Positions 1 through 64,000 of a stretch of 64,000 nt of DNA are shown here, piece by piece. The DNA is taken from the NCBI GenBank assembly GCA_026395515.1, contig JAPLYN010000005.1, forward strand, positions 361,521 to 425,520, read 5' to 3'. The position numbers and the translations under genes were made by a program. Position 1 is the first letter of the stretch, and each line of letters begins with the position of its first letter. The stretch comes from Candidatus Peregrinibacteria bacterium (GTDB lineage Bacteria; Patescibacteriota; Gracilibacteria; UBA1369; LOWO2-01-FULL-3). The notes beneath the pieces were generated by a model. It was not told where the DNA came from. It did no database searches and was given only the letters and a program-made list of their open reading frames with translations.

Positions 1-1689
1 AGCTTTTTCCGTACTCATTCCAGCAGGCAAAATCTTTTCATATGGATATATTTTTTTGACAACATCGGTAGCAAACTTACTTCCACGTCCCACTTCTTCC
101 AACAAAGCTTCACGCTGACTCAAAGTCAAATTTGCATCTCCAAAATCCTTCAATAGTGAATAATTTTGATCTAGTGGAGGCTTATTCAAACGCTCTAGTT
201 GAGTATTAATTAATTCCCTACCACTCTTTAAATTTTTATCTTTATGCTGACCACTAAACCAAGCCTTAATTTTATTTTTAGCAAAACCACTCTTAACCAT
301 TGAAAGCCATTTCACCTTTGGAATAGCATCATTTCTCAAAACAATTTCCACCACGTCTCCATTTTGTAATTGATAATCAAGAGGCACAATCACCCCATTA
401 ACCTTTGCCGAAATACAGTGATTTCCCACATCCGTATGTACAGCATAAGCAAAATCCAAAGGGATAGCACCAACAGGAAGATCCTTAACTTCACCTCTAG
501 GAGTAAGTACAAAAATCCTATCCTTGAAAATATCAATTTCAACTTCCTTCATTACATCTGAAGACTCTGAACCAAAAAACTCATGAATTTGCTCGAGACC
601 ACGAATCCAATCCACATGACGATTCAAATCCTCCATTGAAGAAGATCTATTAGTCTTATAGAGCCAATGCGAAGCAATACCATACTCAGCCTCACGATGC
701 ATTTTCTCATCTCTAATTTGTATCTCCACGGGCTTATCAAAACCCTTCGGTCCCATTCCCAAGACCACAGTGTGCAAACTTCTATAACCATTAGGTTTTG
801 GTACGGCTACATAATCCTTAAATCTACTAGAAATAGGTTTCCATTCACTATGAATCAAACCAAGTGCCGCATACAAATGATCATAATTTTCTTTCTCCGG
901 CAAAATAACTCTAATAGCAAAAAAATCGTATAAATCATAAAGATTTACATATCCTTTCTTCGCCAACTTTGTATAAATACTATAAAAATTTTTAATACGT
1001 CCGTGAACCTCAGCCTCTATTCCTCGAGCTCTCAAAAAAGCTACAAGCTGATCCCTTATAACTTCAATAGGCATACCTTTAGTCTCAGTAAACTCCTTAA
1101 TCTGATCAGTAAGTTTCTCCCACTCTTCAGGATTCAAATATCTAAAAGCCAAATCTTCTAATTGGATTTTAATCTTATAAATACCTAAACGTGAAGCAAT
1201 TGGCACATACACATTCATTGTTTCCTTAGCAAAATGGTAACTTTCAGCAGGACTCATGGCTTGAATCAAATTCTGCATCATGCATAAACGATGAGCCAAC
1301 CAAATCAAAATAACCCTCACATCTTTAGCCAAGGTCATAAACATTTTACGCAAAACTTCAACCTGAGTACCCTTATCATTTTCAGAATACTTAAGCCCAT
1401 AAATTTTTCTCAGAGAATTTAAAATTTCCAAGACATTAGGTCCAAAATTAGTAAGCACAGTGTCCTCACTAATCATCGACATCACAAACAAATCATGCAA
1501 AAGAATAGCCACGATTGTATCTTCATCAGGCTTCAAAGGAAGCAAAATTTCCAAGACACATAAATGAAAATTTTGGCTATTATCTAATGAAGCATACTTT
1601 TCAGTAGCAAAATCGAAAGCTTTCAAAATTCTAGCTTTATCAAAAAGCTTCCTGTAACTACTTATTTTTTCCAGTATTTCCGTACTCAT
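1..1689 (-). CDS. rel: Rel/Spo-family (p)ppGpp synthetase, HD hydrolase site degenerate (3' end outside window)
   Basis: Starts at the ATG at 1689 (MSTEILEKIS) and runs off the left edge, about 563 residues visible. Order: degenerate HD domain (about residues 20-190), ppGpp synthetase domain (about 250-400), TGS domain (about 440-510). The synthetase shows GRIKNFYSIY, SRFKDYVAVPKPNGYRSLHT and EIQIRDEKMHREAEYG, so transfer of pyrophosphate from ATP to GDP/GTP is likely. TGS is seen as VLTPRGEVKDLP. In the hydrolase domain the His-Asp pair (H65 D66) is present, but the usual Glu-Asp two residues later is Val-Met, and the ADRLHN signature reads AHRLCM. Hydrolysis is therefore probably lost. RFKD in the synthetase is the version found in bifunctional Rel enzymes, so this looks like a Rel that lost hydrolysis rather than a classical RelA. 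Confidence 0.9.
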   Translation of the reverse strand, partial: MSTEILEKISSYRKLFDKARILKAFDFATEKYASLDNSQNFHLCVLEILLPLKPDEDTIVAILLHDLFVMSMISEDTVLTNFGPNVLEILNSLRKIYGLKYSENDKGTQVEVLRKMFMTLAKDVRVILIWLAHRLCMMQNLIQAMSPAESYHFAKETMNVYVPIASRLGIYKIKIQLEDLAFRYLNPEEWEKLTDQIKEFTETKGMPIEVIRDQLVAFLRARGIEAEVHGRIKNFYSIYTKLAKKGYVNLYDLYDFFAIRVILPEKENYDHLYAALGLIHSEWKPISSRFKDYVAVPKPNGYRSLHTVVLGMGPKGFDKPVEIQIRDEKMHREAEYGIASHWLYKTNRSSSMEDLNRHVDWIRGLEQIHEFFGSESSDVMKEVEIDIFKDRIFVLTPRGEVKDLPVGAIPLDFAYAVHTDVGNHCISAKVNGVIVPLDYQLQNGDVVEIVLRNDAIPKVKWLSMVKSGFAKNKIKAWFSGQHKDKNLKSGRELINTQLERLNKPPLDQNYSLLKDFGDANLTLSQREALLEEVGRGSKFATDVVKKIYPYEKILPAGMSTEKA

Positions 1690-1758
1690 TTTTAGCAAAA
1701 AAAATAACGACTCTTGAGAGTACATTATAAGACAATCTCATCTACCTTGACCAGCATT

Positions 1759-3741
1759 TTAATTTACTGGAATGATGGCGTTAATATCAGATCCTTTGAT
1801 ATCAAAAACCTTAACGCCCTTAATCAAAGCCTCAGTATTAGTAGAAATATCCTTTGCCCTTGGCTTCATAGCAGCCAAAGAGTTAATAAACATATTTTTT
1901 AAAATATTTTCTGCTCCATATTGAGCTTTAGTCCTAGAAGCCTGATTAGAAGTATCCATAAACAACTGTAAATTGTCATAAGAAGTTTGTCCATAATAAT
2001 TTTTTGCCTGAGAAAAGAATGCTGTTTCATAAGTATTAGCCAATTTAGAAGTAGCAGCATATTGAGTATTGTACTCCTGCAAATCTCCTTGTATCGTAGC
2101 CAAAGCCAAGTCCCCTTGATCAATTAAATTGTTCATCTCTTTTAGGTATTTATCTAGAGCTGCACGTCTATCTACAGCTAAATCCAACATGGAATAAAGA
2201 TCTACATTATAAATATTATTCATCTTCTCCAAAATCTGTACATATTCCACGAAACGCTCCTGCTTTAAATTCACAATTTCGCCAAAAATAAGTCCAGCAT
2301 CCACACCACCCATACTTCCAATAGAAGTAATAGGTTCAGCCTGAATTTGACCACCTTGTTTTTGATATTCAAGACCAAAAATATAGGAAGAAATCACATC
2401 ATAAGGTCTCTTATCAGATTTCACTTCATTCTGAGTAACAACGTTACGTTTCACAGCTTCCTTAGGTCCACCACTAGTACCAAAATTAAATCCTCCAAAT
2501 ATAAAGAACAAACCTCCAAGAACAAGAATCACTAAAATTACACTAAAGATAATAATTTTATTTTTAGTTATACCGGCATGTTCCAAAATCGTCCAAAAAC
2601 TTTCCTTAGCTTCAACACCAACATCAACTACTTGCTCAATCTTATCAGGGAAAACTGGGTCAATTTTTCTTTCTTCAACCTCACTAGCTTTAACTTCAAT
2701 TACTTCAGGCTTCGAATCAACTACATCATTTTCATCCTCAGTCACATTGCTATCACTAGAATCATTAAAATTAACTGACTTCGCTTCGTCAGATTCTCCC
2801 ACATCTTCTGGAGATTCAACAACCTCATTAACACCCTGATTAATATGAGGAACACTATGTGTCATCTCAGCCTCTCTTCTATCATCAACCGTAGAAGCAG
2901 GATCAGAAAGATCAAAAGGGTTAATTGGCTGTTCGTCCTTCTTTTCTTTATAAGCCGCAACATGATTATCTTCAAAAGGATTTACAGGTGTAACATTATT
3001 ATTCGAAGGAAAATCAAAAGGATTGATTGGCGCAACTGGAGGATTAGGAGCAATCTCTTCTGGCTCAATTGGAGCTGCTGGAACTTCTGAAATTTCTTGA
3101 ACATTTTCAAAATCTGGAACTTCCGGAATCTCAGGATTATCTGGGATTTCTGGAACTATATTTTCTTCAAGAGGAGGCTCTACCTCTTCAGAAGAAACAA
3201 CTTCTTCTTCCTTCGCAACCTCTTCCTCTTTAGCAATTTCTTCATCGCTAAAAATAGGTTCCTCAGGCTGTTCTTCATTTACATCATCATCAAAAGAAGG
3301 AACATCTCCACTTTCTTGAACAGATTGATCATAATCAAAAGGTGAAGCTACAACCTCTTTCACTTCTTTAATTACAGGTTTAACCTCTAAAGGCTTTTCC
3401 TCTTTCTTTACCTCATTTTGTTGAGGGAATTTTTGATCTAAGTTTTGATTAACAGTTCCTAAATTACTTTTTTTACGACGACGTCTTCTTCTTTTCTTTT
3501 TAAAAACAGCTTCAGCCTGACCTTCTTGGCCAGCCTTAAATCCCTGTTTAAACTCATTAATCTTATCTTTGGCTACTGCACCTTCAATCTTTTGCCAAAT
3601 CTTAGCCTTATCTTGGGCATTTTTATGATGATCAGCTTTGTGTTCGTTTTTCAGATCACGACGCTCATCTTTTTGATCGCCTGAACGATCATCATGACTT
3701 TGGTGTCCTCCTCCCTGATTTTGACCACCTGTTTGCATCAA
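1759..3741 (-). CDS. Acidic, low-complexity single-pass membrane protein of unknown function
   Basis: A 660-residue protein I cannot assign. Residues 1-75 are His/Gln/Asp/Lys-rich and charged, followed by a striking run of Lys/Arg (about residue 82-92, KKKRRRRRRKK). A long Pro/Glu/Val-rich acidic tract (about 110-380) contains repeated NPFD/NPFE motifs. One strong membrane segment lies at about 396-419 (IIIFSVILVILVLGGLFFIF). The C-terminal 240 residues look globular and helical. With no N-terminal signal, the long acidic and basic part is probably cytoplasmic and the C-terminal domain outside. The start could be Met1 or Met2. It is followed by the Rel gene on the same strand. Confidence 0.75.
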   Translation of the reverse strand: MMQTGGQNQGGGHQSHDDRSGDQKDERRDLKNEHKADHHKNAQDKAKIWQKIEGAVAKDKINEFKQGFKAGQEGQAEAVFKKKRRRRRRKKSNLGTVNQNLDQKFPQQNEVKKEEKPLEVKPVIKEVKEVVASPFDYDQSVQESGDVPSFDDDVNEEQPEEPIFSDEEIAKEEEVAKEEEVVSSEEVEPPLEENIVPEIPDNPEIPEVPDFENVQEISEVPAAPIEPEEIAPNPPVAPINPFDFPSNNNVTPVNPFEDNHVAAYKEKKDEQPINPFDLSDPASTVDDRREAEMTHSVPHINQGVNEVVESPEDVGESDEAKSVNFNDSSDSNVTEDENDVVDSKPEVIEVKASEVEERKIDPVFPDKIEQVVDVGVEAKESFWTILEHAGITKNKIIIFSVILVILVLGGLFFIFGGFNFGTSGGPKEAVKRNVVTQNEVKSDKRPYDVISSYIFGLEYQKQGGQIQAEPITSIGSMGGVDAGLIFGEIVNLKQERFVEYVQILEKMNNIYNVDLYSMLDLAVDRRAALDKYLKEMNNLIDQGDLALATIQGDLQEYNTQYAATSKLANTYETAFFSQAKNYYGQTSYDNLQLFMDTSNQASRTKAQYGAENILKNMFINSLAAMKPRAKDISTNTEALIKGVKVFDIKGSDINAIIPVN

Positions 3742-3880
3742 TATTTACATAAATTTATCCTGTAATTATACCACAAATCAGTCTTTAAATAAAGACAACC
3801 ATAAATAATAATCCCCTCTCCAGCTCTAGCTAAAACTCCCCAAATCTGCTATAATAATCAGATTAATTTAAAACTAATAC

Positions 3881-4945
3881 ATGGCAAGCTCAAGCCTAAA
3901 CAATTCATTAAGTGGCGGTCAAATAGCTACTGATGGAAAAAGCATTACAAATTCAGGTGGAACAATAGATTTAAGTAACATCAGTAGTACTGTAGTTAGC
4001 AAATTCATAGATTTTGCTGAAGCTGTAATAGTTTTGGTTGTAATGTTCTTCATAATTCATTGGGTAAAAAAATACATAGCCAAGATTGAAACTCAACACG
4101 ATCAACAAAGAACAGCCCTAAACGTAGTAGAGAAGCTAGTGGTAGGGTTCATTATGGTAATTGGTGTAACAATCGCCTTAAAGATAGTTGGAATAGATAT
4201 AAGCGTACTAGTTGGAGTAGGACTCGTCGGATTAAGCTATGCCCTAAAAGATATCATTCAAAATTACGTTGCTGGTCTTCTAATCTTCATAAAAGCCCCA
4301 TTTAAAATTGGAGATATCGTTAAAATCAAAAACTATGTGGGCCGTGTAGATAAGATGGAATTCCAATCTACAAGCCTCAAAACATTCGATCACCGTGATA
4401 TCACAATCTACAATTCAGATATTATGACCCAGTCTATAGAGAACTATTCTCGTCACAATATGCGTCGTTTAGAAATAGATGTAAGTCTTGGATATGGCAG
4501 TGATGTACAAAAAATAACAAATATTATTAGCGCCATCTTGGCCAACAATACTTCTGTACTAAAGGAACCTAAATCCTCAATTTCCTTCAAGAGTTTTACT
4601 AGCAACAGTATGATAGTAAAAGTAAAATTCTGGGTAAATGTTCCTTCAAATTTCTTAGAAATTCGTTCAGACATTGCTTGGAAGATTAACCAAGCATTCG
4701 ATGAATCTACAATCTTTGGACCATACGAACGTGGATTCCAAACAGCAAATGATTTTACTATTAACACAGAACGTCAAAAAAGAATTAAAGAATTTTATAG
4801 CAATCCCCAATATTCAGGTGCAGCCCCTGCTCCAGCCAGTGCTGCAGTAATACCAGCAGTTCCAGTTCTTGATGCCAATGGACAACCAATCCCAGTGGAA
4901 GTAGTTTCAGACACAGATGAACCTGAAATTTACGATGATTTGTAA
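3881..4945 (+). CDS. mscS: MscS-family small-conductance mechanosensitive channel
   Basis: A 354-residue protein with three predicted membrane segments (about 45-64, 85-104, 107-125). The third is the pore helix and runs into the MscS beta domain: GLSYALKDIIQNYVAG, then FIKAPFKIGDIVKIKNYVGRV, closely matching the family signature around the pore and upper vestibule. The channel opens under membrane tension to release solutes on osmotic downshift. The C-terminal tail from about residue 300 is Ala/Pro-rich and acidic and is not part of the conserved fold. Its stop codon is in the same frame as the next gene's open frame. Confidence 0.93.
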   Translation: MASSSLNNSLSGGQIATDGKSITNSGGTIDLSNISSTVVSKFIDFAEAVIVLVVMFFIIHWVKKYIAKIETQHDQQRTALNVVEKLVVGFIMVIGVTIALKIVGIDISVLVGVGLVGLSYALKDIIQNYVAGLLIFIKAPFKIGDIVKIKNYVGRVDKMEFQSTSLKTFDHRDITIYNSDIMTQSIENYSRHNMRRLEIDVSLGYGSDVQKITNIISAILANNTSVLKEPKSSISFKSFTSNSMIVKVKFWVNVPSNFLEIRSDIAWKINQAFDESTIFGPYERGFQTANDFTINTERQKRIKEFYSNPQYSGAAPAPASAAVIPAVPVLDANGQPIPVEVVSDTDEPEIYDDL

Positions 4946-5152
4946 AAAACTCCAAGTAAGCATAAAATAAAAGGAAATTTAATCAAACATATTCTGCACA
5001 CTCTCAGTAGTATTGATTTTGGTTATCCTGAAGCCTTAAATGACACCTCCTCTCCCCTTGACACTGGGGCTGATTTTGCTAAATCACCTCTAGAGAGACT
5101 AGCTACAAAACATAGTTCACGCCTAGTAAATCAAAGAGGACAAATCAATGGA

Positions 5153-5917
5153 ATGGGAGCAAATTTCAGAGGACTCTCCATGGGAATAATGGGAGACGCC
5201 ATTGCTATACCAGAATTAGCTATCAGTTACCTTCAAAGAAAACTTGGAGATGCCATTGGAAATATGAATTTTGACTTAGCCATGGACCCAACATTTTTTG
5301 GAGAAAAACCAAGAGATCAAAATGGAAAAATATTACTAATTCCGGGTTATGCCGCCTCTCCTAGGCATCTCGACAAACTCGCAGATCATCTCGGAGAGAA
5401 TGTTACAACTAATCCTCATTTTGAAAGAAGAAAAATAACTGAAAGAGTATTAGAAGACGCCAAAATCTTAGCCACTAATATAATTAGAGACAATCTCCAA
5501 GTTAACATTTGCGCTCACAGTAGAGGAGGATTAGTAACTCTATGCGCCATGAAAATGATTCAAGAATTACAAAAAGACGAGCTAATAAGAAAAGTATTTC
5601 TCTTGTCTCCGACTTCTCATGGAATTAGAAAAGAGATAACCCCAATTGCTCAACAGCTAGGCATCGGTGCCATTGAAGATCTTTGTCCAGGAAGCGAAGC
5701 AGTAAATTACTGGCAAGGATTAAACATGAAGAACAGATCAAAAATTCACATTGTAAGCCAAGAAGGCGGAGATGGATTCACCTCCCCCGATCATAGCTTC
5801 GTAGATGGATCAACAATGTTTGTAACACCACACTGTGGGCATCAAAAAAGTATTAGAGATCCATCAACTCCATTCTTTCAGCTTACAGTTGAACTAATAC
5901 ATCATTCTGTAATATGA
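5153..5917 (+). CDS. Lipase-like alpha/beta hydrolase
   Basis: The 254-residue product has an alpha/beta-hydrolase core: strand and oxyanion region KILLIPGYAASPRHLD, nucleophile elbow AHSRGG (GxSxG type, Ser nucleophile) and a late His in HCGHQKSI as candidate general base. It resembles PGAP1/lipase-like esterases; the substrate is unknown. The ATG at 5153 follows AGAGGA at 5135-5140. However, the same frame is open back to the mscS stop codon (4943-4945) and reads protein-like, with another purine-rich AAGGAAA at 4970, so a longer product from a rare start such as ATT or ATC is possible. The 3' end overlaps the convergent Yip1-like gene by 24 bp. Confidence 0.8.
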   Translation: MGANFRGLSMGIMGDAIAIPELAISYLQRKLGDAIGNMNFDLAMDPTFFGEKPRDQNGKILLIPGYAASPRHLDKLADHLGENVTTNPHFERRKITERVLEDAKILATNIIRDNLQVNICAHSRGGLVTLCAMKMIQELQKDELIRKVFLLSPTSHGIRKEITPIAQQLGIGAIEDLCPGSEAVNYWQGLNMKNRSKIHIVSQEGGDGFTSPDHSFVDGSTMFVTPHCGHQKSIRDPSTPFFQLTVELIHHSVI

Positions 5918-6469
5918 ACCAATTAGAATTCTTCCAAGAATAAATTGGAACACCATATAAGAAATTACTCCGATTACTAAAATAATAATGGCATTTTGTT
6001 GTGAAAGCTTTCCCCATTCTAAAAATAAATGGTAAGCAACGGCAAACATCCAAACAACACCCACCATCCAAACTAAATCGAATAATCCAGTAGGCTCAAT
6101 AATTCCTGTCAAAGCCAACAAAAATGGCACCGCACTCAACCACAAGAACACAGAAGCATAAGCCAAAACTTTGAAAAATGCCCAGTGACTATGTTTGCTA
6201 TCAAACATTCTTTCTGCCGCATAACTCATAGCAAAAATTGCTCCTACTATTGCAATTGTTGGAATAACCATAGGCCAGAAAATAAATCTGGAAGCTATAG
6301 AACCAAAACCTGAAGGGAATAACATTGAAGACAAAATAAGATTCAACACTGGTGGCACTGCCAACATTATAAAGCCCCATTTTTTAGCGCTTGGGCGATT
6401 TGCCACAGCAGCCATAGTAGGCTTATCAAATTTTAAAATTTTTATACCGTCTTTGATTTCATTAATCAT
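5894..6469 (-). CDS. Yip1-like multi-pass membrane protein
   Basis: A 191-residue protein with five hydrophobic segments: about 30-50, 63-85, 100-120, 128-150 and 158-180. The short charged N-terminus (IKILKFDKPTMAAVANRP) before the first helix and the overall organisation resemble bacterial Yip1-domain proteins. The biochemical role is unknown. It is followed upstream on the same strand by a small lipoprotein gene with a 25-nt gap, so the two probably form one transcript. Confidence 0.7.
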   Translation of the reverse strand: MINEIKDGIKILKFDKPTMAAVANRPSAKKWGFIMLAVPPVLNLILSSMLFPSGFGSIASRFIFWPMVIPTIAIVGAIFAMSYAAERMFDSKHSHWAFFKVLAYASVFLWLSAVPFLLALTGIIEPTGLFDLVWMVGVVWMFAVAYHLFLEWGKLSQQNAIIILVIGVISYMVFQFILGRILIGSYYRMMY

Positions 6470-6494
6470 AAAAAAATTATTAAATTAAAAATTA

Positions 6495-6968
6495 TTAAAC
6501 TGGGGCAGCTGCGGTGAGCAACTTAACTATATCATTATAGAAAGTCTTCATATCCTGAACAGATGTAGATGCATCATCCAAAGGCACCTCCATAGTTGAA
6601 ATAGTTTTATCTTTACCTTCTACTATAGACTTCAATCTATCAGCAGAAACATCAACTGGAAGCACTTCATTCTTTGCAGATGACTTAGTATAATTTTCTA
6701 CAACTTTAGACATTGACTCAAAACGATCAAAATATTCTCCACCCATCTGTCCACTAGCTGTCACACTTTTTTGTAATTTATCAGTAGAATCTTTTTTATA
6801 ATCTACAGAAAAAGTACGTTTAGCATAATCAGGAGTTAAAACCAAAGAAGTGGTTCCTTTTTGATTTATTATACCAATAGAAAATTTAGCTACGTTTCCA
6901 GATCCAAAACAAGCAGTTAAACCAACCGCCAACAACACAACAGTCAGAAAATATAAAAATTTTTTCAT
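6495..6968 (-). CDS. Small predicted lipoprotein
   Basis: A 157-residue protein with a classical lipoprotein signal: MKKFLYFLTVVLLAVG followed by lipobox LTAC, giving a lipidated Cys at position 20. The mature part is Ser/Lys/Thr-rich and contains no motif I recognise. It is likely anchored on the outer face of the cytoplasmic membrane. It sits just upstream of the Yip1-like gene, which suggests joint expression. Confidence 0.75.
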   Translation of the reverse strand: MKKFLYFLTVVLLAVGLTACFGSGNVAKFSIGIINQKGTTSLVLTPDYAKRTFSVDYKKDSTDKLQKSVTASGQMGGEYFDRFESMSKVVENYTKSSAKNEVLPVDVSADRLKSIVEGKDKTISTMEVPLDDASTSVQDMKTFYNDIVKLLTAAAPV

Positions 6969-7044
6969 AAAATTTGGAATAAGGTTAAATCCAAAAAGGA
7001 TTATACAATAAAATTTCTAAAAAATACAATCCCTAACAGAAGGC

Positions 7045-7074
7045 AAAAAAAATGACCCCATTTGATTGGGGCCA
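7045..7074 (-). terminator. Rho-independent terminator of the bL25 gene
   Basis: On the minus strand an 8-bp stem (TGGCCCCA pairing with TGGGGTCA, one G-U) with a short AT loop is followed by eight T. It lies 17 nt past the bL25 stop codon. Confidence 0.88.
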
Positions 7075-7090
7075 TTCTTCAAAATTATAT

Positions 7091-7750
7091 TTATTTCTTC
7101 TTTGTGTCAGCAGCAGGAGCAGCATCGGCAGCAGGAGCAGTAACTGCAGTAGCAGGTACATCAGCAGCGGCAACAACTGGAGCATCAACAACTTCTTCCT
7201 TAGGCAACACAGCAGTTACTACCACTTCTTCTGGTGGATTCATAACAGTAACAGTAGTTGGAAGATTCAAATCTTTCACACGTACGAAGCTATGTAGATC
7301 AACGATAGGTTCAACGCTAACTTCAATAGATTGAATAAGATCTTTTGGTAAACACTTAACTGTAATTTCATCTAAGTTGTAAGTCAAAATACCTCCAAAG
7401 TCTTTTACGGCTTTAGCAGTACCAACAAACTTCAATGGAATCTTAGCAGTAATAACCTGATCCATTCTTACATTAATAAAATCCACGTGGATAATTTTGT
7501 CAGAGATAGGATCACGTTGAATATCATGAACCAATACATTGTGCTTAGCCTTACCATCAACACTTAATTCAATAACTGTATTCTTACCAGCAGTTCTGTA
7601 AAGACGACGGAAAGGGCCATAAGCCAACTGTAAAGAAACGTTCTTAACACCTTTTCCATAGAATTCTGCAGGTAGTAAGTTTTGTACAAGTAAATCCTTA
7701 CCTTTTACCTTCAAATCCCTAGTTTGTACTTCAATAGTCTGTATGTCCAT
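7091..7750 (-). CDS. rplY: 50S ribosomal protein bL25, CTC/TL5 long form
   Basis: A 219-residue long-form bL25. The N-terminal 5S rRNA-binding domain covers about residues 5-95 (FYGKGVKNVSLQL, LVHDIQRDPISDKIIHVDF). The TL5 C-terminal domain follows at about 100-185 (IPLKFVGTAKAVKDFGGIL, PKDLIQSIEVSV). The last 35 residues are an Ala/Pro/Asp linker-like tail ending in KKK. It binds 5S rRNA in the large subunit. It has its own strong terminator and stands divergent to ybaB with about 170 bp between. Confidence 0.95.
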   Translation of the reverse strand: MDIQTIEVQTRDLKVKGKDLLVQNLLPAEFYGKGVKNVSLQLAYGPFRRLYRTAGKNTVIELSVDGKAKHNVLVHDIQRDPISDKIIHVDFINVRMDQVITAKIPLKFVGTAKAVKDFGGILTYNLDEITVKCLPKDLIQSIEVSVEPIVDLHSFVRVKDLNLPTTVTVMNPPEEVVVTAVLPKEEVVDAPVVAAADVPATAVTAPAADAAPAADTKKK

Positions 7751-7918
7751 ATATGTGCTTCAAGATTAAATTGCCCGCCCAGTGTAGCCGAAAGACTGCA
7801 TCGACGCAATAGAAATTTGACTTCTGCCTCACACCCCCATTTACCCACGCCCCGGCTTTGCACTGTACATCCCCTTTTTAACCTGCTAAACTCGCCTAAA
7901 GAAATTAAAAAAACTAAT

Positions 7919-8209
7919 ATGTTTGATAAAGCAAAAAACCTCTACAAATTACAGAAACAAGCTCGCGAAATTAAGGAAAAATTGAAAAATACTCATATTG
8001 AAGCTGAAAACGAAGGAGTTTCAGTAATAATCAATGGTGAACAGGAAGTAATTGAAGTACATATATCAGACGAGTCTCTTCAAGATAAAAAGAAATTAGA
8101 AAGCAATCTAGTAAACTGCATGAATAAAGCAGTGAAAAAATCTCAACAAATTGGCGCTGATCTCATGAAAGACATCATGGGAGACATGAATATGCCAGGA
8201 TTGAACTAA
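7919..8209 (+). CDS. ybaB: YbaB/EbfC family nucleoid-associated protein
   Basis: A 96-residue protein starting at ATG 7919 (MFDKAKNLYKLQKQAREI). The open frame extends further upstream, but that part is not protein-like. The family pattern is clear: coiled N-terminal helix, central beta hairpin with VSVIINGEQEVIEVHIS, then a helix with LVNCMNKAVKKSQQ and a Met/Gly tail. It forms dimers that bind DNA, and is often encoded near recR and dnaX, which are not seen here. Only four nucleotides separate it from mltG, so the two are co-transcribed. Confidence 0.92.
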   Translation: MFDKAKNLYKLQKQAREIKEKLKNTHIEAENEGVSVIINGEQEVIEVHISDESLQDKKKLESNLVNCMNKAVKKSQQIGADLMKDIMGDMNMPGLN

Positions 8210-8213
8210 AACT

Positions 8214-9251
8214 ATGGTTTTTTACAGCTACAATAAAAACAGAAGATTTTATCGATTTTTGGGAATTCCAGTAATCGTAGCCTTTGTATTATTAGTCTTA
8301 TATATTAGATATCATAGCTTCGTATACGACCCCGTAGATCCAAGCGACAACACCGGCATCTCCTTTCAAGTAAAGAAAGGTCAGAGCGTAAAAGATATTG
8401 CCGGCAGCTTAGAGCAGAAAGGATTAATAAAGAGTCCCCTTTCCTTATATATACACGCAAAACTTAATCATCTAGGTGAAAACATCATTGCCGGACGCTT
8501 TGTCTTAACAAAAGCAATGAATGGACCAAAAATTTTAGAAGCACTAAGCGATGCCTCAAAAGCCCAATTCGTCATCACGGTACAAGAAGGCCTTACTATT
8601 AAAGATATAGATGCCAAATTAGTAGACATGGATCTCATTAAAGCAGGAAATTTTATTCAAGCCGTGAAAAGCTTTGATAATTGGCAAGGATATTTATTCT
8701 TAGACAAAGCAACTCTTTCAAAACTAGATCTCCCATTGGAAGGATACCTCTACCCAGATACTTATTTCCTAAATCCTGATGGATTCAGACCAAACGATTT
8801 AATTTCAATGATGTTAAATAATTTCGAAAAGAAATTTTCAAAACTACAGGAAAACATCAAAAAACACAGCATTCACCAGATCATAACTATGGCTTCCATC
8901 ATTGAAAGCGAAGTCAAAAGCAGTAAAGATCGCAAAAATGTATCTGGAATTTTCTGGAAGAGATTAGATGCTCATTGGCCACTTGGAGCTGACGCCACTC
9001 TATTATATGTAACTAAAGATCGCACAATTACTGGCAAAGATTTGGCCATTAATTCTCCATACAACACTCGCAAAAACCAAGGCCTTCCTCCGGGACCAAT
9101 TTGCAGCCCAAGTATCGATAGTATCGAAGCGGCAATGTATCCAACAACAACAGCTTACTGGTTCTACCTCACCACCCTCGATACCGGTAAAGTAATCTAC
9201 GCAAAAACTAATGAGGAACAAAACCTCAATAGAGCAAAATATTTAAAATAG
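8214..9251 (+). CDS. mltG: Endolytic murein transglycosylase MltG
   Basis: A 345-residue YceG/MltG protein. A short cytoplasmic stretch is followed by a membrane anchor (about 17-32). A LysM-like region spans about 50-115 (ISFQVKKGQSVKDIAGSLEQ), then the catalytic domain. The catalytic Glu is E231 in MASIIESEV, and the conserved LPLEGYLYPDTYFL and LPPGPICSPSIDSIEAA blocks are present. It cleaves nascent glycan strands and so sets peptidoglycan chain length. It is convergent with the FecR-domain gene, with one base between stop codons. Confidence 0.95.
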   Translation: MVFYSYNKNRRFYRFLGIPVIVAFVLLVLYIRYHSFVYDPVDPSDNTGISFQVKKGQSVKDIAGSLEQKGLIKSPLSLYIHAKLNHLGENIIAGRFVLTKAMNGPKILEALSDASKAQFVITVQEGLTIKDIDAKLVDMDLIKAGNFIQAVKSFDNWQGYLFLDKATLSKLDLPLEGYLYPDTYFLNPDGFRPNDLISMMLNNFEKKFSKLQENIKKHSIHQIITMASIIESEVKSSKDRKNVSGIFWKRLDAHWPLGADATLLYVTKDRTITGKDLAINSPYNTRKNQGLPPGPICSPSIDSIEAAMYPTTTAYWFYLTTLDTGKVIYAKTNEEQNLNRAKYLK

Positions 9252-9252
9252 T

Positions 9253-10653
9253 TTAATCTTGAATTGTTCCAGTAGGAACTGTCGCTGGCGTAGTTGTGGC
9301 AGGAGCAGGAGCAGAAGCCGCATTTGGCGTAGCTGCTTGAGGAGTGTAATAAACATGAATAATTATACTCTCGCCTCTTTTTCCATTAGCATCCAAACCG
9401 TAGATTTCATAAATGTTATCACCAGCCTTCATTAAGCCAAAATCCGCATTAGCAAAATAACTCCAGCTAGTTGATCCAGCTTTAAATTTAGTCAAAGTAT
9501 ATCCATTCACCACAACTTTATCAGCACCTTTAATTGTACCGCTTAAAGTAGTAACCCTACTTGTAACTTTATAAACACCGCTAGCATCTGGCTTCACACC
9601 GCCAGCAATAGAAAGTATTTCTGGTTTAGATACAGTAGTAGATTCAGCTGGAGAACCAGTCTTAACTGGAGCTACGACTGGAGTTGTTGAAGGTGTAGTT
9701 GGAGTAGCAACCGGAGTCTTAGAAGCATCAACTGTAGAAGTAACTATTGGTTTACCATTTGCATCAACAGTTGTTCCATCAGGCAAAACAGTAGTTCCAA
9801 CATCAGGAGTCACTACAGTAGAAGGCTTAACAACCTGGGGAGCAACTTTCACAAAACCAATGCCACCTGGACCAACTGTCTTTTCAAAAACAGTAGGAGA
9901 ATCATCTTCCTTAATATTCCACAAATACCATTCACTCTGCTTAAAATCATCAGCTAGAGCCGCCAAAACCGTAGGACTTTGATGAGCCCAATAAGCTTTC
10001 AACACGTCGCTCTTAAAATTAATTTCTTGGCCAACTCCAATTTTTTCAGATTCTACAACTTTACTACCACTTTCATCCAAAACATCCACAGACAAACCAT
10101 CATTTTGTGAAACAGCTATGACTCTCGCAACTTGATCTCCTTGGTTCTCTAATTCGAAAATGCTGGCATTATTAGAATTCGCCACAATATTATTCATAGT
10201 CACCTTAACGTCAGAATGACCAGAAGTTTTATTCATCATATCAAACCAAACATCACCAGCAAAAAGATGAATATCCATACTTGGAACATCACTTTGATCA
10301 TTTATAGTATCGAAACTAAGATCAGCATTACCTCCAATTCTCATCAAAGTACCATCATAGAACTCCACAATAAATTTTGCGTCCGCAGAAGATCTGATTC
10401 TATCTCCCTGCATAACTACAGAATCAGTACTCAAATTAAAAAATGATTCAGTCCCCCATGCCTTCATTTGCGCACTTCCATTCACTATATGCAAATAAGC
10501 TGCTTTTGGCTTAGAAGAAGGAAAAACAGCACGCCACAAATTAAAAACAAGCACGCCAATAATTCCAATACAAATAATAATCAGAAAAGGCATGACGTAA
10601 TTAGTCTTACCTACCTGACGACGTGGCTGATGATAACGCGGTCTTTGATACAC
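9253..10653 (-). CDS. FecR-domain, membrane-anchored surface protein
   Basis: The 466-residue protein has an Arg/Gln-rich N-terminus, a membrane anchor at about 20-42, and a FecR-type domain (about 50-170; MQGDRIRSSADAKFIVEFYDG, then LFAGDVWFDMMN). A Thr/Pro/Val-rich linker follows (about 250-350), then an Ig-like beta domain (about 350-440; LSGTIKGADKVVVNGY). No FecI-type sigma factor or TonB receptor is adjacent, so iron regulation should not be assumed. In CPR genomes such proteins are probably cell-surface adhesion or wall-binding proteins. Confidence 0.8.
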   Translation of the reverse strand: MYQRPRYHQPRRQVGKTNYVMPFLIIICIGIIGVLVFNLWRAVFPSSKPKAAYLHIVNGSAQMKAWGTESFFNLSTDSVVMQGDRIRSSADAKFIVEFYDGTLMRIGGNADLSFDTINDQSDVPSMDIHLFAGDVWFDMMNKTSGHSDVKVTMNNIVANSNNASIFELENQGDQVARVIAVSQNDGLSVDVLDESGSKVVESEKIGVGQEINFKSDVLKAYWAHQSPTVLAALADDFKQSEWYLWNIKEDDSPTVFEKTVGPGGIGFVKVAPQVVKPSTVVTPDVGTTVLPDGTTVDANGKPIVTSTVDASKTPVATPTTPSTTPVVAPVKTGSPAESTTVSKPEILSIAGGVKPDASGVYKVTSRVTTLSGTIKGADKVVVNGYTLTKFKAGSTSWSYFANADFGLMKAGDNIYEIYGLDANGKRGESIIIHVYYTPQAATPNAASAPAPATTTPATVPTGTIQD

Positions 10654-10730
10654 GGGAATTGATTAATAATAAAACAAATTGATTCTAGAACACACCAATC
10701 AAAATGTCATCAGATTTTTATTCAAAATCT

Positions 10731-12167
10731 TTATAGACCCATCTCTCTTTTAATTGCATTTACGTCTCTAACCAATCTCAAATCTGTTCTTAGTTTTCTA
10801 GCTGTCTGGCTGCAAGCGTGCATTACTGTAGTATGATTTCTGCCACCAAAGCCGTCTCCAATTTTTTCATAAGATTCATTTAACTCATTCTTGATCAAAT
10901 ACATACAAACGTGACGAGGAAGCATCAAACCCTTATGTCTGTCCTTACCCATCAATTCATCAGCACTTACCTTATAGTACTCAGCTACAATGTTTAATAC
11001 ATCAATAGAGTTCTTAACAATATTGCGACCTTGTCTTGCTTCAATATCGTAACCAATAATTTTCTGAGCTTTATTTAAACGCTTAATAATTTCTGCAACT
11101 GAACGAATAGTAGTAACACGGTTGAAAAGCTGGCTTTCAGCCATAATCTGACGCAAAACTCCTTCTAATTCACGAACGCTGCTCTGAACATTAGTAGCAA
11201 CGAAATCAAGAACCTCTGGATCAAGCATAATCTGATTTTCACGGCATTTCTGGTGCAAAATAGCCAATCTTGTCTCGAAGTCTGGAAGCAAAAGCTCAAC
11301 CACCATTCCCATTCCGAAACGGCTACGAATTCTCTCATCCATACCATCCAATTCAGAAGGAGCTCTATCACTAGTAATTACGATCTGTTTATTACCGTTA
11401 TAAAGATCATTAAAAGTGTGGAAAAATTCCTGCTGTGAAGAATCCTTTCTAGCAAAGAATTGAACGTCATCAACCAAGAAACAGTCTACTTTTCTATATT
11501 GATCCTTGAAAGCCTGTGTATTTCTCTTACCAATAGCCTCAACTACTTCAGTTACAAATTTCTCAGCAGTAACGTATTTAACAACCTTATCTGGGAAATT
11601 TCTCAAAATTTCATTACCAACAGCTTGTACAAGATGAGTTTTACCCAAACCTACACCTCCGTAGATATAAAGAGGATTGTAAATTCCACCTGGCATATTA
11701 GCCACAGCACAACAAGCTGCATGTGGAAGTCTATTGTCATGACCAACTACGAAATTATCCAAAGAATATTTATGATTCATCATCTGGCTCATAATTTTGC
11801 CAGAAGAAAGACCTTTAACTACTGATACCTCATTTGCATTACGAATCTTGCGAACCTTTTTATCCATTTCATCAGAAAAAAGTGTCTGCACATCGACACC
11901 ATTTCCACCTTCCTGCGCATATGTACCTTCAACCTTAAATTCTACTTTTAAAATTTCTCCATTCAATTCTTGAGCCGCTTGTAAAACTTTTACTGCGTAA
12001 TGTTGAACAACCCAGTTCAAAGAAAACTCTGTAGGCATTCCAACCATCATAACTCCATTTTCAATGGAAACGATATTGGTGTTTTGCAACCATGTAATAA
12101 AATGAGCCTTCTTAATAGTCGGCTGTAAACGGCGCAACACAGAAACCCACAGTTCTTTGTTTGTCAT
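10731..12167 (-). CDS. dnaA: Chromosomal replication initiator DnaA
   Basis: A full-length 478-residue DnaA. Domain I is residues 1-80 and the linker about 80-130. AAA+ domain III has Walker A GGVGLGKT (residues 170-177), Walker B FLVDDVQFF and sensor region DERIRSRFGMG. Domain IV carries the DnaA-box helix-turn-helix signature, seen as GFGGRNHTTVMHAC. It unwinds oriC and loads the replicative helicase. It is not followed by dnaN here; the next gene on the strand encodes a FecR-domain protein. The leader holds a short GC hairpin at 12198-12217. Confidence 0.98.
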   Translation of the reverse strand: MTNKELWVSVLRRLQPTIKKAHFITWLQNTNIVSIENGVMMVGMPTEFSLNWVVQHYAVKVLQAAQELNGEILKVEFKVEGTYAQEGGNGVDVQTLFSDEMDKKVRKIRNANEVSVVKGLSSGKIMSQMMNHKYSLDNFVVGHDNRLPHAACCAVANMPGGIYNPLYIYGGVGLGKTHLVQAVGNEILRNFPDKVVKYVTAEKFVTEVVEAIGKRNTQAFKDQYRKVDCFLVDDVQFFARKDSSQQEFFHTFNDLYNGNKQIVITSDRAPSELDGMDERIRSRFGMGMVVELLLPDFETRLAILHQKCRENQIMLDPEVLDFVATNVQSSVRELEGVLRQIMAESQLFNRVTTIRSVAEIIKRLNKAQKIIGYDIEARQGRNIVKNSIDVLNIVAEYYKVSADELMGKDRHKGLMLPRHVCMYLIKNELNESYEKIGDGFGGRNHTTVMHACSQTARKLRTDLRLVRDVNAIKREMGL

Positions 12168-12390
12168 AGGAAATGAAATAAGATAATAAACCCTTTTGCC
12201 CGACGCCCTAGTCGGACTCCAAACACTTCAGCCCTTTGAAATATTTGGACCCACATATTAACTATAATTTACCCCCTCTACAAGATAGAAAAGACCTAAA
12301 ATACCATGTTCAACAGGTAGACGAGCCTTTTAGCCCACACACTATATTTAGTGAAAAACAATGAGTTAAAAAACAAAAGCAAAAACTAAT

Positions 12391-12424
12391 CAAGGCTCCC
12401 AGACTACAATTAGTGGGAACCTTG
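12391..12424 (-). terminator. Terminator downstream of rseP operon
   Basis: On the minus strand an 11-bp stem (CAAGGTTCCCA with TGGGAGCCTTG, one mismatch) and 12-nt loop are followed by a T-rich tract. It lies about 60 nt beyond the rseP stop and separates rseP from dnaA. Confidence 0.75.
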
Positions 12425-12447
12425 CAAGTGCAAAGTTAAGACGGTGT

Positions 12448-12475
12448 GCCGCGTAGCGTACGCGGCCAATTTTTT
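12448..12475 (+). terminator. Plus-strand terminator with no assigned gene
   Basis: A perfect 8-bp stem GCCGCGTA / TACGCGGC with a 3-nt loop is followed by CAATTTTTT. It is oriented on the plus strand, although both flanking genes are on the minus strand. Confidence 0.65.
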
Positions 12476-12485
12476 AAGCTAATTT

Positions 12486-14111
12486 TTACTTATGAAAAAG
12501 TTTCATAATGTCGCTATAGGTAACAACCAAAATCAACGCCATAATTAAGAAATAACCCAACGCATGAATATAGTTTTCGAAGCGCTGATTTACCTTACGA
12601 CCAATTACCAATTCAATAATTATAAACAAAAGTCTACCTCCATCCAAAGCCGGAAATGGCAAAATATTAATTACCGCCAAACTCAAAGACAAAACCGCTA
12701 CAAATCTAAGCAAAGGAATAAAACCTTCCTCTACGAAAGTATGAGTCATTTGGGCAATACCAATAGGACCAGATACCGTAGCCGGAATTTCTCCTCTACG
12801 AACTAATCCACCTACAAAGTTAGTGAACATTTGAGCTGTAGTGACAGACATCTTCCAAGTCTCACCCAAAGATTTATAAGCTGCAATATAGAAAGGATAT
12901 TGAACATCCTTAATCTCCCTCACAGAAGCCAACTGATCAGTATTATAAAGACTTACACCTTGATCATCGACATAACTCATCAATTCTGAAAGCATTATAC
13001 CAACATGTCCACCATCAGGCTTAATTTCATAAAACAATTGAACACCACCCCTATCTATCATATAAGCCAACTGCTCAGATTTATGATCCTGCACATAAGA
13101 AACAACTTCCTGACTATCAGTCATCTGTTTACCATTAATAGTCAAAATTACATCTTCATTTTTCAAACCAGCTTTTTCAGCAGGAGAATCCGGAATTATT
13201 CCAGAAATAATAACCTGACGAGCCTTTGTTCTTTCCACTATTACAGTCTGAACTAAACCATCTCTAAATACTGTATATTCAAGTTTTGGCACACCACGAA
13301 TCAAAGTTTCATACTGAGGAATTCCAAAAATCTGCTGACCATTAATCGTCAAAATAATGTCTTCAGAACGTAAACCAGCATGATAAGCTACTGTATTAGG
13401 TTTCAAATCATAAATACGTACACGAGGGAAATCACCAAAATCATAAAACCCTAACCCAAGCTTCTGAGCTCCAGTTTTTAAAATATCGTTACCTGGAACC
13501 TGCAAAGTCATAATTTTACCATCTCTCACAACCCCAAAATTCTTAGCTGGATCTTTTGTAATTGCCGATAAATTATTATCATCTACTTTATATCCATTAA
13601 TAGAATAAATAAGATCCTCAGCTTTAAATCCTGCTTTCGCCGCAATACTATCATCATCAACCGATTTAATTTTTACACCTTGATCCAAAACAATCTGCCC
13701 ATCATTGACCGCACTAAGCACATCGTCTGGTCCTAGCAATGGTTTCATTCCAGCCGTAAAACCAATAAACATTAAAATCCAAGCCAACAAAAAATTCATA
13801 AACACACCAGCCACCACCACCAAAATTCTTGATCTCATTGGTTGAGCCGCAAAGGTTCGCTTATTTTTCAATAATTTCGGATCAGATTGATCTTCTCCAA
13901 GCATTCTCACAAACCCACCAAAAGGAATCCAATTAATAGAATAAATAGTCTCCCCCTTCTTTTTCCCCCAAATTCTTGGAGGCAAACCGAAGCCAAACTC
14001 TTCCACTTTAATCCCAGCCCTTTTTGCCATTATAAAATGTCCAAATTCATGAACAAGAATAAGAATAGAAAAAATAACTATAAAAGCTATTACTGTAAGC
14101 AAATAGGACAT
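12486..14111 (-). CDS. rseP: Site-2 intramembrane metalloprotease RseP
   Basis: A 541-residue zinc S2P protease. HEFGH at residues 21-25 lies in the first membrane helix, and the second zinc-ligand motif FPALDGGR (LDG at 489-491) in the last pair. Between them are PDZ domains: about 125-200, 215-280 and 285-350, the last with SGIIPDSPAEKAGLKNEDVI. Three PDZ-like segments and 541 residues make it longer than the usual 420-450. It cuts membrane-bound regulators such as anti-sigma factors and signal-peptide remnants. It follows pyrH and frr on the same strand, an arrangement seen in many bacteria. Confidence 0.95.
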   Translation of the reverse strand: MSYLLTVIAFIVIFSILILVHEFGHFIMAKRAGIKVEEFGFGLPPRIWGKKKGETIYSINWIPFGGFVRMLGEDQSDPKLLKNKRTFAAQPMRSRILVVVAGVFMNFLLAWILMFIGFTAGMKPLLGPDDVLSAVNDGQIVLDQGVKIKSVDDDSIAAKAGFKAEDLIYSINGYKVDDNNLSAITKDPAKNFGVVRDGKIMTLQVPGNDILKTGAQKLGLGFYDFGDFPRVRIYDLKPNTVAYHAGLRSEDIILTINGQQIFGIPQYETLIRGVPKLEYTVFRDGLVQTVIVERTKARQVIISGIIPDSPAEKAGLKNEDVILTINGKQMTDSQEVVSYVQDHKSEQLAYMIDRGGVQLFYEIKPDGGHVGIMLSELMSYVDDQGVSLYNTDQLASVREIKDVQYPFYIAAYKSLGETWKMSVTTAQMFTNFVGGLVRRGEIPATVSGPIGIAQMTHTFVEEGFIPLLRFVAVLSLSLAVINILPFPALDGGRLLFIIIELVIGRKVNQRFENYIHALGYFLIMALILVVTYSDIMKLFHK

Positions 14112-14150
14112 GAGGAATGAGGGGCTATATGTTAATAATTCAATCTAGAA

Positions 14151-14711
14151 TTAAACTGTCATGATATCTTGCTCTTTCTTCTTTGAAAGATCATCAATAC
14201 TTACATTAATCGCATCAACTTTATCTTGTAATTTCTTGATTGATCCGCGTAAATCATCTTCAGTAATTTCGCTTTTTGACTCCATAGTCTTGAGAGTATT
14301 ATGACCATCTTGTCTTGCAGTTCTCACACCAATACGTGCTTCCTCTGCCAATTTTTTTACAACTTTAGATAAATCTTTACGACGTTCTTCAGTCAAAGCT
14401 GGAATATTAATTCTTACCACAATTCCATCGTTTACAGGATTTAAACCCAAACCACTTCCTACAATCCCTTTTTCAATTGCAGCAAGATTTGATCTGTCCC
14501 AAGGAGCAATCAACAAAGTTCTTGGTTCTGGAACGGAAATACTCGCTACAGCTTTCAAAGGCTGAACAGCTCCGTAAATTTCTACATGTACATTCTCCAC
14601 CATAGATGGATTAGCACGACCTAATTGCAATCTGTTAAATTCGTCTTTCAAATGTGCCACAGCCTTTTCAAATTCCTGAGAAGCAACACTTAGTACCTGA
14701 TCTGATGTCAT
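14151..14711 (-). CDS. frr: Ribosome recycling factor
   Basis: The 186-residue product matches RRF along its length: FNRLQLGRANPSMVENV in the first helix, PWDRSNLAAIEKGI in the hinge domain and IPALTEERRKDLSKVVKKLAEEARI in the third helix. With EF-G it splits post-termination ribosomes. It is 10 nt downstream of pyrH and clearly in the same transcript. Confidence 0.98.
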   Translation of the reverse strand: MTSDQVLSVASQEFEKAVAHLKDEFNRLQLGRANPSMVENVHVEIYGAVQPLKAVASISVPEPRTLLIAPWDRSNLAAIEKGIVGSGLGLNPVNDGIVVRINIPALTEERRKDLSKVVKKLAEEARIGVRTARQDGHNTLKTMESKSEITEDDLRGSIKKLQDKVDAINVSIDDLSKKKEQDIMTV

Positions 14712-14721
14712 ATGATAATTG

Positions 14722-15438
14722 TTAATTTATTAGCGTTCCTATCTTATCGCCTTTCACGGCTTTTTCAATACTACCTTTTTTATTTAAATTGAAAACCAAC
14801 ATAGGAATGTTTCCTTCCTTGCACATTGAAGCACAAGTCAGATCCATTACTCCTAATCCTTTTTCAATCACTTCCTGATATTTCATTTCTGTATATTTTT
14901 TTGCATCCTTGAACTTCATCGGGTCCTTATCATATACATAGTCCACCTTCGTAGCCTTCAAAAGCACATCACATTTAGTTTCCAAAGCCCTAAGCGCTGC
15001 AGCAGAATCAGTAGTAAAAAATGGACTACCAGTCCCTCCAGCAAAAATCACAATTCTTCCTTTATCTAAGTCATGTCTAGCACTTTTGATTGTATAAGTT
15101 TCCAAAGCTTTTTCTGCAGGAAAACTACTCATTGCACGCACCTGAGCACCCACAGCTTTCAAGGCTTCTTCAAAAGCCAAAGCGTTCATTACCGTAGCCA
15201 ACATTCCCATGCTATCGGAAATAGTTCTATCAAATTTTAAATGTTGAAAATCTCTATATCTCCAGAAATTTCCACCACCTATTACCACACCAACTTCACA
15301 GCCGATTTTCTGCAAACCAGCAACTTCTTTCGCCAATTCCATAATCACTTTTCCATCTATTCCCTCACCATCTTCGCCACCAAAAACTTCTCCTGAAAGC
15401 TTCAGCAAAATCCTTTTATACTTTAACTTTTGAGCCAT
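14722..15438 (-). CDS. pyrH: UMP kinase
   Basis: A 238-residue amino-acid-kinase-fold enzyme that phosphorylates UMP to UDP with ATP. Seen: RILLKLSGEVFGG at the N-terminus, GVVIGGGNFWR in the glycine loop, MLATVMNALA, and FAGGTGSPFFTTDSAAALRA at the nucleotide site. It stands in the pyrH-frr-rseP order, and the upstream membrane-tailed protein gene ends six nucleotides before it. Confidence 0.98.
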   Translation of the reverse strand: MAQKLKYKRILLKLSGEVFGGEDGEGIDGKVIMELAKEVAGLQKIGCEVGVVIGGGNFWRYRDFQHLKFDRTISDSMGMLATVMNALAFEEALKAVGAQVRAMSSFPAEKALETYTIKSARHDLDKGRIVIFAGGTGSPFFTTDSAAALRALETKCDVLLKATKVDYVYDKDPMKFKDAKKYTEMKYQEVIEKGLGVMDLTCASMCKEGNIPMLVFNLNKKGSIEKAVKGDKIGTLIN

Positions 15439-15443
15439 AAATT

Positions 15444-15878
15444 TTAAGAATTAGACTTTAAAATAAGCCAAGTTACGATTACTCCTAATACAATTCCAAT
15501 CAAGAAAAAAGTTGGAATTTTCTTTCCATCTTCTTTTTCTTCATGAGCATTAGCAAGATCAGTAAGCAAATCAGTACTAATAATCACATCATCATCTAAA
15601 TGTTTATCAAAAATTTCTTGATAAGCATGAGTAGCAATCAAATTCACAAACTTATCAAACTTCACTTTTACTTTATCACTAGGCTTCATTGTCGAACTTT
15701 CATGATCACTTAGTGGCATAGAAGGGACTCCATGAACCGCATCACCCTGCATATGCAAATGCCCATGTGCTGGTTGATGAGAATCAGTGGTACGATTAAT
15801 CTTAAACTCCGGCTCATCTGAAGAAGCAGAAGAACCGCGCAAGTCGATCACACCATCTTCATTTTTTCTTGGGGACAT
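15444..15878 (-). CDS. Small C-terminally anchored protein of unknown function
   Basis: A 144-residue protein with a hydrophilic, His-rich disordered N-terminal half (GHLHMQGDAVHGV) and a helical middle region. A single C-terminal membrane segment (about 124-140, FFLIGIVLGVIVTWLIL) ends two residues before the C-terminus, giving a tail-anchored topology with the bulk in the cytoplasm. I recognise no family. It is the first gene of the pyrH transcript. Confidence 0.6.
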   Translation of the reverse strand: MSPRKNEDGVIDLRGSSASSDEPEFKINRTTDSHQPAHGHLHMQGDAVHGVPSMPLSDHESSTMKPSDKVKVKFDKFVNLIATHAYQEIFDKHLDDDVIISTDLLTDLANAHEEKEDGKKIPTFFLIGIVLGVIVTWLILKSNS

Positions 15879-15950
15879 AAGGATTGAGTAGTTTTGCTGA
15901 ATTCTATCATATAGATATTAAGAATTCAACTTTTCTGCTAAATTAAAGCC

Positions 15951-16601
15951 ATGGATAAATCTTTCGATAAAATATTAGCCGAGACGAAGAAACATTTCAT
16001 AAATTCTCGTGGAAGTCACGACTTTGACCACGTAGAAAGAGTGTTGAAAATGGCTCTACTAATTGGAAAGAAAGAAGGTGCTAATCTTGAGATTCTTCAG
16101 CTTGCAGCCATTCTTCACGACGTCCAAAGAAATAATGCCGACAAAAACAAAGGCAAAATAGATCACGCCATCAGTGGCGCCGAAGTAGCCAGTGAAATTT
16201 TGCGCAAATACAAATATGATGAAAAAACTATCTCTGCTGTCTACCACTGCATTGCCGCACATCGTTTTCGCAATGACGTAGAACCAAAAACTCTTGAAGC
16301 AAAAGTCCTTTTTGACGCCGACAAATTAGATTCTATTGGCGCAATCGGAGTAGGCCGCGCCTTTCTTTTCGCCGGAGAACTAAAAGCCAAATTGCACAAT
16401 TCTGGTATGACTGATGACCAAATTCTCGTCACCAAAGAATTTGGAAAAGAAGACACTGCTTACCGCGAATTTCTCATAAAACTCCGCTACATCAAATCCC
16501 GTATGCAAACCAAAGAAGGCCGCAAGCTAGCCAAAGAACGCCACGATTTCATGGTGGGATTTTTCAAAAGAATGAAAAAAGAAATGGGAGGACTTATTTA
16601 G
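15951..16601 (+). CDS. HD-domain phosphohydrolase
   Basis: A 216-residue YpgQ/YedJ-type HD hydrolase: SHDFDHVERVLKMA supplies the first His, AAILHDVQRNN the HD pair, and ADKLDSIGAIGVGRAF the final metal-ligand Asp. It probably removes phosphate or pyrophosphate from a nucleotide. Substrates in this group range from dNTPs to signalling nucleotides, so the exact reaction is open. It overlaps the convergent rlmN by 8 bp. Confidence 0.85.
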   Translation: MDKSFDKILAETKKHFINSRGSHDFDHVERVLKMALLIGKKEGANLEILQLAAILHDVQRNNADKNKGKIDHAISGAEVASEILRKYKYDEKTISAVYHCIAAHRFRNDVEPKTLEAKVLFDADKLDSIGAIGVGRAFLFAGELKAKLHNSGMTDDQILVTKEFGKEDTAYREFLIKLRYIKSRMQTKEGRKLAKERHDFMVGFFKRMKKEMGGLI

Positions 16602-17628
16602 AATCCCTCGCCCTTCCTTTCGAAACTCCCTTCGCTCCTTTGATCGCCAACTGTCCACAAGCACCTTCAACCTCTTGGCCGAAAGTATATCTTTGAGTCA
16701 CAGTCACACCATTTTTTTCCAAAATATCTTTAAACTTATTCACACTTTCTTTCGTAGGAGGAGTAAATCTACCAGTTGGATTGTAAGGAATTACATTCAC
16801 CACAAACAAATGTCCGAGTTCCCTTTTCAACACATCAGCCAATTCTTTTGCTGTCTCTGGAGAATTATTCAAATCACCAATCAACAAATACTCAATCATC
16901 ACCTTACGATTAGTTTTGTTGATATATTCACCAACAGTCTTAAGCAAAGCATCCACTGGATCACTTTTATTAACCGGCATAATTTTATCGCGCATCTCAC
17001 TCGTTGGTGCATGCAAAGAAATAGCTAAATTAATCTGCAATGGCTCATCGGTAAGTTTTTGAATTCCTTTGATAATTCCACAAGTAGAAACAGAAATATG
17101 ACGCGCCGCAATTCCCACATCTTTATTGAGAATATTAACCGCCTTCATTACTTCGACATAATTATAAAGTGGCTCACCCATACCCATAAACACAACATTC
17201 GTAACACGACGATCTTCCAATTTCAAAATTCTTTCGAACAAAATTACCTGCTCCACAATTTCCCCAGCAGAAAGATTACGGAAAAATCCCATATCTCCAG
17301 TCGCACAAAAGGCGCAACCCATAGGACAACCAGCCTGTGAAGATACACAAACGGTATTTCTATTATCTTTATGACGCATAAGCACAGTTTCCACCAATCT
17401 TCCATCATGTAAAGTCACCAGACCTTTCATCGTTCCATCAGCAGATTTTTTGACCTCAACATTCACGGATAATGGAAATTCTTTTTCCAATCTATCTCTC
17501 AAAGGCTTCGAGAAAACAGTCACTTCATTCCATGATTGAACAAAATTTTTGAACATAGCTTCGTACGCCTGTTTTAGGCGAAACTTTGGCTCGGCTGACA
17601 GAATTGATTCTAGCTTTTGTAAGTCCAT
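16594..17628 (-). CDS. rlmN: Dual-specificity 23S rRNA (A2503) / tRNA (A37) C2-methyltransferase RlmN
   Basis: A 344-residue radical-SAM enzyme. The [4Fe-4S] ligands are Cys101, Cys105 and Cys108 in CPMGCAFC, and NVVFMGMGEPLYNY is the SAM-binding GGEP-equivalent. The methyl-carrying Cys is in the C-terminal GACGQLA. It makes 2-methyladenosine in 23S rRNA and some tRNAs. The C-terminal tail is short and basic. Confidence 0.97.
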   Translation of the reverse strand: MDLQKLESILSAEPKFRLKQAYEAMFKNFVQSWNEVTVFSKPLRDRLEKEFPLSVNVEVKKSADGTMKGLVTLHDGRLVETVLMRHKDNRNTVCVSSQAGCPMGCAFCATGDMGFFRNLSAGEIVEQVILFERILKLEDRRVTNVVFMGMGEPLYNYVEVMKAVNILNKDVGIAARHISVSTCGIIKGIQKLTDEPLQINLAISLHAPTSEMRDKIMPVNKSDPVDALLKTVGEYINKTNRKVMIEYLLIGDLNNSPETAKELADVLKRELGHLFVVNVIPYNPTGRFTPPTKESVNKFKDILEKNGVTVTQRYTFGQEVEGACGQLAIKGAKGVSKGRARDSK

Positions 17629-17682
17629 AAAAAATTAGATATGGGCTTATTATACCCAAAATTTGCTTATTATCCAGAGAAA

Positions 17683-19821
17683 CTACGCTTGAAACCTTGT
17701 ATAAGCACCACCTTCAGCATAAGCCTTAGGCAAAGCTCCTGTCTGAGCCATAATTTTCAACCATCCATCAGAACCAACTTCAAAGTGCCAAGCCTCCACT
17801 TCATATCTCACAAAACCTGCCTTATTCATGTAAGATTCCAATCTATCATTTGCCTCTTTTTTGCTTCCAGTAGCCCTATCAGCACGACCGCTTGTTGAAC
17901 TCAAAACCCGCCCATCTTTTACCAATTGGTAATCACCAGCTCCTCCAGATTGATGCCAAGATTTACCAGGAGCAGCTACCATTCTTCCTGATTTATCCGA
18001 ACGTCCAAAGGCAGCACTTTGTGTACCTACACTCCTATATCCTGAACTAATTCTAATATCAAATCCATCAGCCTGAGCATACTGTCGCGCTAGCTGTAAA
18101 CATTTATATGGAGTCTCTCTCAATTGAAAGTTTTTAATTCCACCATTATTTTCAAATTCCACAAACTTATCCTTTGGATTAAAAGTTTGTATCAAAGCTA
18201 AAGCCTCCGCACTTATTGGATATTTCAAAATTCTATCCTTGGCTCTTAAAATTTCTCCATTTTTTGCAAGTTCAGATGGATTTACATTCTGCACTCCACC
18301 GGCAAAAGCCAAAGCCTCACCCATAAAAGCTGCAGAGCCGTGTGATCCAGACTTATGCAAGTGCTTAAAAGATCCCTTCACTTCGCCAGACTGAGCGGCT
18401 TGCTGCAAAAATCTATCAATCTTTTTTGCTCCAACATTTGGTCTTTCAGTAGCCGTAAAAGCCATCACGTTACCACCAGCTTTAACATAATTTTCCAAAG
18501 CATCATTAATACCTTTCCAATCATAAGTAGAATCCAACATTGAAACAGTATTTATCTGAGACAAATCCTTTGTTTCTTTCAAAATAGTTTCAACTGCACG
18601 ATATCCTCCACTAAAGGAAACCAAATCAAATTTTCCTTTTCCAAATTTTTCAAAACAATAGCCAAATAAACCGTCCACTTTTCCTTTCAAGAAATTCCAA
18701 GAACTATTCATCTGATCTTTAACACCAGCATATTCCAAAGAAACAACCACAGCATTCACACCAGCTCTTCTCAATTTATCAGCATCCTCCAACGTCTCAT
18801 TCATAAAAGATTTTGCATTACCATAATCTCCATGAATACACATAATGTAATGAGGTTCTCTCTGTTTTAATTCAGGATTACGGGAATAATTCATAAGCAA
18901 AGGTTTCCCAGTAGGAGACTCTTTTGCCGCAACTTCTTCTGTAACATTATCCAAATCACCTTTAACCGCTTCATAATTTTTTGCAGAATTTATCACAGTA
19001 TTTCTTACCGTTTCAGCAGGCTTATAACCTCCAACATCAACTGAAGGAGATGCGCTTGGAGAATAAGATGGGCCAGCAAAAGATCTTGAAGGACGAACAC
19101 CTCCAGAACCACCACTAGCAGGCACTTCAAACAAAGAATCAGCCGCAGCATCCATGCTTTTACTCAAGGCTTTTTGGCTCGTTTTAACTAGTTCTTCTTT
19201 CATTAATTCCAACACCTCCGCACGAGATTTATTCTCAAGCTGATCAGGACTAATTGTAAGCTCAGCACCACCAGTTAAAGGCAACTCTACCGGTATATTT
19301 TTACCAGACTTATCTTTGAAAAAATAATTTACTTTTCCATCTTCAATTCCTCTAAAAACAACTTTTTCATCTTTTACTTCTCTATCACCTTTAGCATTTG
19401 TCTCATAAATTTTAAGATTGCAGGACTTCACATCTGGAGTCAAAACTTCCGTCAATTCAGCCTTTGGCAAATCTTTAAATTTAGCCAAATCGAGGTCGAT
19501 TTTTACTGTATTTTTAGTCTCATCATTAGCATCAGTTTTTACTTCTACTTTTTTAGCTGTATGCGCCAAATTATCAGCCATTTTTTTTAATTCTGTCTCC
19601 TCTGAAGTTTCAGAATTATCGCCACTTGACGGCTTTTCACCTAGCTTTCTGTGAACAACTTTTTTATTCTTGTGCGCCTCTACCCTCTTAGGCAACTCAG
19701 GATCATTTTTTACCTTTTCAGCATCACCTAAAAACTGTCCAAAATTGAATTTTGAAAAGAATGATTCACCTTGTTTTTCTGGACCTTTCTTAGCATCCGA
19801 GATACCACTTTCTAGATCCAT
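17683..19821 (-). CDS. Multidomain protein: alpha/beta-hydrolase-like region fused to an M15 D,D-carboxypeptidase
   Basis: I place the start at ATG 19821 (MDLESGISDAKKG); the open frame further upstream overlaps the end of groEL. The 712-residue product has a charged N-terminal third and a hydrolase-like domain at about 320-540 (YIMCIHGDYGNAKSF; VSFSGGYRAVE as nucleophile elbow; KSGSHGSAA). The C-terminal VanY-like peptidase M15B domain (about 580-700) has SGYRSVGTQ, SWHQSGGAGDYQ and EAWHFEVG, which carry the zinc ligands and catalytic Glu. The M15 part would trim peptidoglycan stem peptides. No signal peptide is visible, which is odd for a wall enzyme. Confidence 0.8.
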   Translation of the reverse strand: MDLESGISDAKKGPEKQGESFFSKFNFGQFLGDAEKVKNDPELPKRVEAHKNKKVVHRKLGEKPSSGDNSETSEETELKKMADNLAHTAKKVEVKTDANDETKNTVKIDLDLAKFKDLPKAELTEVLTPDVKSCNLKIYETNAKGDREVKDEKVVFRGIEDGKVNYFFKDKSGKNIPVELPLTGGAELTISPDQLENKSRAEVLELMKEELVKTSQKALSKSMDAAADSLFEVPASGGSGGVRPSRSFAGPSYSPSASPSVDVGGYKPAETVRNTVINSAKNYEAVKGDLDNVTEEVAAKESPTGKPLLMNYSRNPELKQREPHYIMCIHGDYGNAKSFMNETLEDADKLRRAGVNAVVVSLEYAGVKDQMNSSWNFLKGKVDGLFGYCFEKFGKGKFDLVSFSGGYRAVETILKETKDLSQINTVSMLDSTYDWKGINDALENYVKAGGNVMAFTATERPNVGAKKIDRFLQQAAQSGEVKGSFKHLHKSGSHGSAAFMGEALAFAGGVQNVNPSELAKNGEILRAKDRILKYPISAEALALIQTFNPKDKFVEFENNGGIKNFQLRETPYKCLQLARQYAQADGFDIRISSGYRSVGTQSAAFGRSDKSGRMVAAPGKSWHQSGGAGDYQLVKDGRVLSSTSGRADRATGSKKEANDRLESYMNKAGFVRYEVEAWHFEVGSDGWLKIMAQTGALPKAYAEGGAYTRFQA

Positions 19822-19860
19822 AATGATATAAATTAATCTAATAATTATACCATAAAATAC

Positions 19861-19892
19861 AAAAAAGGGCCACCCCCTGAGGAGCAGCCCCT
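19861..19892 (-). terminator. Terminator of the groES-groEL operon
   Basis: On the minus strand a GC-rich stem-loop (AAGGGGC...GCCCTT with inner CTCC/GGGG pairing) ends in six T, about 13 nt past the groEL stop. Confidence 0.85.
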
Positions 19893-19904
19893 TATATCTT
19901 TTTC

Positions 19905-21560
<1,656 letters not shown>

Positions 21561-21592
21561 TTAAAAGTTAATAAATTAAATTTTTCGAAAAA

Positions 21593-21886
21593 TTAAGCTA
21601 GTTTTGCGAAAACATCTACAGCAGAAACAATCAAAAGTTTTTTGCCATCTACTTTGATTTCATTACCACCGTATTTAGAGAAAATTACCACGTCTCCTTC
21701 TTTAATATCCAAAGGTAAACGCTTACCATCTTCAGTCAATTTACCTGGACCGACAGCCAAAACATTACCTTTCATTGGCTTCTCTTTTGAAGCAGTATCC
21801 GGAATAATAATTCCACTAGCTGAAACCGTACTTTCTTCGATAGCTTCAATCACCAAATTGTCATTTGTTGGAACAATTTTTGTCAT
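21593..21886 (-). CDS. groES: 10-kDa co-chaperonin GroES
   Basis: A 97-residue lid for GroEL. The mobile loop is seen as [19 protein letters not shown], followed by GNVLAVGPG and [14 protein letters not shown]. It is the first gene of the operon, directly behind the CIRCE-controlled promoter. Confidence 0.98.
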
Positions 21887-21913
21887 AAATATAGAAAGTT
21901 AAAAATAAAAAAT

Positions 21914-21940
21914 TTAGCACCCTGTATTATAGAGTGCTAA
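21914..21940 (-). promoter_or_regulatory. CIRCE operator for HrcA
   Basis: TTAGCACCC-N9-GAGTGCTAA, one base from the consensus TTAGCACTC-N9-GAGTGCTAA. It lies in the groES leader and overlaps the promoter -10, so HrcA binding should block transcription until heat stress. No hrcA gene is in the window. Confidence 0.93.
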
Positions 21941-21953
21941 ATCGTTGCGTCAA
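21926..21953 (-). promoter_or_regulatory. groES-groEL promoter
   Basis: On the minus strand TTGACG (21948-21953), a 16-nt spacer and TATAAT (21926-21931). The -10 falls in the spacer of the CIRCE element. Confidence 0.85.
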
Positions 21954-21982
21954 GAGTTTGTTTCTATCCCCTATGCGAGCTT

Positions 21983-24900
21983 TTAGAAGAACTTCGCAAA
22001 CATTATTTTCGCAAAGTTACTAGCCGTTTTTTTCTCTTTATTATAACTAGAAGTGTAGGCTGTATGATCACCTTTTTCCAATTGTTTTGGAACCTGAACT
22101 TCAAAGTATCCATTAGCATCGGCAATCACCGTAGAAGTAGTAAGCACACTCTTCCAAGTCACAAAGATCACGCTTCCAGGTTCAGAATAACCTTTCACTG
22201 TAATCACTTCGGGAACCTTTTTCTCAACTGTAGATTTTTCTTTGCTATTAACTTTAGCCGCAGCTACATGAGCAATACTCTTAGCTTCCCTAGCCAAAAG
22301 ATCATTATTCTTAGTCAAATCAATAGGCTTCACTTGATCACCATTCACGAGAGTAAGTGTATCCAATTTCATTGTTACACTCTTATTCAAGATAATATCA
22401 GTAGTAGTACCAACTCCTTTTTCATCTTGTACTACCAACGTGAAATTCTTCACATCCTTATCCATCTTGTCGGACAAATCTACTTCAACGGCAGCTTTAT
22501 ATCCTTCATCAAGATAGTACTGACCAAATTTGTAAATTTTCCAACTCTTAGGATTTTTTGGATCAACTTTATCTACTGCAAACACTGAAACTTTTTCACC
22601 GGCTTTAGGACCCGCAACCCATACCAAGAATTTTGGCGCAGTTTCCACTCCGGCAAACATATTTGTCAGCATTGGTTTTTTAGGAAGCAAGTCTTCAAGC
22701 TTAGTAACTTGAGAAGAAGAGCTAACCTTCGCAGCGGCCATCTTAGGCGCAAAACTAATTTTTCCTTTCACTTCAGATTGATCAGATCCATCAGCAAGAC
22801 CATTCAAACCTTTAAAGAATATTTTCTCTGCAGCCAAAGGATCGCCAATTTTACCACCTTGCATCACAATCAAGAGAGCAGAAACATCGTTATCACCAAT
22901 GACAGTAGAAGGATTTACCACCAACGTATCTTCACCCTTTGCATCAGCTAAATCTTGAATATCAGCAGATTTTTTAGAATCCAAAACAAATTGGATTTTT
23001 GTATCTTTAGTCAAAGTTTTAGACTTACCATTCGCTGACGCAACCGTAATAGCAGGAAGAGTTCCTCCACTTGCCTCAGCTTTTTTGAACACTTCTTGTA
23101 CGGAATTTTCAAGAACCTTATTCACAGTTGCTTCAACTTTAGAAACCTGAGCCTTGCTCAAATCTTTTCCTTCAGACAATTGAACCAAAGCATCAACAAC
23201 AACAGTTTGTTCTGGAGTTAATGGTTTAGCAGGTTCTTGCTGAACCTCAGTAGCATCATTCTGCGGTGCAAGAATAAGGTCTACATTAACCTCATCTTTA
23301 CCAAGTAAAGCCTCCTTAGTTACATTTATCGCCTCATTTAATTTCTGCTGAACAATGTAATCTCTTAGATTTTGGTCTTCCGTAGCGGCCTTTATTTCAG
23401 CATCGGTAGGAGAAGTAACTTGAGTATTATCCGTAACGGTATTAGTCGTTGTATTAGTCGTTGTATTGTTTGTAGTTCTACTTGGAGCTGTATATGAACC
23501 TCCACCACCACCAGTATCTACCACTACGGCCGCTGCATTAGTTTCATCAGTATCAGCAGCACTGGAACATCCGGTATCAGCAGGATAATCTATCGATCCA
23601 TCACTATCATTATCATAACCATCATCACAAGCCTTAGGACCGGAAGCAGTCAAAGTAGCTCCAACATATCTCTCCCAAAAATTATAAGTAGGAGCGGTAT
23701 GATTAATACCTGTAGAATAAGTATTTCCAGAAGTCATAGTGCTCTCATTTGCAGGAATTACATCCTTGTAATAAGCCGCAACATGAGCAGTATTATTCAT
23801 TGTATTTCCGCTAACAGTTAGAGCTCCACTAATAGCCGTAAAATAAGTTTCCGCTACAGGATATCCCATCCCAATCAAACCAGCTGAATCGGTAGCATTT
23901 GGAATAGAGGTAGTACCATCTGCAGCAAAACCAATATAATTTCCCAAAACATTTAGAGTAGTAGCCGCCTCAATAAAAATTGCATAAGCAGTACTTCCTC
24001 CGAAAACATTTCTACCATCAGATGTACCATCACCAACATTAACCGTCGCGCTGGCAGAACTAATATCTACCAAAGGACTACTACCACTAAGAGCCGCAGT
24101 ACCGGCAGCATTTAAACCAAAAATATTTTTATAAAGATTTAATGTTCCAGAAAAACCTGAACTTGTGACAACTGAACCACCAGTTGAAGTTGCGGCAATG
24201 ACATTTCCTTGATTAGCACTAGTTCCACCAATTGTAATTGTAGAAGAGCCACCACTCACATTTACCCCAGCACCACTTCCCATATTTAATGTACCGGTCC
24301 AATCAGTATTAATGTAATTATTAATTATCGTCGCAATAGCATTAGAACCAGATCTGAAATCAATACCAGCACCACCTCCAGTCGCTATAACATTTCTATT
24401 TGAAGAAACATTAGCACCACTCGTGCCACCTATGGTTAAAGTAGGAGAACCAGAAAATACTCTAATTGATTCAATTGTATTTGGAGCAGCAACATCATAG
24501 GTCGCATCAATAGTTGCTTTAATCAAACCCATAATATTACCACTAATAATTGTTGTACTACTTGTATCTAAACGGATTCCAGTTACATCATTATTAGCAA
24601 CCACATTACCGGTTCCCAAAGTACCATCTGCCTCAATATTATTGCCGGCATCACCTCCAATGGTTACATCACCAGTTGCAACATAAATTCCATTATTTAA
24701 ATTTTTACAAGTACTCAAATTACCGTTAGCAATCGTTCCTTTACCAAAAGGATCGGCACAAACACCAACATAATTACCCTGAATTTTTACCGGCGTAGAA
24801 GAAGTCGCCAATCCAGATATTCCTATACCAGCAGCGGTAGCTGAAGCCGCAAAAACATTTGCAAGAGCTGCCGTAGAACCACCAATAATAACCGGAACCG

Positions 24901-27148
24901 GGAACAATCCTGACGCTGCAAGTGTAGAAGCGCTAATATTCAATCCAGATCCACCATTTCCAGCAGGAGTAAGACCAGTAGCAGCTGTTCCAAATTTATT
25001 GCCATAGACCTCAAGGCTAGTACCGGCAGTATTTCCACCACCAGCCATAAACACAGCATCAGATGTAGAATTTGAAACAGTATTATCCTTAATAATAATC
25101 GCACCTGCATCATTTATACTAATACCATTAGCAGCATTTGCACTATTACTACCATCCGCTTTAATTCCAATTTGATTACATTGTATAGTAAGACTAGCTG
25201 TCGTAGGATTTGCTGTACCTAAATTATAAGAATAAACAGCTTCACCATTTATTCCAGTAATATAATTTCTCTCAACAGAAGAATTTGAAGTTGCATGGGC
25301 ATTAGTAGAACAATCATCACCACCAATCACTACAGAATTCAAAATACTATCAGTAGAATTATTTAGAATGATTCCATGACTTCCATTAGTAGGAGTATTT
25401 CCTAGAATAATATTTCCAGCTACTACCAAGTTTTTAACAGCTTTAATCAAAGTAATTTCACCTTCAGTCAAACTCACTCCACCCGTAGCATTTTTACCAA
25501 TGACATTTCTTTCATCAGCATCACCTGAAGCATCTCCATTGCTACCAATTGTGACATTAGAAGCTCCGGAAGTAGCTTCCATTTTTACTCCACTACCAAC
25601 ATTGGCATAACTAGTAGTTCCATCAGTTCCAATATGATTATTGGCAATCGTAATAGTCGCAGGAGTAGTAGAATCTCCACCGGTACCGACGATATCAACA
25701 CCATTAGAAGTGTTATTACCAATAGTATTCAAACCATCTGCAGCAATAGGCGCTACCTTACCAATATTCACGGTAGTAGCATTACTATTAATTTTAATAC
25801 CGCTACCAGTATTTCCAGCAGCAGCACCGGCAGAATTTAACCCTATTTTATTTCCAGCAATTGTAATTGAATTAGTTTCTGTTCCGGTATTTTCCACACC
25901 GTTTCCCCCATTGTTCGCAATAATATTTCCAACAGTAGAATCTCCAGATCCATCATTACCAATAACGACAGTTCCAGCGTCAACCAAAATACCCTGACCG
26001 CTATTCCCAGCGGCAGTAGTACCATCAGCGTTCACACCAATTTTATTTCCTTGAATAATAGCTGTTGCTCCAGAATCAATACGAATACCAGGCAAAGGAG
26101 CACCACCACTGTTATTACTGGAAATCACATTGTCCTTAACTAACCAATTCGCAGCCGTACCAGCACCATCTTCACTATTAATTGCTCCATAAGTACTCAA
26201 ACCATCATCATTTCCTAAAGCAGTCGATCCATCTTTACCTACACCAATATAATTATTTCTAACTGTAATATTACCTGTGATAGGATTCACAGCTCTCATC
26301 CAAAGTGCCGGACCATAATTTCCAGAAATAATATTTCTATCAGCAGCTAATGAACCACCAATTTGCAAACCACTACCACCAGTAAAATCGCCACCTTGCA
26401 CTTCAATACCAGATCCAGTATTACGATTAGCAGTATTACCACCAGTAGAATTCAAAGAACCTGCAGTCAAAAATCCATCTACACCAATTCTATTACCCTT
26501 AATAGTTGTATCTGTTGGCTGTAATGAATTAATAAAAATTCCCTTACTGTTATTACTAATAACATTGTTTTGAATTGTAACTCCGGAAGCACCATTATTA
26601 CTAATACCTGCCCAACCATTTCCAGTTCCTGCACCAGCCGAATTTTGACCAATCACATTATCATGAATGTTGGCACCATTTGCACCACTAGCGAGACCCA
26701 CGCCGCTACCATTAAAGTTATAAATATGAACACCATTTAAAGTAAAATTTGTTCCAGTTACATTCAAAAGAGACCAAGCACTACCACCACCAGCAGCATT
26801 ACCATCTAAGTTAACAGTATGACTGCCTGTTGTACCATCAATGGTCAAATTATTTTGTGTAATATCATAACCATTAGTTACACCATTTGAATTCGTAATA
26901 TCCATATCATTCAAGAATCTAATCGTATCACCATTAACGGATCTATTTACCGCATCCCTAAAAGTACAAGGATGCAAAGGAACCGTATCTCCATCAGTAC
27001 AAACAATGGATGGTTGACTACCATTATCCTGGTCTGAATTCCAGTTTACATAATAGGTTGCTGCCAATGTAGTATTGGACAAAACAGCAAACAAAGTCGT
27101 GAAAGCCACAACTTGTTTTAGAGACTTCAAAAGCAAATATTTTTTCAT
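21983..27148 (-). CDS. Giant secreted right-handed beta-helix surface protein
   Basis: The start is ATG 27148 (MKKYLLLKSLK), giving 1721 residues with a signal peptide cut near Ala32. The N-terminal block has the CSLREA-like feature CTFRDAVNRSVNGDTIRF. More than 1000 residues of parallel beta-helix repeats follow, rich in NxIG and NVIxxN motifs with Gly/Asn/Thr/Ser. At about 1225-1250 is a DGYDNDSDGSIDYP segment, like calcium-binding Asp repeats in bacterial surface proteins, then a Thr-rich linker. The last 400 residues hold Lys/Val-rich domains and a final Ig-like domain (GYSEPGSVIFVTWKS). It is probably an adhesin or host-contact protein. No terminal sorting signal is obvious. Confidence 0.88.
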   Translation of the reverse strand: MKKYLLLKSLKQVVAFTTLFAVLSNTTLAATYYVNWNSDQDNGSQPSIVCTDGDTVPLHPCTFRDAVNRSVNGDTIRFLNDMDITNSNGVTNGYDITQNNLTIDGTTGSHTVNLDGNAAGGGSAWSLLNVTGTNFTLNGVHIYNFNGSGVGLASGANGANIHDNVIGQNSAGAGTGNGWAGISNNGASGVTIQNNVISNNSKGIFINSLQPTDTTIKGNRIGVDGFLTAGSLNSTGGNTANRNTGSGIEVQGGDFTGGSGLQIGGSLAADRNIISGNYGPALWMRAVNPITGNITVRNNYIGVGKDGSTALGNDDGLSTYGAINSEDGAGTAANWLVKDNVISSNNSGGAPLPGIRIDSGATAIIQGNKIGVNADGTTAAGNSGQGILVDAGTVVIGNDGSGDSTVGNIIANNGGNGVENTGTETNSITIAGNKIGLNSAGAAAGNTGSGIKINSNATTVNIGKVAPIAADGLNTIGNNTSNGVDIVGTGGDSTTPATITIANNHIGTDGTTSYANVGSGVKMEATSGASNVTIGSNGDASGDADERNVIGKNATGGVSLTEGEITLIKAVKNLVVAGNIILGNTPTNGSHGIILNNSTDSILNSVVIGGDDCSTNAHATSNSSVERNYITGINGEAVYSYNLGTANPTTASLTIQCNQIGIKADGSNSANAANGISINDAGAIIIKDNTVSNSTSDAVFMAGGGNTAGTSLEVYGNKFGTAATGLTPAGNGGSGLNISASTLAASGLFPVPVIIGGSTAALANVFAASATAAGIGISGLATSSTPVKIQGNYVGVCADPFGKGTIANGNLSTCKNLNNGIYVATGDVTIGGDAGNNIEADGTLGTGNVVANNDVTGIRLDTSSTTIISGNIMGLIKATIDATYDVAAPNTIESIRVFSGSPTLTIGGTSGANVSSNRNVIATGGGAGIDFRSGSNAIATIINNYINTDWTGTLNMGSGAGVNVSGGSSTITIGGTSANQGNVIAATSTGGSVVTSSGFSGTLNLYKNIFGLNAAGTAALSGSSPLVDISSASATVNVGDGTSDGRNVFGGSTAYAIFIEAATTLNVLGNYIGFAADGTTSIPNATDSAGLIGMGYPVAETYFTAISGALTVSGNTMNNTAHVAAYYKDVIPANESTMTSGNTYSTGINHTAPTYNFWERYVGATLTASGPKACDDGYDNDSDGSIDYPADTGCSSAADTDETNAAAVVVDTGGGGGSYTAPSRTTNNTTTNTTTNTVTDNTQVTSPTDAEIKAATEDQNLRDYIVQQKLNEAINVTKEALLGKDEVNVDLILAPQNDATEVQQEPAKPLTPEQTVVVDALVQLSEGKDLSKAQVSKVEATVNKVLENSVQEVFKKAEASGGTLPAITVASANGKSKTLTKDTKIQFVLDSKKSADIQDLADAKGEDTLVVNPSTVIGDNDVSALLIVMQGGKIGDPLAAEKIFFKGLNGLADGSDQSEVKGKISFAPKMAAAKVSSSSQVTKLEDLLPKKPMLTNMFAGVETAPKFLVWVAGPKAGEKVSVFAVDKVDPKNPKSWKIYKFGQYYLDEGYKAAVEVDLSDKMDKDVKNFTLVVQDEKGVGTTTDIILNKSVTMKLDTLTLVNGDQVKPIDLTKNNDLLAREAKSIAHVAAAKVNSKEKSTVEKKVPEVITVKGYSEPGSVIFVTWKSVLTTSTVIADANGYFEVQVPKQLEKGDHTAYTSSYNKEKKTASNFAKIMFAKFF

Positions 27149-27227
27149 GATATTTTTGTTTATATTTTTATTTTTTAATATCTGAACATTATACCACAAT
27201 TATCAACATTCGACAATACTCAAATTC

Positions 27228-27265
27228 AAAAAAGGCCCCAGCTCAAATTAATGAATCCGGGGCCT
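27228..27265 (-). terminator. Terminator of rny
   Basis: Perfect 7-bp stem AGGCCCC/GGGGCCT with a 19-nt AT-rich loop, followed by six T on the minus strand, 14 nt past the rny stop. Confidence 0.85.
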
Positions 27266-27278
27266 CAATTATAATCTA

Positions 27279-28829
27279 TTATTTTGCAAATTCTTCAGCT
27301 CTTGTTTCTCTAATTACATGAACCTTTACTGGACCTGGATGCTGTAAATCATGCTCAATTTTTCTAACAACATTATGAGCCAATTTCACTGATTCAAGAT
27401 CATCTAATACATCTGGATCAATGAAAATTCTTACTTCAGTACCAGCCTGAATTACGTAAGACTTCTTCACGCCTTCGAAGCTATTACACATATTCTCAAA
27501 CTCCATCAATCTTCTGATATAAGTATCTAGATTATCTTTGCTAGCGCCTGGGCGAGCATTGGATATAATATTTGCCACCTGAACGATCTGAGCTTCGATA
27601 CTTTCTGGAGCTGGATGACCATGATGAGCTTCAATTGCATGAACCACTTCTGGTGGAAGACCAAATTTACGAGCAATATCCGCACCAATTTTCGCATGAT
27701 GACCAGGTACTTCGTGATCCACAGCCTTACCAATATCATGCAATAAACCTGCTTTTCTACAAATACCTTCATCAGCACCAATTTCAGCAGCAAGAGCCGC
27801 AGCAATCAAAGATACTTCCATTGAATGGCGAAGAGCATTCTGACCATGAGTAACACGGAATTTGAGACGACCCAAAATCTTTGTAAGATTTGGATGAAGT
27901 CCAGTAACTCCAGTTTCCAAAACTGCTTTTTCTCCTAATTCTTTAATAAGAACATTTACCTCTTCTTTCACTTTTTCTACAGTCTCTTCAATTCTTGCCG
28001 GATGGATACGACCATCTTCGATCAATCTTTCCAAAGAAACTTTCGCAATATAACGACGTACCAAGTCAAAACCAGAAATAATAATTGATCCTGGCGTATC
28101 GTCGATAATTACATCAACACCAGTGATTTGCTCAAATGTATTAATATTACGACCCTCACGACCGATAATACGGCCCTTCATTTCATCATTCGGCAAGTTT
28201 ACGATAGTAGCTGTAGATTCAGCTGTAGTCTCTGCAGCGCAGCGAGAAATAGCATCAGCTATAATCCACTTAGCCCTTTCATCAGACTTGTCTAGCAAAT
28301 CCTTTTCAGCTTTCTTGATCTGAATTGCAATATCCTCCTTAGCTTCTTCTTCAACCTTTTGCATCAAAACGTCCTTAGCTTCTTCCTTGGACATTCCAGC
28401 AATTTTTTCTAGCTGCTGAGATTGAAGCTTATAAATACCTTCAACTTCATCTCTCAACTGCTTAATAGAAGTAACTTTGTTGTCCAAATCCACTCTGAGT
28501 TTTTCAACATCATCGTGTTTATGATCAAGTACTTGTTCCTTCTTTAGCAAACGTTCCTCAATCTCATCTAATTTTGCATGAGTACGTTGCTCTTCTTTTT
28601 TTACTTCATCTTGAAGTTTCATCGCTTCATTGCGAGCTTCAAAAATGACTTCTTTAGACTTGTTTTTGGCGTCGGCAAGGATTTGTTCGGATTTCATTAC
28701 CAAATCTTTGTTCCTTTCCTCAACCTGTTTCTTACGGTAGTAGTAGCCAGAAGTGCCACCAAGCGCTACCCCAAGGAGTGCTAACAAAATTGGGACAAAC
28801 ATAACAGTATTGGTTATATGAAGTTCCAA
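27279..28829 (-). CDS. rny: Ribonuclease Y
   Basis: A 516-residue RNase Y. An N-terminal membrane anchor (about 9-30) leads into a long coiled coil (about 35-200), then a KH domain (GRIIGREGRNINTFEQITGVD). The HD domain has LRHSMEVSLIAA, LLHDIGKAVDHE and HHGHPAP as metal-ligand motifs. It starts mRNA decay by endonucleolytic cleavage at the membrane. Its gene stands alone with its own terminator. Confidence 0.97.
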   Translation of the reverse strand: MELHITNTVMFVPILLALLGVALGGTSGYYYRKKQVEERNKDLVMKSEQILADAKNKSKEVIFEARNEAMKLQDEVKKEEQRTHAKLDEIEERLLKKEQVLDHKHDDVEKLRVDLDNKVTSIKQLRDEVEGIYKLQSQQLEKIAGMSKEEAKDVLMQKVEEEAKEDIAIQIKKAEKDLLDKSDERAKWIIADAISRCAAETTAESTATIVNLPNDEMKGRIIGREGRNINTFEQITGVDVIIDDTPGSIIISGFDLVRRYIAKVSLERLIEDGRIHPARIEETVEKVKEEVNVLIKELGEKAVLETGVTGLHPNLTKILGRLKFRVTHGQNALRHSMEVSLIAAALAAEIGADEGICRKAGLLHDIGKAVDHEVPGHHAKIGADIARKFGLPPEVVHAIEAHHGHPAPESIEAQIVQVANIISNARPGASKDNLDTYIRRLMEFENMCNSFEGVKKSYVIQAGTEVRIFIDPDVLDDLESVKLAHNVVRKIEHDLQHPGPVKVHVIRETRAEEFAK

Positions 28830-29096
28830 AGCCTAATTTGAAGAATTTTTTCTAATAAAACTGATCTTATTTCTGATCAGCAAGGCGTTCTACTTGTGAA
28901 ACAACCTTTTTCATTATAATCAAATTTCGTTTTTAGTGATTATCCTCGCAAAAAATTTTTCTTCAAACCTGCTTCAAAACTTCTATTATTTACTAAAGAC
29001 AATCTACTTTATCCACCTAAAATGTCAAACTCAATAATTTAGAAATTTTAGAATTAATTTAAGAAAATTTTATATTCATGTGCTTTAGTAAAAAAT
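28830..29096. other. Divergent intergenic region rny / lamin-tail gene
   Basis: Contains GATTATAATG at about 28911-28919, which offers a -10 on either strand (TATAAT on both), and a near-repeat of CTGATC at about 28861-28880. No RNA gene recognised. Confidence 0.35.
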
Positions 29097-30068
29097 ATGA
29101 AAAATAAACAAATCAAAAAAATAACCTCAGTTTTAATATTTTTAAGCATTTTTTGCCAAATTTCTTACGTTTCCATGGCGAAAACCACAAAATCCACCAC
29201 TAAAACACCTGCCGCCGTCACAAAAACTCAAAAACTTAAAAAAGTAAAATTACCCACCACTAAAAATGGTGACCTTGCCGACAACATTCTCATTTCTGAA
29301 ATTTTCCCAAATCCAAAAGGAACTGACACTGGCCAAGAATGGATAGAACTATTCAACAAAGAAAATCGCAACATTAATCTCGGGAACTGGTCAATCAGCA
29401 TCAACAACACCAGTAAAAATACCAAACCTAAAATCATTAAATTTAACGACAAAACAATTATTAGAGCTAATTCTTACCTAGTTTTAGATTCCTCAACTTA
29501 TAAATTTTCTCTTTTAAATACAAACTGCAAAATTGAACTTAGAGACTTTGTTGGAAAAAGCATCAACAGCATGAAATATGAAAATTCTGAAGAAAACCTA
29601 AGTCTCTCACTAATCAATATTTTAGGCACAAACAAAAACATCACAACTTGGACTACCGCTACAAAGTCCACCGCCAATCCAATTTACTATGAAATTTCAG
29701 GAGAAATTAAAAAGAAACACATCTCCTCAGACAAAAACATTCAAAGTTTCATCGAAATCACCACAAAAGATAATAAACCAATCACCATCACTATTTCTGC
29801 AAAAAATAATTCGGAACTTCTTAACGGAACCCTCAAAGAAAAAGACCAAGTCCTCTTTCTAACAGAAAAAAACAAAGGAGAAAATTATTTATTAATCAGT
29901 TTCAAAATAATAAAAAAGGCACCCCAAAACACAGAAACCGACCAAAACAAAGAAACGTGGATATATTACATCTTTGCTCCAATTATTTTAGGACTCATCT
30001 GGCTACTTAATAAGACCTTTGGCCTGCATCGCAGCATAAAGGATCTGTGCAACATCCGATCTAGTTAA
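29097..30068 (+). CDS. Secreted lamin-tail-domain (LTD) surface protein
   Basis: A 323-residue protein with a signal peptide (residues 1-28, cut near SMA), a Lys/Thr-rich linker and an LTD at about 60-175. The LTD is seen as ILISEIFPNPKGTDTGQEWIELFN, then INLGNWSISI and ANSYLVLDSS. A second beta-rich, OB-like segment covers about 195-275, and a C-terminal membrane anchor about 292-310 (IYYIFAPIILGLIWLL). LTD proteins are frequent on CPR cell surfaces and are thought to bind other surface material. It overlaps the convergent SLH gene by 66 bp. Confidence 0.82.
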   Translation: MKNKQIKKITSVLIFLSIFCQISYVSMAKTTKSTTKTPAAVTKTQKLKKVKLPTTKNGDLADNILISEIFPNPKGTDTGQEWIELFNKENRNINLGNWSISINNTSKNTKPKIIKFNDKTIIRANSYLVLDSSTYKFSLLNTNCKIELRDFVGKSINSMKYENSEENLSLSLINILGTNKNITTWTTATKSTANPIYYEISGEIKKKHISSDKNIQSFIEITTKDNKPITITISAKNNSELLNGTLKEKDQVLFLTEKNKGENYLLISFKIIKKAPQNTETDQNKETWIYYIFAPIILGLIWLLNKTFGLHRSIKDLCNIRSS

Positions 30069-30818
30069 TTCCCAATTTGGAACAAACACAGTTGAATGAA
30101 CTACAACATTATTATCTTTAGCAGCCTTTGCTACACCAATATACCAATCACCAGGATGAACATCATTGTATGGCATATCTTTGATAGTCTCATTCGCAGG
30201 AATTTCAAATCCAAAAGCCTTCAAAACAATCTTCAAAGCCTCACCTTTAGTAATATTATTCAAAACACCATAGTCACCATTATCATAACCATTTACCCAT
30301 CCTTTGTACTTCGCTGCACACACTGAAGGCACGTACCAAGCACCAGGATCATTTTTCAAATCGTTAAAACAGTTTGTCATATTAGCAGCAGGCAAAGAAG
30401 CATAATCTGTATCTGAAGCCTCAGCCAACATCTTCGCAAACTCAGCTCTATTTACCTTAGCATCAGGTCTAAAAGTATTGTCTGGATAACCTCCCACTAC
30501 ACCACGATAGTATAATTGAATAACTGCTTTATAAGCTGGATGCGTATCTGGTAAATCCTTAAAAGGATTTTCTTGTTTAACCTGAACCTGATCACTAGCT
30601 TGACCATCGGAAGTCACGTCAGCAAACATTTTTTTAATATTCGCATTATTTGAATTCATGAATGAAGTCATCGTATATAAAGAAAAACCTGCAAATAAAA
30701 CCAACACTGCCAAAAAGTTTTTATGATTTCTAGACATACCAGTCTCCATAGGAGAATACGTAACTTTAGAAACTTTCTTAGGAGCCGCCTTTGACTTTGA
30801 TGATTTTTTTACAGCCAT
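30003..30818 (-). CDS. S-layer-homology (SLH) domain protein
   Basis: A 271-residue protein with a Lys-rich N-terminus and a membrane anchor at about 32-52 (NFLAVLVLFAGFSLYTMTSF). At least two, probably three, SLH repeats follow: HPAYKAVIQLYYRGVVGGYP/FRPDAKVNRAEFAKML, then YKGWVNGYDN/NNITKGEALKIVLKA, then AKDNNVVVHS/WELTRSDVAQIL. SLH domains usually bind pyruvylated wall polymers or the S-layer. The gene is 11 nt upstream of the AI-2E-like transporter gene on the same strand. Confidence 0.87.
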   Translation of the reverse strand: MAVKKSSKSKAAPKKVSKVTYSPMETGMSRNHKNFLAVLVLFAGFSLYTMTSFMNSNNANIKKMFADVTSDGQASDQVQVKQENPFKDLPDTHPAYKAVIQLYYRGVVGGYPDNTFRPDAKVNRAEFAKMLAEASDTDYASLPAANMTNCFNDLKNDPGAWYVPSVCAAKYKGWVNGYDNGDYGVLNNITKGEALKIVLKAFGFEIPANETIKDMPYNDVHPGDWYIGVAKAAKDNNVVVHSTVFVPNWELTRSDVAQILYAAMQAKGLIK

Positions 30819-30829
30819 AAAATTTAATA

Positions 30830-31969
30830 TTAATGTTTAAGAACTTTACCATACTCTGCTTCGTAAATTTGGAAGAAAGACATCAAGAACATAAGCACTA
30901 GTGGACCAATAATCACACCTTGTAGTCCCATAGTCCAGATTCCACCCATAATTACAAAGAAAGTAAGAAGAGGATAAGTATTAGCTTTACCACCAATCAA
31001 ATAAGGTCTCGCAAAATTATCAACAAGACCAATAACCAATGCACCCCAAATTAAAATAAAAATTGCAGGTCCATATTGTCCCATAATCGCCAAAATAATA
31101 CCTGCTGGAACCCAGATAATTGCAGTTCCAAAAAGAGGAACTAAAGAGAAAAAAGCCATCGCTGTTCCCCAAAAAATAGGATTAGAAATACCCGCAAACA
31201 TAAAACCAATGCCTCCCACAAAACCTTGCAAAATAGCTGTCAAAAACACTCCAACTAAAATAGCTTTTGACATCACCGCAATTTTATCAAAGAGATCTGT
31301 CTCATATAAAGAAGGTAAAGGACTTGCAGCCTTAATTTTTTCCACAATTTTCTTTCCATCCTTGAAGAAATAGTACATTGAGAAAAGCAAAATAAACACA
31401 TTCACAAAGAAATTTGAAATACTTGAAATTAAAGTAGCTACTTGCGCTACAAGATAAGTACTCAAAGACTGAGCCATATCCAAAACAGTTTTTTTAATAT
31501 CAATTTTCTGAAGATCAACCACTGTCTTTACCTTTTCATTTAAATCATAAAAAACACCTCCATGCTGCCATTGTAGAAATTTATCAAACACACCAGAATT
31601 AACTTTCAATTGTATAGCCTGATAAGTACTAGCTGCTTCACCAGCCATTAAAATCACGAAAATCGTCAAAGGCACTACCGTCAATAAAATTACTACCAAG
31701 CACGTAACAAAAGACGCTGTTCCTTCCCATCCTCTGAAAAGCTTTAAAACCTTTTTATAAAGAGGATAAAAGGCAATACTCAAAACAACTCCGATGAATA
31801 TAACTGTTAAAAAAGGCTCTAGAATCTGAAAGAACAAAACTGCACTAAAAATTAAACAAAAAAGTAAAAAATAACCAGGCAACTTCTCGATGATGATGGA
31901 CTTTTGAGGAGCAACATCAGAAATATGAAGAGGATTCTTATCTAACTTGGAATGAGTAGGTTTTTCCAT
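30830..31969 (-). CDS. AI-2E/PerM-family membrane transporter
   Basis: A 379-residue multi-pass protein with about eight membrane segments. The family's conserved C-terminal part is visible (FVGGIGFMFAGISNPIFWG; SLVPLFGTAIIWVPAGI; DNFARPYLIGGKANTYPLLT; GGIWTMGLQGVIIGPLV). Members include the putative AI-2 exporter TqsA and Na+/H+ antiporters, so the substrate cannot be given. Confidence 0.88.
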   Translation of the reverse strand: MEKPTHSKLDKNPLHISDVAPQKSIIIEKLPGYFLLFCLIFSAVLFFQILEPFLTVIFIGVVLSIAFYPLYKKVLKLFRGWEGTASFVTCLVVILLTVVPLTIFVILMAGEAASTYQAIQLKVNSGVFDKFLQWQHGGVFYDLNEKVKTVVDLQKIDIKKTVLDMAQSLSTYLVAQVATLISSISNFFVNVFILLFSMYYFFKDGKKIVEKIKAASPLPSLYETDLFDKIAVMSKAILVGVFLTAILQGFVGGIGFMFAGISNPIFWGTAMAFFSLVPLFGTAIIWVPAGIILAIMGQYGPAIFILIWGALVIGLVDNFARPYLIGGKANTYPLLTFFVIMGGIWTMGLQGVIIGPLVLMFLMSFFQIYEAEYGKVLKH

Positions 31970-32015
31970 GACCTAAATATATATCATATTCCCTAAGGAA
32001 AGGAAGATGAAATTT

Positions 32016-34244
32016 CTAGATCAAAGGCTCTTCAAATTCTGGATCTCCCTCTGGAGCAGCATTAGCAAATTCACCAGACTCATCCCATTTAGCCAAAGTT
32101 TCTTCTACTTTAGCCCTTGGTTCGCAATAAGTCTTACGAGAATTTTCAATAATTTCTTTCACAAAATTCTTTTTTATCTTAGGTACATCCATAGTTCTTG
32201 CCGAGAAAGCTTCACGGATTTCACCATTAATAGACATCTTACAATAAAATTCACGTACACCAAGATTGATAATATCTCTTTCTTTGAATATAGGATTATA
32301 TTCTTGAGCTAACACATCAGCATCATCCGCACCAACACGGAAACTAATCATAGAACCAACGTTACCAAAAACCGTTTTCTGAATCAGACCAGTCAATTGC
32401 CCCATATACTGATGAGCAATCGTCAAATCTAATCTATATTTACGAGCTTCAGACAAAATTTCTGCAAACGTATCTGTCGCAAAGTTTTGAAACTCATCCA
32501 CGTAAAAATAGAAATCTTTACGATCTTCTTCTTTCATATCTGCACGACTCATGGCTGCCTGGTACATCTTTGTAATAATCATTGCCCCCATCAGTCCGCT
32601 ATTTTCTTCACCGAGAAGACCTTTGGAAACCTTCATGAGCAAGATTTTCTGACCATCCATAATCTCACGAATATTAATCTTATTTTTTGGCTGACCAATT
32701 ATATTACGAATCATGTTCGTCGCTACAAACTGACCCACCTTATTAAGCAAAGGAGTAATGGCTTCCGCATCAAATTTTTCACTCCATCCGGCAAATTCAG
32801 AAACCCAGAAATTCTTCACCACGTTATCCTTAATTCTGGAAACTATAGTCTGACGATAATTTTTATCAGTAAGCATTTTCAAGATAGAAAGCACTGTAGT
32901 GTTTGGACTATCAAGCAACGCCAAAACCGTATAACGCAACACATGCTCAAGCCTATCCGTCCAGTTCGAACCAAAAAGTTTCTTAAAAATAAACAAGAAA
33001 CCAATAGTCACCTGCATCTTATATTCCTCAGCTACATTTTCGAGAGGATTGAAAGAAATAGGAAAATTCACATCCGAAGGATCAAAATAAATCACATCCT
33101 TAATACGATGCTCGGGCACAAATTCCAAAACATTATCCACCAAATCTCCATGCGGATCTAGCACGGCAACTCCTTTCCCACTCATAATATCTGAGTATAT
33201 AAGGAGCTCCAGTAATTTAGATTTACCAGAACCAGACTTACCTACTGCATATAAATGACGACGACGATCTATACGTTTAATACCAAACTTATCAAAATTA
33301 TTATGATAGTTAGTAATACCAAAAAGACTCACATCATCCTCTCCTATCTTAGGCAAATCTTGAGGAGCTTCAGATTTTTTCGCTAATACATGCACAATGT
33401 GAGGTACGATATCCGGATTTGGCAGATGGTATAAAGTAGCCAATTCTGTAGGACCAACCAGAAATGGCATCACCAACTTACGTTGTTTGTATTCACTCAA
33501 AAATTCCTTTTCACTCATATCCACGGTCTTGAATTCCTGAATATCAGTTTCATTATATTGATAAAAACTATGCGTAATAGCATGAAGTTTACGATGAGAT
33601 TCAGCCTCAGTCTTCGCTAAATAACCGCATCTGATAGTCATTTCAAAAGGCTCGCCATGTTTAAGTTTCTCCATGGCTAACTCTTTACGATGCTGAATCA
33701 CGCTATGCTCATCCTTAGCACGAAGTCTATCGCGAATATTGAAAGTTTTCTTGAAATTATTCCATCTTACAGCCCATTTTCTTGTGAAATGATAACCAGC
33801 TGACTCTTCAATTGGATGAACTACGAATTGTACCCAAACTTGTTCTCCGGAATTAATCTTTGAAATAATCGAAAACAATCTACTCTGACTATCATCCTCA
33901 AAATGAGAAAAAGTTTTAAAAGGATAAATATCTCCATATTTCATTTTTATACGTGCACCAGTCAAATAGAGCTGACCATTTCCTGGTTTATAATTATCAA
34001 CATAATCTGAAGTTTCTTTAATCTCACAATCTGGAAAAGTCGCATAAAGCAAACCTTCTATAGTCTCAAATAAATTATCCGGAACCGCAAAAAACAAATA
34101 GGTATACTGCTCATAACCGAAAAATTCCATCGAAAGATAAGAATTATGCGCAGTCTTATGAAGATTCACCAAAAGCTCTTCATATAACCTTTCCTTTTTT
34201 TTCTCGCCGTCACCCTGAGGCACGACAACCTGGAAATATTTCAT
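32016..34244 (-). CDS. TraG/VirD4-HerA-like secretion or DNA-translocation ATPase
   Basis: A 742-residue protein. The N-terminal 330 residues are a non-catalytic mixed domain (DUF8128-like by position). A RecA-type ATPase follows: Walker A AVGKSGSGKSKLLELL, a GVAVLDPHGDLVDNVLEF segment typical of conjugation coupling proteins, Walker B FYFYVDEFQNFATD and sensor LTIAHQYMGQL. Such ATPases are common on CPR chromosomes and are usually linked with type IV pilus or secretion machinery or DNA uptake. No other conjugation gene is nearby, so its role stays open. No membrane helices are evident. Confidence 0.83.
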   Translation of the reverse strand: MKYFQVVVPQGDGEKKKERLYEELLVNLHKTAHNSYLSMEFFGYEQYTYLFFAVPDNLFETIEGLLYATFPDCEIKETSDYVDNYKPGNGQLYLTGARIKMKYGDIYPFKTFSHFEDDSQSRLFSIISKINSGEQVWVQFVVHPIEESAGYHFTRKWAVRWNNFKKTFNIRDRLRAKDEHSVIQHRKELAMEKLKHGEPFEMTIRCGYLAKTEAESHRKLHAITHSFYQYNETDIQEFKTVDMSEKEFLSEYKQRKLVMPFLVGPTELATLYHLPNPDIVPHIVHVLAKKSEAPQDLPKIGEDDVSLFGITNYHNNFDKFGIKRIDRRRHLYAVGKSGSGKSKLLELLIYSDIMSGKGVAVLDPHGDLVDNVLEFVPEHRIKDVIYFDPSDVNFPISFNPLENVAEEYKMQVTIGFLFIFKKLFGSNWTDRLEHVLRYTVLALLDSPNTTVLSILKMLTDKNYRQTIVSRIKDNVVKNFWVSEFAGWSEKFDAEAITPLLNKVGQFVATNMIRNIIGQPKNKINIREIMDGQKILLMKVSKGLLGEENSGLMGAMIITKMYQAAMSRADMKEEDRKDFYFYVDEFQNFATDTFAEILSEARKYRLDLTIAHQYMGQLTGLIQKTVFGNVGSMISFRVGADDADVLAQEYNPIFKERDIINLGVREFYCKMSINGEIREAFSARTMDVPKIKKNFVKEIIENSRKTYCEPRAKVEETLAKWDESGEFANAAPEGDPEFEEPLI

Positions 34245-34312
34245 GCTAAAACTAGTTTACACTAGTATCACATTATATCATATAAACACCACCTGGGGAT
34301 AGTATTTTTAAC

Positions 34313-35203
34313 CTAAAAATACAAGTAGACGAAGCCCATAAGTATAAGAAGAAAGGACATTCCTTTTATCACTAAATCCTCCTTTTTCACCGAATCCCTG
34401 GGGATTTCATTGATAAACCTATGCAAAATCAATCCTGAGATCAAAGCAAACAATGGCTGCAAACCTACAATTACACTGGTCAAAGCCGCTTTACCCAAGG
34501 TCAAAGCATAAGCGAAAAACAAAGAACCTAAAGTACCAAATATGGCAGAAACAAATAGCAAATTCCAACCCTTCATAGGCAACTTAGTTTCCCTCCAAAT
34601 AGCTCGATATTTAGGCATTAGGAATATAAATCCACCAAGCAAACTACTACCCAATAATTCTATTGAAAAAGCCGACCAGAAATTAGGAAAAGCTCCCACA
34701 TATTTCTTAAACATCACATCCCCCACTGACCACAAAACATCAGCAATTAAAACCAAAACGAAAGCCTGACTAAAGTGCCATTTGCTTTCTTTCTTTTTAA
34801 AAGCCGCTAACACACTTCCGGTTAGAATAAGGACAAAAGCTACAATTTGACTCACATTCAAAGTTTCACCAATCATCACCATTCCCAAAAGCAGAATCAT
34901 TATTGGTTGAAATTGTAGAATCAGCACTACCCTACTAACTTCTTCAAGCTGCATCGCCTTATAATAGAAGACAAACGCTAACATCCAAATAATTCCCGCC
35001 GTAAACATCCAAAAGAAAGGCCAATTTAAAACCAAACCTCCGCCAAAAAATATCATTAAACCAATAGCCACTGGCAATTTAACCAAAGCAAAAACGCTGG
35101 TAAGAACAAAATCGTTTTTCACCCAACTTCTCCTCATCGCCGCATCCACGGGATTAGCAAAACCCCAACAAAGAGGCGCCAAAATTGCAAACAGTAACCA
35201 CAT
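34313..35203 (-). CDS. EamA/DMT-family transporter
   Basis: A 296-residue protein with ten membrane segments in two homologous EamA halves: LAPLCWGFANPVDAAMRR starts the first, VLIADVLWSVGDVMFKKYVG the second. Typical exporters of metabolites or amino acids; the substrate is unknown. It is 7 nt from the Cys-rich protein gene that follows it upstream on the same strand. Confidence 0.88.
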   Translation of the reverse strand: MWLLFAILAPLCWGFANPVDAAMRRSWVKNDFVLTSVFALVKLPVAIGLMIFFGGGLVLNWPFFWMFTAGIIWMLAFVFYYKAMQLEEVSRVVLILQFQPIMILLLGMVMIGETLNVSQIVAFVLILTGSVLAAFKKKESKWHFSQAFVLVLIADVLWSVGDVMFKKYVGAFPNFWSAFSIELLGSSLLGGFIFLMPKYRAIWRETKLPMKGWNLLFVSAIFGTLGSLFFAYALTLGKAALTSVIVGLQPLFALISGLILHRFINEIPRDSVKKEDLVIKGMSFLLILMGFVYLYF

Positions 35204-35209
35204 ATAAAT

Positions 35210-36877
35210 TTAGTAAATCTCCTTCAAATAACATTCCTCACAGTAAACTATATTTTTACTTTCAGGAAGATAAACTGTCTGAACATTTTTGCTACACTTT
35301 GAACATTTCCTCTCATACAAACGATGAGCATCATGCAATTTTAGCCTGTCATAATGCCTCTGATCCGGATGACGACGCGGCACAGGTATTTTCATTCTCT
35401 GATAGAATTTCAACTCCTGCGGAAGAACTTTATACCTCTTTCCAGTCACCTCACATTTCAAAACTTTTTCAAGAATAGTTTCATCAACCTTACTAATATC
35501 ATCTGGAGCAACACTTTCCTCTCCCTCAATTTTTTCAATCACTTCATCGTGCCATCTAGCACCCAATTTCAAAGCTTCTTCTTTCTTTATTGGGAAATAC
35601 TCCATCGCTACTGTCTCATTGTAATCACAAGGGGCCAATTCGTAAGGAAAAAATTCACCCCAAATCCCTTCTTTTTGCATTTGCTCAATAATTTTAGCCA
35701 CAATTTTTTCATATTCTTCTTTTGTATATTGTTTATTAAAAATGCAATAACGCTTATTTCTTAAACCAACACAACCAAATAAATCTCTAGAATTCAAACA
35801 ATCCATAGAATAATGCACACTATCGCAATACCAAACAAAGTAAGTTCCAATCAGATTTGAACCAACAGTGGAGCAAGCATTATAACAAAATTGTAAACCG
35901 TCAGGACCACTATAAACACCATCGTAAGTACAAACGGATTTAGGGGAATTATGAATATATTTACAATCCTCAGAGCCTTTAACATCATAAGAAAAATGAC
36001 AATTTTTCGAATTAAAAATTGCATCACCACTACAGTTTTCACTGGCATAAATATGTGACTGCACATGTGGCAAATTAGCTTTTAAATCAGCTAACTTTTT
36101 ACGCAGAAATTCAATATTAGTATGAGTCAGATATTCGTAATCCTTTACGAATTCTTGATATTTTTCCTTTCCAACAAACTGATTCAATATACAATATTCC
36201 TTTGATCTAAGCCCAAAACAGCAAATACAATTTTTACAACCGTTACAATCTTCAATCATCGTTGAGTCACTGCAATTCCTACAATTTGTAAAAAATCTAC
36301 AACCATAACAAGCATCCGAAGCCACACCCTGATAACAAAATTCACAAGAATAAAGACACAAAGAATCCAAACAATTCTTCGCTCCGGTAATATATTTTCC
36401 AAACATACAATCCTCATTATTACTTGCTCCGAAAAGCAAATAACAATTTTTAACAAAAAGCGAATAGCAAGTATAGTAACTGTTCTCCACACTAATTGTA
36501 TGAAGAGAAACACGAGGCACATCTAAATATAATTCCCTGAATTGTTCAAAAAAAGGACGAGAAAAATCATATTCACGACCATAAATCATTGGATCCCACT
36601 TATCACTCCACCACTCCGGCTGATCATAAACTTTATATGGCTTGTCTGGAGAATAAATTGAAAGAATCTGGCGACCAGAAAGATCGCACTTACGAGTGTA
36701 GAGTTTTCGCTCATTACGCATACTTAGTCGTCGTTGCTGACGACAAAGCGGACACATCTTTGGAGTCGGAATTGAAAACTTTTTTCCATCAAAAGTAGGA
36801 GAAAGCTTATCATAAGCCTTTAAATCCTCATCAGTTATTTCAAAATTTGAACTACATTGTGTACATTGCTTCACCAT
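35210..36877 (-). CDS. Cys-rich zinc-ribbon repeat protein of unknown function
   Basis: The start is ATG 36877 (MVKQCTQCSSNFEI); the frame upstream is not protein-like and overlaps the divergent gene. The 555-residue product has an N-terminal zinc ribbon (CTQC ... CPLCRQQ), a central region of regularly spaced Cys in a solenoid-like pattern (YSCEFCYQGV, CYGCRFFTNCRNC, CNGCKNCICC) and a C-terminal ribbon (CSKCSKN ... CEEC). Two similar blocks occur: FGLRSKEYCILNQF and VGLRNKRYCIFNKQY. I do not know a function; metal or nucleic-acid binding is likely. Confidence 0.75.
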   Translation of the reverse strand: MVKQCTQCSSNFEITDEDLKAYDKLSPTFDGKKFSIPTPKMCPLCRQQRRLSMRNERKLYTRKCDLSGRQILSIYSPDKPYKVYDQPEWWSDKWDPMIYGREYDFSRPFFEQFRELYLDVPRVSLHTISVENSYYTCYSLFVKNCYLLFGASNNEDCMFGKYITGAKNCLDSLCLYSCEFCYQGVASDACYGCRFFTNCRNCSDSTMIEDCNGCKNCICCFGLRSKEYCILNQFVGKEKYQEFVKDYEYLTHTNIEFLRKKLADLKANLPHVQSHIYASENCSGDAIFNSKNCHFSYDVKGSEDCKYIHNSPKSVCTYDGVYSGPDGLQFCYNACSTVGSNLIGTYFVWYCDSVHYSMDCLNSRDLFGCVGLRNKRYCIFNKQYTKEEYEKIVAKIIEQMQKEGIWGEFFPYELAPCDYNETVAMEYFPIKKEEALKLGARWHDEVIEKIEGEESVAPDDISKVDETILEKVLKCEVTGKRYKVLPQELKFYQRMKIPVPRRHPDQRHYDRLKLHDAHRLYERKCSKCSKNVQTVYLPESKNIVYCEECYLKEIY

Positions 36878-36944
36878 ATGGGCAAATTTTAACACAAAAC
36901 GAAAACTATGATAGAATAAATACGAAAAATAATCCCCTTTTCTC

Positions 36945-37661
36945 ATGAGTCCAGATAGACTTCCTCCAGAAAAACAACTTCCACCGAGAGATCCAGAAAA
37001 TACTCCCGAGAGACTTCCAAACGAACGTGATGCAATAAAAAAGGAAGCAAAAAATCTTCGTAAAGGTCTAGATACAGCAGAAAAACCAATTCCTTGGGGC
37101 ACAGTAGTCTTTGAAGGTTTTGGCAAAGTGGAATGGGATAAAGCCACAAATAAACTAACAATGGCTCCTAAAGCATCAACTCAAAAACGAAAAGATCCTA
37201 AAGAATTTCAGGAAACTCACGCCGCATTAGTAATAAGCGATGGAAAATTCAAACAACCTTTTCAGCTTAGCTACACGATGAAAACTACAAAACAGCTTCG
37301 CCAAAATGAACCAGCCAATAATTGGGAAGTAGGATGGGCAGTATTTGGATACAAAGATGATGGAAAATTTAAATATACAATGTTGAAACCAAAAGGCTAC
37401 GAAATGGGAGAATCTCTACTCAATGACGCACAAGAATTTCTCGATGAAGCATCGGACGAATTTCCAATAAATCAGGAGTACAAAGTAGAAATGAAAGTAG
37501 AAAACGATACGGTCTACATGAGTGTGAATGGACGCAAATATCCTCCATACAAGATGTTTGGCGAAGGCAAAAAAGACCACCTTACCGCAGATGGCAAATT
37601 AGGATTCTACACCGAAGATGCAGCAGTCGAAGTGAAAGATATTAAGATGGAACAGTTATAA
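36945..37661 (+). CDS. Concanavalin-like lectin/glucanase-fold protein (DUF1080-like)
   Basis: A 238-residue protein, no signal peptide, with a charged N-terminal 45 residues (Pro/Arg/Asp/Lys). The beta-sandwich at about 50-235 has the pattern of LamG/DUF1080 domains: WEVGWAVFGYKDDGKFKY, YKVEMKVENDTVYMSVNGR and GKLGFYTEDAAVEVKDIKM. No catalytic residues can be picked out. It diverges from the Cys-rich gene with 67 bp between, and meets the next gene convergently. Confidence 0.6.
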   Translation: MSPDRLPPEKQLPPRDPENTPERLPNERDAIKKEAKNLRKGLDTAEKPIPWGTVVFEGFGKVEWDKATNKLTMAPKASTQKRKDPKEFQETHAALVISDGKFKQPFQLSYTMKTTKQLRQNEPANNWEVGWAVFGYKDDGKFKYTMLKPKGYEMGESLLNDAQEFLDEASDEFPINQEYKVEMKVENDTVYMSVNGRKYPPYKMFGEGKKDHLTADGKLGFYTEDAAVEVKDIKMEQL

Positions 37662-37663
37662 AT

Positions 37664-38170
37664 CTACATCTTTCTAGAATCATAAGCCCAATGAAGCAAA
37701 GCTTGTCTTTGCTTTCTACGACAATTTAAATCGCCAGTTATACAATTCTTTCTAAGCTGCGCAATGTGACGAGTCATCGCTAACCAACGCTTAATTTGTC
37801 TCTCATCATCATCCGTCCTTCTGCCCATATAATAGCGACAATACCACTGGAACCAACCTCTCGGATCTTGAGGATGAATCCAATCTTTTTTACGCCAATA
37901 TGAAAGTGGCTTAGAAGCATCAACTTCAAAATAATTTAATTCTTCGTCATGCCCAGGCTTACCCTCAGGATAAAATTTGGCTTTAGTAAACCAATCATCC
38001 GGGAATTCCTTTCTGCAATCCCTCATATACCTTCCACCAAAAACACCCAGAGCAAGCATTTGCTTAGGTGTTAATTGAGGCTTAAATCTAGTATCGAAAT
38101 TCTTTCCCATAGGCTGAGAAAGAATATAAGTACACTTCTGCATTTTGTCTTTCACTACAACCTTCTTCAT
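37664..38170 (-). CDS. Conserved hypothetical protein
   Basis: A 168-residue soluble, basic, Trp/Tyr-rich protein. Recognisable stretches are LALGVFGGRYMRDCRKEFPDDWF, HPQDPRGWFQWYCRYYMGRR and a C-terminal KQRQALLHWAYDSRKM. It is well conserved in character (invariant-looking Gly/Arg/Trp), but I cannot name a function. Its start overlaps the stop of the DUF2177 gene by 4 bp, so the two are translated together. Confidence 0.65.
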   Translation of the reverse strand: MKKVVVKDKMQKCTYILSQPMGKNFDTRFKPQLTPKQMLALGVFGGRYMRDCRKEFPDDWFTKAKFYPEGKPGHDEELNYFEVDASKPLSYWRKKDWIHPQDPRGWFQWYCRYYMGRRTDDDERQIKRWLAMTRHIAQLRKNCITGDLNCRRKQRQALLHWAYDSRKM

Positions 38171-38568
38171 GAAAAATACTTAGTTATCAAAACTGTAATC
38201 ACGCTCACAGTTCCAGTAAGCAGTGATCCCCAAATAAGATCTACAATTGTCACAATCAAAGGCCAGTTTTTCAACGTCGCTTGATTCGAAAGATCATAAG
38301 CAGAATAAGCAACAAGGCCTAAAAGCGCGCCAAAAAGGAACACTTTCAACAAACTAAAATGTCCTTGAATCGCTGGAATAATTACCAACATTGTAAGCCC
38401 AAAAGCATAAATTAAATAAAAAATTCCCGCAGGCAAAAGCTGGAAATTTTTGCTCATCATCTCCCCTAATTTCACAGCATAAAAACTTTTACCCATAAGC
38501 GTAAGCCACACACCATCAATTACAAGTAATGATACTAAAGCCGAAAAAAATGAGATTACAATTTGCAT
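38167..38568 (-). CDS. DUF2177 membrane protein
   Basis: A 133-residue protein with four membrane helices and the DUF2177 signature: IDGVWLTLMGKSFYAVKLGEMM in helix 1 and its following loop, LLGLVAYSAYDLSNQATLKNWPL in the third, then VDLIWGSLLTGTVSV. Function unknown. It overlaps the preceding hypothetical gene by 4 bp and lies 6 nt from the DUF2892 gene. Confidence 0.83.
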   Translation of the reverse strand: MQIVISFFSALVSLLVIDGVWLTLMGKSFYAVKLGEMMSKNFQLLPAGIFYLIYAFGLTMLVIIPAIQGHFSLLKVFLFGALLGLVAYSAYDLSNQATLKNWPLIVTIVDLIWGSLLTGTVSVITVLITKYFS

Positions 38569-38574
38569 ATATTT

Positions 38575-38889
38575 TTAATTAATTGGACATGAATTTTTAC
38601 CAATAGCCGCATACAAACCACACCAGCTAAAAATCGCTTCGAAGAAAGTAAAACCAGCAAAGAAAAATAGCACAGGACTCCATTCAGTCATCACCGCCCA
38701 CACCACAAGCACTACACCAATTACCGCACGCAAAACACGACCCGTCATATCGATATTTCTCTGCACTCCATAGGGTGTCTTCTTAGCAAATTTCTTTAGA
38801 ACCAAACGATACAAAAATCCAAAAACAAAACCTCCAAGCAAAGCCAAAAATACATACAAAGCAACTTCCGCAGAAAAATTATTGAACAT
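38575..38889 (-). CDS. DUF2892/YgaP-like membrane protein
   Basis: A 104-residue protein with an N-terminal helix (about 10-28) and a DUF2892 core at about 42-104: QRNIDMTGRVLRAVIGVVLV, then FAGFTFFEAIFSWCGLYAAIGKNSC. Related C-terminal domains are found in rhodanese YgaP. It is the first gene of a three-gene run with DUF2177 and the basic hypothetical protein. Confidence 0.8.
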   Translation of the reverse strand: MFNNFSAEVALYVFLALLGGFVFGFLYRLVLKKFAKKTPYGVQRNIDMTGRVLRAVIGVVLVVWAVMTEWSPVLFFFAGFTFFEAIFSWCGLYAAIGKNSCPIN

Positions 38890-38932
38890 TAAAATTGGAT
38901 AAGGAAATTACTAACAATATAGCATAATTTCA

Positions 38933-39022
38933 TGGCGGAGAGAGAGGGATTCGAACCCTCGAGGAACTTGCGCCCCTACCGCTTTTCGAGAGCGGCGCCT
39001 TCAACCACTCGGCCATCTCTCC
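38933..39022 (-). tRNA. tRNA-Ser(CGA)
   Basis: A 90-nt tRNA with a long variable arm. Acceptor GGAGAGA/TCTCTCC, discriminator G and encoded CCA, anticodon stem CCGCT/AGCGG with loop CTCGAAA, giving anticodon CGA (codon UCG). T loop GTTCGAATC. Confidence 0.97.
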
Positions 39023-39027
39023 AAGGA

Positions 39028-39933
39028 TTAAAAATTAATCTTTAAACTCTTATACGTCTTTTTAAACTGACAAATCAAATGCTTATACATTTTTATAGGT
39101 CTATTATCCAACATCGCTCTCAAAGCCCCTGAATGTTCAAGCTTATTTTCAGCAAAAAATACCACAGGAGGATAATCAAATTTATCCAAAATGGCGTTCA
39201 GTAAAATTCTGCCAACCCTTCCATTTCCATCTAAAAAAGGATGTATTTTCTCAAATTTACAATAAAACCTTAGAGCCAAAACTGGTGGATAAACTTCATT
39301 TTTCATCTCTCTATAAAACCAATCCATTAAATTACTCATCGCCTTAGGAACGTCATTAAAATCAGTAGTAATATCATCGCCAGGAGCAACATTATCTTCA
39401 TCCTTCCAGTTACCAGCAATAACAGGATCCAGCCTACCTAATAGCAATTTATGAATTTGACGAATACTTTTCAAATTCCACTCCATCTTATCGGAAAAGG
39501 CATAATTAAAAGCTGCAAAAGAATCCATAATTTCAATTTCAGTCTTAGTTTTTGGCTTCCTTTTGAGCCAAGGATCTATTTTTAACACTTCACTTTTTTT
39601 AGTTTTTGAACCCTCAGACTTATTGGAATTATAAGTAAATAAAACTATAAACTCTCTATAAAAATTAAAATAATCTTCCTGGAAAACTTCATGTTTTAAA
39701 GTCGCATACCAATAACAGGAATTTTCAATCAATTTAAGATCAAAATATTTAAATTCTTTCTTTACAGAAGGGGAAAAACTACCGAATTCCTTATTTGCAA
39801 CATTTCTAAAAAAATCACGAAACGCACTTTTTAAATCACCAGGCAAAAATTGTCCAAGATTTTTAGTATAGTCCTTGTACTGCAAATAGTAATAAGACCT
39901 ACCTTTGATAACTTTTTTAACAAGATATTTCAT
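39028..39933 (-). CDS. fic: Fic-domain protein, class II (N-terminal inhibitory motif)
   Basis: A probable AMP-transferase of 301 residues. I choose ATG 39933 (MKYLVKKVIKG); the upstream in-frame ATG at 39957 would translate through a repeated operator-like site. The Fic core motif is complete: HPFLDGNGRVGR, with catalytic His. About 100 residues earlier, SNKSEGSKTKKSEV carries the (S/T)xxxE(G/N) inhibition motif, so the enzyme is probably self-inhibited and does not need a separate antitoxin. The N-terminal 100 residues are basic. It lies beside a tRNA-Ser gene and behind a promoter bracketed by two identical 14-bp sites. Confidence 0.93.
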   Translation of the reverse strand: MKYLVKKVIKGRSYYYLQYKDYTKNLGQFLPGDLKSAFRDFFRNVANKEFGSFSPSVKKEFKYFDLKLIENSCYWYATLKHEVFQEDYFNFYREFIVLFTYNSNKSEGSKTKKSEVLKIDPWLKRKPKTKTEIEIMDSFAAFNYAFSDKMEWNLKSIRQIHKLLLGRLDPVIAGNWKDEDNVAPGDDITTDFNDVPKAMSNLMDWFYREMKNEVYPPVLALRFYCKFEKIHPFLDGNGRVGRILLNAILDKFDYPPVVFFAENKLEHSGALRAMLDNRPIKMYKHLICQFKKTYKSLKINF

Positions 39934-39940
39934 AAAAACA

Positions 39941-40011
39941 GTTAACCGAAAAACCATTAATTACGATAGCATCAAACCTGCAAAAATGTCAATTTAAGTT
40001 AACCGAAAAAC
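39941..40011 (-). promoter_or_regulatory. fic promoter between two identical 14-bp direct repeats
   Basis: GTTAACCGAAAAAC (plus-strand reading) occurs at 39941-39954 and 39998-40011, 57 bp apart. Between them on the minus strand is TTGACA (39987-39992), an 18-nt spacer and TATCGT (39963-39968). The repeats look like operator half-sites upstream and downstream of the promoter; GTTAAC in each is palindromic. Confidence 0.6.
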
Positions 40012-40141
40012 AACAATTTAACAATAAACTACTGTAAAAGTTTCTACAACAAAGCATTTTATTCTTCTCGGCCTCTTTGATGATCTAAAAACTGACACCC
40101 ACTTGCCACAATTTTTATCCATGGGCACCTTATAAATTCCC

Positions 40142-40169
40142 TTGCACTTGTGAACAAGCCATTTATAAT
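40142..40169 (+). promoter_or_regulatory. hppA promoter
   Basis: TTGCAC (40142-40147), 16-nt spacer, TATAAT (40164-40169). This leaves a leader of about 50 nt before the hppA ATG at 40227. Confidence 0.7.
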
Positions 40170-40226
40170 CACCTAGGCCCTGAAAAAGCCACTTATTATA
40201 ACTTTTTAATTTTTTAAAAATCACCT

Positions 40227-42233
40227 ATGGACTCTACGACACTTCTTTACTCAGCCATTGGAGCAAGCATTTTGGGCTTACTCTATGCAATCTTCTTGAT
40301 TGTAAGAATCTTAAAACAACCAGCAGGTTCCGGCAAAATGCTCGAAATCGCTGCAGCTATCCAAGATGGAGCAAAAGCTTACCTTTCACGTCAATATAAG
40401 ACAGTTGGAATCGTGGCTGTTGTAATTCTAGCATTGATGTACTTCGCAAAATTCTCTCCAAATACAATTTACGGCTTCATTCTAGGAGCTGTATTGTCAG
40501 CTGTTGCAGGTTTTGTAGGTATGAACATTTCTGTTCGTGCTAACGTTCGTACAGCTGAAGCAGCAAGAAAAGGACTTAAAGAAGCTCTTTCTCTCGCTTT
40601 CCAAGGAGGTTCAGTAACTGGTTTATTCGTAGCTGGTTTAGGACTTCTTTCAGTTTCAACTTTTTATCTTTTCACTAAAGACCTTTCAGCTCTTGCTGGA
40701 CTAGCTTTTGGTGCTTCTTTGATTTCAGTATTTGCTCGTCTCGGAGGTGGTATCTTCACAAAAGGTGCTGACGTAGGAACAGACATGGTAGGTAAAATCG
40801 AAAGCAATATTCCAGAAGATGATCCACGTAATCCTGGTGTAATTGCCGACAACGTTGGTGACAACGTAGGTGATTGTGCTGGTATGGCTGCGGATCTTTT
40901 CGAAACTTACGTAGTTTCTGCTATCGCTGTAATTCTTCTCGGAAGCACAGTTCTTCCAGGATATGAGAACGCTATTATCTACCCACTCGTAATCGGTGGC
41001 GCTTCTATTCTTACAACTATTATCGGTACTTGGTTCGTACGTCTAGGAAAAAAGAAAAACATTATGGGAGCTCTATATAAGAGTCTTATTACTACTGGTG
41101 TTCTTTCAGCTATCGCTTTCTACCCTATCACTATGGAGTTAATGGGTAAGAATGGAAAATTCGACACAATGAATCTTTTCTACGCTTCTCTTATCGGTCT
41201 AGTAGTAACTGCTGCTATCGTAGTAATTACTGAATATTACACAGATAAAAAATACGCTCCAGTTAAACAAATTGCTGAAGCTTCTACTACAGGTCACGGA
41301 ACAAACATTATCCAAGGTCTTGCTGTAGGTATGCAATCTACTGCTCTTCCAGTAATCGTTATTATTGCTGCTATTCTAGTATCATTCCAGCTTGCTGGTC
41401 TTTATGGAATCGCACTTGCAGTAATGTCTATGCTTTCACTCACAGGTTCTATCGTTGCTATTGATGCTTTCGGTCCTATCACTGACAATGCTGGTGGTAT
41501 CGCTGAAATGGCTAAAATGCCAAAAGAAGTTCGTGAAGTTACAGATCCTTTGGACGCTGTAGGTAATACTACAAAAGCTGTTACAAAAGGTTACGCTATC
41601 GCTTCTGCAGGTCTTGCTGCGATGGTACTTTTCGCTGCTTACGTTCAAGAATTACAAGCTAACGGAATTTCTACAGTTTTCGATCTTTCAAACCATAAAG
41701 TATTAGTTGGTCTTCTTATCGGAGGTCTTCTACCATACCTCTTCGCAAGTATGGCTATGTCTGCTGTAGGTAAAGCTGCAAAAGCTGTAGTTATGGAAGT
41801 TCGTCGTCAGTTCAAAGAGATCAAGGGAATCATGACTGGTGAAAATAAACCTGACTATTCTCGTTGTGTAGATATCGTTACAAAATCTGCTATTAAAGAA
41901 ATGATTATTCCAGCTTTAATTCCAGTATTAGTACCAATCGCTGTAGGTCTAGGACTAGGAGCACAAGCTCTTGGAGGACTTCTAGTAGGTTGTATCGTTA
42001 CTGGTTTATTCGTAGGTATTTCTATGACAACTGGTGGTGCTGCTTGGGACAATGCTAAAAAATATATCGAAGAAGGTGCTCATGGTGGTAAAGGTTCAGA
42101 AGCTCACAAAGCTGCTGTAACTGGAGATACAGTTGGAGATCCATACAAGGACACAGCTGGTCCAGCTATCAACCCAATGATTAAGATTATCAATATCGTT
42201 GCTCTTCTTCTCGTTAAATTCTTGAAGCCTTAA
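40227..42233 (+). CDS. hppA: Membrane-bound proton-pumping pyrophosphatase, K+-independent type
   Basis: A 668-residue, about 16-helix enzyme that uses PPi hydrolysis to move H+ outward. The signature loops are intact: [20 protein letters not shown], then [19 protein letters not shown], and near the end [19 protein letters not shown]. The cation-dependence site reads GNTTKA (Lys at about residue 450) rather than GNTTAA, which marks the K+-independent subfamily. Codon use is strikingly rich in GCT, GGT and GTA, consistent with high expression. The enzyme may be a main ion pump in a cell with little respiration. Confidence 0.97.
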
Positions 42234-42349
42234 TGCTAAAGGAATAAGATGGGGGTAAGCGAGCACACAGTGCGAGTGCGCAGCTAGCGAAGGATTTGGC
42301 TCCGCCAATCCTGAGCGACGCGAGCTTATAAAAAATAATCCCCCTCTCT
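42234..42349 (+). other. GC-rich structured spacer between hppA and ldh
   Basis: A 116-bp stretch with a compact hairpin (GGATTTGGC / GCCAATCC, loop of 3) at 42292-42311, flanked by GCGAG/GCGACG elements. No T-run follows, so this is not a classical terminator. It may act as an mRNA-stabilising or processing element. Confidence 0.4.
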
Positions 42350-43279
42350 ATGGAAAGAGAATTTCCAAATTCATTCAAAATTTCTGTAATAGGCTGTGGT
42401 AGCGTTGGCGCAACCACAGCTTATTCTTTATTACTTAGTGGTGTGCCAACTCACCTCACCCTAATAGACGTTCGTAAAGAACAAGCTGAAGGTCTAGATC
42501 TTGATTTAGAACATTCAATCCCCTTCACTTCATACTGCCGCATTGAACACTCCGGCGACGTTAAAGACTGCAAGGATTCAGATTTAGTAGTAATCACTGC
42601 CGGCAAACGCCAAGCACCAGGACAAACACGTCTAGATCTCATCAAAGACAATAAAAAAATCTTTGCTGATATTATTCCAAAAATTTCTAAAGCTGCACCA
42701 AAAGCCATTCTTTTAATCGTAAGCAATCCAGTAGACGTTCTCACTTACGAAGCAATAAAGCTTTCCAAATTCCCATGGCAAAGAGTTTTTGGTAGCGGTA
42801 CTATTTTAGATTCAGCACGCTTCCAATTTCATCTCTCCGAAAAATTAAATATTCATCCACGCAGTATCGATGCTTATATTCTTGGAGAACATGGCGATAC
42901 ATCTTTCCCAGTTTGGAGCTCAGCAAACATCTTAGGAAAGCCATTATTTGAATTCAAGGGCTTCAATAAAAAAGTGGGAGAAAAATGCTATGCAGACACT
43001 AAAAATGCCGCTTATAGAATCATCAACGACCTCGGCTACACCTGCTATTCTATTGCCACTGCCGTAACAGAAATCGCTAAAAATATTAAAGAAGATAGTC
43101 ACCAAGTATTTCCATTATCTGTACTTTTGCAAAATTATTATGGCCACTCTAAGGTATGCCTCAGCATACCAGCAGCAATTTGTCGCAAAGGAATCAGCGA
43201 AGTAATTGAAGTACCTCTAGATAAATCTGAACAAAAAAATCTATCAAAATCCGTTTCTACTCTTAAATCCTTTCAATAA
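42350..43279 (+). CDS. ldh: L-lactate dehydrogenase
   Basis: A 309-residue NAD-dependent 2-hydroxyacid dehydrogenase. Nucleotide-binding GCGSVG is at residues 15-20, the substrate loop is KRQAPGQTRLDL and the active-site His is in GEHGDTSFPVWS. Gln in the substrate loop (the residue that is Arg in malate dehydrogenase), followed by the conserved Arg of QTR, favours pyruvate/lactate. It regenerates NAD+ in fermentation. pyrD starts two nucleotides after its stop codon. Confidence 0.93.
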   Translation: MEREFPNSFKISVIGCGSVGATTAYSLLLSGVPTHLTLIDVRKEQAEGLDLDLEHSIPFTSYCRIEHSGDVKDCKDSDLVVITAGKRQAPGQTRLDLIKDNKKIFADIIPKISKAAPKAILLIVSNPVDVLTYEAIKLSKFPWQRVFGSGTILDSARFQFHLSEKLNIHPRSIDAYILGEHGDTSFPVWSSANILGKPLFEFKGFNKKVGEKCYADTKNAAYRIINDLGYTCYSIATAVTEIAKNIKEDSHQVFPLSVLLQNYYGHSKVCLSIPAAICRKGISEVIEVPLDKSEQKNLSKSVSTLKSFQ

Positions 43280-43281
43280 AA

Positions 43282-44406
43282 GTGCTCAAATTATTAATAA
43301 AAATCAGGAACTCAATCTTCGGTTTTCTCTACCGCAATATTTTCAAAAAAATATTTTTTCTTTTTGACGCCGAATTAATTCACGATTTTTTTACGATAGT
43401 TGGTAAAATTTTAGGATCAAATTTTATTACTCGCGGACTCACCTGCTTCTTTTTTAACAACCCAGACCAGAAAATTCTTAATCAAAAAATTCACGGTATT
43501 CATTTCAAAAATCCTTTTGGTCTATCTGCCGGTTTTGATAAAAATGCGGAACTGACAAAAATCATTCCGGAAGTAGGTTTTGGCTTTGAAGAAATTGGTT
43601 CAATCACCGGAGAATCCTGTACTGGCAATGCAAAACCACGTCTCTGGCGTCTATTAAAATCTCAAGCTTTAGTCGTCTATTACGGTCTAAAAAATGATGG
43701 CTGCGAAAAAATCAGCGCCAAATTAAAAACCAGAAAATTCAAAATTCCAATCGGCGTAAATGTCGCAAAAACTAACTGCAAAAACACTACAACTACCGAA
43801 GAAGGAATTGCAGATTATGTAAAAGCTTATCGCCATTTTCTTCATATTGGTGACTACTTCACTATCAATATTAGCTGCCCAAATACTTTCGGCGGCGAAC
43901 CATTTCATGATGGTGAAAAACTAGATAAACTCTTCACCGCTCTAGAAAAATATCCCTCAAAAAAACCAGTTTTCATAAAAATTTCTCCCGATCTTTCCGA
44001 CGCACAAATCGACGATATCATAAAAGTATCCAAGAAACATCACGTCAGTGGTTTCATCTGCACAAACCTCACCAAGAAGCGCGAAAATCTCAAGATACTC
44101 GATCATAAAGTGCCAAAAGACGGAGGAATTAGTGGCAAAGCTGTAGAAGAATTAGCCAACAAAATGATTGCCAATATTTACAAAAAAACTAAAGGGAAAT
44201 ACACCATCATTGGTTGCGGTGGAGTCTTCTCGGCTGCAGATGCTTATAAGAAAATTCGCCTCGGCGCCTCACTGATAGAACTCATCACAGGCATGATTTT
44301 CCAAGGTCCTCAAGTAATCAGTGAAATGAATTTAGAACTAGCTGAATTACTCAAAGCAGATGGATTCAAAAACATCCAAAATGCTGTAGGTATAGATGTA
44401 AACTAA
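43282..44406 (+). CDS. pyrD: Dihydroorotate dehydrogenase, quinone type (class 2)
   Basis: A 374-residue product with GTG start at 43282. The N-terminal 45 residues are amphipathic (IFGFLYRNIFKKIFFLF), as in membrane-associated class 2 enzymes. The FMN barrel follows: NPFGLSAGFDKNAEL, GSITGESCTGNAKPRLWRL, NISCPNTFGGEPFHD with the active-site Ser position, and IIGCGGVFSAADAYKKIRLG. It oxidises dihydroorotate to orotate in pyrimidine synthesis and passes electrons to a quinone. No quinone-biosynthesis gene is seen here. The stop overlaps the next, convergent gene by 4 bp. Confidence 0.92.
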   Translation: MLKLLIKIRNSIFGFLYRNIFKKIFFLFDAELIHDFFTIVGKILGSNFITRGLTCFFFNNPDQKILNQKIHGIHFKNPFGLSAGFDKNAELTKIIPEVGFGFEEIGSITGESCTGNAKPRLWRLLKSQALVVYYGLKNDGCEKISAKLKTRKFKIPIGVNVAKTNCKNTTTTEEGIADYVKAYRHFLHIGDYFTINISCPNTFGGEPFHDGEKLDKLFTALEKYPSKKPVFIKISPDLSDAQIDDIIKVSKKHHVSGFICTNLTKKRENLKILDHKVPKDGGISGKAVEELANKMIANIYKKTKGKYTIIGCGGVFSAADAYKKIRLGASLIELITGMIFQGPQVISEMNLELAELLKADGFKNIQNAVGIDVN

Positions 44407-45866
44407 ATAGACTGAGAAAGGGGTTGAGTCTTCATAGTCTGGATAATCTTTTGTTCAGCGGCATGATATTTTTCAGGCATTTTCTTCAAGTCTTCAACTA
44501 ATTTTTTCTTATCAGTTAGATCACCCAAAGTGATAGCATCAAATTCATGAACGCTATTTACACCACTATTTCCAGTTTCCTTTGAAGTTAAAACAAGAGG
44601 AGTTCTCAAAACAAGAGATCTTTTCTCAATGTTCAATTCTCCATAAAAAGTGTGCTTATCCACGGTAATAACCACATTAGTTTTAATTACATCTTTACCA
44701 AAAAGTCTGGTAAATCCATGAGAATCCTTATCAACCTTTACATCATCTATTCCATTAACAGATAAGACAAATTCTTCCGCCTTGCTAAACCATTCCTTAC
44801 CATCAATTTTTTCACGAGCTTGCTGCTCATCTTTTTTAATTACTGCTTCAAGTTCTCTATTCTTCACATATCTCTTAATTTGCGCCACAGATTCCATTAG
44901 AGAACCATCCATCAAATCAAAGTTCCTCATATTGCACGTAAAAATTGGCTTAAAAGTATCTCTCACAAGATTAATTCCAGAAACACGCTTCTCCCCATCT
45001 AACACTATTAAAGAAGATCCATTATTAATAAGTTCAACCTTGAAATTATACTTTGAATAATTCTTCTCTACTAAATCCTGCAAATAAACCTTACCAATAT
45101 CACTCAACTGCTCCTTAGCACTTTTCATTTTATGATCAAGGCTCTCCCTTTCCTCATCCTTTTTTTCAACCTTACGAGGTTTCGGAAGTTTAACCATCAC
45201 TTCAGGACCTTTAGGCTCTACTTTTACATTATAATCAACTTTTTCCAACTTTCTATCAGTAGTTTCCTCGCTCACATCTCGAGACTGCTCTTTGCGCTTC
45301 AAAGCAGCTTTTCTAGCATTTCTATTCTTATATTCAAACCAAGTTAAACCATATTCAGCCACACCTTTTATAGTAGGTTTCAATGAATCACTAAACAAAT
45401 TATGGTTAAAGGCTTGTTCAAAAGTAAGATCCTCCACCTCTACATTACTTGCTGCAGCAACTTCAATAATTTTCGCAGCTAATCTAGATTCTTTAAAACT
45501 TTGTGTTCTGAAATCCTTCTTATCACTTTGTATAACAGAGATATTTTTCTTCAATTTCTGTTTCTGATTTTCAAAATCCTTTTTCAATCCAGCCACACCT
45601 TTTTCATAAACTTGTTTCAAAAAATCAGTTCCTCCTTGTTCAATAACATAACTATCCAAGTGAGCCTGACCAAATTTCTTATTACTTGCATCGCTAACAT
45701 CATTAATTTCACCCCTAATTAAACTATAACCTTGAGAGTTAGCTAAAATTTCATACATTTCAGTCTTAAGAGCTTTCTCATCAAATTTAAGTTCATTCAA
45801 CTTCTTATCAAAATCTGATGCCTTAACATCATTTACCTCTGCTCTTTGTGGAATTTTTTCTGACAT
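44403..45866 (-). CDS. Hypothetical soluble protein with coiled-coil segments
   Basis: A 487-residue hydrophilic protein I cannot assign. The N-terminal half is helical and Lys/Glu-rich with likely coiled coil at about 85-125. A basic/acidic linker spans about 185-245, and the C-terminal 230 residues alternate beta and helix segments (FKVELINNGSSLIVLDG; KHTFYGELNIEKRSLVLRT). There is no signal peptide or membrane helix. A consensus-like promoter lies just upstream, so it is its own unit. Confidence 0.6.
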   Translation of the reverse strand: MSEKIPQRAEVNDVKASDFDKKLNELKFDEKALKTEMYEILANSQGYSLIRGEINDVSDASNKKFGQAHLDSYVIEQGGTDFLKQVYEKGVAGLKKDFENQKQKLKKNISVIQSDKKDFRTQSFKESRLAAKIIEVAAASNVEVEDLTFEQAFNHNLFSDSLKPTIKGVAEYGLTWFEYKNRNARKAALKRKEQSRDVSEETTDRKLEKVDYNVKVEPKGPEVMVKLPKPRKVEKKDEERESLDHKMKSAKEQLSDIGKVYLQDLVEKNYSKYNFKVELINNGSSLIVLDGEKRVSGINLVRDTFKPIFTCNMRNFDLMDGSLMESVAQIKRYVKNRELEAVIKKDEQQAREKIDGKEWFSKAEEFVLSVNGIDDVKVDKDSHGFTRLFGKDVIKTNVVITVDKHTFYGELNIEKRSLVLRTPLVLTSKETGNSGVNSVHEFDAITLGDLTDKKKLVEDLKKMPEKYHAAEQKIIQTMKTQPLSQSI

Positions 45867-45898
45867 ATTTTTGTATTTATTTATTTTTAGACAAGTGA

Positions 45899-45927
45899 AT
45901 TATACCATACTTTCATCAATATAGCAA
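45899..45927 (-). promoter_or_regulatory. Promoter of the hypothetical gene at 44403-45866
   Basis: Minus strand TTGCTA (45922-45927), 17-nt spacer, TATAAT (45899-45904); start codon about 32 nt downstream. Confidence 0.65.
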
Positions 45928-45955
45928 TATGAGCGAGAGTAGCTTCCTAAAGACC

Positions 45956-46393
45956 TTATTTAGCCACGGAAGTTGCTGCTTGTGCTGGAACAGCCGGTCT
46001 AATTTGAATATTATCCGCAGTCACACTACCATCGGCATTAGTCACGCCATTGACCATCAAATTTAAACCGATTTTAAGATCAGCTTTTGAGCCAGAAGTT
46101 GATTTCATTACCTGAGTTTTATCAGACAACAAAACAATCCTTGAACCACCAGTTGGAAGTTTCAAAGTAATACTCTTATCGTCCATACTTAAAATCTCAC
46201 CACTTGCACCATTTCTACCACCACCTCTATTTGCATTCGCGCCACCCATACCATTTCCCCCTCTACCCTGCCCATATGCGCCTACAGACTTCTGCCCTGT
46301 ACTCTGAGATTGATCATATTTCATTCCCCCGAAGAACGCTATCCCCACCACTAAAACTGCTACAACAATCATTACGGTTTTATTATCTTTCAT
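45956..46393 (-). CDS. Membrane-anchored DUF5666-like protein
   Basis: A 145-residue protein: an N-terminal membrane anchor (about 7-24, VMIVVAVLVVGIAFFGG), a Gly/Asn/Arg-rich spacer, and one OB-like DUF5666 domain (GASGEILSMDDKSITLKL, DLKIGLNLMVNG, ADNIQIRP). It is a paralogue of the protein at 50217-50699, with which it brackets the efflux genes. It is the last gene of the sigma-factor/MacAB-like run and may be an extracytoplasmic binding or sensing part. Confidence 0.7.
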   Translation of the reverse strand: MKDNKTVMIVVAVLVVGIAFFGGMKYDQSQSTGQKSVGAYGQGRGGNGMGGANANRGGGRNGASGEILSMDDKSITLKLPTGGSRIVLLSDKTQVMKSTSGSKADLKIGLNLMVNGVTNADGSVTADNIQIRPAVPAQAATSVAK

Positions 46394-46429
46394 ATTTTTT
46401 TGATTAAAATATATTCTAAATTAAAGAAC

Positions 46430-47647
46430 TTACTCATAACGCAAAGCCTCAATAGGATTAAGCTTCGCTGCTCTCTGTGCTGGATAATATCCAAAAACAA
46501 TTCCTATGCCAGAAGAAACTCCAAATGCTAAAAGAATAGAAGACATAGCCACAGTAGTAGGGATACCAAATGCTGAGCTAACCACAGTAGCAATTCCAAT
46601 TCCAAGTAAAACTCCAATGCCCCCACCTGTAAAAGTAAGCAAAATAGCCTCTGCCAAAAATTGAAAACTAATATCGCTTCTGGTCGCACCAATAGCCTTT
46701 CTTAATCCAATTTCACGAGTACGTTCAGTCACAGTGGTAAGCATCATATTCATAATTCCAATTCCTCCAACTAACAAAGAAATACTGGCAATCGCCGCAA
46801 GCAATAAAGTAAAAATGCCGGTAACCGATGACGCTGCCGCTACTATATCCGCCTGATTAACAGCAGTAAAATCGGAAAGATCCGGATTTTTAATATTATG
46901 CCTTTGCATCAATAAAGCCGTAATTCCATTTTGCACAGGAACAAGCTGATCCTGGCTTTGAGCCTGAACACTTATAGAACTCAAATATTCACTACCTGAC
47001 AAAAAATGAATTTGAACAGAAACTGGCACGTAAATCTGATCATCTGGATTTGCAAAACCGCTACCACCCTTAGATTTAGCAACACCTATAATCTTAAAAT
47101 TAATTTTATTAATCCTAACGGTTTGACCAACAACACTTGCTCCAGCACCAAAAAGGTCATTCCTAGTAGTAGGACCTAATATCGCCACTTTAGCCTGAGA
47201 TTTAACTTGTGTATCAGTAAAAAAATTCCCTTCCTCAATTTCCAAATTATGCACAGTAGTATATGCAGCACCAGCTCCAACCACAGTAGTATTAGTATTT
47301 TTACCCTTGGCTGTAACTTGATATCGTTTTGAAGATTCCGGCGACACCGCTTGTACACCAGAAATTTCTTTTTGAATAGCATCTGCATCTCCCATCTTCA
47401 AACTTTGAGCCGATCCACGACCAGAGCTGAACTGCCCTGGTTTCTGAGCACCTGGAACAATGATAACCAAGTTAGATCCAATAGATTGAATACTATTAGA
47501 AATTGATTGTTGAGCACCCTGACCAATAGAAATCATCGCAATTACTGAAGCAATACCAATTACAATACCAAGCATTGTCAGCCCAGAACGAGCCTTATTC
47601 ATAGTAACTGCAGAATATGTCTCAATTAATAAATCAGTCAGCATCAT
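46430..47647 (-). CDS. macB: MacB-type ABC transporter permease
   Basis: A 405-residue permease. Membrane helix 1 (SGLTMLGIVIGIASVIAMISIG) is followed by a large extracytoplasmic MacB-PCD domain (about 50-270) and three C-terminal helices of the FtsX family (LLVGGIGIMNMMLTTVTERTREIGLRKAIGAT; ending PAQRAAKLNPIEALRYE). It works with the separate ATPase upstream and the MacA-like adaptor to export peptides, lipids or drugs. Its start overlaps the ATPase stop by 14 bp. Confidence 0.93.
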   Translation of the reverse strand: MMLTDLLIETYSAVTMNKARSGLTMLGIVIGIASVIAMISIGQGAQQSISNSIQSIGSNLVIIVPGAQKPGQFSSGRGSAQSLKMGDADAIQKEISGVQAVSPESSKRYQVTAKGKNTNTTVVGAGAAYTTVHNLEIEEGNFFTDTQVKSQAKVAILGPTTRNDLFGAGASVVGQTVRINKINFKIIGVAKSKGGSGFANPDDQIYVPVSVQIHFLSGSEYLSSISVQAQSQDQLVPVQNGITALLMQRHNIKNPDLSDFTAVNQADIVAAASSVTGIFTLLLAAIASISLLVGGIGIMNMMLTTVTERTREIGLRKAIGATRSDISFQFLAEAILLTFTGGGIGVLLGIGIATVVSSAFGIPTTVAMSSILLAFGVSSGIGIVFGYYPAQRAAKLNPIEALRYE

Positions 47648-48356
47648 AATCGTTCATTTTAATAATTCGTTTTGTATGGTGCAAACTATCTTTCACTATC
47701 AGACCATCTTTCAAATGCAAAATTCTATCAGCATGTTCAGCCACATCAAGTTCATGAGTAATAAGAATAATAGTCCTTCCTTCCTCTTTGTTTAATCTTT
47801 GAAAAGTGCCAAGCACAATATTACCAGTCTTAGAATCCAAATTACCGGTCGGCTCATCCGCAAGAATCAAAGAAGGATTATTCACAAGAGCTCTCGCAAT
47901 AGCCACACGTTGCATTTGTCCTCCAGAAATCTGATTAGAGTGATGATTCCATCTATCTTCCGGCATACCAGTAGACAATAATGCCCTTCCAGCTATCTTT
48001 TCACGCTCTTTCACAGGTGTTTCCGCATATATCAAAGGCAACATCACATTACGTAAAACTGTAGCACGAGGGAGCAAATTAAAAGCCTGAAACACAAATC
48101 CAATTTTTTCACGACGAATATCGGACAATTGATCTTCTGTGAAATCCGAAATATTTTTACCATCCAAAAGATATTGACCGGTACTAGCCGAATCAAGAGC
48201 ACCTAGGATATGCATCAAAGTAGATTTTCCAGATCCTGAAGGTCCCATAATAGCGACGAAATCTCCATCCTTGATCGTAAAAGTAATACCTTTCAAAACG
48301 GGTGTTTTCATCTCATCACTTTCGTATGTTTTGGTAATATTTCTTAATTCTATCAT
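47634..48356 (-). CDS. ABC transporter ATPase, MacB/LolD type
   Basis: A 240-residue ATPase. Walker A is GPSGSGKST (residues 38-46), the signature is [14 protein letters not shown] and Walker [15 protein letters not shown]-loop ITHE is present. It powers the adjacent MacB-type permease. The stop is TGA and overlaps the permease start, which shows that TGA is a true stop in this genome. Confidence 0.96.
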
Positions 48357-48375
48357 ATTTTTTTATGCTAGTTCA

Positions 48376-50214
48376 TCATCCACCTCTAGCCGCACCACTA
48401 CGATTTCCGCCACCGCCAGTTGATAATCCTGGAATTCTAACAGAAGAAGCCGCACTTTGAGCGCTTGAAGAAGCAGTACCAGAGATTGTCTGAGTAATAA
48501 TCTGATCACCTTCCTTTAAGCCACTTGTGATCTCTGTTTGCGTATCGTTAGAAATACCAATCTCAATATTTGCTTGATTAGGAACAGTTACCAAAGTAAC
48601 CTTACCTGCTTGAGTATCATCAGCTGTTAACAAAGATGGATCTAGGGTTTCAACATAACTTATTCCACCCTGAGACTTAATGGCTGAATTTGGAACAACC
48701 AATATATCTGTTTTAACGTTTGTAATAATATCCGCACTTACACTCATTCCAGGCTTTACTCTCTCGTCAGCAGTATCAAAAACGATTTTAGCATTATAAG
48801 TAACTACACCCTGGCTCACTGTACCCAAAGTATCTATCTGATAGACCTTGCCAGTGATAGTCAATTCTGGAAGAGCATCAAAAACCATAGTAGCCTTATC
48901 TCCAACTTTAATATTGGCAGCATCAACTTCATTCAGCGATATTTGAGCCTGCATTTCATTTGTAATCAAAGTTGCTGCAGTAGTACCAGAAGACACTTGA
49001 TCCCCAATACTTACACTAACCTTTGCAACAACAGCATCAAATGGAGAAGTAATAAAATAATCATTATATTTTTCTTCAGCATCATTTAAAGCATTTTGAC
49101 GCTGCTCTACTGTCAATTTTTGACTTCTAACATCTAATTCATCCGCCGGTTCATTCACTTTAGCCAAAGCATCCTGCTTTTCCTTTAAGGTTTCTTCTGC
49201 CAAAGTCACAGCATCTTCTTTCTTTTGCTTGTTTATTGGGTTATTTTGATCAGCATTATCAATAGTATCCAAAGCGGTCTGCATAGTCGTAACATCCTTA
49301 TTAACAGCAGCAATATCTAATAAAATTTTTGGTTTCATCGCATCAACCGTCGGAGCAATTGTATATAGCGAATAATCGTATGCTTTCACAGCATCTAGAA
49401 GAGCTCTAGCGTCCTCCAAATTCTCAGCAACTACCTTGGTCATTTCTAAAGTATCTTTAATCAACTTATATTGAAGTTTAGGATCAGCCGACCTACCTAC
49501 TGCTTTAACACTTGCAGAAGTAGAATTGTAAAGAGTGTATACCTTACTATAATCATCCTTAAATTTAGTAACAAATTTAGAGTCTGGCCCTAAAATTAAT
49601 CCATAATCCGCCATATGATCATCTCCAGAGAAATCACTAGTAGATTGAACTCTTTTCAAATTTTCTACGGCATCTGGCACATCCAAAAAAGCAGTTGAGA
49701 CAGCGCTATACCCATTATTATAAGCTGTAGTCTGTGCTTGAGTGTTTGTTAAATCTTGTTGATTCCTGTCTTTTTTTGCCTGATCCAAATCACGCTGAGC
49801 TTTTGATACCGCATCTTGAGCCTGAGAAACAGTAAGATTTTCCGCTGGTTTCAAAATTTTATCTAAAGCAATCTGAGAACTTTCTAGATTCAATTTTGCA
49901 TCTCTCACCGCACGCTGAGCATCGACAGAATCAATCTCCGCAATCACTGTACCGGCACTAATCTTATCGCCATCTTTTACATTAACTGAAACAATCTTCC
50001 CTGAAGCCTGAGGCTTAAATTCCACCTGACTAGAAACTACCACCTGTCCACTTCCAGATACAGAATTCACAATAGTACCTTTCTCAACAGTGCCCAAAGT
50101 ATAAGTATTAGCTGTGACAGCCGCCTTTTTGAAAAAGACATAATAAATAACAATTAAAATCACTATTCCAAGAAAAACACTTTTTTTCTTATTAGTCTTT
50201 AAGTATTCAAACAT
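48376..50214 (-). CDS. macA: MacA/HlyD-type membrane fusion protein
   Basis: A 612-residue adaptor, longer than the usual 370-400. Membrane anchor at about 11-28, lipoyl half-motif VEFKPQASGKIVSVNVKDGDKI, then an extra-long helical hairpin (about 95-380), the second lipoyl half YFITSPFDAVVAKVSVSIGD and a beta-barrel (VGDKATMVFDALPE; VKPGMSVSADI). The Ser/Gly/Arg C-terminal tail is low complexity. The long hairpin may span the distance to a wall or S-layer, since no outer-membrane partner is encoded nearby. Confidence 0.92.
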   Translation of the reverse strand: MFEYLKTNKKKSVFLGIVILIVIYYVFFKKAAVTANTYTLGTVEKGTIVNSVSGSGQVVVSSQVEFKPQASGKIVSVNVKDGDKISAGTVIAEIDSVDAQRAVRDAKLNLESSQIALDKILKPAENLTVSQAQDAVSKAQRDLDQAKKDRNQQDLTNTQAQTTAYNNGYSAVSTAFLDVPDAVENLKRVQSTSDFSGDDHMADYGLILGPDSKFVTKFKDDYSKVYTLYNSTSASVKAVGRSADPKLQYKLIKDTLEMTKVVAENLEDARALLDAVKAYDYSLYTIAPTVDAMKPKILLDIAAVNKDVTTMQTALDTIDNADQNNPINKQKKEDAVTLAEETLKEKQDALAKVNEPADELDVRSQKLTVEQRQNALNDAEEKYNDYFITSPFDAVVAKVSVSIGDQVSSGTTAATLITNEMQAQISLNEVDAANIKVGDKATMVFDALPELTITGKVYQIDTLGTVSQGVVTYNAKIVFDTADERVKPGMSVSADIITNVKTDILVVPNSAIKSQGGISYVETLDPSLLTADDTQAGKVTLVTVPNQANIEIGISNDTQTEITSGLKEGDQIITQTISGTASSSAQSAASSVRIPGLSTGGGGNRSGAARGG

Positions 50215-50216
50215 AT

Positions 50217-50699
50217 CTATTTCTGATTAGTAATAATTTTAGGCAATATTCTTATCACTTTTGCAAGCACTTGACCAGCCTCATTTGGCGCACCTATAAC
50301 AAAAATATCATCTCCAACCTTTAAATCAGTAGCCTTCACTTCAATCTCATCACTCTCAAAAACAGTATCTTTATCTATTAAAACATTCTTTTCAGCTTCA
50401 TACCTACCCTTCACCGTAATCATAGATCCATCAATCTTGAGAATTTCTCCAAATGCCCCATGACTCATCATGTAGTCCCTATTATTAAACCCTCCCATCA
50501 TTCCACCTCCTCCCATCATAGGTCTCGGGAAAAAGTTATCACCATAACTCTCTGACCAGCGATAACCAAAATTAGCTCTGTGAAAGCCAAACATTACACC
50601 AGCCTGAAAAATTAAAAGCAAAACAATCACCGTACCCACTGCACCAGTAATATATTTAAACTTCCTAGATTCCAAAAAAGATTTAATTTCGTTAGTCAT
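50217..50699 (-). CDS. Membrane-anchored DUF5666-like protein
   Basis: A 160-residue protein. A membrane helix is at about 17-35, followed by a Met/Gly-rich spacer (PRPMMGGGGMMGGF) and a DUF5666-like OB domain (AFGEILKIDGSMITVKG; ATDLKVGDDIFVIG; VLAKVIRI). It is paralogous to the last gene of the same operon (45956-46393). The two nucleotides between it and the adaptor gene show tight coupling. The Met-rich spacer could bind a soft metal such as copper; this is speculation. Confidence 0.7.
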   Translation of the reverse strand: MTNEIKSFLESRKFKYITGAVGTVIVLLLIFQAGVMFGFHRANFGYRWSESYGDNFFPRPMMGGGGMMGGFNNRDYMMSHGAFGEILKIDGSMITVKGRYEAEKNVLIDKDTVFESDEIEVKATDLKVGDDIFVIGAPNEAGQVLAKVIRILPKIITNQK

Positions 50700-50703
50700 A
50701 AAT

Positions 50704-51114
50704 TTAAATTTTTAAAGAATATGAATTATAAAAAACTCGCTTAATATCCTTGTGTACAAAATGAAGCGACAAAAGAATAGCAAAAATAATAAAAAGGAAT
50801 GCCACCACACTTAAAATCGGCAAATTCTCCAAGAAAGATAATATAAAATCCTTCCAAGTAGCCATAACCACAGAAAAATTAGTAAAAAGCATAGAAAAGA
50901 AATTTGTTGAACCAGAAGCCACTAAATCATTCCACAACATACTAAATACTGGAATAAAAAGAGCCACCGAAGAAGTTAAAACAGTCAAAAACAAGGCAAA
51001 TCTAATCCTTGCAATTCTCACCTGTTTTTGAGCAATTTTCAAAAAGATCTTATTCGCCAAACCATTTGGTGCCATCTTTTCCTCCAATTTTTCAAACATT
51101 TTAGAATTCATCAT
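50704..51114 (-). CDS. Two-helix membrane protein next to ECF sigma factor (possible anti-sigma factor)
   Basis: A 136-residue protein: an N-terminal cytoplasmic helix (about 1-35), two membrane segments (about 38-60 and 95-118). It is encoded 39 nt downstream of the ECF sigma factor, where an anti-sigma factor normally sits, but it lacks a recognisable zinc HxxxCxxC motif, so the role is inferred from position only. Confidence 0.55.
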   Translation of the reverse strand: MMNSKMFEKLEEKMAPNGLANKIFLKIAQKQVRIARIRFALFLTVLTSSVALFIPVFSMLWNDLVASGSTNFFSMLFTNFSVVMATWKDFILSFLENLPILSVVAFLFIIFAILLSLHFVHKDIKRVFYNSYSLKI

Positions 51115-51153
51115 AAGTTTATACGATATAGAATTACAGATTGGTGCATCTTA

Positions 51154-51699
51154 TTATTTTTTCAAAATTTTTCTTAGCATTTTCATGGCCCTCAAATGAA
51201 TACTTTTTACGGTATTTAAAGGCTTACCCGTCACCTCAGAAATTTCTCTAAAGTTAAAATCATCTTTGTAATAAAGCAGTAAAATTTCTCTATAAAGAGA
51301 AGGCAATTGCTTCAAAGCCTCATTCAAAATCGCTCCTTCATCAGCTTTTTTCAAAATTTCATTTGGCAAAGGACTTACATCTTCCACATCAAAAACCTCA
51401 TCCTCAGAAATTGCTGAGAAATTCAAAAGCTTCCTTTTCTTCAGAAAATCCAAAGCAGTATTCTTCGCAATTGAATAAAGCCAAACTCTAAAATTTTTAC
51501 CTCTATCAAAACTTTCTAAATTCTTCCACATTTTTATAAAAACATCCTGCACCACATCCGCAGCCACATCATCATCTTTCACATAACGTGAAACAAAAGC
51601 AAAAATAACATTGGTATATCGCTCAATAAGAAGCCTCAAAGCCTCCTCATCACCAGCAATATAATTTTCAACTAATTGAAGATCACTAAAATCATTCAT
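51154..51699 (-). CDS. ECF-type RNA polymerase sigma factor
   Basis: A 181-residue sigma-70-family factor with only regions 2 and 4. Region 2: AFVSRYVKDDDVAADVVQDVFIKMWKNL (the -10 recognition helix), then GKNFRVWLYSIAKNTALDFL. Region 4: LPSLYREILLLYYKDDFNFREISEVTG and GKPLNTVKSIHLRAMKMLRKIL. It probably directs RNA polymerase to the efflux operon that follows, and perhaps to itself. It starts the seven-gene run. Confidence 0.94.
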   Translation of the reverse strand: MNDFSDLQLVENYIAGDEEALRLLIERYTNVIFAFVSRYVKDDDVAADVVQDVFIKMWKNLESFDRGKNFRVWLYSIAKNTALDFLKKRKLLNFSAISEDEVFDVEDVSPLPNEILKKADEGAILNEALKQLPSLYREILLLYYKDDFNFREISEVTGKPLNTVKSIHLRAMKMLRKILKK

Positions 51700-51740
51700 T
51701 GAAAATAATATAGACCTTTATTGAAAAATTTTCCATTCAC

Positions 51741-52442
51741 CTATCTCGTCCTAAGTAACTTTTCCGGCTTAGACATATCATCTAGAGCAATCCACAAACT
51801 ACCATATTTTTTAATCAACTTTTTCATCTTTTTTCTACTCGTAAACATCGGCTGCACAGTATAAGCAGACTTCGTATCTTTAAGCATTTTCATATTTTTT
51901 TCACTACACTGCCAACTAAAAACTTTCATCGCATCCAAACCGTTCCTTTTCACCTTTTTAAAACCTCTTCGAAAATTCATAAATCCAAAATTGTAGATAT
52001 ACTTATAGCTATCCTCTAGATCTTCCTTCAAAAGATCAAAATATCTAAATTTATAAAACGCCAACCAGAATTCCATCTTGTATTTACTACAAATACCATC
52101 AATTTCTTCGCCAGTAATATTAGTCTGCTTAATGTCCAAAAAAACTATAGCCTTCCAATTCACTGCATCTAACACTTCTCTTAAAGTATTGACCTTCAAA
52201 TACTTCTTAATTGTCCCAAACTTTAAAAATCTCAAAAAGTAAGCCATAAAGAAAACCGGGAAATCCGGAAACCCATGATAACAAAAAAGCACACCATCTT
52301 TACTCTTTCTCAGATCAAGTTCAAGAATATCAGGCTTATATTTACCACAACTCCTAACAGACTTCACTGAATTTTCCTTGCCGTGCTTTTTACCACCGGC
52401 ATGGGCCATAAGATATGGCTTTCCTGAATTCATCTTTATCAT
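51741..52442 (-). CDS. Divergent glycerophosphodiester phosphodiesterase-like protein
   Basis: A 233-residue TIM-barrel protein. The GDPD pattern is visible but altered: AHAGGKKHGKENS in place of HRG...EN, ELDLRKSKDGVLFCYHG in place of ExD...DG...HD, and FLDIKQTN. It would cleave glycerol-phosphate diesters, though changed catalytic positions leave the activity uncertain. The start may be Met1 or Met4. The 5' end overlaps no RNA; a tRNA-Gln follows 15 nt upstream. Confidence 0.75.
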   Translation of the reverse strand: MIKMNSGKPYLMAHAGGKKHGKENSVKSVRSCGKYKPDILELDLRKSKDGVLFCYHGFPDFPVFFMAYFLRFLKFGTIKKYLKVNTLREVLDAVNWKAIVFLDIKQTNITGEEIDGICSKYKMEFWLAFYKFRYFDLLKEDLEDSYKYIYNFGFMNFRRGFKKVKRNGLDAMKVFSWQCSEKNMKMLKDTKSAYTVQPMFTSRKKMKKLIKKYGSLWIALDDMSKPEKLLRTR

Positions 52443-52456
52443 GAGGATTGTATTTT

Positions 52457-52530
52457 TGGCTGGGGATGAGGGATTCGAACCCCCGATGCTGCCTCCAGAG
52501 GGCAGAGCCTTACCGCTTGGCGAATCCCCA
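52457..52530 (-). tRNA. tRNA-Gln(CTG)
   Basis: A 74-nt tRNA with acceptor TGGGGAT/ATCCCCA, anticodon stem CTGCC/GGCAG, loop CTCTGGA, anticodon CTG (codon CAG), T loop GTTCGAATC and encoded CCA. Confidence 0.96.
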
Positions 52531-52572
52531 ACATTAAGTACCCTAGGTTTCTACCATAGAGTACCTGATATT

Positions 52573-53574
52573 TCAACCAAAACTACTTACTCCCCAATAA
52601 ATCAAAGCACCCAATAAAGCCGCACATGGAATTGTAAAAATCCAAGCCTGAACAATTCTAAAGGTAATATCCCATCTTACAGAAGAAACTCTCTTCGCAG
52701 CACCCACACCAGAGATAGCACCGGTAATCACGTGAGTAGTACTTACTGGAATAGCCAAATAGGTAGCCAAAAACAAACTCATAGCACTGGCAGTCTCCGC
52801 ACATACTCCATCTATAGGTCTCAATTTCACAATCTTCTGTCCCATAGTTTTAATAATTCTCCATCCTCCAAAAAGAGTTCCAATCGCAATCGCCCCATGA
52901 GCACTCAATACCACCCACATTGGCACATCAAATGACTTCAAATATCCTACAGAAAATAGAAGACCAGTAATAATACCCATAGTTTTCTGAGCATCATTTC
53001 CTCCATGCCCTAAACTGTATATTGCCGCTGAAAAAAGCTGCAATCTCTTGGACCATTTATTGACACCTGCTGGAGCAAAATCCTTTTTATGAATAACCCA
53101 ACTCGCAATGGTAATAAAAATCACTCCTAAAACAGCACCAATCAAAGGAGCCACCACAATAAAAACTAAAGTCTTAGTCCAACCTCCAGGAATAATCACA
53201 CCCCAACCAGCTTTAGCCACGGCTGCACCAACATACCCACCAATCAAAGCATGAGAAGAACTTGTCGGCAAAGCAAAAACCCAAGTAATAATATTCCAAG
53301 CTATCGCCCCCATTACACCGGCCAAAACCAGATTAGGAGTGACCACGTTCACATCAATCAAACCCTTCCCAAGAGTCTTTGCTACAGCAGTTCCAAAAAT
53401 AGCAAAAGCAATAAAATTAAAAGTCGCCGCCCAAATCACCGCATGCCTAGGAGATAAAACTCTTGTAGACACAATAGTAGCAATAGAATTCGCAGCATCA
53501 TGAGCACCATTCGTGAAATCAAAACCCAATGCCACCAAAACGATAAAACCTATAAAAATTAGATTCCAGTCCAT
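52573..53574 (-). CDS. PiT-family inorganic phosphate permease
   Basis: A 333-residue transporter with the two PiT half-motifs: FTNGAHDAANSIATIVSTRVL near the N-terminus and SLGHGGNDAQKTMGIITGLL in the second half, plus SHALIGGYVGAAV and STTHVITGAISGVGA. It carries phosphate with H+ or Na+ symport. It ends in TGA. It is one nucleotide pair away from the DUF47 gene, its usual regulatory partner. Confidence 0.95.
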   Translation of the reverse strand: MDWNLIFIGFIVLVALGFDFTNGAHDAANSIATIVSTRVLSPRHAVIWAATFNFIAFAIFGTAVAKTLGKGLIDVNVVTPNLVLAGVMGAIAWNIITWVFALPTSSSHALIGGYVGAAVAKAGWGVIIPGGWTKTLVFIVVAPLIGAVLGVIFITIASWVIHKKDFAPAGVNKWSKRLQLFSAAIYSLGHGGNDAQKTMGIITGLLFSVGYLKSFDVPMWVVLSAHGAIAIGTLFGGWRIIKTMGQKIVKLRPIDGVCAETASAMSLFLATYLAIPVSTTHVITGAISGVGAAKRVSSVRWDITFRIVQAWIFTIPCAALLGALIYWGVSSFG

Positions 53575-53576
53575 AA

Positions 53577-54200
53577 TTAAGTTGATTTAACAAGTATTCC
53601 TTCAATAATATCCGCAACCTTCTGGAACTTATCCATCGTGTTTTCCATGTTTTCCAAAATATCTTTAAACTTAATGACATTAATTGGATCTTTTTCTTCA
53701 GTAAAAAGTTTAGAAATAGACTTAGCAAAAATTACATCGGCCTGATCTTCCAATTCATGAATTTTGATTTTAATACCAAGCAATTCCTCACTATATTTTT
53801 GTTTCTGAAAAGCCAAAAGAAGCTCCTTCAAATAATAACCGGCAGCTTTAATAACCGGTACAAATTCACCGAAAGCATCAATTTTATTTGTAATTTTATA
53901 CAAATGAACATTTTGAATTATGCTCTCCACTAAATCCACGATATCATCCAACTCATGAGCTAATAGATAAATATCTTCTCTATCTATAGGCGTAATAAAA
54001 GTTTTATTCAGCTTATCAATAATTGCGTGAGTCTTCTGGTCAGCTTGGCTTTCAATTTCTTTAGCACGAACAGAATACTTCTCAAAATCCTTGAAATTCT
54101 TACTGAATTCATCCAGCAACTCCACCATCTCTATCAAACTATCACTCACTTCGACCATAAGATCAAAAAAGGCAACCTGTTTAGGTAAAAATAAACCCAT
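53577..54200 (-). CDS. DUF47/PhoU-like regulator of phosphate transport
   Basis: A 207-residue all-helical protein with PhoU_div features: FFDLMVEVSDSLIEMVELL, ESQADQKTHAIIDKLNKTFITPIDREDIYLLAHELDDIVDLVESI and a C-terminal ENTMDKFQKVADIIEGILVKS. Such proteins accompany PiT permeases and are thought to gate uptake. The gene precedes the PiT gene by 2 nt. Confidence 0.92.
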   Translation of the reverse strand: MGLFLPKQVAFFDLMVEVSDSLIEMVELLDEFSKNFKDFEKYSVRAKEIESQADQKTHAIIDKLNKTFITPIDREDIYLLAHELDDIVDLVESIIQNVHLYKITNKIDAFGEFVPVIKAAGYYLKELLLAFQKQKYSEELLGIKIKIHELEDQADVIFAKSISKLFTEEKDPINVIKFKDILENMENTMDKFQKVADIIEGILVKST

Positions 54201-54243
54201 AGGAAAATTTTAAATTCTAAATATATATTAAGAGGCTCTCTGT

Positions 54244-55407
54244 TTACACTAACTCCTTCACACTCTTATAATTGTCCATCATGCCAAGGTCCTTCGCCAC
54301 ATTCTCGTAAGTGATAAAACCTTTGTAAGCATTAAGCCCACGAGCAAATCTTCCATCAGTAGCAAGAGAATCTCTCAGCATCTTTTCCACACCTTCTCCA
54401 GCAATTCTCTTCAAATATGGAAGAGTTGCAGTAGTAAGAGCAATTGTAGACTGACGACTCACCTGGCCTGGCATGTTTGGAATGCAGCAGAAAATTTTGT
54501 TGTAAATTTCGAAGACAGGCTGTGAATGACTCGTAGCTCTTGATCCCCAAATACAACCACCTTGATCAATAGAAACATCCACAATTACAGATCCGTCTTT
54601 CATAGATTTAATCTGTTCTTCGCTCACTACGCATGGAGCCTTAGTACCAGCCACAAGCACAGCACCAATCAATAAATTCGCATCTTTCAAAGCATCATTA
54701 AAATTTTCACCTTGAGGAACAATCGCTTCAAAATTTTCGCCCAATACTGGACCAAGATATTCTTTCATCTCTTTATTTAATTCAGCACATTTCTTTTCAC
54801 TAATATCAAAAAGTTTCACTCTAGAACCCATACCAGCAGCAGTTTTTGCCGCAGTAGCTCCTACATATCCACCACCAACCACCACTACACGAGCGCTAGG
54901 AATACCACTAATTTTACCGAGAGAAATTCCGCGACCACCATATTTTCTCTGCAAATATTCCCCACCATATTGAACAGCAAGTACACCAGCTACTTCGCTC
55001 ATAGGAGCCAAAAGTGGCAATTTACCTGTCACATCTTCCACAGTCTCGTAAGCAATTGCCGTAATATTATTCACAGCCAAAACCTTACTAAGTCTCTTAT
55101 CTACTCCTGACAAATGCAAATATGTGAATAAAATTTTTCCTTTAAATTGTTCCAATAAATTATATTCCTCAGGAAGAGGCTCCTTCACCTTCACCAAAAT
55201 ATCCGCCACCTTCACTATATCTTCAGGATTTCTCATCATCTTGGCACCACACTCCTTATATTCGCTATCAGAAAATCCACTGCCAATTCCTGCAGTCTCC
55301 TGAACAATTACTTCAAAACCAGCCTGTACCAATTCCTTAACTCCATATGGTGTCAAAGCGATACGGTTTTCATTGTTTTTGATTTCTTTGATGGTAGCGA
55401 TAACCAT
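54244..55407 (-). CDS. ald: Alanine dehydrogenase
   Basis: A 387-residue NAD enzyme interconverting L-alanine and pyruvate. Seen: KEIKNNENRIALTPYGV at the N-terminus (substrate Arg), KVKEPLPEEYNLL, the hinge and NAD fold VVVVGGGYVGATAAKTAAGMG, and NMPGQVSRQSTIALT near the end. Length is a little above the usual 370. It may supply alanine for peptidoglycan or ferment it. Confidence 0.95.
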   Translation of the reverse strand: MVIATIKEIKNNENRIALTPYGVKELVQAGFEVIVQETAGIGSGFSDSEYKECGAKMMRNPEDIVKVADILVKVKEPLPEEYNLLEQFKGKILFTYLHLSGVDKRLSKVLAVNNITAIAYETVEDVTGKLPLLAPMSEVAGVLAVQYGGEYLQRKYGGRGISLGKISGIPSARVVVVGGGYVGATAAKTAAGMGSRVKLFDISEKKCAELNKEMKEYLGPVLGENFEAIVPQGENFNDALKDANLLIGAVLVAGTKAPCVVSEEQIKSMKDGSVIVDVSIDQGGCIWGSRATSHSQPVFEIYNKIFCCIPNMPGQVSRQSTIALTTATLPYLKRIAGEGVEKMLRDSLATDGRFARGLNAYKGFITYENVAKDLGMMDNYKSVKELV

Positions 55408-55445
55408 ACGATGTAATTAGGAAATATTAAATATTTTAAACCAGA

Positions 55446-56039
55446 CTAGTACAAACCCTTTATTTCTTCAAGAATGATTCCCTCGACATCACTCACACAA
55501 GCTTTCATTTTACCCCATTCATTATGTACCTGATAATCACAATCACCTGCCTGCGCCAACTCCCTAGCCGCACTATCAAGACGTCTCTGCAATTCTTCAG
55601 GTTCAATAGCCCCTCTCATTTCTATTCTTCCTTTCAAATCATTTAAATTAGGTACCTTCATGAAAACAGACACCAAACTTTCTTTTGGGATCATTTTGCG
55701 AATCGAATGAAAACCCTGAATATCCACTTCACGAATTACCACAGCTCCTTGGCGTAAAGCATTCATAATTTCCGTTTTAGCCGTGCCATAATAATTATCA
55801 GAATGCACCACCGCGTATTCCAAAAAATCATCTTCAGCAATCATCTGCTTAAATTTTTCCTTCGTAATGAAATGATAACTCTCGCCATCTTTCTCACGTT
55901 CACGCGGTTCACGAGTTGTATAAGAAATAGGATAAACAAAACCCTTAAACTTATTCTGTAACATCTTAATTACTGTACCTTTTCCAGAACCAGACGGACC
56001 TACAATTAGAAATAATTTTCCTGTCAGTTTTTCAGTCAT
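55446..56039 (-). CDS. gmk: Guanylate kinase
   Basis: A 197-residue enzyme that makes GDP from GMP and ATP. P-loop VGPSGSGKGT at about residues 13-22, GMP-binding ISYTTREPREREKDGESYHF, and EYAVVHSDNYYGT. A promoter (TATAAT at 56111-56116) lies about 65 nt upstream. Confidence 0.97.
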   Translation of the reverse strand: MTEKLTGKLFLIVGPSGSGKGTVIKMLQNKFKGFVYPISYTTREPREREKDGESYHFITKEKFKQMIAEDDFLEYAVVHSDNYYGTAKTEIMNALRQGAVVIREVDIQGFHSIRKMIPKESLVSVFMKVPNLNDLKGRIEMRGAIEPEELQRRLDSAARELAQAGDCDYQVHNEWGKMKACVSDVEGIILEEIKGLY

Positions 56040-56110
56040 ATTCGATCTGTTAGGCTAGTTGCTAAAATACCTAAAATATGTTATTATATACGTGTCCTTA
56101 AGTCGTCGGA

Positions 56111-56168
56111 ATTATACAAGAATATCCACGAATTGAGAATTGAAAAAAAATCAAAATTCTGCTATACT
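56111..56168. promoter_or_regulatory. Back-to-back promoters: gmk (minus) and a plus-strand RNA
   Basis: Minus strand: TATAAT (56111-56116), 17-nt spacer, TTCTCA (56134-56139). Plus strand: TTGAAA (56140-56145), 17-nt spacer, TATACT (56163-56168) with an extended TGC before it. The two -35 boxes are adjacent, so polymerase binding may be mutually exclusive. Confidence 0.6.
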
Positions 56169-56174
56169 TACTCA

Positions 56175-56700
56175 ATTACCTCGATAGCACCTTCGTTCCT
56201 TAAAAACAAAAACGCCTACTCCTATTCGATAAAGTGAGGAGTACAGGGATAGAAAACTTTCTGTCCCGCTACTCCTTACTTTTCGATGGCAGCCAACACT
56301 GCCACCCTAAAGCATTCCTTCATCACAAAAATTTTTGGAGGAAAAAATAAAAACAAACTCAACAAAAACAAACCTGCTCTTTCGCCTCAAAAACGGAAGG
56401 CAACCCAAACAAACAAAAATAAAAAAGAACGAACGGTGAATCTCGTTCTCAAAAAAAACACCAAAGAACGGTAGGGAGGCGCTTTATCCAGTCAAATGGA
56501 TGAACAAACACCGCGAGAGATGAATTGTTGGTTTCTCTTGCACCACCGCTCTACTAGAGTATTTCTCAGCCACATAAAATTGCGCTGATAGGAATCCTAG
56601 CTATATGAGCGATACGTTGGGACACTCCGTCCACCTCTAACTTATAACATTTTTACAATGTTTGTTACGTGAAATTCGACTGGGTGTCCCTTATTTATTT
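56175..56700 (+). ncRNA. Candidate structured RNA beside the DGR
   Basis: An 826-bp gap lies between gmk and RT. Behind the plus-strand promoter is a long stem-loop at 56231-56282: 13 + 9 bp with a loop near 56255-56258. Both non-Watson-Crick pairs are G-U on the plus strand but C-A on the minus strand, so the plus strand is probably the functional one. The region ends with a long-range stem GGGACAC (56619-56625) / GTGTCCC (56684-56690) followed by TTATTTATTTT. A 62-codon Lys-rich frame (56286-56474) starts inside the hairpin region, without a ribosome-binding site. I found no match to tmRNA, RNase P, SRP or 6S RNA. Extent is a guess. Confidence 0.35.
56420..56449 (-). terminator. Terminator downstream of the DGR reverse transcriptase
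   Basis: Minus strand: 7-bp stem AGAACGA/TCGTTCT with a 10-nt loop, followed by six T. It lies about 420 nt beyond the RT stop and could end the DGR transcript. Confidence 0.55.
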
Positions 56701-56764
56701 TATAACTACGCCTCCCTCAGATAAATTTTTACGAAGCTTTTTTTGGCATATAGGAAGCCAATTT

Positions 56765-56856
56765 TTGCAAATCTACAGATCAGTTCGATGGGATATCCCA
56801 GACCTAACAGATCGGAATGTGCAGAAAACATTCCATCTTGCAATTTTACAGATCAG
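56765..56856. repeat. Imperfect 19-bp direct repeat downstream of RT
   Basis: TTGCAAATCTACAGATCAG (56765-56783) and TTGCAATTTTACAGATCAG (56838-56856) match at 17 of 19 positions, 73 bp apart. A perfect 12-bp palindrome CTTCCTAGGAAG (56862-56873) covers the RT stop codon. Role unknown. Confidence 0.5.
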
Positions 56857-56865
56857 GACGCCTTC

Positions 56866-57896
56866 CTAGGAAGCCTTATTATCTGTTAATTTTTCAAGCA
56901 GAAACCAATTGAAATATTTTTGTTTTTTCTCGTTGCAATGACTCTTTATCAATCCACTGTAACTGGAAATATTGCTGGAATTTAGTCTCGTCTGGGCGCG
57001 CATAAAGCTTCTTTTATTTAAATTTCTACCAGAGAGCCAGAATTTGATGCCGAGAAATTTAAGACCATGCGATGGCTTGAGAATTTTGTCGCTTTTGGGA
57101 TTCACAACTAATTTCAATTTATTATTCAAAAAATTGGTGACTTGTGTGCGAAATAATCTCAACTTTTCCAGATCATTTTCAACAATAATAAAATCATCGC
57201 CGTAGCGGAGGTACGAGCCCGCCTGCAATTCATGCTTAACAAATCTATCCAATTCGTTCAAATAAATATTGGCAAAAATCTGGCTGGTAAGATTGCCGAT
57301 TGGCATGCCGATTTTGCCGCCACCCGTAGAATTGAAACTGAAAATTATTTCTTTCAACAAATTTAAAGTTGTACTATCTTTGATACGAAATGAAAGAATT
57401 TTAAGCAAAATCTCTTGATCCACACTGTCAAAAAACTTTTTCACATCACATTTCCAGATGCAGGAAGAAGGCTTACACAAGCCATTTTTCTCGCGCCTGT
57501 GTGTGTGTGTGTGTGTGTAACAGAGCGCTTCAGAAAGCAAGCTGTTCTTTCAATGGCTCCCAACAATCCCTTCCCTTTGCGACAAGACCAAGCATCATAA
57601 ATAAAAGTTTTGTCGTAAATATTTTCCAAATAATCGTAGATCAATCGGTGAACTACGCGATCGCGAATATGAGCGACGGAAATTTCGCGACGCTTATTAT
57701 CATTAACAATAAATTTTCGGTAAGTGCCATGACGATAATTTCCGGAATTGAGGTCTCTAAAAAGAGTAGACAAATTTTTCTCGAGATAATACTGAAAATG
57801 ATGCAGTTCATCAGTCGCTTTTTTGCCTTTTCTGAACTCTCTCCAACTCCTCCAAATATTTTTTAAACTTAAATCTATGGATTCACTACCAATCAT
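56866..57896 (-). CDS. DGR reverse transcriptase, reading frame split at an AC repeat
   Basis: Frame 1 runs from ATG 57896 to a stop at 57441 (IWRSWREFRKGKK; ISVAHIRDRVVHRLIYDYLE; WSCRKGKGLLGAIERTACFL). Frame 2 continues to 56866 (WKCDVKKFFDSVDQEILL for motif A; GMPIGNLTSQIFANIYLNEL, with the DGR-typical IGNLTSQ; YLRYGDDFIIV, the catalytic YxDD motif; GLKFLGIKF). The switch lies exactly at a 21-nt AC tract, offset by -1. Removing one dinucleotide gives a continuous 342-residue protein with an extra His-Thr run between the RKGKG motif and motif A. The enzyme copies the template RNA with adenine mutagenesis. As written it is off, pending tract change or frameshifting. Confidence 0.93.
57498..57518 (-). 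repeat. Simple sequence repeat (AC)10A within the RT gene
   Basis: A 21-nt perfect dinucleotide tract encoding a His-Thr run, flanked by CTGTT and GGCGCG on the coding strand. It is the junction of the two RT frames. A tract of 19 or 25 nt would keep RT in frame; 21 nt does not. Confidence 0.95.
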
Positions 57897-58221
57897 AAAT
57901 AAAACTTATGAAGCCTACAAAAATATTATAGAGCTAAATATCCACATCACAAAACACAATAGATACGGCCTGGGAACGAGCTTGGAAAATTCTATAGTTG
58001 AATGTCTGGAAGAACTAATCATGACTAAAAACGCCCCCAAAACACTCAAGGCGGGATATCTCATTAGAGCCAGCAGCAAGCTGGAAATATCGACTTTAAA
58101 ACTCCGCCTACTCCTGGAACTGGCCATCGCCAATGAAACAAATATATTCCAAATCCAAGCAAAATTAGCCGAAATAGGCCGTATGCTTGGCGGTTGGCTA
58201 AAATCTGTCCAAAGTTTATAG
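57877..58221 (+). CDS. avd: DGR accessory variability determinant (Avd)
   Basis: A 114-residue four-helix-bundle protein from ATG 57877 (MDSLPIINKTYEAYKNII). Upstream frame is not protein-like. The family C-terminal signature is clear (AKLAEIGRMLGGWLKSV, close to the AEVGRILGSW of the Bordetella phage Avd), with RYGLGTSLENSIVECLEELI and helix 3 AGYLIRASSKLEISTLKLR. Avd forms a barrel pentamer that binds the RT and template RNA and is needed for retrohoming. Here it lies on the strand opposite to TR and RT; its start overlaps the RT start by 20 bp and its stop ends one base before the TR. Confidence 0.92.
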   Translation: MDSLPIINKTYEAYKNIIELNIHITKHNRYGLGTSLENSIVECLEELIMTKNAPKTLKAGYLIRASSKLEISTLKLRLLLELAIANETNIFQIQAKLAEIGRMLGGWLKSVQSL

Positions 58222-58497
58222 ACCCTTATCAGGCGACGCACGCCGCGATTATCATTCTCATTGTTCTGATTGTCATTGTTGACGTTAGAGTTCTGATTGT
58301 TAGGATTGAAGTTTACATTACGAGGCAACGACGGCGCCATGTTTGATGAAGATTGTCCGTTTCTACCTTTGCAGTCCGACTACCGCAAGGTAGGCGCAAC
58401 CGCGCAGTAGGCATTGGTTTGCATTATTTCACCCGGTCTAGCTCCGCTAGTGACGGAGCAGCCAAGGTAACCTTCACTCATACCTAAGGGTCTATAT
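58217..58497 (-). ncRNA. Candidate DGR template RNA with closing stem
   Basis: A perfect 12-bp inverted repeat brackets the TR: TATAGACCCTTA (58217-58228) and TAAGGGTCTATA (58485-58496). On the minus-strand RNA this would pair the 5' end with the bases just after the TR. Inside, 5' of the TR, are hairpins GCTCCG/CGGAGC (58441-58459) and CTACC/GGTAG (58380-58393). A CATAAT -10-like box at 58504-58509 places a start at about 58497, exactly at the closing stem; its -35 is weak. The RNA's 3' arm overlaps the avd stop codon. Confidence 0.55.
58222..58334 (-). repeat. DGR template repeat (TR)
   Basis: 113 bp, aligned without gaps to the VR at 58665-58777. Read on the minus strand it holds 14 AAY codons (Asn), whose A-mutagenesis gives many amino acids without stop codons. 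All 22 differences from the VR are at TR adenines (22 of 37). The A-free GC-rich stretch 58230-58248 near the 3' end fits the initiation-of-mutagenic-homing region. Confidence 0.95.
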
Positions 58498-58651
58498 TTT
58501 CAAATTATGATTTTTCAGACTTCTTCTTTAATTCAAAGCCTTTTTTAGAAAAACCACGCGAACGGCAGCTCTATCCAAGTAGAGTGACTATTCACCGTTG
58601 AATAAAATATAACAAAAAAATAAGTTTTAAAAAAGAATTAAAGATTAAATA

Positions 58652-59545
58652 CTAAGCCTTTTCAACCCTTAGCAGGCGACGCACGCCGCGAGAATCAACC
58701 TCACCGTACTGAAGGTCATCGCAGACGAGAGAGCCCTGATTGTTAGGATCGAAGAAAACATCACGAGGCAACGACGGATTTTCTTCTGACTCCAACCAAG
58801 ATGAACGCCATTCACTTTTATCAGGAGATTGTACAAAGTGTTTTCCTGTATGACTTTCATATTGTTGAATTTCTTCACTCTTGTCGTATGGTTCGGTGTA
58901 CGGGAACATTTCGTAACCTGTTGATTGACGTTTACCATCTTCACCAGAGATTAATTTACCGGTCATATCGTTTTTATCGTGTTTGTACAAAACTCTATCA
59001 CGTGTATTTTTGTAGTTCATCCCTTTCATCACCGGCTCATCTCCACGGTCGGAAATTAAAGGTCTGCCTTGTGCATCCACTCCAAACAATTGACCACCTT
59101 GTTCCATAGCTTGGGCAAGAGCAAGATAATGACCCTCATTTGCGAGTAAACGAGTTTGTATATATGCCCATGAAATTTTAGATTTTAGAGTCGGATCGGC
59201 GTCAAAATCTGCTTTGAAAGTTTTAAGGCGTGGGTCTACTTCTACAGATTCAGTAGGTGCTACAACCGCCTTCGCGGCTTGCCCCACCTCGGCAACAACA
59301 GCTTTTTCTGCTCCCTGTTCTTTTGCAATTGCAGATCTTAAAGCTTCAATGTCGTTATCCTTTCTTCTGGCAAAAACAATTGGATCCACTTTAACTCCAG
59401 TCTGTTCTAACTGAATTCTAGCAATTTCAATCAAATTTTTTGCATCAGAAACTAACTTAGATTCTGGAGAATCAAATTCTGTTTGGCGCTTTTGAGGGCC
59501 AAGTTTTTCTGCGTCGTAACCTTCAGGCAATTGATTCAATTCCAT
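58652..59545 (-). CDS. DGR target protein with variable C-terminal CLec-type domain
   Basis: A 297-residue protein without signal peptide or membrane helix. The N-terminal half is helical (about 25-150); the C-terminal half has the DGR target-fold pattern (KISWAYIQTRLLANEGHYLALA; KGMNYKNTRDRVLYK; EWRSSWLES) and ends with the variable part and the constant RGVRRLLRVEKA. Compared with the TR, 13 residues differ, 12 of them at Asn (AAY) codons, now Asp, Phe, Gly, Leu, Cys, Tyr, Val or Ser. It has its own strong promoter. A cytoplasmic or non-classically exported binding protein is likely; the ligand is unknown. Confidence 0.9.
   Translation of the reverse strand: MELNQLPEGYDAEKLGPQKRQTEFDSPESKLVSDAKNLIEIARIQLEQTGVKVDPIVFARRKDNDIEALRSAIAKEQGAEKAVVAEVGQAAKAVVAPTESVEVDPRLKTFKADFDADPTLKSKISWAYIQTRLLANEGHYLALAQAMEQGGQLFGVDAQGRPLISDRGDEPVMKGMNYKNTRDRVLYKHDKNDMTGKLISGEDGKRQSTGYEMFPYTEPYDKSEEIQQYESHTGKHFVQSPDKSEWRSSWLESEENPSLPRDVFFDPNNQGSLVCDDLQYGEVDSRGVRRLLRVEKA
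58665..58777 (-). repeat. DGR variable repeat (VR)
   Basis: The 113-bp 3' end of the target gene. Identical to the TR at all 76 non-adenine positions and at 15 of 37 adenine positions. The stop codon follows about 4 codons after the end of the repeat. Confidence 0.95.
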
Positions 59546-59575
59546 AAAATTATAGATTTAAATATTCAGCGACAA

Positions 59576-59604
59576 ATAATAACTACTTTTATAGATTTTG
59601 TCAA
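59576..59604 (-). promoter_or_regulatory. Promoter of the DGR target gene
   Basis: Minus strand TTGACA (59599-59604), 17-nt spacer, TATTAT (59576-59581). It is a near-consensus housekeeping promoter with a leader of about 25 nt. Confidence 0.8.
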
Positions 59605-59815
59605 GATTGGCCGGCGGAAAGCCACAAACTCAGCCAAAAATTCACTAATCAGACCCACCTCGAAACCCATCCACTCATTAAACCAGGGTGAGCGCATACT
59701 CACCAATATTTCGCCCCTTTTGTCAGCCTAAAATGGTAATTTTACAATGGGAATTTCTCACAAAAAAGAGCAAAATAAAAGGTGCTTTTAAGAGAAATTT
59801 TAATCAAGAAAATCT

Positions 59816-60883
59816 ATGAAAAATAATTTCCAAAAATCCAGCCCAACTCTCCTCCGCGCCAGGACCATCAAACCGCAGATATCAATTCATCAAATCTACA
59901 AACTCCCAAAATCATTCGATACCTCCTGGCTCACCATCCACAACCAATTCTCCACATACGGACGCAACGCCAAAGAGTGGATGCGAAAGTGTGCGCTACT
60001 TCTGCCGGAAATCGAAAGACAGCAAATCTGGCGCAAAAAAAGATTCCATAATATTTACGATTATGCTGCGAAATTGGCTGGAATGAGCAGGGAGCAAGTC
60101 AACGATGCACTGTGGATTCTTAATAAAATAAAGGACAAACCAGCTTTGCTAAAAGTAGTAGAAATAAAGGGGCTAAATGCAATCAGACCAATTATCTCAA
60201 TCGCTACTCAGGAAAACGCAATCTTTTTGGCAGAAAAAGCAACAATCATGAGCAACCATACCCTACGAGCTTACGCAAAAGGCATTAATCAAGGATTACT
60301 CACTTCGTCAAAGAATGAACAATTTAACAGATTAGACTTCCGTGACGTCACGACAGCTCAATCTGCAAATTTGCAAATAGAAATAGACGACGCTGAAAAA
60401 CCAGCGGACCAGAATTGCCTCCCAAAGATCACCATCCTCATCCAACTCGATCCTCAAGTCGCCGACCAACTCCAAAAAATCAAAGGACAAGCAGATTGGA
60501 ACGAGACTATTCGCGAACTTCTCAAATTGCGCGAAGAGAAATTGGAGCAGGAAAAACCGAAAACAGTCGAAAATGCCACCCGTCCCATCCCGACAAAAAT
60601 AGAAAAATATGCGATAGCCAAAACTAACTCTACATGCGCCTTCCCCAGCTGCACAAAACCTTACGAAATCCTGCATCACACCGACAGATTCGCCCAATAC
60701 CATACCCATGATCCGGATCGTATTATTCCACTCTGTAAAGCTCACGAAAATCTCGCACATCTCGGCCTTATTGAAAACGAAAATCAGCCGCCGGAAAACT
60801 GGAGACTTCGCGCCCAACCTGATTACGACGATCCGAAATACGAAGTGGATAGAATTGTGGGGAGATTTAGACAGCAGTCCTAG
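59816..60883 (+). CDS. HNH endonuclease-domain protein
   Basis: A 355-residue protein. The N-terminal 130 residues are helical and basic (KLPKSFDTSWLTIHNQF; YAAKLAGMSREQVNDALW). A middle segment about 195-245 looks like a short ribbon-helix unit (ITILIQLDPQVADQLQKI). The C-terminal HNH nuclease is clear: CAFPSCTKPYEILHHTDRF, then RIIPLCKAHENLAHLG, with the Cys residues for zinc and His-His for catalysis. The function may be a homing or mobile-element nuclease. It is divergent from the DGR target gene with 270 bp between, and no further transposition genes are present. Confidence 0.85.
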   Translation: MKNNFQKSSPTLLRARTIKPQISIHQIYKLPKSFDTSWLTIHNQFSTYGRNAKEWMRKCALLLPEIERQQIWRKKRFHNIYDYAAKLAGMSREQVNDALWILNKIKDKPALLKVVEIKGLNAIRPIISIATQENAIFLAEKATIMSNHTLRAYAKGINQGLLTSSKNEQFNRLDFRDVTTAQSANLQIEIDDAEKPADQNCLPKITILIQLDPQVADQLQKIKGQADWNETIRELLKLREEKLEQEKPKTVENATRPIPTKIEKYAIAKTNSTCAFPSCTKPYEILHHTDRFAQYHTHDPDRIIPLCKAHENLAHLGLIENENQPPENWRLRAQPDYDDPKYEVDRIVGRFRQQS

Positions 60884-61115
60884 CGGTAGCGAAAGAATTC
60901 GAGCAATTTTGGGAAACAATGACACTTTGCAAGTAATGATGAAGTACATGAGTAATTCTTGCAAAAAAAAATGCACAAAATTTCATCGCCAACAATCAGG
61001 CGCGCAAAAAAATTCCCCCGGAAGGACAAACACCAAACCAGAGGAATTCACAAAAGAATAAACTCAACATTCCTCGCGAACAAATGCTCTATATTTTTTA
61101 ACGCTTCACGCTCGC

Positions 61116-61577
61116 CTAGAACGGCAAATCATCAATTTTTACTTCGTCTCCACCTACTGGAGCCGGAGCTTCTTCCTGTGCAGAATCATCTTTGCTAAGT
61201 CCGCCAGCTTCTCTCTGGTAGCTTCCACCACCCATTTCTCCACCTTTCTTATCTAACATAATCATATTGTCCGCCACGATCTCTGTCCTGTATCTCTTTA
61301 CTCCGTCTTCACCTTCCCAATCACGAGTCTGTAAACGTCCTTCAATAAACACTTTGCTTCCTTTCTTCAAATACTGACCGCAAATTTCAGCCAATTTTCT
61401 CCAAGCCACTACATTATGAAACTCAGTTTTACTTTGCTGTGCACCACTTTGATCCTTCCAACTAAAATTAGTCGCGATTCCAAGAGTAGTAACAACTTGT
61501 CCACCGGGAATCTGCTTCATTTCAGGATCACGAGTCAAATTTCCAATCAGCTGCACTCGGTTTAATGACATGGCCAT
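61116..61577 (-). CDS. ssb: Single-stranded DNA-binding protein
   Basis: The start is placed at ATG 61577 (MAMSLNRVQLIG), giving 153 residues; the upstream frame is not SSB-like. OB-fold: LIGNLTRDPEMKQIPGG, NFSWKDQSG, TEFHNVVAWRKLAEICGQYLKKGSKVFIEGRLQTRDW, then a disordered Gly/Gln/Ala tail ending in IDDLPF, the conserved acidic tip that recruits partner proteins. It protects single strands in replication and repair. Confidence 0.97.
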   Translation of the reverse strand: MAMSLNRVQLIGNLTRDPEMKQIPGGQVVTTLGIATNFSWKDQSGAQQSKTEFHNVVAWRKLAEICGQYLKKGSKVFIEGRLQTRDWEGEDGVKRYRTEIVADNMIMLDKKGGEMGGGSYQREAGGLSKDDSAQEEAPAPVGGDEVKIDDLPF

Positions 61578-61688
61578 AGAATTTCGGGTTAGTTTTTTAC
61601 GCGTTCGAAAAATACCGCCGACTGGCAACAAACTCAATTAGATTTCCGACAAATCCCTTGCGTGCACTAGGAATAAGTTAAATAATCA

Positions 61689-61922
61689 TTAAAATTCCTT
61701 CGCGGCTTTTCCAGATGTTTCCACCGGTCCTTCCTCCGAAGGGTTAGTTTTTACCTTAATTCTTTCGCTGAAGTCCCCTATTTCCATAGGATTTTTACAA
61801 ATTTCCAGTCTGGAATAACGAAAAACCACGTATCCAAAAAGAAAAGTTAGCAAAAGACTCATACTCAGCGCAACGATCAAAAACCATTGTTCTGTTGTTA
61901 TTTTGCGAATTTCGGCTATCAT
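61689..61922 (-). CDS. Small single-pass membrane protein
   Basis: A 77-residue protein with one membrane helix (about 13-33, FLIVALSMSLLLTFLFGYVVF) and a short polar tail. I recognise no family. It diverges from the methyltransferase gene by 34 bp. Confidence 0.55.
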   Translation of the reverse strand: MIAEIRKITTEQWFLIVALSMSLLLTFLFGYVVFRYSRLEICKNPMEIGDFSERIKVKTNPSEEGPVETSGKAAKEF

Positions 61923-61956
61923 ATGCGTAATTTGTTAAGTAATAAGTCTAAAAAAT

Positions 61957-63138
61957 ATGAGTTTATACGCTTTTGAGTTAGGAAGAAAAAAAGATCTTTG
62001 CTTCGCGGAATTAATTACTGTTCTTGGTAAAGATAAGTTAGTTGAACGCAACCTAGATACCGCTATTTTTGATCTGAAAATTCCTAATTATCAGGGACTA
62101 CAGGACAAGCTCGGTGGAACTGTAAAAATTATTAAACTTTGGAACAAAATTCCTCTTGAAGATACTCGTGCCGACAAGCTAGAAAAGCACATCAAGCCTC
62201 ATCTGGAGGAGATCTTCACTGACCACAAAGGCAAAATAAATTTCGCCGTTTCCACCCTAAGTTTCAATAATCCTAAAGAGATTAATATCAAACAAATCTT
62301 AAATTTTTCTAAATTAATTCTAAAATCTTTAGGATTGAACAGTCGTTTCGTAAATAAAAACTTCGAAAACACTAAGCCGTCGACTATTTACGCAGCTCAT
62401 GTACTAGAAAAAGGTATCGATATTAATATCATCAAAGGAAACGAAGACATTTTCATCGGTGAAACTGTTGCTATCCAAGATATAGACAAGTACAGCAAAC
62501 GCGATTACGACAAGCCTTGGCGCGACGCTAAAGTAGGAATGCTTCCACCAAAGGTAGCTCAGATTATGGTGAATCTTGCTGGAGCAAATACTAAATCTAT
62601 TTATGATCCATTCTGCGGTACTGGTAGTACTTTGGTAGAAGGATTATTGATGGGCAAAGACGTCGTCGGTTCCGACATCGATCAGAGAATGATTGATTAC
62701 TCTGAAGGAAATGCTAGATGGACTGAACAAGAATTCCAAACTAAAAACGTTTATAGAGTTTTCACTAAAGACGCACGCTTCCTTACAAAAGAAGATTTGC
62801 CAGAAAAAGTGGACGCAATTATCACTGAAGGATACCTTAGCGAACCTGTAAGCCGCTTACCTGCTCCAGAAATTAGACAAAAAGTTTTCCGTGAATTGGC
62901 TAATTTACATTTGAATTGGCTCACCGCTATCCACCGAATCACCCCAAAGAACTGCAAGGTGGTGATGTGTGTGGCCGGTTTCAGGAAGAATAACGACAAA
63001 TACCACCCAGAATACGAATTCCTACCTAGGTTCAACGATTTAGTCCAAGAAACAGGCTACAGAGTCGTTGCCAGCTACATCTACGATAGACCAGACCAAA
63101 TCGTAGTAAGAGAAATTAAGGTTTTGGAGAAGCTATAG
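61957..63138 (+). CDS. Trm11-like RNA/DNA methyltransferase family protein
   Basis: A 393-residue protein. The N-terminal half is THUMP-like in position; the C-terminal half is a SAM-dependent Rossmann fold with motif I SIYDPFCGTGSTLVEGLLMG, acidic GSDIDQRMI and DKPWRDAKVGMLPPKVAQIMVNLA. The usual catalytic (D/N)PPY is replaced here by a TEGYLSEP segment, so amino-methyl transfer cannot be taken for granted. It is most like the Trm11/TrmG10 tRNA group. The stop overlaps the next gene by 23 bp. Confidence 0.8.
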   Translation: MSLYAFELGRKKDLCFAELITVLGKDKLVERNLDTAIFDLKIPNYQGLQDKLGGTVKIIKLWNKIPLEDTRADKLEKHIKPHLEEIFTDHKGKINFAVSTLSFNNPKEINIKQILNFSKLILKSLGLNSRFVNKNFENTKPSTIYAAHVLEKGIDINIIKGNEDIFIGETVAIQDIDKYSKRDYDKPWRDAKVGMLPPKVAQIMVNLAGANTKSIYDPFCGTGSTLVEGLLMGKDVVGSDIDQRMIDYSEGNARWTEQEFQTKNVYRVFTKDARFLTKEDLPEKVDAIITEGYLSEPVSRLPAPEIRQKVFRELANLHLNWLTAIHRITPKNCKVVMCVAGFRKNNDKYHPEYEFLPRFNDLVQETGYRVVASYIYDRPDQIVVREIKVLEKL

Positions 63139-63532
63139 ATTTAAGAGCGCGTTTTCCAATCTTTGTCCCTATTAAGGCTCCAGCAGTCCAAAGAGTTGGC
63201 GACGCTGCTAATAAACTAGCTCCAGCACCCATGGCCGCCAAAGCTTTTACTTCTGTATCTCCCGGACAGATTATGTAAGCCCCAGCACCAACTGCAATAG
63301 CCTTTCCTCCATTGTAAATTAGTAGTCCTGGAATTCCCAATTTGCTAACCAAATCACGCACTTTACCAGCAATTCTTAAGGATTTTGGAGAGCTTTTCAA
63401 GGCATTCTCCATCGCCACATCGAGCTCCTCCTCTGTCACACCTTCATAGGCAGAAAAACGTCGTTCCAAAAGCTCCAAAGCCTCCTCATCCGGCTGAGTC
63501 TCCCAATCTATTTTATGCTCACTCAAATCCAT
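63116..63532 (-). CDS. Small hypothetical membrane protein
   Basis: A 138-residue protein: an acidic N-terminal 60 residues (WETQPDEEALELLERRF) followed by two glycine-rich hydrophobic segments at about 75-95 and 97-120 (ALAAMGAGASLLAASPTLW). Function unknown. It is convergent with the methyltransferase gene. Confidence 0.6.
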   Translation of the reverse strand: MDLSEHKIDWETQPDEEALELLERRFSAYEGVTEEELDVAMENALKSSPKSLRIAGKVRDLVSKLGIPGLLIYNGGKAIAVGAGAYIICPGDTEVKALAAMGAGASLLAASPTLWTAGALIGTKIGKRALKSIASPKP

Positions 63533-63648
63533 TTCAATGGGTCAGTTTCTAAAAATTGTTACATAAATATCAAAATAACATTGAAATATCAATACTCCTT
63601 ACGTATATTGTCCCTGTTCGAAGGGCCCAGAAGGCCCAAATCTAACAC

Positions 63649-63723
63649 TCCCGAGTAGCGCAGCGGTAGCGCAGCTCGCTGTTAACGAGTTGGTCGACAG
63701 TTCGAATCTGTCCTCGGGAGCCA
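63649..63723 (+). tRNA. tRNA-Asn(GTT)
   Basis: A 75-nt tRNA: acceptor TCCCGAG/CTCGGGA, anticodon stem GCTCG/CGAGT with loop CTGTTAA, anticodon GTT, T loop GTTCGAATC, encoded CCA. Confidence 0.96.
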
Positions 63724-63738
63724 GTTTTCATTTCAGTA

Positions 63739-64000
63739 CTATCTATACCCTGGCTGACTTTTCACTATTTGAAGATCCAATTTCCCTTGTAACTCTGGAG
63801 AAACTTTCTTTTTAAGCTCCATCGCTTTCTCATATATAGCTTCACCACCATAAGATCTAGCAAGATTTATCGACAAACTCACAAGCAGAGGCATATGAGT
63901 TTCAATTTACTGAGAATTAAGATCACCACGCGCTAACTCAGCCTCTACCAAATTCATTCTAGTAACACACTCAGTAGAGATAAGATATCCAGCAAAAGCC
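63739..64000 (-). pseudogene. Gene interrupted by an in-frame TAA (5' end outside window)
   Basis: Read on the minus strand from the right edge, the frame gives AFAGYLISTECVTRMNLVEA, then RGDLNSQ and a TAA at 63907-63909. The same frame continues open for 55 more codons (IETHMPLLVSLSINLARSYG ... KVSPELQGKLDL) to a TAG at 63739. Both parts look like one helical protein. A recent nonsense mutation or sequence error is the simplest explanation; I do not know the family. Confidence 0.5.

Follow-up and report, generated by a model that had tools for sequence, protein, structure and literature searches.

Among the targeted hypermutators of microbes, diversity-generating retroelements (DGRs) are the best known. 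The DGR of Bordetella phage BPP-1 (structures 8ub7-8ubf) has its reverse transcriptase (RT) fold, its Avd protein and its adenine-directed pairing of a template repeat (TR) with a variable repeat (VR) in common with the element described here. In BPP-1, avd, TR and brt form one operon with a structured spacer 3' of the TR, and in the reconstituted system inactivating bRT, Avd or the TR lowers retrohoming to ~1e-9 (PMC12875486). BPP-1 has no repeat tract, unlike the DGR of the window (the whole 64-kb stretch of DNA analysed), where Avd lies antisense between TR and RT and a conserved structured RNA with a predicted closing stem precedes the TR on its 5' side. In host group and cellular type the window DGR agrees with DGR clade 2 (Patescibacteria/CPR) of Roux et al. 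2021 (PMC8144416). That survey reported slower turnover in clades 2 and 5, leaving open a tighter control of the RT. Its RTs were limited to 250-550 aa, a range that by our reckoning would filter out most frameshifted RTs, and its main text contains neither "frameshift" nor "opposite" (PMC8144416). Surveys that require a full-length RT probably undercount the DGRs of CPR. How hosts protect a good target from such a mutator is the wider question.

Contingency loci built on simple-sequence repeats (SSRs) are known in surface, glycosyltransferase and restriction-modification genes of host-associated bacteria. The CPR DGRs resemble them in their coding SSRs, mixed frame states, hypervariable unit number and recurrent evolution; they are unlike the usual contingency loci in that the controlled gene itself generates diversity, which would make this a second-order switch. 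In the repeat-mediated mutability switches of mutL and mutS (Chen et al. 2010, PMC2955026) a slipped-strand tract toggles a mutation-rate gene, as is proposed here, but those switches control mismatch repair across the genome and the CPR switch would control a mutator directed at a single target gene. A search confined to the open literature yielded no earlier report of a slippage-switched DGR, and priority is uncertain.

The DGR of the window

The window element, from a Peribacteria/Peregrinibacteria-type member of the ultra-small bacteria of the CPR, is a genuine diversity-generating retroelement, with an A-only TR/VR pair, a DGR-type RT, an Avd and a target whose 3' end carries the VR (Table 1). 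Read in the minus-strand sense, TR and VR align without gaps over 113 bp, and all 22 mismatches fall on TR adenines (37 A in the TR; hypergeometric p = 6e-14), as nine A>G, nine A>T and four A>C changes. The 76 positions that are not A in the TR are identical in the VR, and 12 of the 14 Asn codons of the TR are altered. Apart from the split by type of substitution, these counts had been given in a first-pass annotation and were reproduced on recomputation, as was its placing of an RT with IGNLTSQ and YGDD motifs side by side with Avd and the target gene. The repeat pair also supports its reading of adenine-directed mutagenic retrohoming in the recent past.

Is the cassette complete, as had been claimed? 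The RT gene is not intact. An ORF running from 57896 to 57441 encodes RT residues 1 to ~125 and, past a (CA)10 tract, continues in the wrong frame to its end; the palm ORF (57540 to 56866) is open, but in another frame. The two meet inside the tract; no other dinucleotide repeat in the 64 kb reaches five units. Because the RT is frameshifted there, the cassette is neither complete nor working as assembled: the element belongs to the DGR family and was sequenced OFF. The interval first proposed, 56866-59604, does hold the DGR; it starts with the second RT half-ORF and left the break unmentioned. The conserved RT blocks are separated by 62 nt more than they would be without the repeat (2 mod 3); by arithmetic, 9 or 12 CA units would restore the frame.

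Table 1. Features of the window DGR (positions within the window; arms of the RNA stem in minus-strand sense)
Feature	Position	Strand	Support
RT palm, IGNLTSQ and YGDD, frame 2	56866..57540	-	Pfam RVT_1 1.6e-13
RT N-terminal part, frame 1, ATG at 57896	57441..57896	-	PHROG 1423 RT 4e-33; tblastn to relatives
(CA)10 tract (coding strand), RT site A, proposed slippage switch	57498..57517	-	
Avd, head-to-head with RT, antisense between TR and RT	57877..58221	+	Pfam bAvd 4.6e-10
Predicted closing stem of TR RNA, 3' arm TAAGGGTCTATA	58217..58228	-	
Template repeat (TR)	58222..58334	-	
Structured leader of TR RNA	58335..58500	-	fold z = -3.6
Predicted closing stem of TR RNA, 5' arm TATAGACCCTTA	58485..58496	-	
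Target gene, 297 aa, divergent DUF4256-like	58652..59545	-	E 0.11
Variable repeat (VR), C-terminus of target	58665..58777	-	

When the two RT parts are joined, the closest solved structure by sequence is the BPP-1 DGR RT (8ub7, E 3.8e-36). A Foldseek search with the close homologue L108 returned 8ub7, 8ubd, 8ubc and 8ubf as best matches (E 6e-21). In the AlphaFold model of this homologue, the place of the tract, called site A, is a loop of residues 127-147 leading from a helix to the first palm strand and modelled at low confidence (pLDDT ~50). A second place, site B, is the loop following residue 188.

Avd, TR RNA and targets

The window Avd also matches NCBIfam NF033474 (DivGenRetAVD) at 5e-16, below the curated cut-off. 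It is encoded opposite to RT and TR and shares 20 nt with the start of the RT gene, an arrangement on which the first-pass annotation was silent. Could this be a peculiarity of one genome? That idea was rejected: wherever an Avd was found among the related loci it runs antisense, placed between the TR and the RT except in L157 and L165, where it lies elsewhere.

The TR RNA is predicted to form a stem that pairs its start with the end of the TR, closing over the TR. A consensus fold of 12 loci has 41 pairs, 26 of them with compensatory changes (changes on both sides), on a modest alignment (A4) from which the fold itself was predicted. An Rfam search at the gathering threshold returned tRNAs and no DGR RNA, the TR RNA leader matching no family.

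Several related DGR targets are DUF4256 proteins (PF14066, 1e-16 to 1e-53) with the VR at the C-terminus. The window target is divergent and matches this family weakly, at 12.6 bits, below the cut-off of 27; the table calls it DUF4256-like. Its VR domain may have a CLec fold, the structure model of the target being of low confidence (pLDDT 43.8). A second target of 267 aa, homologous to the first (2e-89), is encoded on contig C4 (L005, 9593-10393). Its VR differs from the TR at 28 positions, 18 at A and 10 at other bases, and these 10 point to an older or weakly served target.

Repeat tracts in related genomes

In a protein search of 99 relatives, the RT matched in two pieces, and many genomes share the residues at which these part. 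The DNA of the junctions contains (CA)n in eight genomes (G000, G001, G023, G027, G029, G062, G071 and G076), (CT)18 in G053 and C8 in G082, and (CA)17 occupies a different RT loop in G083. The junction tracts are in frame in G027 and G062 and out of frame in the remaining relatives. Within the window's own family, L108 is in frame and L109, L112 and L113 are not. When these 99 genomes were scanned for the pattern (CA)8, nine had tracts, all inside DGR RT genes, with two such RTs in G076. The contig ends in the tract in G009 and in or near it in G002. Two relatives show signs of DGR decay: the Avd of L109 (G029) is without its N-terminal half, and the RT of L119 (G003) is only a fragment.

How far does this extend? 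The survey comprised 83 DGR RT loci, 80 from GTDB genomes (profile search) and 3 from IMG/VR, with each species represented by one assembly. The GTDB loci are nearly all Patescibacteria/CPR (Peregrini-, Peri-, Berkel-, Moran-, Nomura-, Uhr-, Falkow-, Saccharibacteria and others), and one is labelled Rokuibacteriota. TR/VR pairs with A-only mismatches lie near most of the 83, most frameshifted (OFF) loci included. About 42 of the 83 carry SSRs, shorter tracts counted, at a few places in RT or Avd. At site A, which precedes the first palm strand, the tracts are CA, CT or C8; site B, the loop before GxPIGN, holds GA, TC, CA, G13, AGCC x12, GTCA x24 or AGAC x24.5. Further tracts lie at the RT N-terminus (L175, also L203 and L212) and, as poly-C or (CA)n on the Avd strand, at the Avd N-terminus. 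Overall the units are CA, CT, GA, TC, C, G, AGCC, AGAC and GTCA. A reading of the last group (site C) as RT promoter tracts was rejected, as most fall in the N-terminal coding part of a divergent Avd.

At fixed thresholds, 39 tracts occur in 88.8 kb of RT and Avd start (RT with 130 nt upstream) against 10 in 391 kb of flanks, a 17-fold higher density, and half of the flank tracts are A/T runs. On the RT tree, whose support is moderate and which does not tell gains from losses, tract presence requires 19 changes and site plus unit 26; if only strongly supported branches are counted, sites A, B and C need a minimum of 2, 5 and 2 changes.

Viral DGRs served as control. In 80 viral DGR RT loci from an IMG/VR profile search (two single-sequence queries had given few loci), the 85 kb of RT sequence contains no tract and none of the RTs changes frame (Fisher p = 5e-16, counted by loci). 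Scans of IMG/VR for a tract and then for RT motifs gave no match. The DGR RTs of Pseudoalteromonas prophage proACA1-A and phage ACA1 (L304/L305) differ by one A in an A5/A6 run; the frameshifted prophage RT, described as presumably nonfunctional, was rejected as a tract case.

Frame states and selection

Frame states were obtained by profile-guided frame analysis of the RT loci. All 20 frameshifted RTs break at a tract, with one frame change each, including three at short tracts (C8 in L121, AG5 in L131, GA5 in L164), and none of the 46 full-span RTs free of an A or B tract is broken (Fisher p = 3e-11, computed with 41 controls). RTs with an A or B tract are in frame in 8 of 28 cases and out of frame in 20, with no departure from one third (p = 0.69). 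Of the loci with an Avd tract, 10 have the preceding ATG out of frame and one (L173) has it in frame, a share below one third; in 13 tract-free control loci the ATG is in frame. The start-codon assignment behind these counts is our own reading, and alternative starts exist in some loci. Downstream of the break, the RTs of OFF-OFF pairs have dN/dS of ~0.07-0.11 and no further stops. The RT is under purifying selection despite its OFF alleles. As dN/dS measures long-term history, this fits a gene that is often ON. Taken by the properties of SSR contingency loci, there is a coding SSR beyond background, there are orthologues in and out of frame, and the gene is kept by selection.

Could the frameshift simply be decay, with the RT a pseudogene and the DGR of this genome and others dead or dying? 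A full window RT indeed cannot be produced as assembled, and a few relatives are decaying elsewhere (the Avd of L109, the RT of L119), so some OFF copies may be dead. Decay would scatter its lesions, yet every break sits on a tract and tract-free RTs are unbroken; neither the selection downstream of the break in OFF copies nor a 17-fold excess of tracts over the flanks, recurring in unrelated form, is what it would leave. Decay is thus an improbable general account, and as sole cause both it and assembly error were rejected, given breaks only on tracts and purifying selection. An RT that looks "broken" in an assembly is not necessarily dead.

Slightly less probable again is that the tracts are sites of programmed translational frameshifting or transcriptional slippage, a dosage device through which all alleles would yield a little full-length RT. 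The tracts do sit between two long open frames, and homopolymers such as C8 and G10 could permit transcript slippage. A fixed signal, however, needs neither the wide variation seen in unit, length and place nor a third of the RT-tract alleles in frame, and dinucleotide and tetranucleotide tracts are not among the known recoding signals. Could the repeats instead be neutral expansions of a disordered loop (Thr-His or Arg-Glu repeats) with no switching role? Sites A and B are loops, site A of low pLDDT, but neutral growth would preserve the frame, which is lost in 20 of 28, and would leave the tracts just after the Avd start codon unexplained; we consider this very unlikely. Least likely of all is assembly or sequencing error, to which repeats are prone, which could still alter single unit counts and which the contig ends in G009 and G002 might recall, since the tracts recur in many independent assemblies from different projects and in no viral DGR, most of them should be shorter than a short read, and error would not place every (CA)8 tract of 99 genomes in one gene family.

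A proposed slippage switch on a targeted mutator

On the sequence evidence, we put at roughly 0.8 the probability that CPR DGRs are phase-variable, slippage turning a targeted mutator on and off, and that the window copy was sequenced OFF. Replication slippage, itself inferred, would alter the number of units in the tract. About one state in three would give full-length RT (or Avd) and a working DGR (ON); in the other states the catalytic part would not be made and the VR of the target would be frozen (OFF). A frameshift at site A or B would remove the part with the YGDD motif. A switch in either RT or Avd should suffice, since retrohoming in BPP-1 requires the two proteins together. The population would then be a mix of cells diversifying the target and cells keeping a working version, and the window VR would have been diversified before its copy was turned OFF.

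The broader reading, which we hold likely if a little less firmly, is that across much of CPR the DGRs are second-order contingency loci in which a reversible, stochastic slippage switch gates targeted hypermutation. It includes several origins, four positions for the switch (site A, site B and the N-terminus in RT, and the N-terminus in Avd) and populations that hedge between diversifying and conserving the target. As a means of DGR control, a slippage tract in RT or Avd would be concrete, heritable and open to direct testing.

Tracts beyond DGRs and neighbouring palindromes

In a phylum-wide sample of 380 genomes, (GA)9 occurs in 41, and 30 tracts were retrieved. Sixteen of these lie in a DGR RT or at the start of Avd or RT; others lie in genes of kinds for which phase variation is known. 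Judged by eye, these (GA)9 tracts are in or near genes resembling those for surface proteins, pilin-like proteins, a glycosyltransferase and a restriction specificity subunit (L191, L192, L199, L202, L206, L211, L213 and L218), which suggests that CPR use slippage switching more widely.

A short hairpin, GCGAAGCCATTTTTCGC, comes after the CA tract in several relatives (L108, L109, L110, L113, L117 and L118). A sequence similar to it adjoins the tract in the window as well (57462-57497), in inverted orientation, and palindromes border further tracts in L136, L139 and L168.

Follow-up and report, generated by a model that had tools for sequence, protein, structure and literature searches.

The window (the whole stretch of DNA analysed, 64,000 nt) belongs to a 1.3-Mb genome; among named relatives, the nearest are Candidatus Peribacteria/Peregrinibacteria MAGs. 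Its reverse transcriptase (RT) gene is present as two open reading frames on the minus strand, in different frames, and the overlap of the two falls at a repeat tract (Table 1). When the sequence was read directly, the plus strand of the tract was T(GT)10, giving (AC)10A on the minus strand. A preliminary description had stated that this tract splits the RT into two frames and that an altered count of AC units gives one 342-residue protein, the rest of the gene being undamaged. The split was borne out by the sequence and the ORF positions; on read-through, another number of repeat units yielded a single RT frame of about 342 residues without further lesion, and no additional stops or frameshifts were found in the window RT gene. 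The tract is the sole perfect dinucleotide tract of such length in the 64-kb window and the only site of ten AC units across the 1.3-Mb genome. The RT is of the diversity-generating retroelement (DGR) type, with IGNLTSQ (matching [ILV]GxxxSQ) and YGDD in the C-terminal ORF in addition to the RVT_1 match.

Table 1. Features of the DGR locus in the window.
Feature	Position	Strand	Evidence or remarks
C-terminal RT ORF with motif A, IGNLTSQ, YGDD	56866..57540	-	Pfam RVT_1 51.3 bits; conserved in relatives
N-terminal RT ORF, fingers region	57441..57896	-	Out of frame past the tract; dN/dS about 0.04-0.23
(AC)10A tract, proposed slippage switch	57498..57518	-	RT loop before motif A; relatives have repeats of other lengths and units in the same loop
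bAvd-like accessory gene	57877..58221	+	Pfam bAvd 40.4 bits (cut-off 40); divergent from RT, 5' ends overlap
Template repeat (TR)	58222..58334	-	TR/VR comparison
DGR-diversified target gene, 297 aa	58652..59545	-	ORF; VR at C-terminus
Variable repeat (VR), 3' end of target gene	58665..58777	-	TR/VR comparison

The RT neighbourhood constitutes a complete DGR with a bAvd-like gene, TR, VR and target gene, the Avd accessory protein being encoded on the opposite strand. Within the 113-nt TR/VR core, changes were found at 22 of the 37 template adenines and at none of the 76 other bases, so that the mismatches are confined to adenine. DGR targets are expected to carry the VR in a C-type lectin fold; the target protein here gave no match in the Pfam search. 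A remote second VR (G000:C4:39599-39719, corresponding to 3100-3220 on the minus strand of L191, G000:C4:36500-42500) lies in a paralogous target gene; it differs from the TR at 18 adenines and 12 other bases, and looks like an older diversification. The avd and RT genes point away from each other, their 5' ends overlapping or adjoining, and the TR is located past avd on the RT strand, so an RNA extending from the TR to the RT would be antisense to avd. The same divergent avd/RT layout was seen in L021, L031, L061, L212-L215 and L245-L253.

Orthologous RTs were compared, a check that had been proposed in the preliminary description, with homologues drawn from GTDB contigs and from order-level (89) and class-level (353) genome sets. 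In a clade of about 13 RTs, repeats of varied length, frame and unit were found in the same RT loop, which follows ...AIERT and precedes motif A (WKCD) (site 1); tract-free relatives have a 12-residue loop at this site. Among the Peribacteria-type relatives the units were (AC)n, (CT)17 and C8, and the lengths differed as well. The RT is in frame in L003 (G027) and L011 (G062). One extra base modulo 3 is present in L005 (G029), L008 (G001), L009 (G082, C8) and L010 (G076), and two in the window, L006 (G023), L012 (G053, (CT)17) and L013 (G071). All three frames occur within one genus (species G027, G023 and G029). No other lesion was seen in the ten tract-bearing site-1 RTs, the decayed G015 copy excepted. 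The contigs of G009 and G002 end at or near the site-1 tract. As in a simple-sequence contingency locus, the repeat lies in a coding region and the gain or loss of units shifts the frame; length and frame varied, and the gene body was conserved, in a comparison made between species, in which the length in any single MAG consensus may be wrong.

At a second site, just 5' of the GxPxGN motif, AC tracts were found in three RTs (L021 and L031, both in G083, and L061 in G076), all of them out of frame; on the RT tree these account for at least two independent gains, distinct from the site-1 tracts. L044, which has a T-run frameshift, was left out of the tract cases, though it is grouped with tract rows in the tree. 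A G9 tract (102-110) is located at the 5' end of two paralogous DGR RTs, L030 and L046 (G053); read from the upstream ATG the RT frame is off, and this may be another switch. Other candidates were discarded. L014/L041/L056, considered as a further split RT, proved to be a truncated remnant, as did L188 and L189, and in L060 (G015:C64) 1-1200 the TR is fused directly to the 3' part of the RT, apparently by a deletion inside the DGR cassette. A search of viral contigs gave one weak, irrelevant match.

In other lineages a tract of this kind is present in avd, which makes the finding wider than the preliminary description. In 12 cassettes of other Patescibacteria lineages a long AC tract lies directly 3' of the avd start codon, with the ATG 11 to 48 nt upstream of the tract. 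The gene is in frame in two of these cassettes (L213, L246) and out of frame in nine, and in one (L247) it is cut by the contig end. The contig of G1031 breaks at or near the tract.

The genomic distribution of long repeats was determined by pattern search, with a threshold of at least eight AC units in 99 relatives and nine units in the wider scans (class, phylum and the class of G517). In the 99 related genomes all tracts of at least eight AC units fall within DGR RT genes, and in every case AC is on the coding strand; the window tract is therefore not a matter of chance. About 1000 genomes yielded 33 loci with long AC tracts, 22 of them in a DGR RT (10) or after the avd start codon (12). 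With DGR cassettes set at 0.15% of the genome, the binomial P for 22/33 is about 1e-54, a figure that illustrates scale, as related loci are not independent. The 11 tracts elsewhere are in type IV pilin-like genes (G331, G334), an adhesin-like gene (G759), a methyltransferase-like gene (G997), at two sites in G831, and in G295, G348, G562, G1004 and G1027. CT8 tracts numbered four in the 99 genomes, one being in a DGR RT, so the enrichment is mainly for AC.

The AC tracts in L148 (G331; 4106-4144) and L149 (G334; 4573-4593), from the same class, are in type IV pilin-like genes at the extreme N-terminus and are likely to be further contingency loci. AC tracts near the N-terminus were also found in a Tat-signal-like gene (L257, G831; 3495-3531), an adhesin-like secreted protein gene (L244, G759; 3617-3653) and a methyltransferase-like gene (L250, G997; 3550-3568). 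In G094 (L151/L258) a CT tract at 2365-2397 precedes a DGR target gene by about 140 bp; the VR of this gene differs from the TR at 15 of 55 adenines and 0 of 129 other bases; the tract is a possible transcriptional switch of the target.

Among the 24 scorable genes (RT and avd), 4 were in frame and 20 out of frame, which is somewhat above two thirds (one-sided P 0.06). The excess is compatible with random frames and could also mean that the off state is favoured. Both halves of the RT are under purifying selection, with NG86 dN/dS of about 0.04-0.23; for L005 against L006, both out-of-frame alleles, the value is 0.05-0.08. Pooled TR/VR comparisons gave changes at 318 of 539 adenines and 12 of 1322 other bases for 17 out-of-frame loci, and at 73 of 127 adenines and 3 of 296 other bases for 4 in-frame loci; because the segment finder penalised non-adenine mismatches, the absolute rates are low estimates, and both groups were treated alike. 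By this measure the VRs of the out-of-frame group were as fresh as those of the in-frame group. An older VR, with 8/88 non-adenine mismatches, was found in the out-of-frame locus L251. Most out-of-frame genomes therefore copied the VR from the TR recently, as would not be possible with a long-dead RT or Avd.

A structure was predicted for the in-frame RT of L011. The mean pLDDT was 84.7, whereas the tract loop (130-137) was below 50 and lay peripheral to the well-predicted secondary structure; the best PDB fold match of the model was the RT of a DGR ribonucleoprotein (8ub7). Judging by this model, the tract is probably in a flexible loop where the number of units can vary without harm to the fold.

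Slippage at short repeats is established for contingency loci. It is very probable that the tract in the window is a simple-sequence contingency locus by which the DGR RT is phase-varied. The slippage switch suggested in the preliminary description gains strong support from relatives in which the tracts differ in length, frame and unit while the gene is intact and constrained. AC units would be gained or lost by slipped-strand mispairing at replication, and the downstream two thirds of the RT would be shifted into or out of frame, presumably in a reversible manner within a population. Cells in frame would make the RT, which would tolerate the tract as a flexible His-Thr loop before motif A, and the VR of their target protein would be open to hypermutation. 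In out-of-frame cells the RT would be cut short ahead of its catalytic motifs; such cells would be expected to lose retrohoming and would keep their current VR. The same logic could operate in other Patescibacteria through the AC tract just past the avd start codon. In the reconstituted BPP-1 DGR, inactivation of either bRT or Avd reduced retrohoming to background (PMC12875486). Together with the biology of slippage, this need for bRT and Avd makes it likely that shifts of the RT or avd frame turn targeted hypermutation on and off.

The two frames could instead be joined at the tract by programmed ribosomal frameshifting or by slippage during transcription, with a constant expression level, as would suit the conservation of the downstream frame despite its being out of frame and the presence of fresh VRs in out-of-frame genomes. 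However, the relation between the ORFs is not constant across relatives: RT and avd alike have alleles in frame and in both other frames, and the -1 ribosomal frameshift raised in the preliminary description could not serve both non-zero frames plus the in-frame alleles. Nor could one signal serve units that change among AC, CT and C, and recoding is considered very unlikely. Slightly less credible again is a pseudogene early in decay, with the tract merely marking the first lesion. Decayed, truncated DGR remnants do exist in some relatives (G003, G015, G032 and G038), DiGReF noted scattered DGR RTs that had intact repeats but were frameshifted or truncated (PMC3521204), and early decay could account for part of the out-of-frame set. 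The window RT gene, in contrast, shows neither more lesions nor relaxed constraint; the other site-1 RTs, the decayed G015 copy excepted, are similarly free of lesions outside the tract, dN/dS is low in both halves, the same clade has the in-frame members L003 and L011, and tracts recur in several lineages at particular positions of two genes.

An error of assembly or sequencing in the tract length, with a gene that is really intact, is more doubtful still. The genomes are MAGs, and the contig breaks in G009, G002 and G1031 would agree with such an error, which the preliminary description had also considered, but it cannot explain same-site tracts of varied length and unit in independent assemblies from different projects; the recurrent repeat is real even if single lengths are wrong. 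Least probable of all is a two-chain RT with separately translated ORFs. Conservation of both halves and the length of the C-terminal ORFs speak for it, yet the start codon of the C-terminal frame is not conserved, being absent before motif A in 4 of 8 out-of-frame alleles, and the close relatives L003 and L011 are single-chain, as are the tract-free RTs.

The locus resembles known DGRs (BPP-1 type; clade 2 of Roux et al. 2021, PMC8144416) in its IGNLTSQ RT, bAvd-like gene and adenine-only TR/VR mismatches, and differs from them in the frame-breaking simple repeat in RT (here) or avd (other lineages), in the avd gene divergent from RT, and in the position of the TR past avd, on the strand of the RT. 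Clade 2, a Patescibacteria-restricted group, is given as the closest known system and not as an assignment of the window RT. With the contingency loci of Haemophilus, Neisseria and Campylobacter (PMC2651432, PMC11868660) are shared a short coding repeat whose length sets the frame, a position often just past the start codon, a constrained gene body and frames that differ among relatives; the cases known so far concern surface structures or modification enzymes, whereas here the gene that is switched is a targeted mutator, in Patescibacteria. RTs of the DiGReF survey likewise have a broken frame with intact-looking TR/VR (PMC3521204), but were treated there as isolated inactivations or possible sequencing errors, while those described here recur at repeat tracts, with all three frames represented and two genes affected. 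In openly licensed papers no report was found of a DGR with phase variation, slipped-strand mispairing or a contingency repeat; the DGR and the contingency locus are each known, and a contingency switch on a targeted mutator was not found reported in that literature.

DGR hypermutation in Patescibacteria is likely to be widely under a slippage switch, with several origins and no fewer than three positions (two loops of the RT and the N-terminus of avd), such that lineages mostly in the off state would keep the target fixed and occasional on-switchers would diversify it. A contingency locus on a targeted mutator would be a second-order diversity system, in which a random switch controls a directed one. 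Tract length in ordinary metagenome reads would tell the on/off state of the DGR in each population, for comparison with VR diversity. DGR clade 2 is reported to have lower-than-average activity (PMC8144416), and the switch may, as a guess, bear on this low activity.
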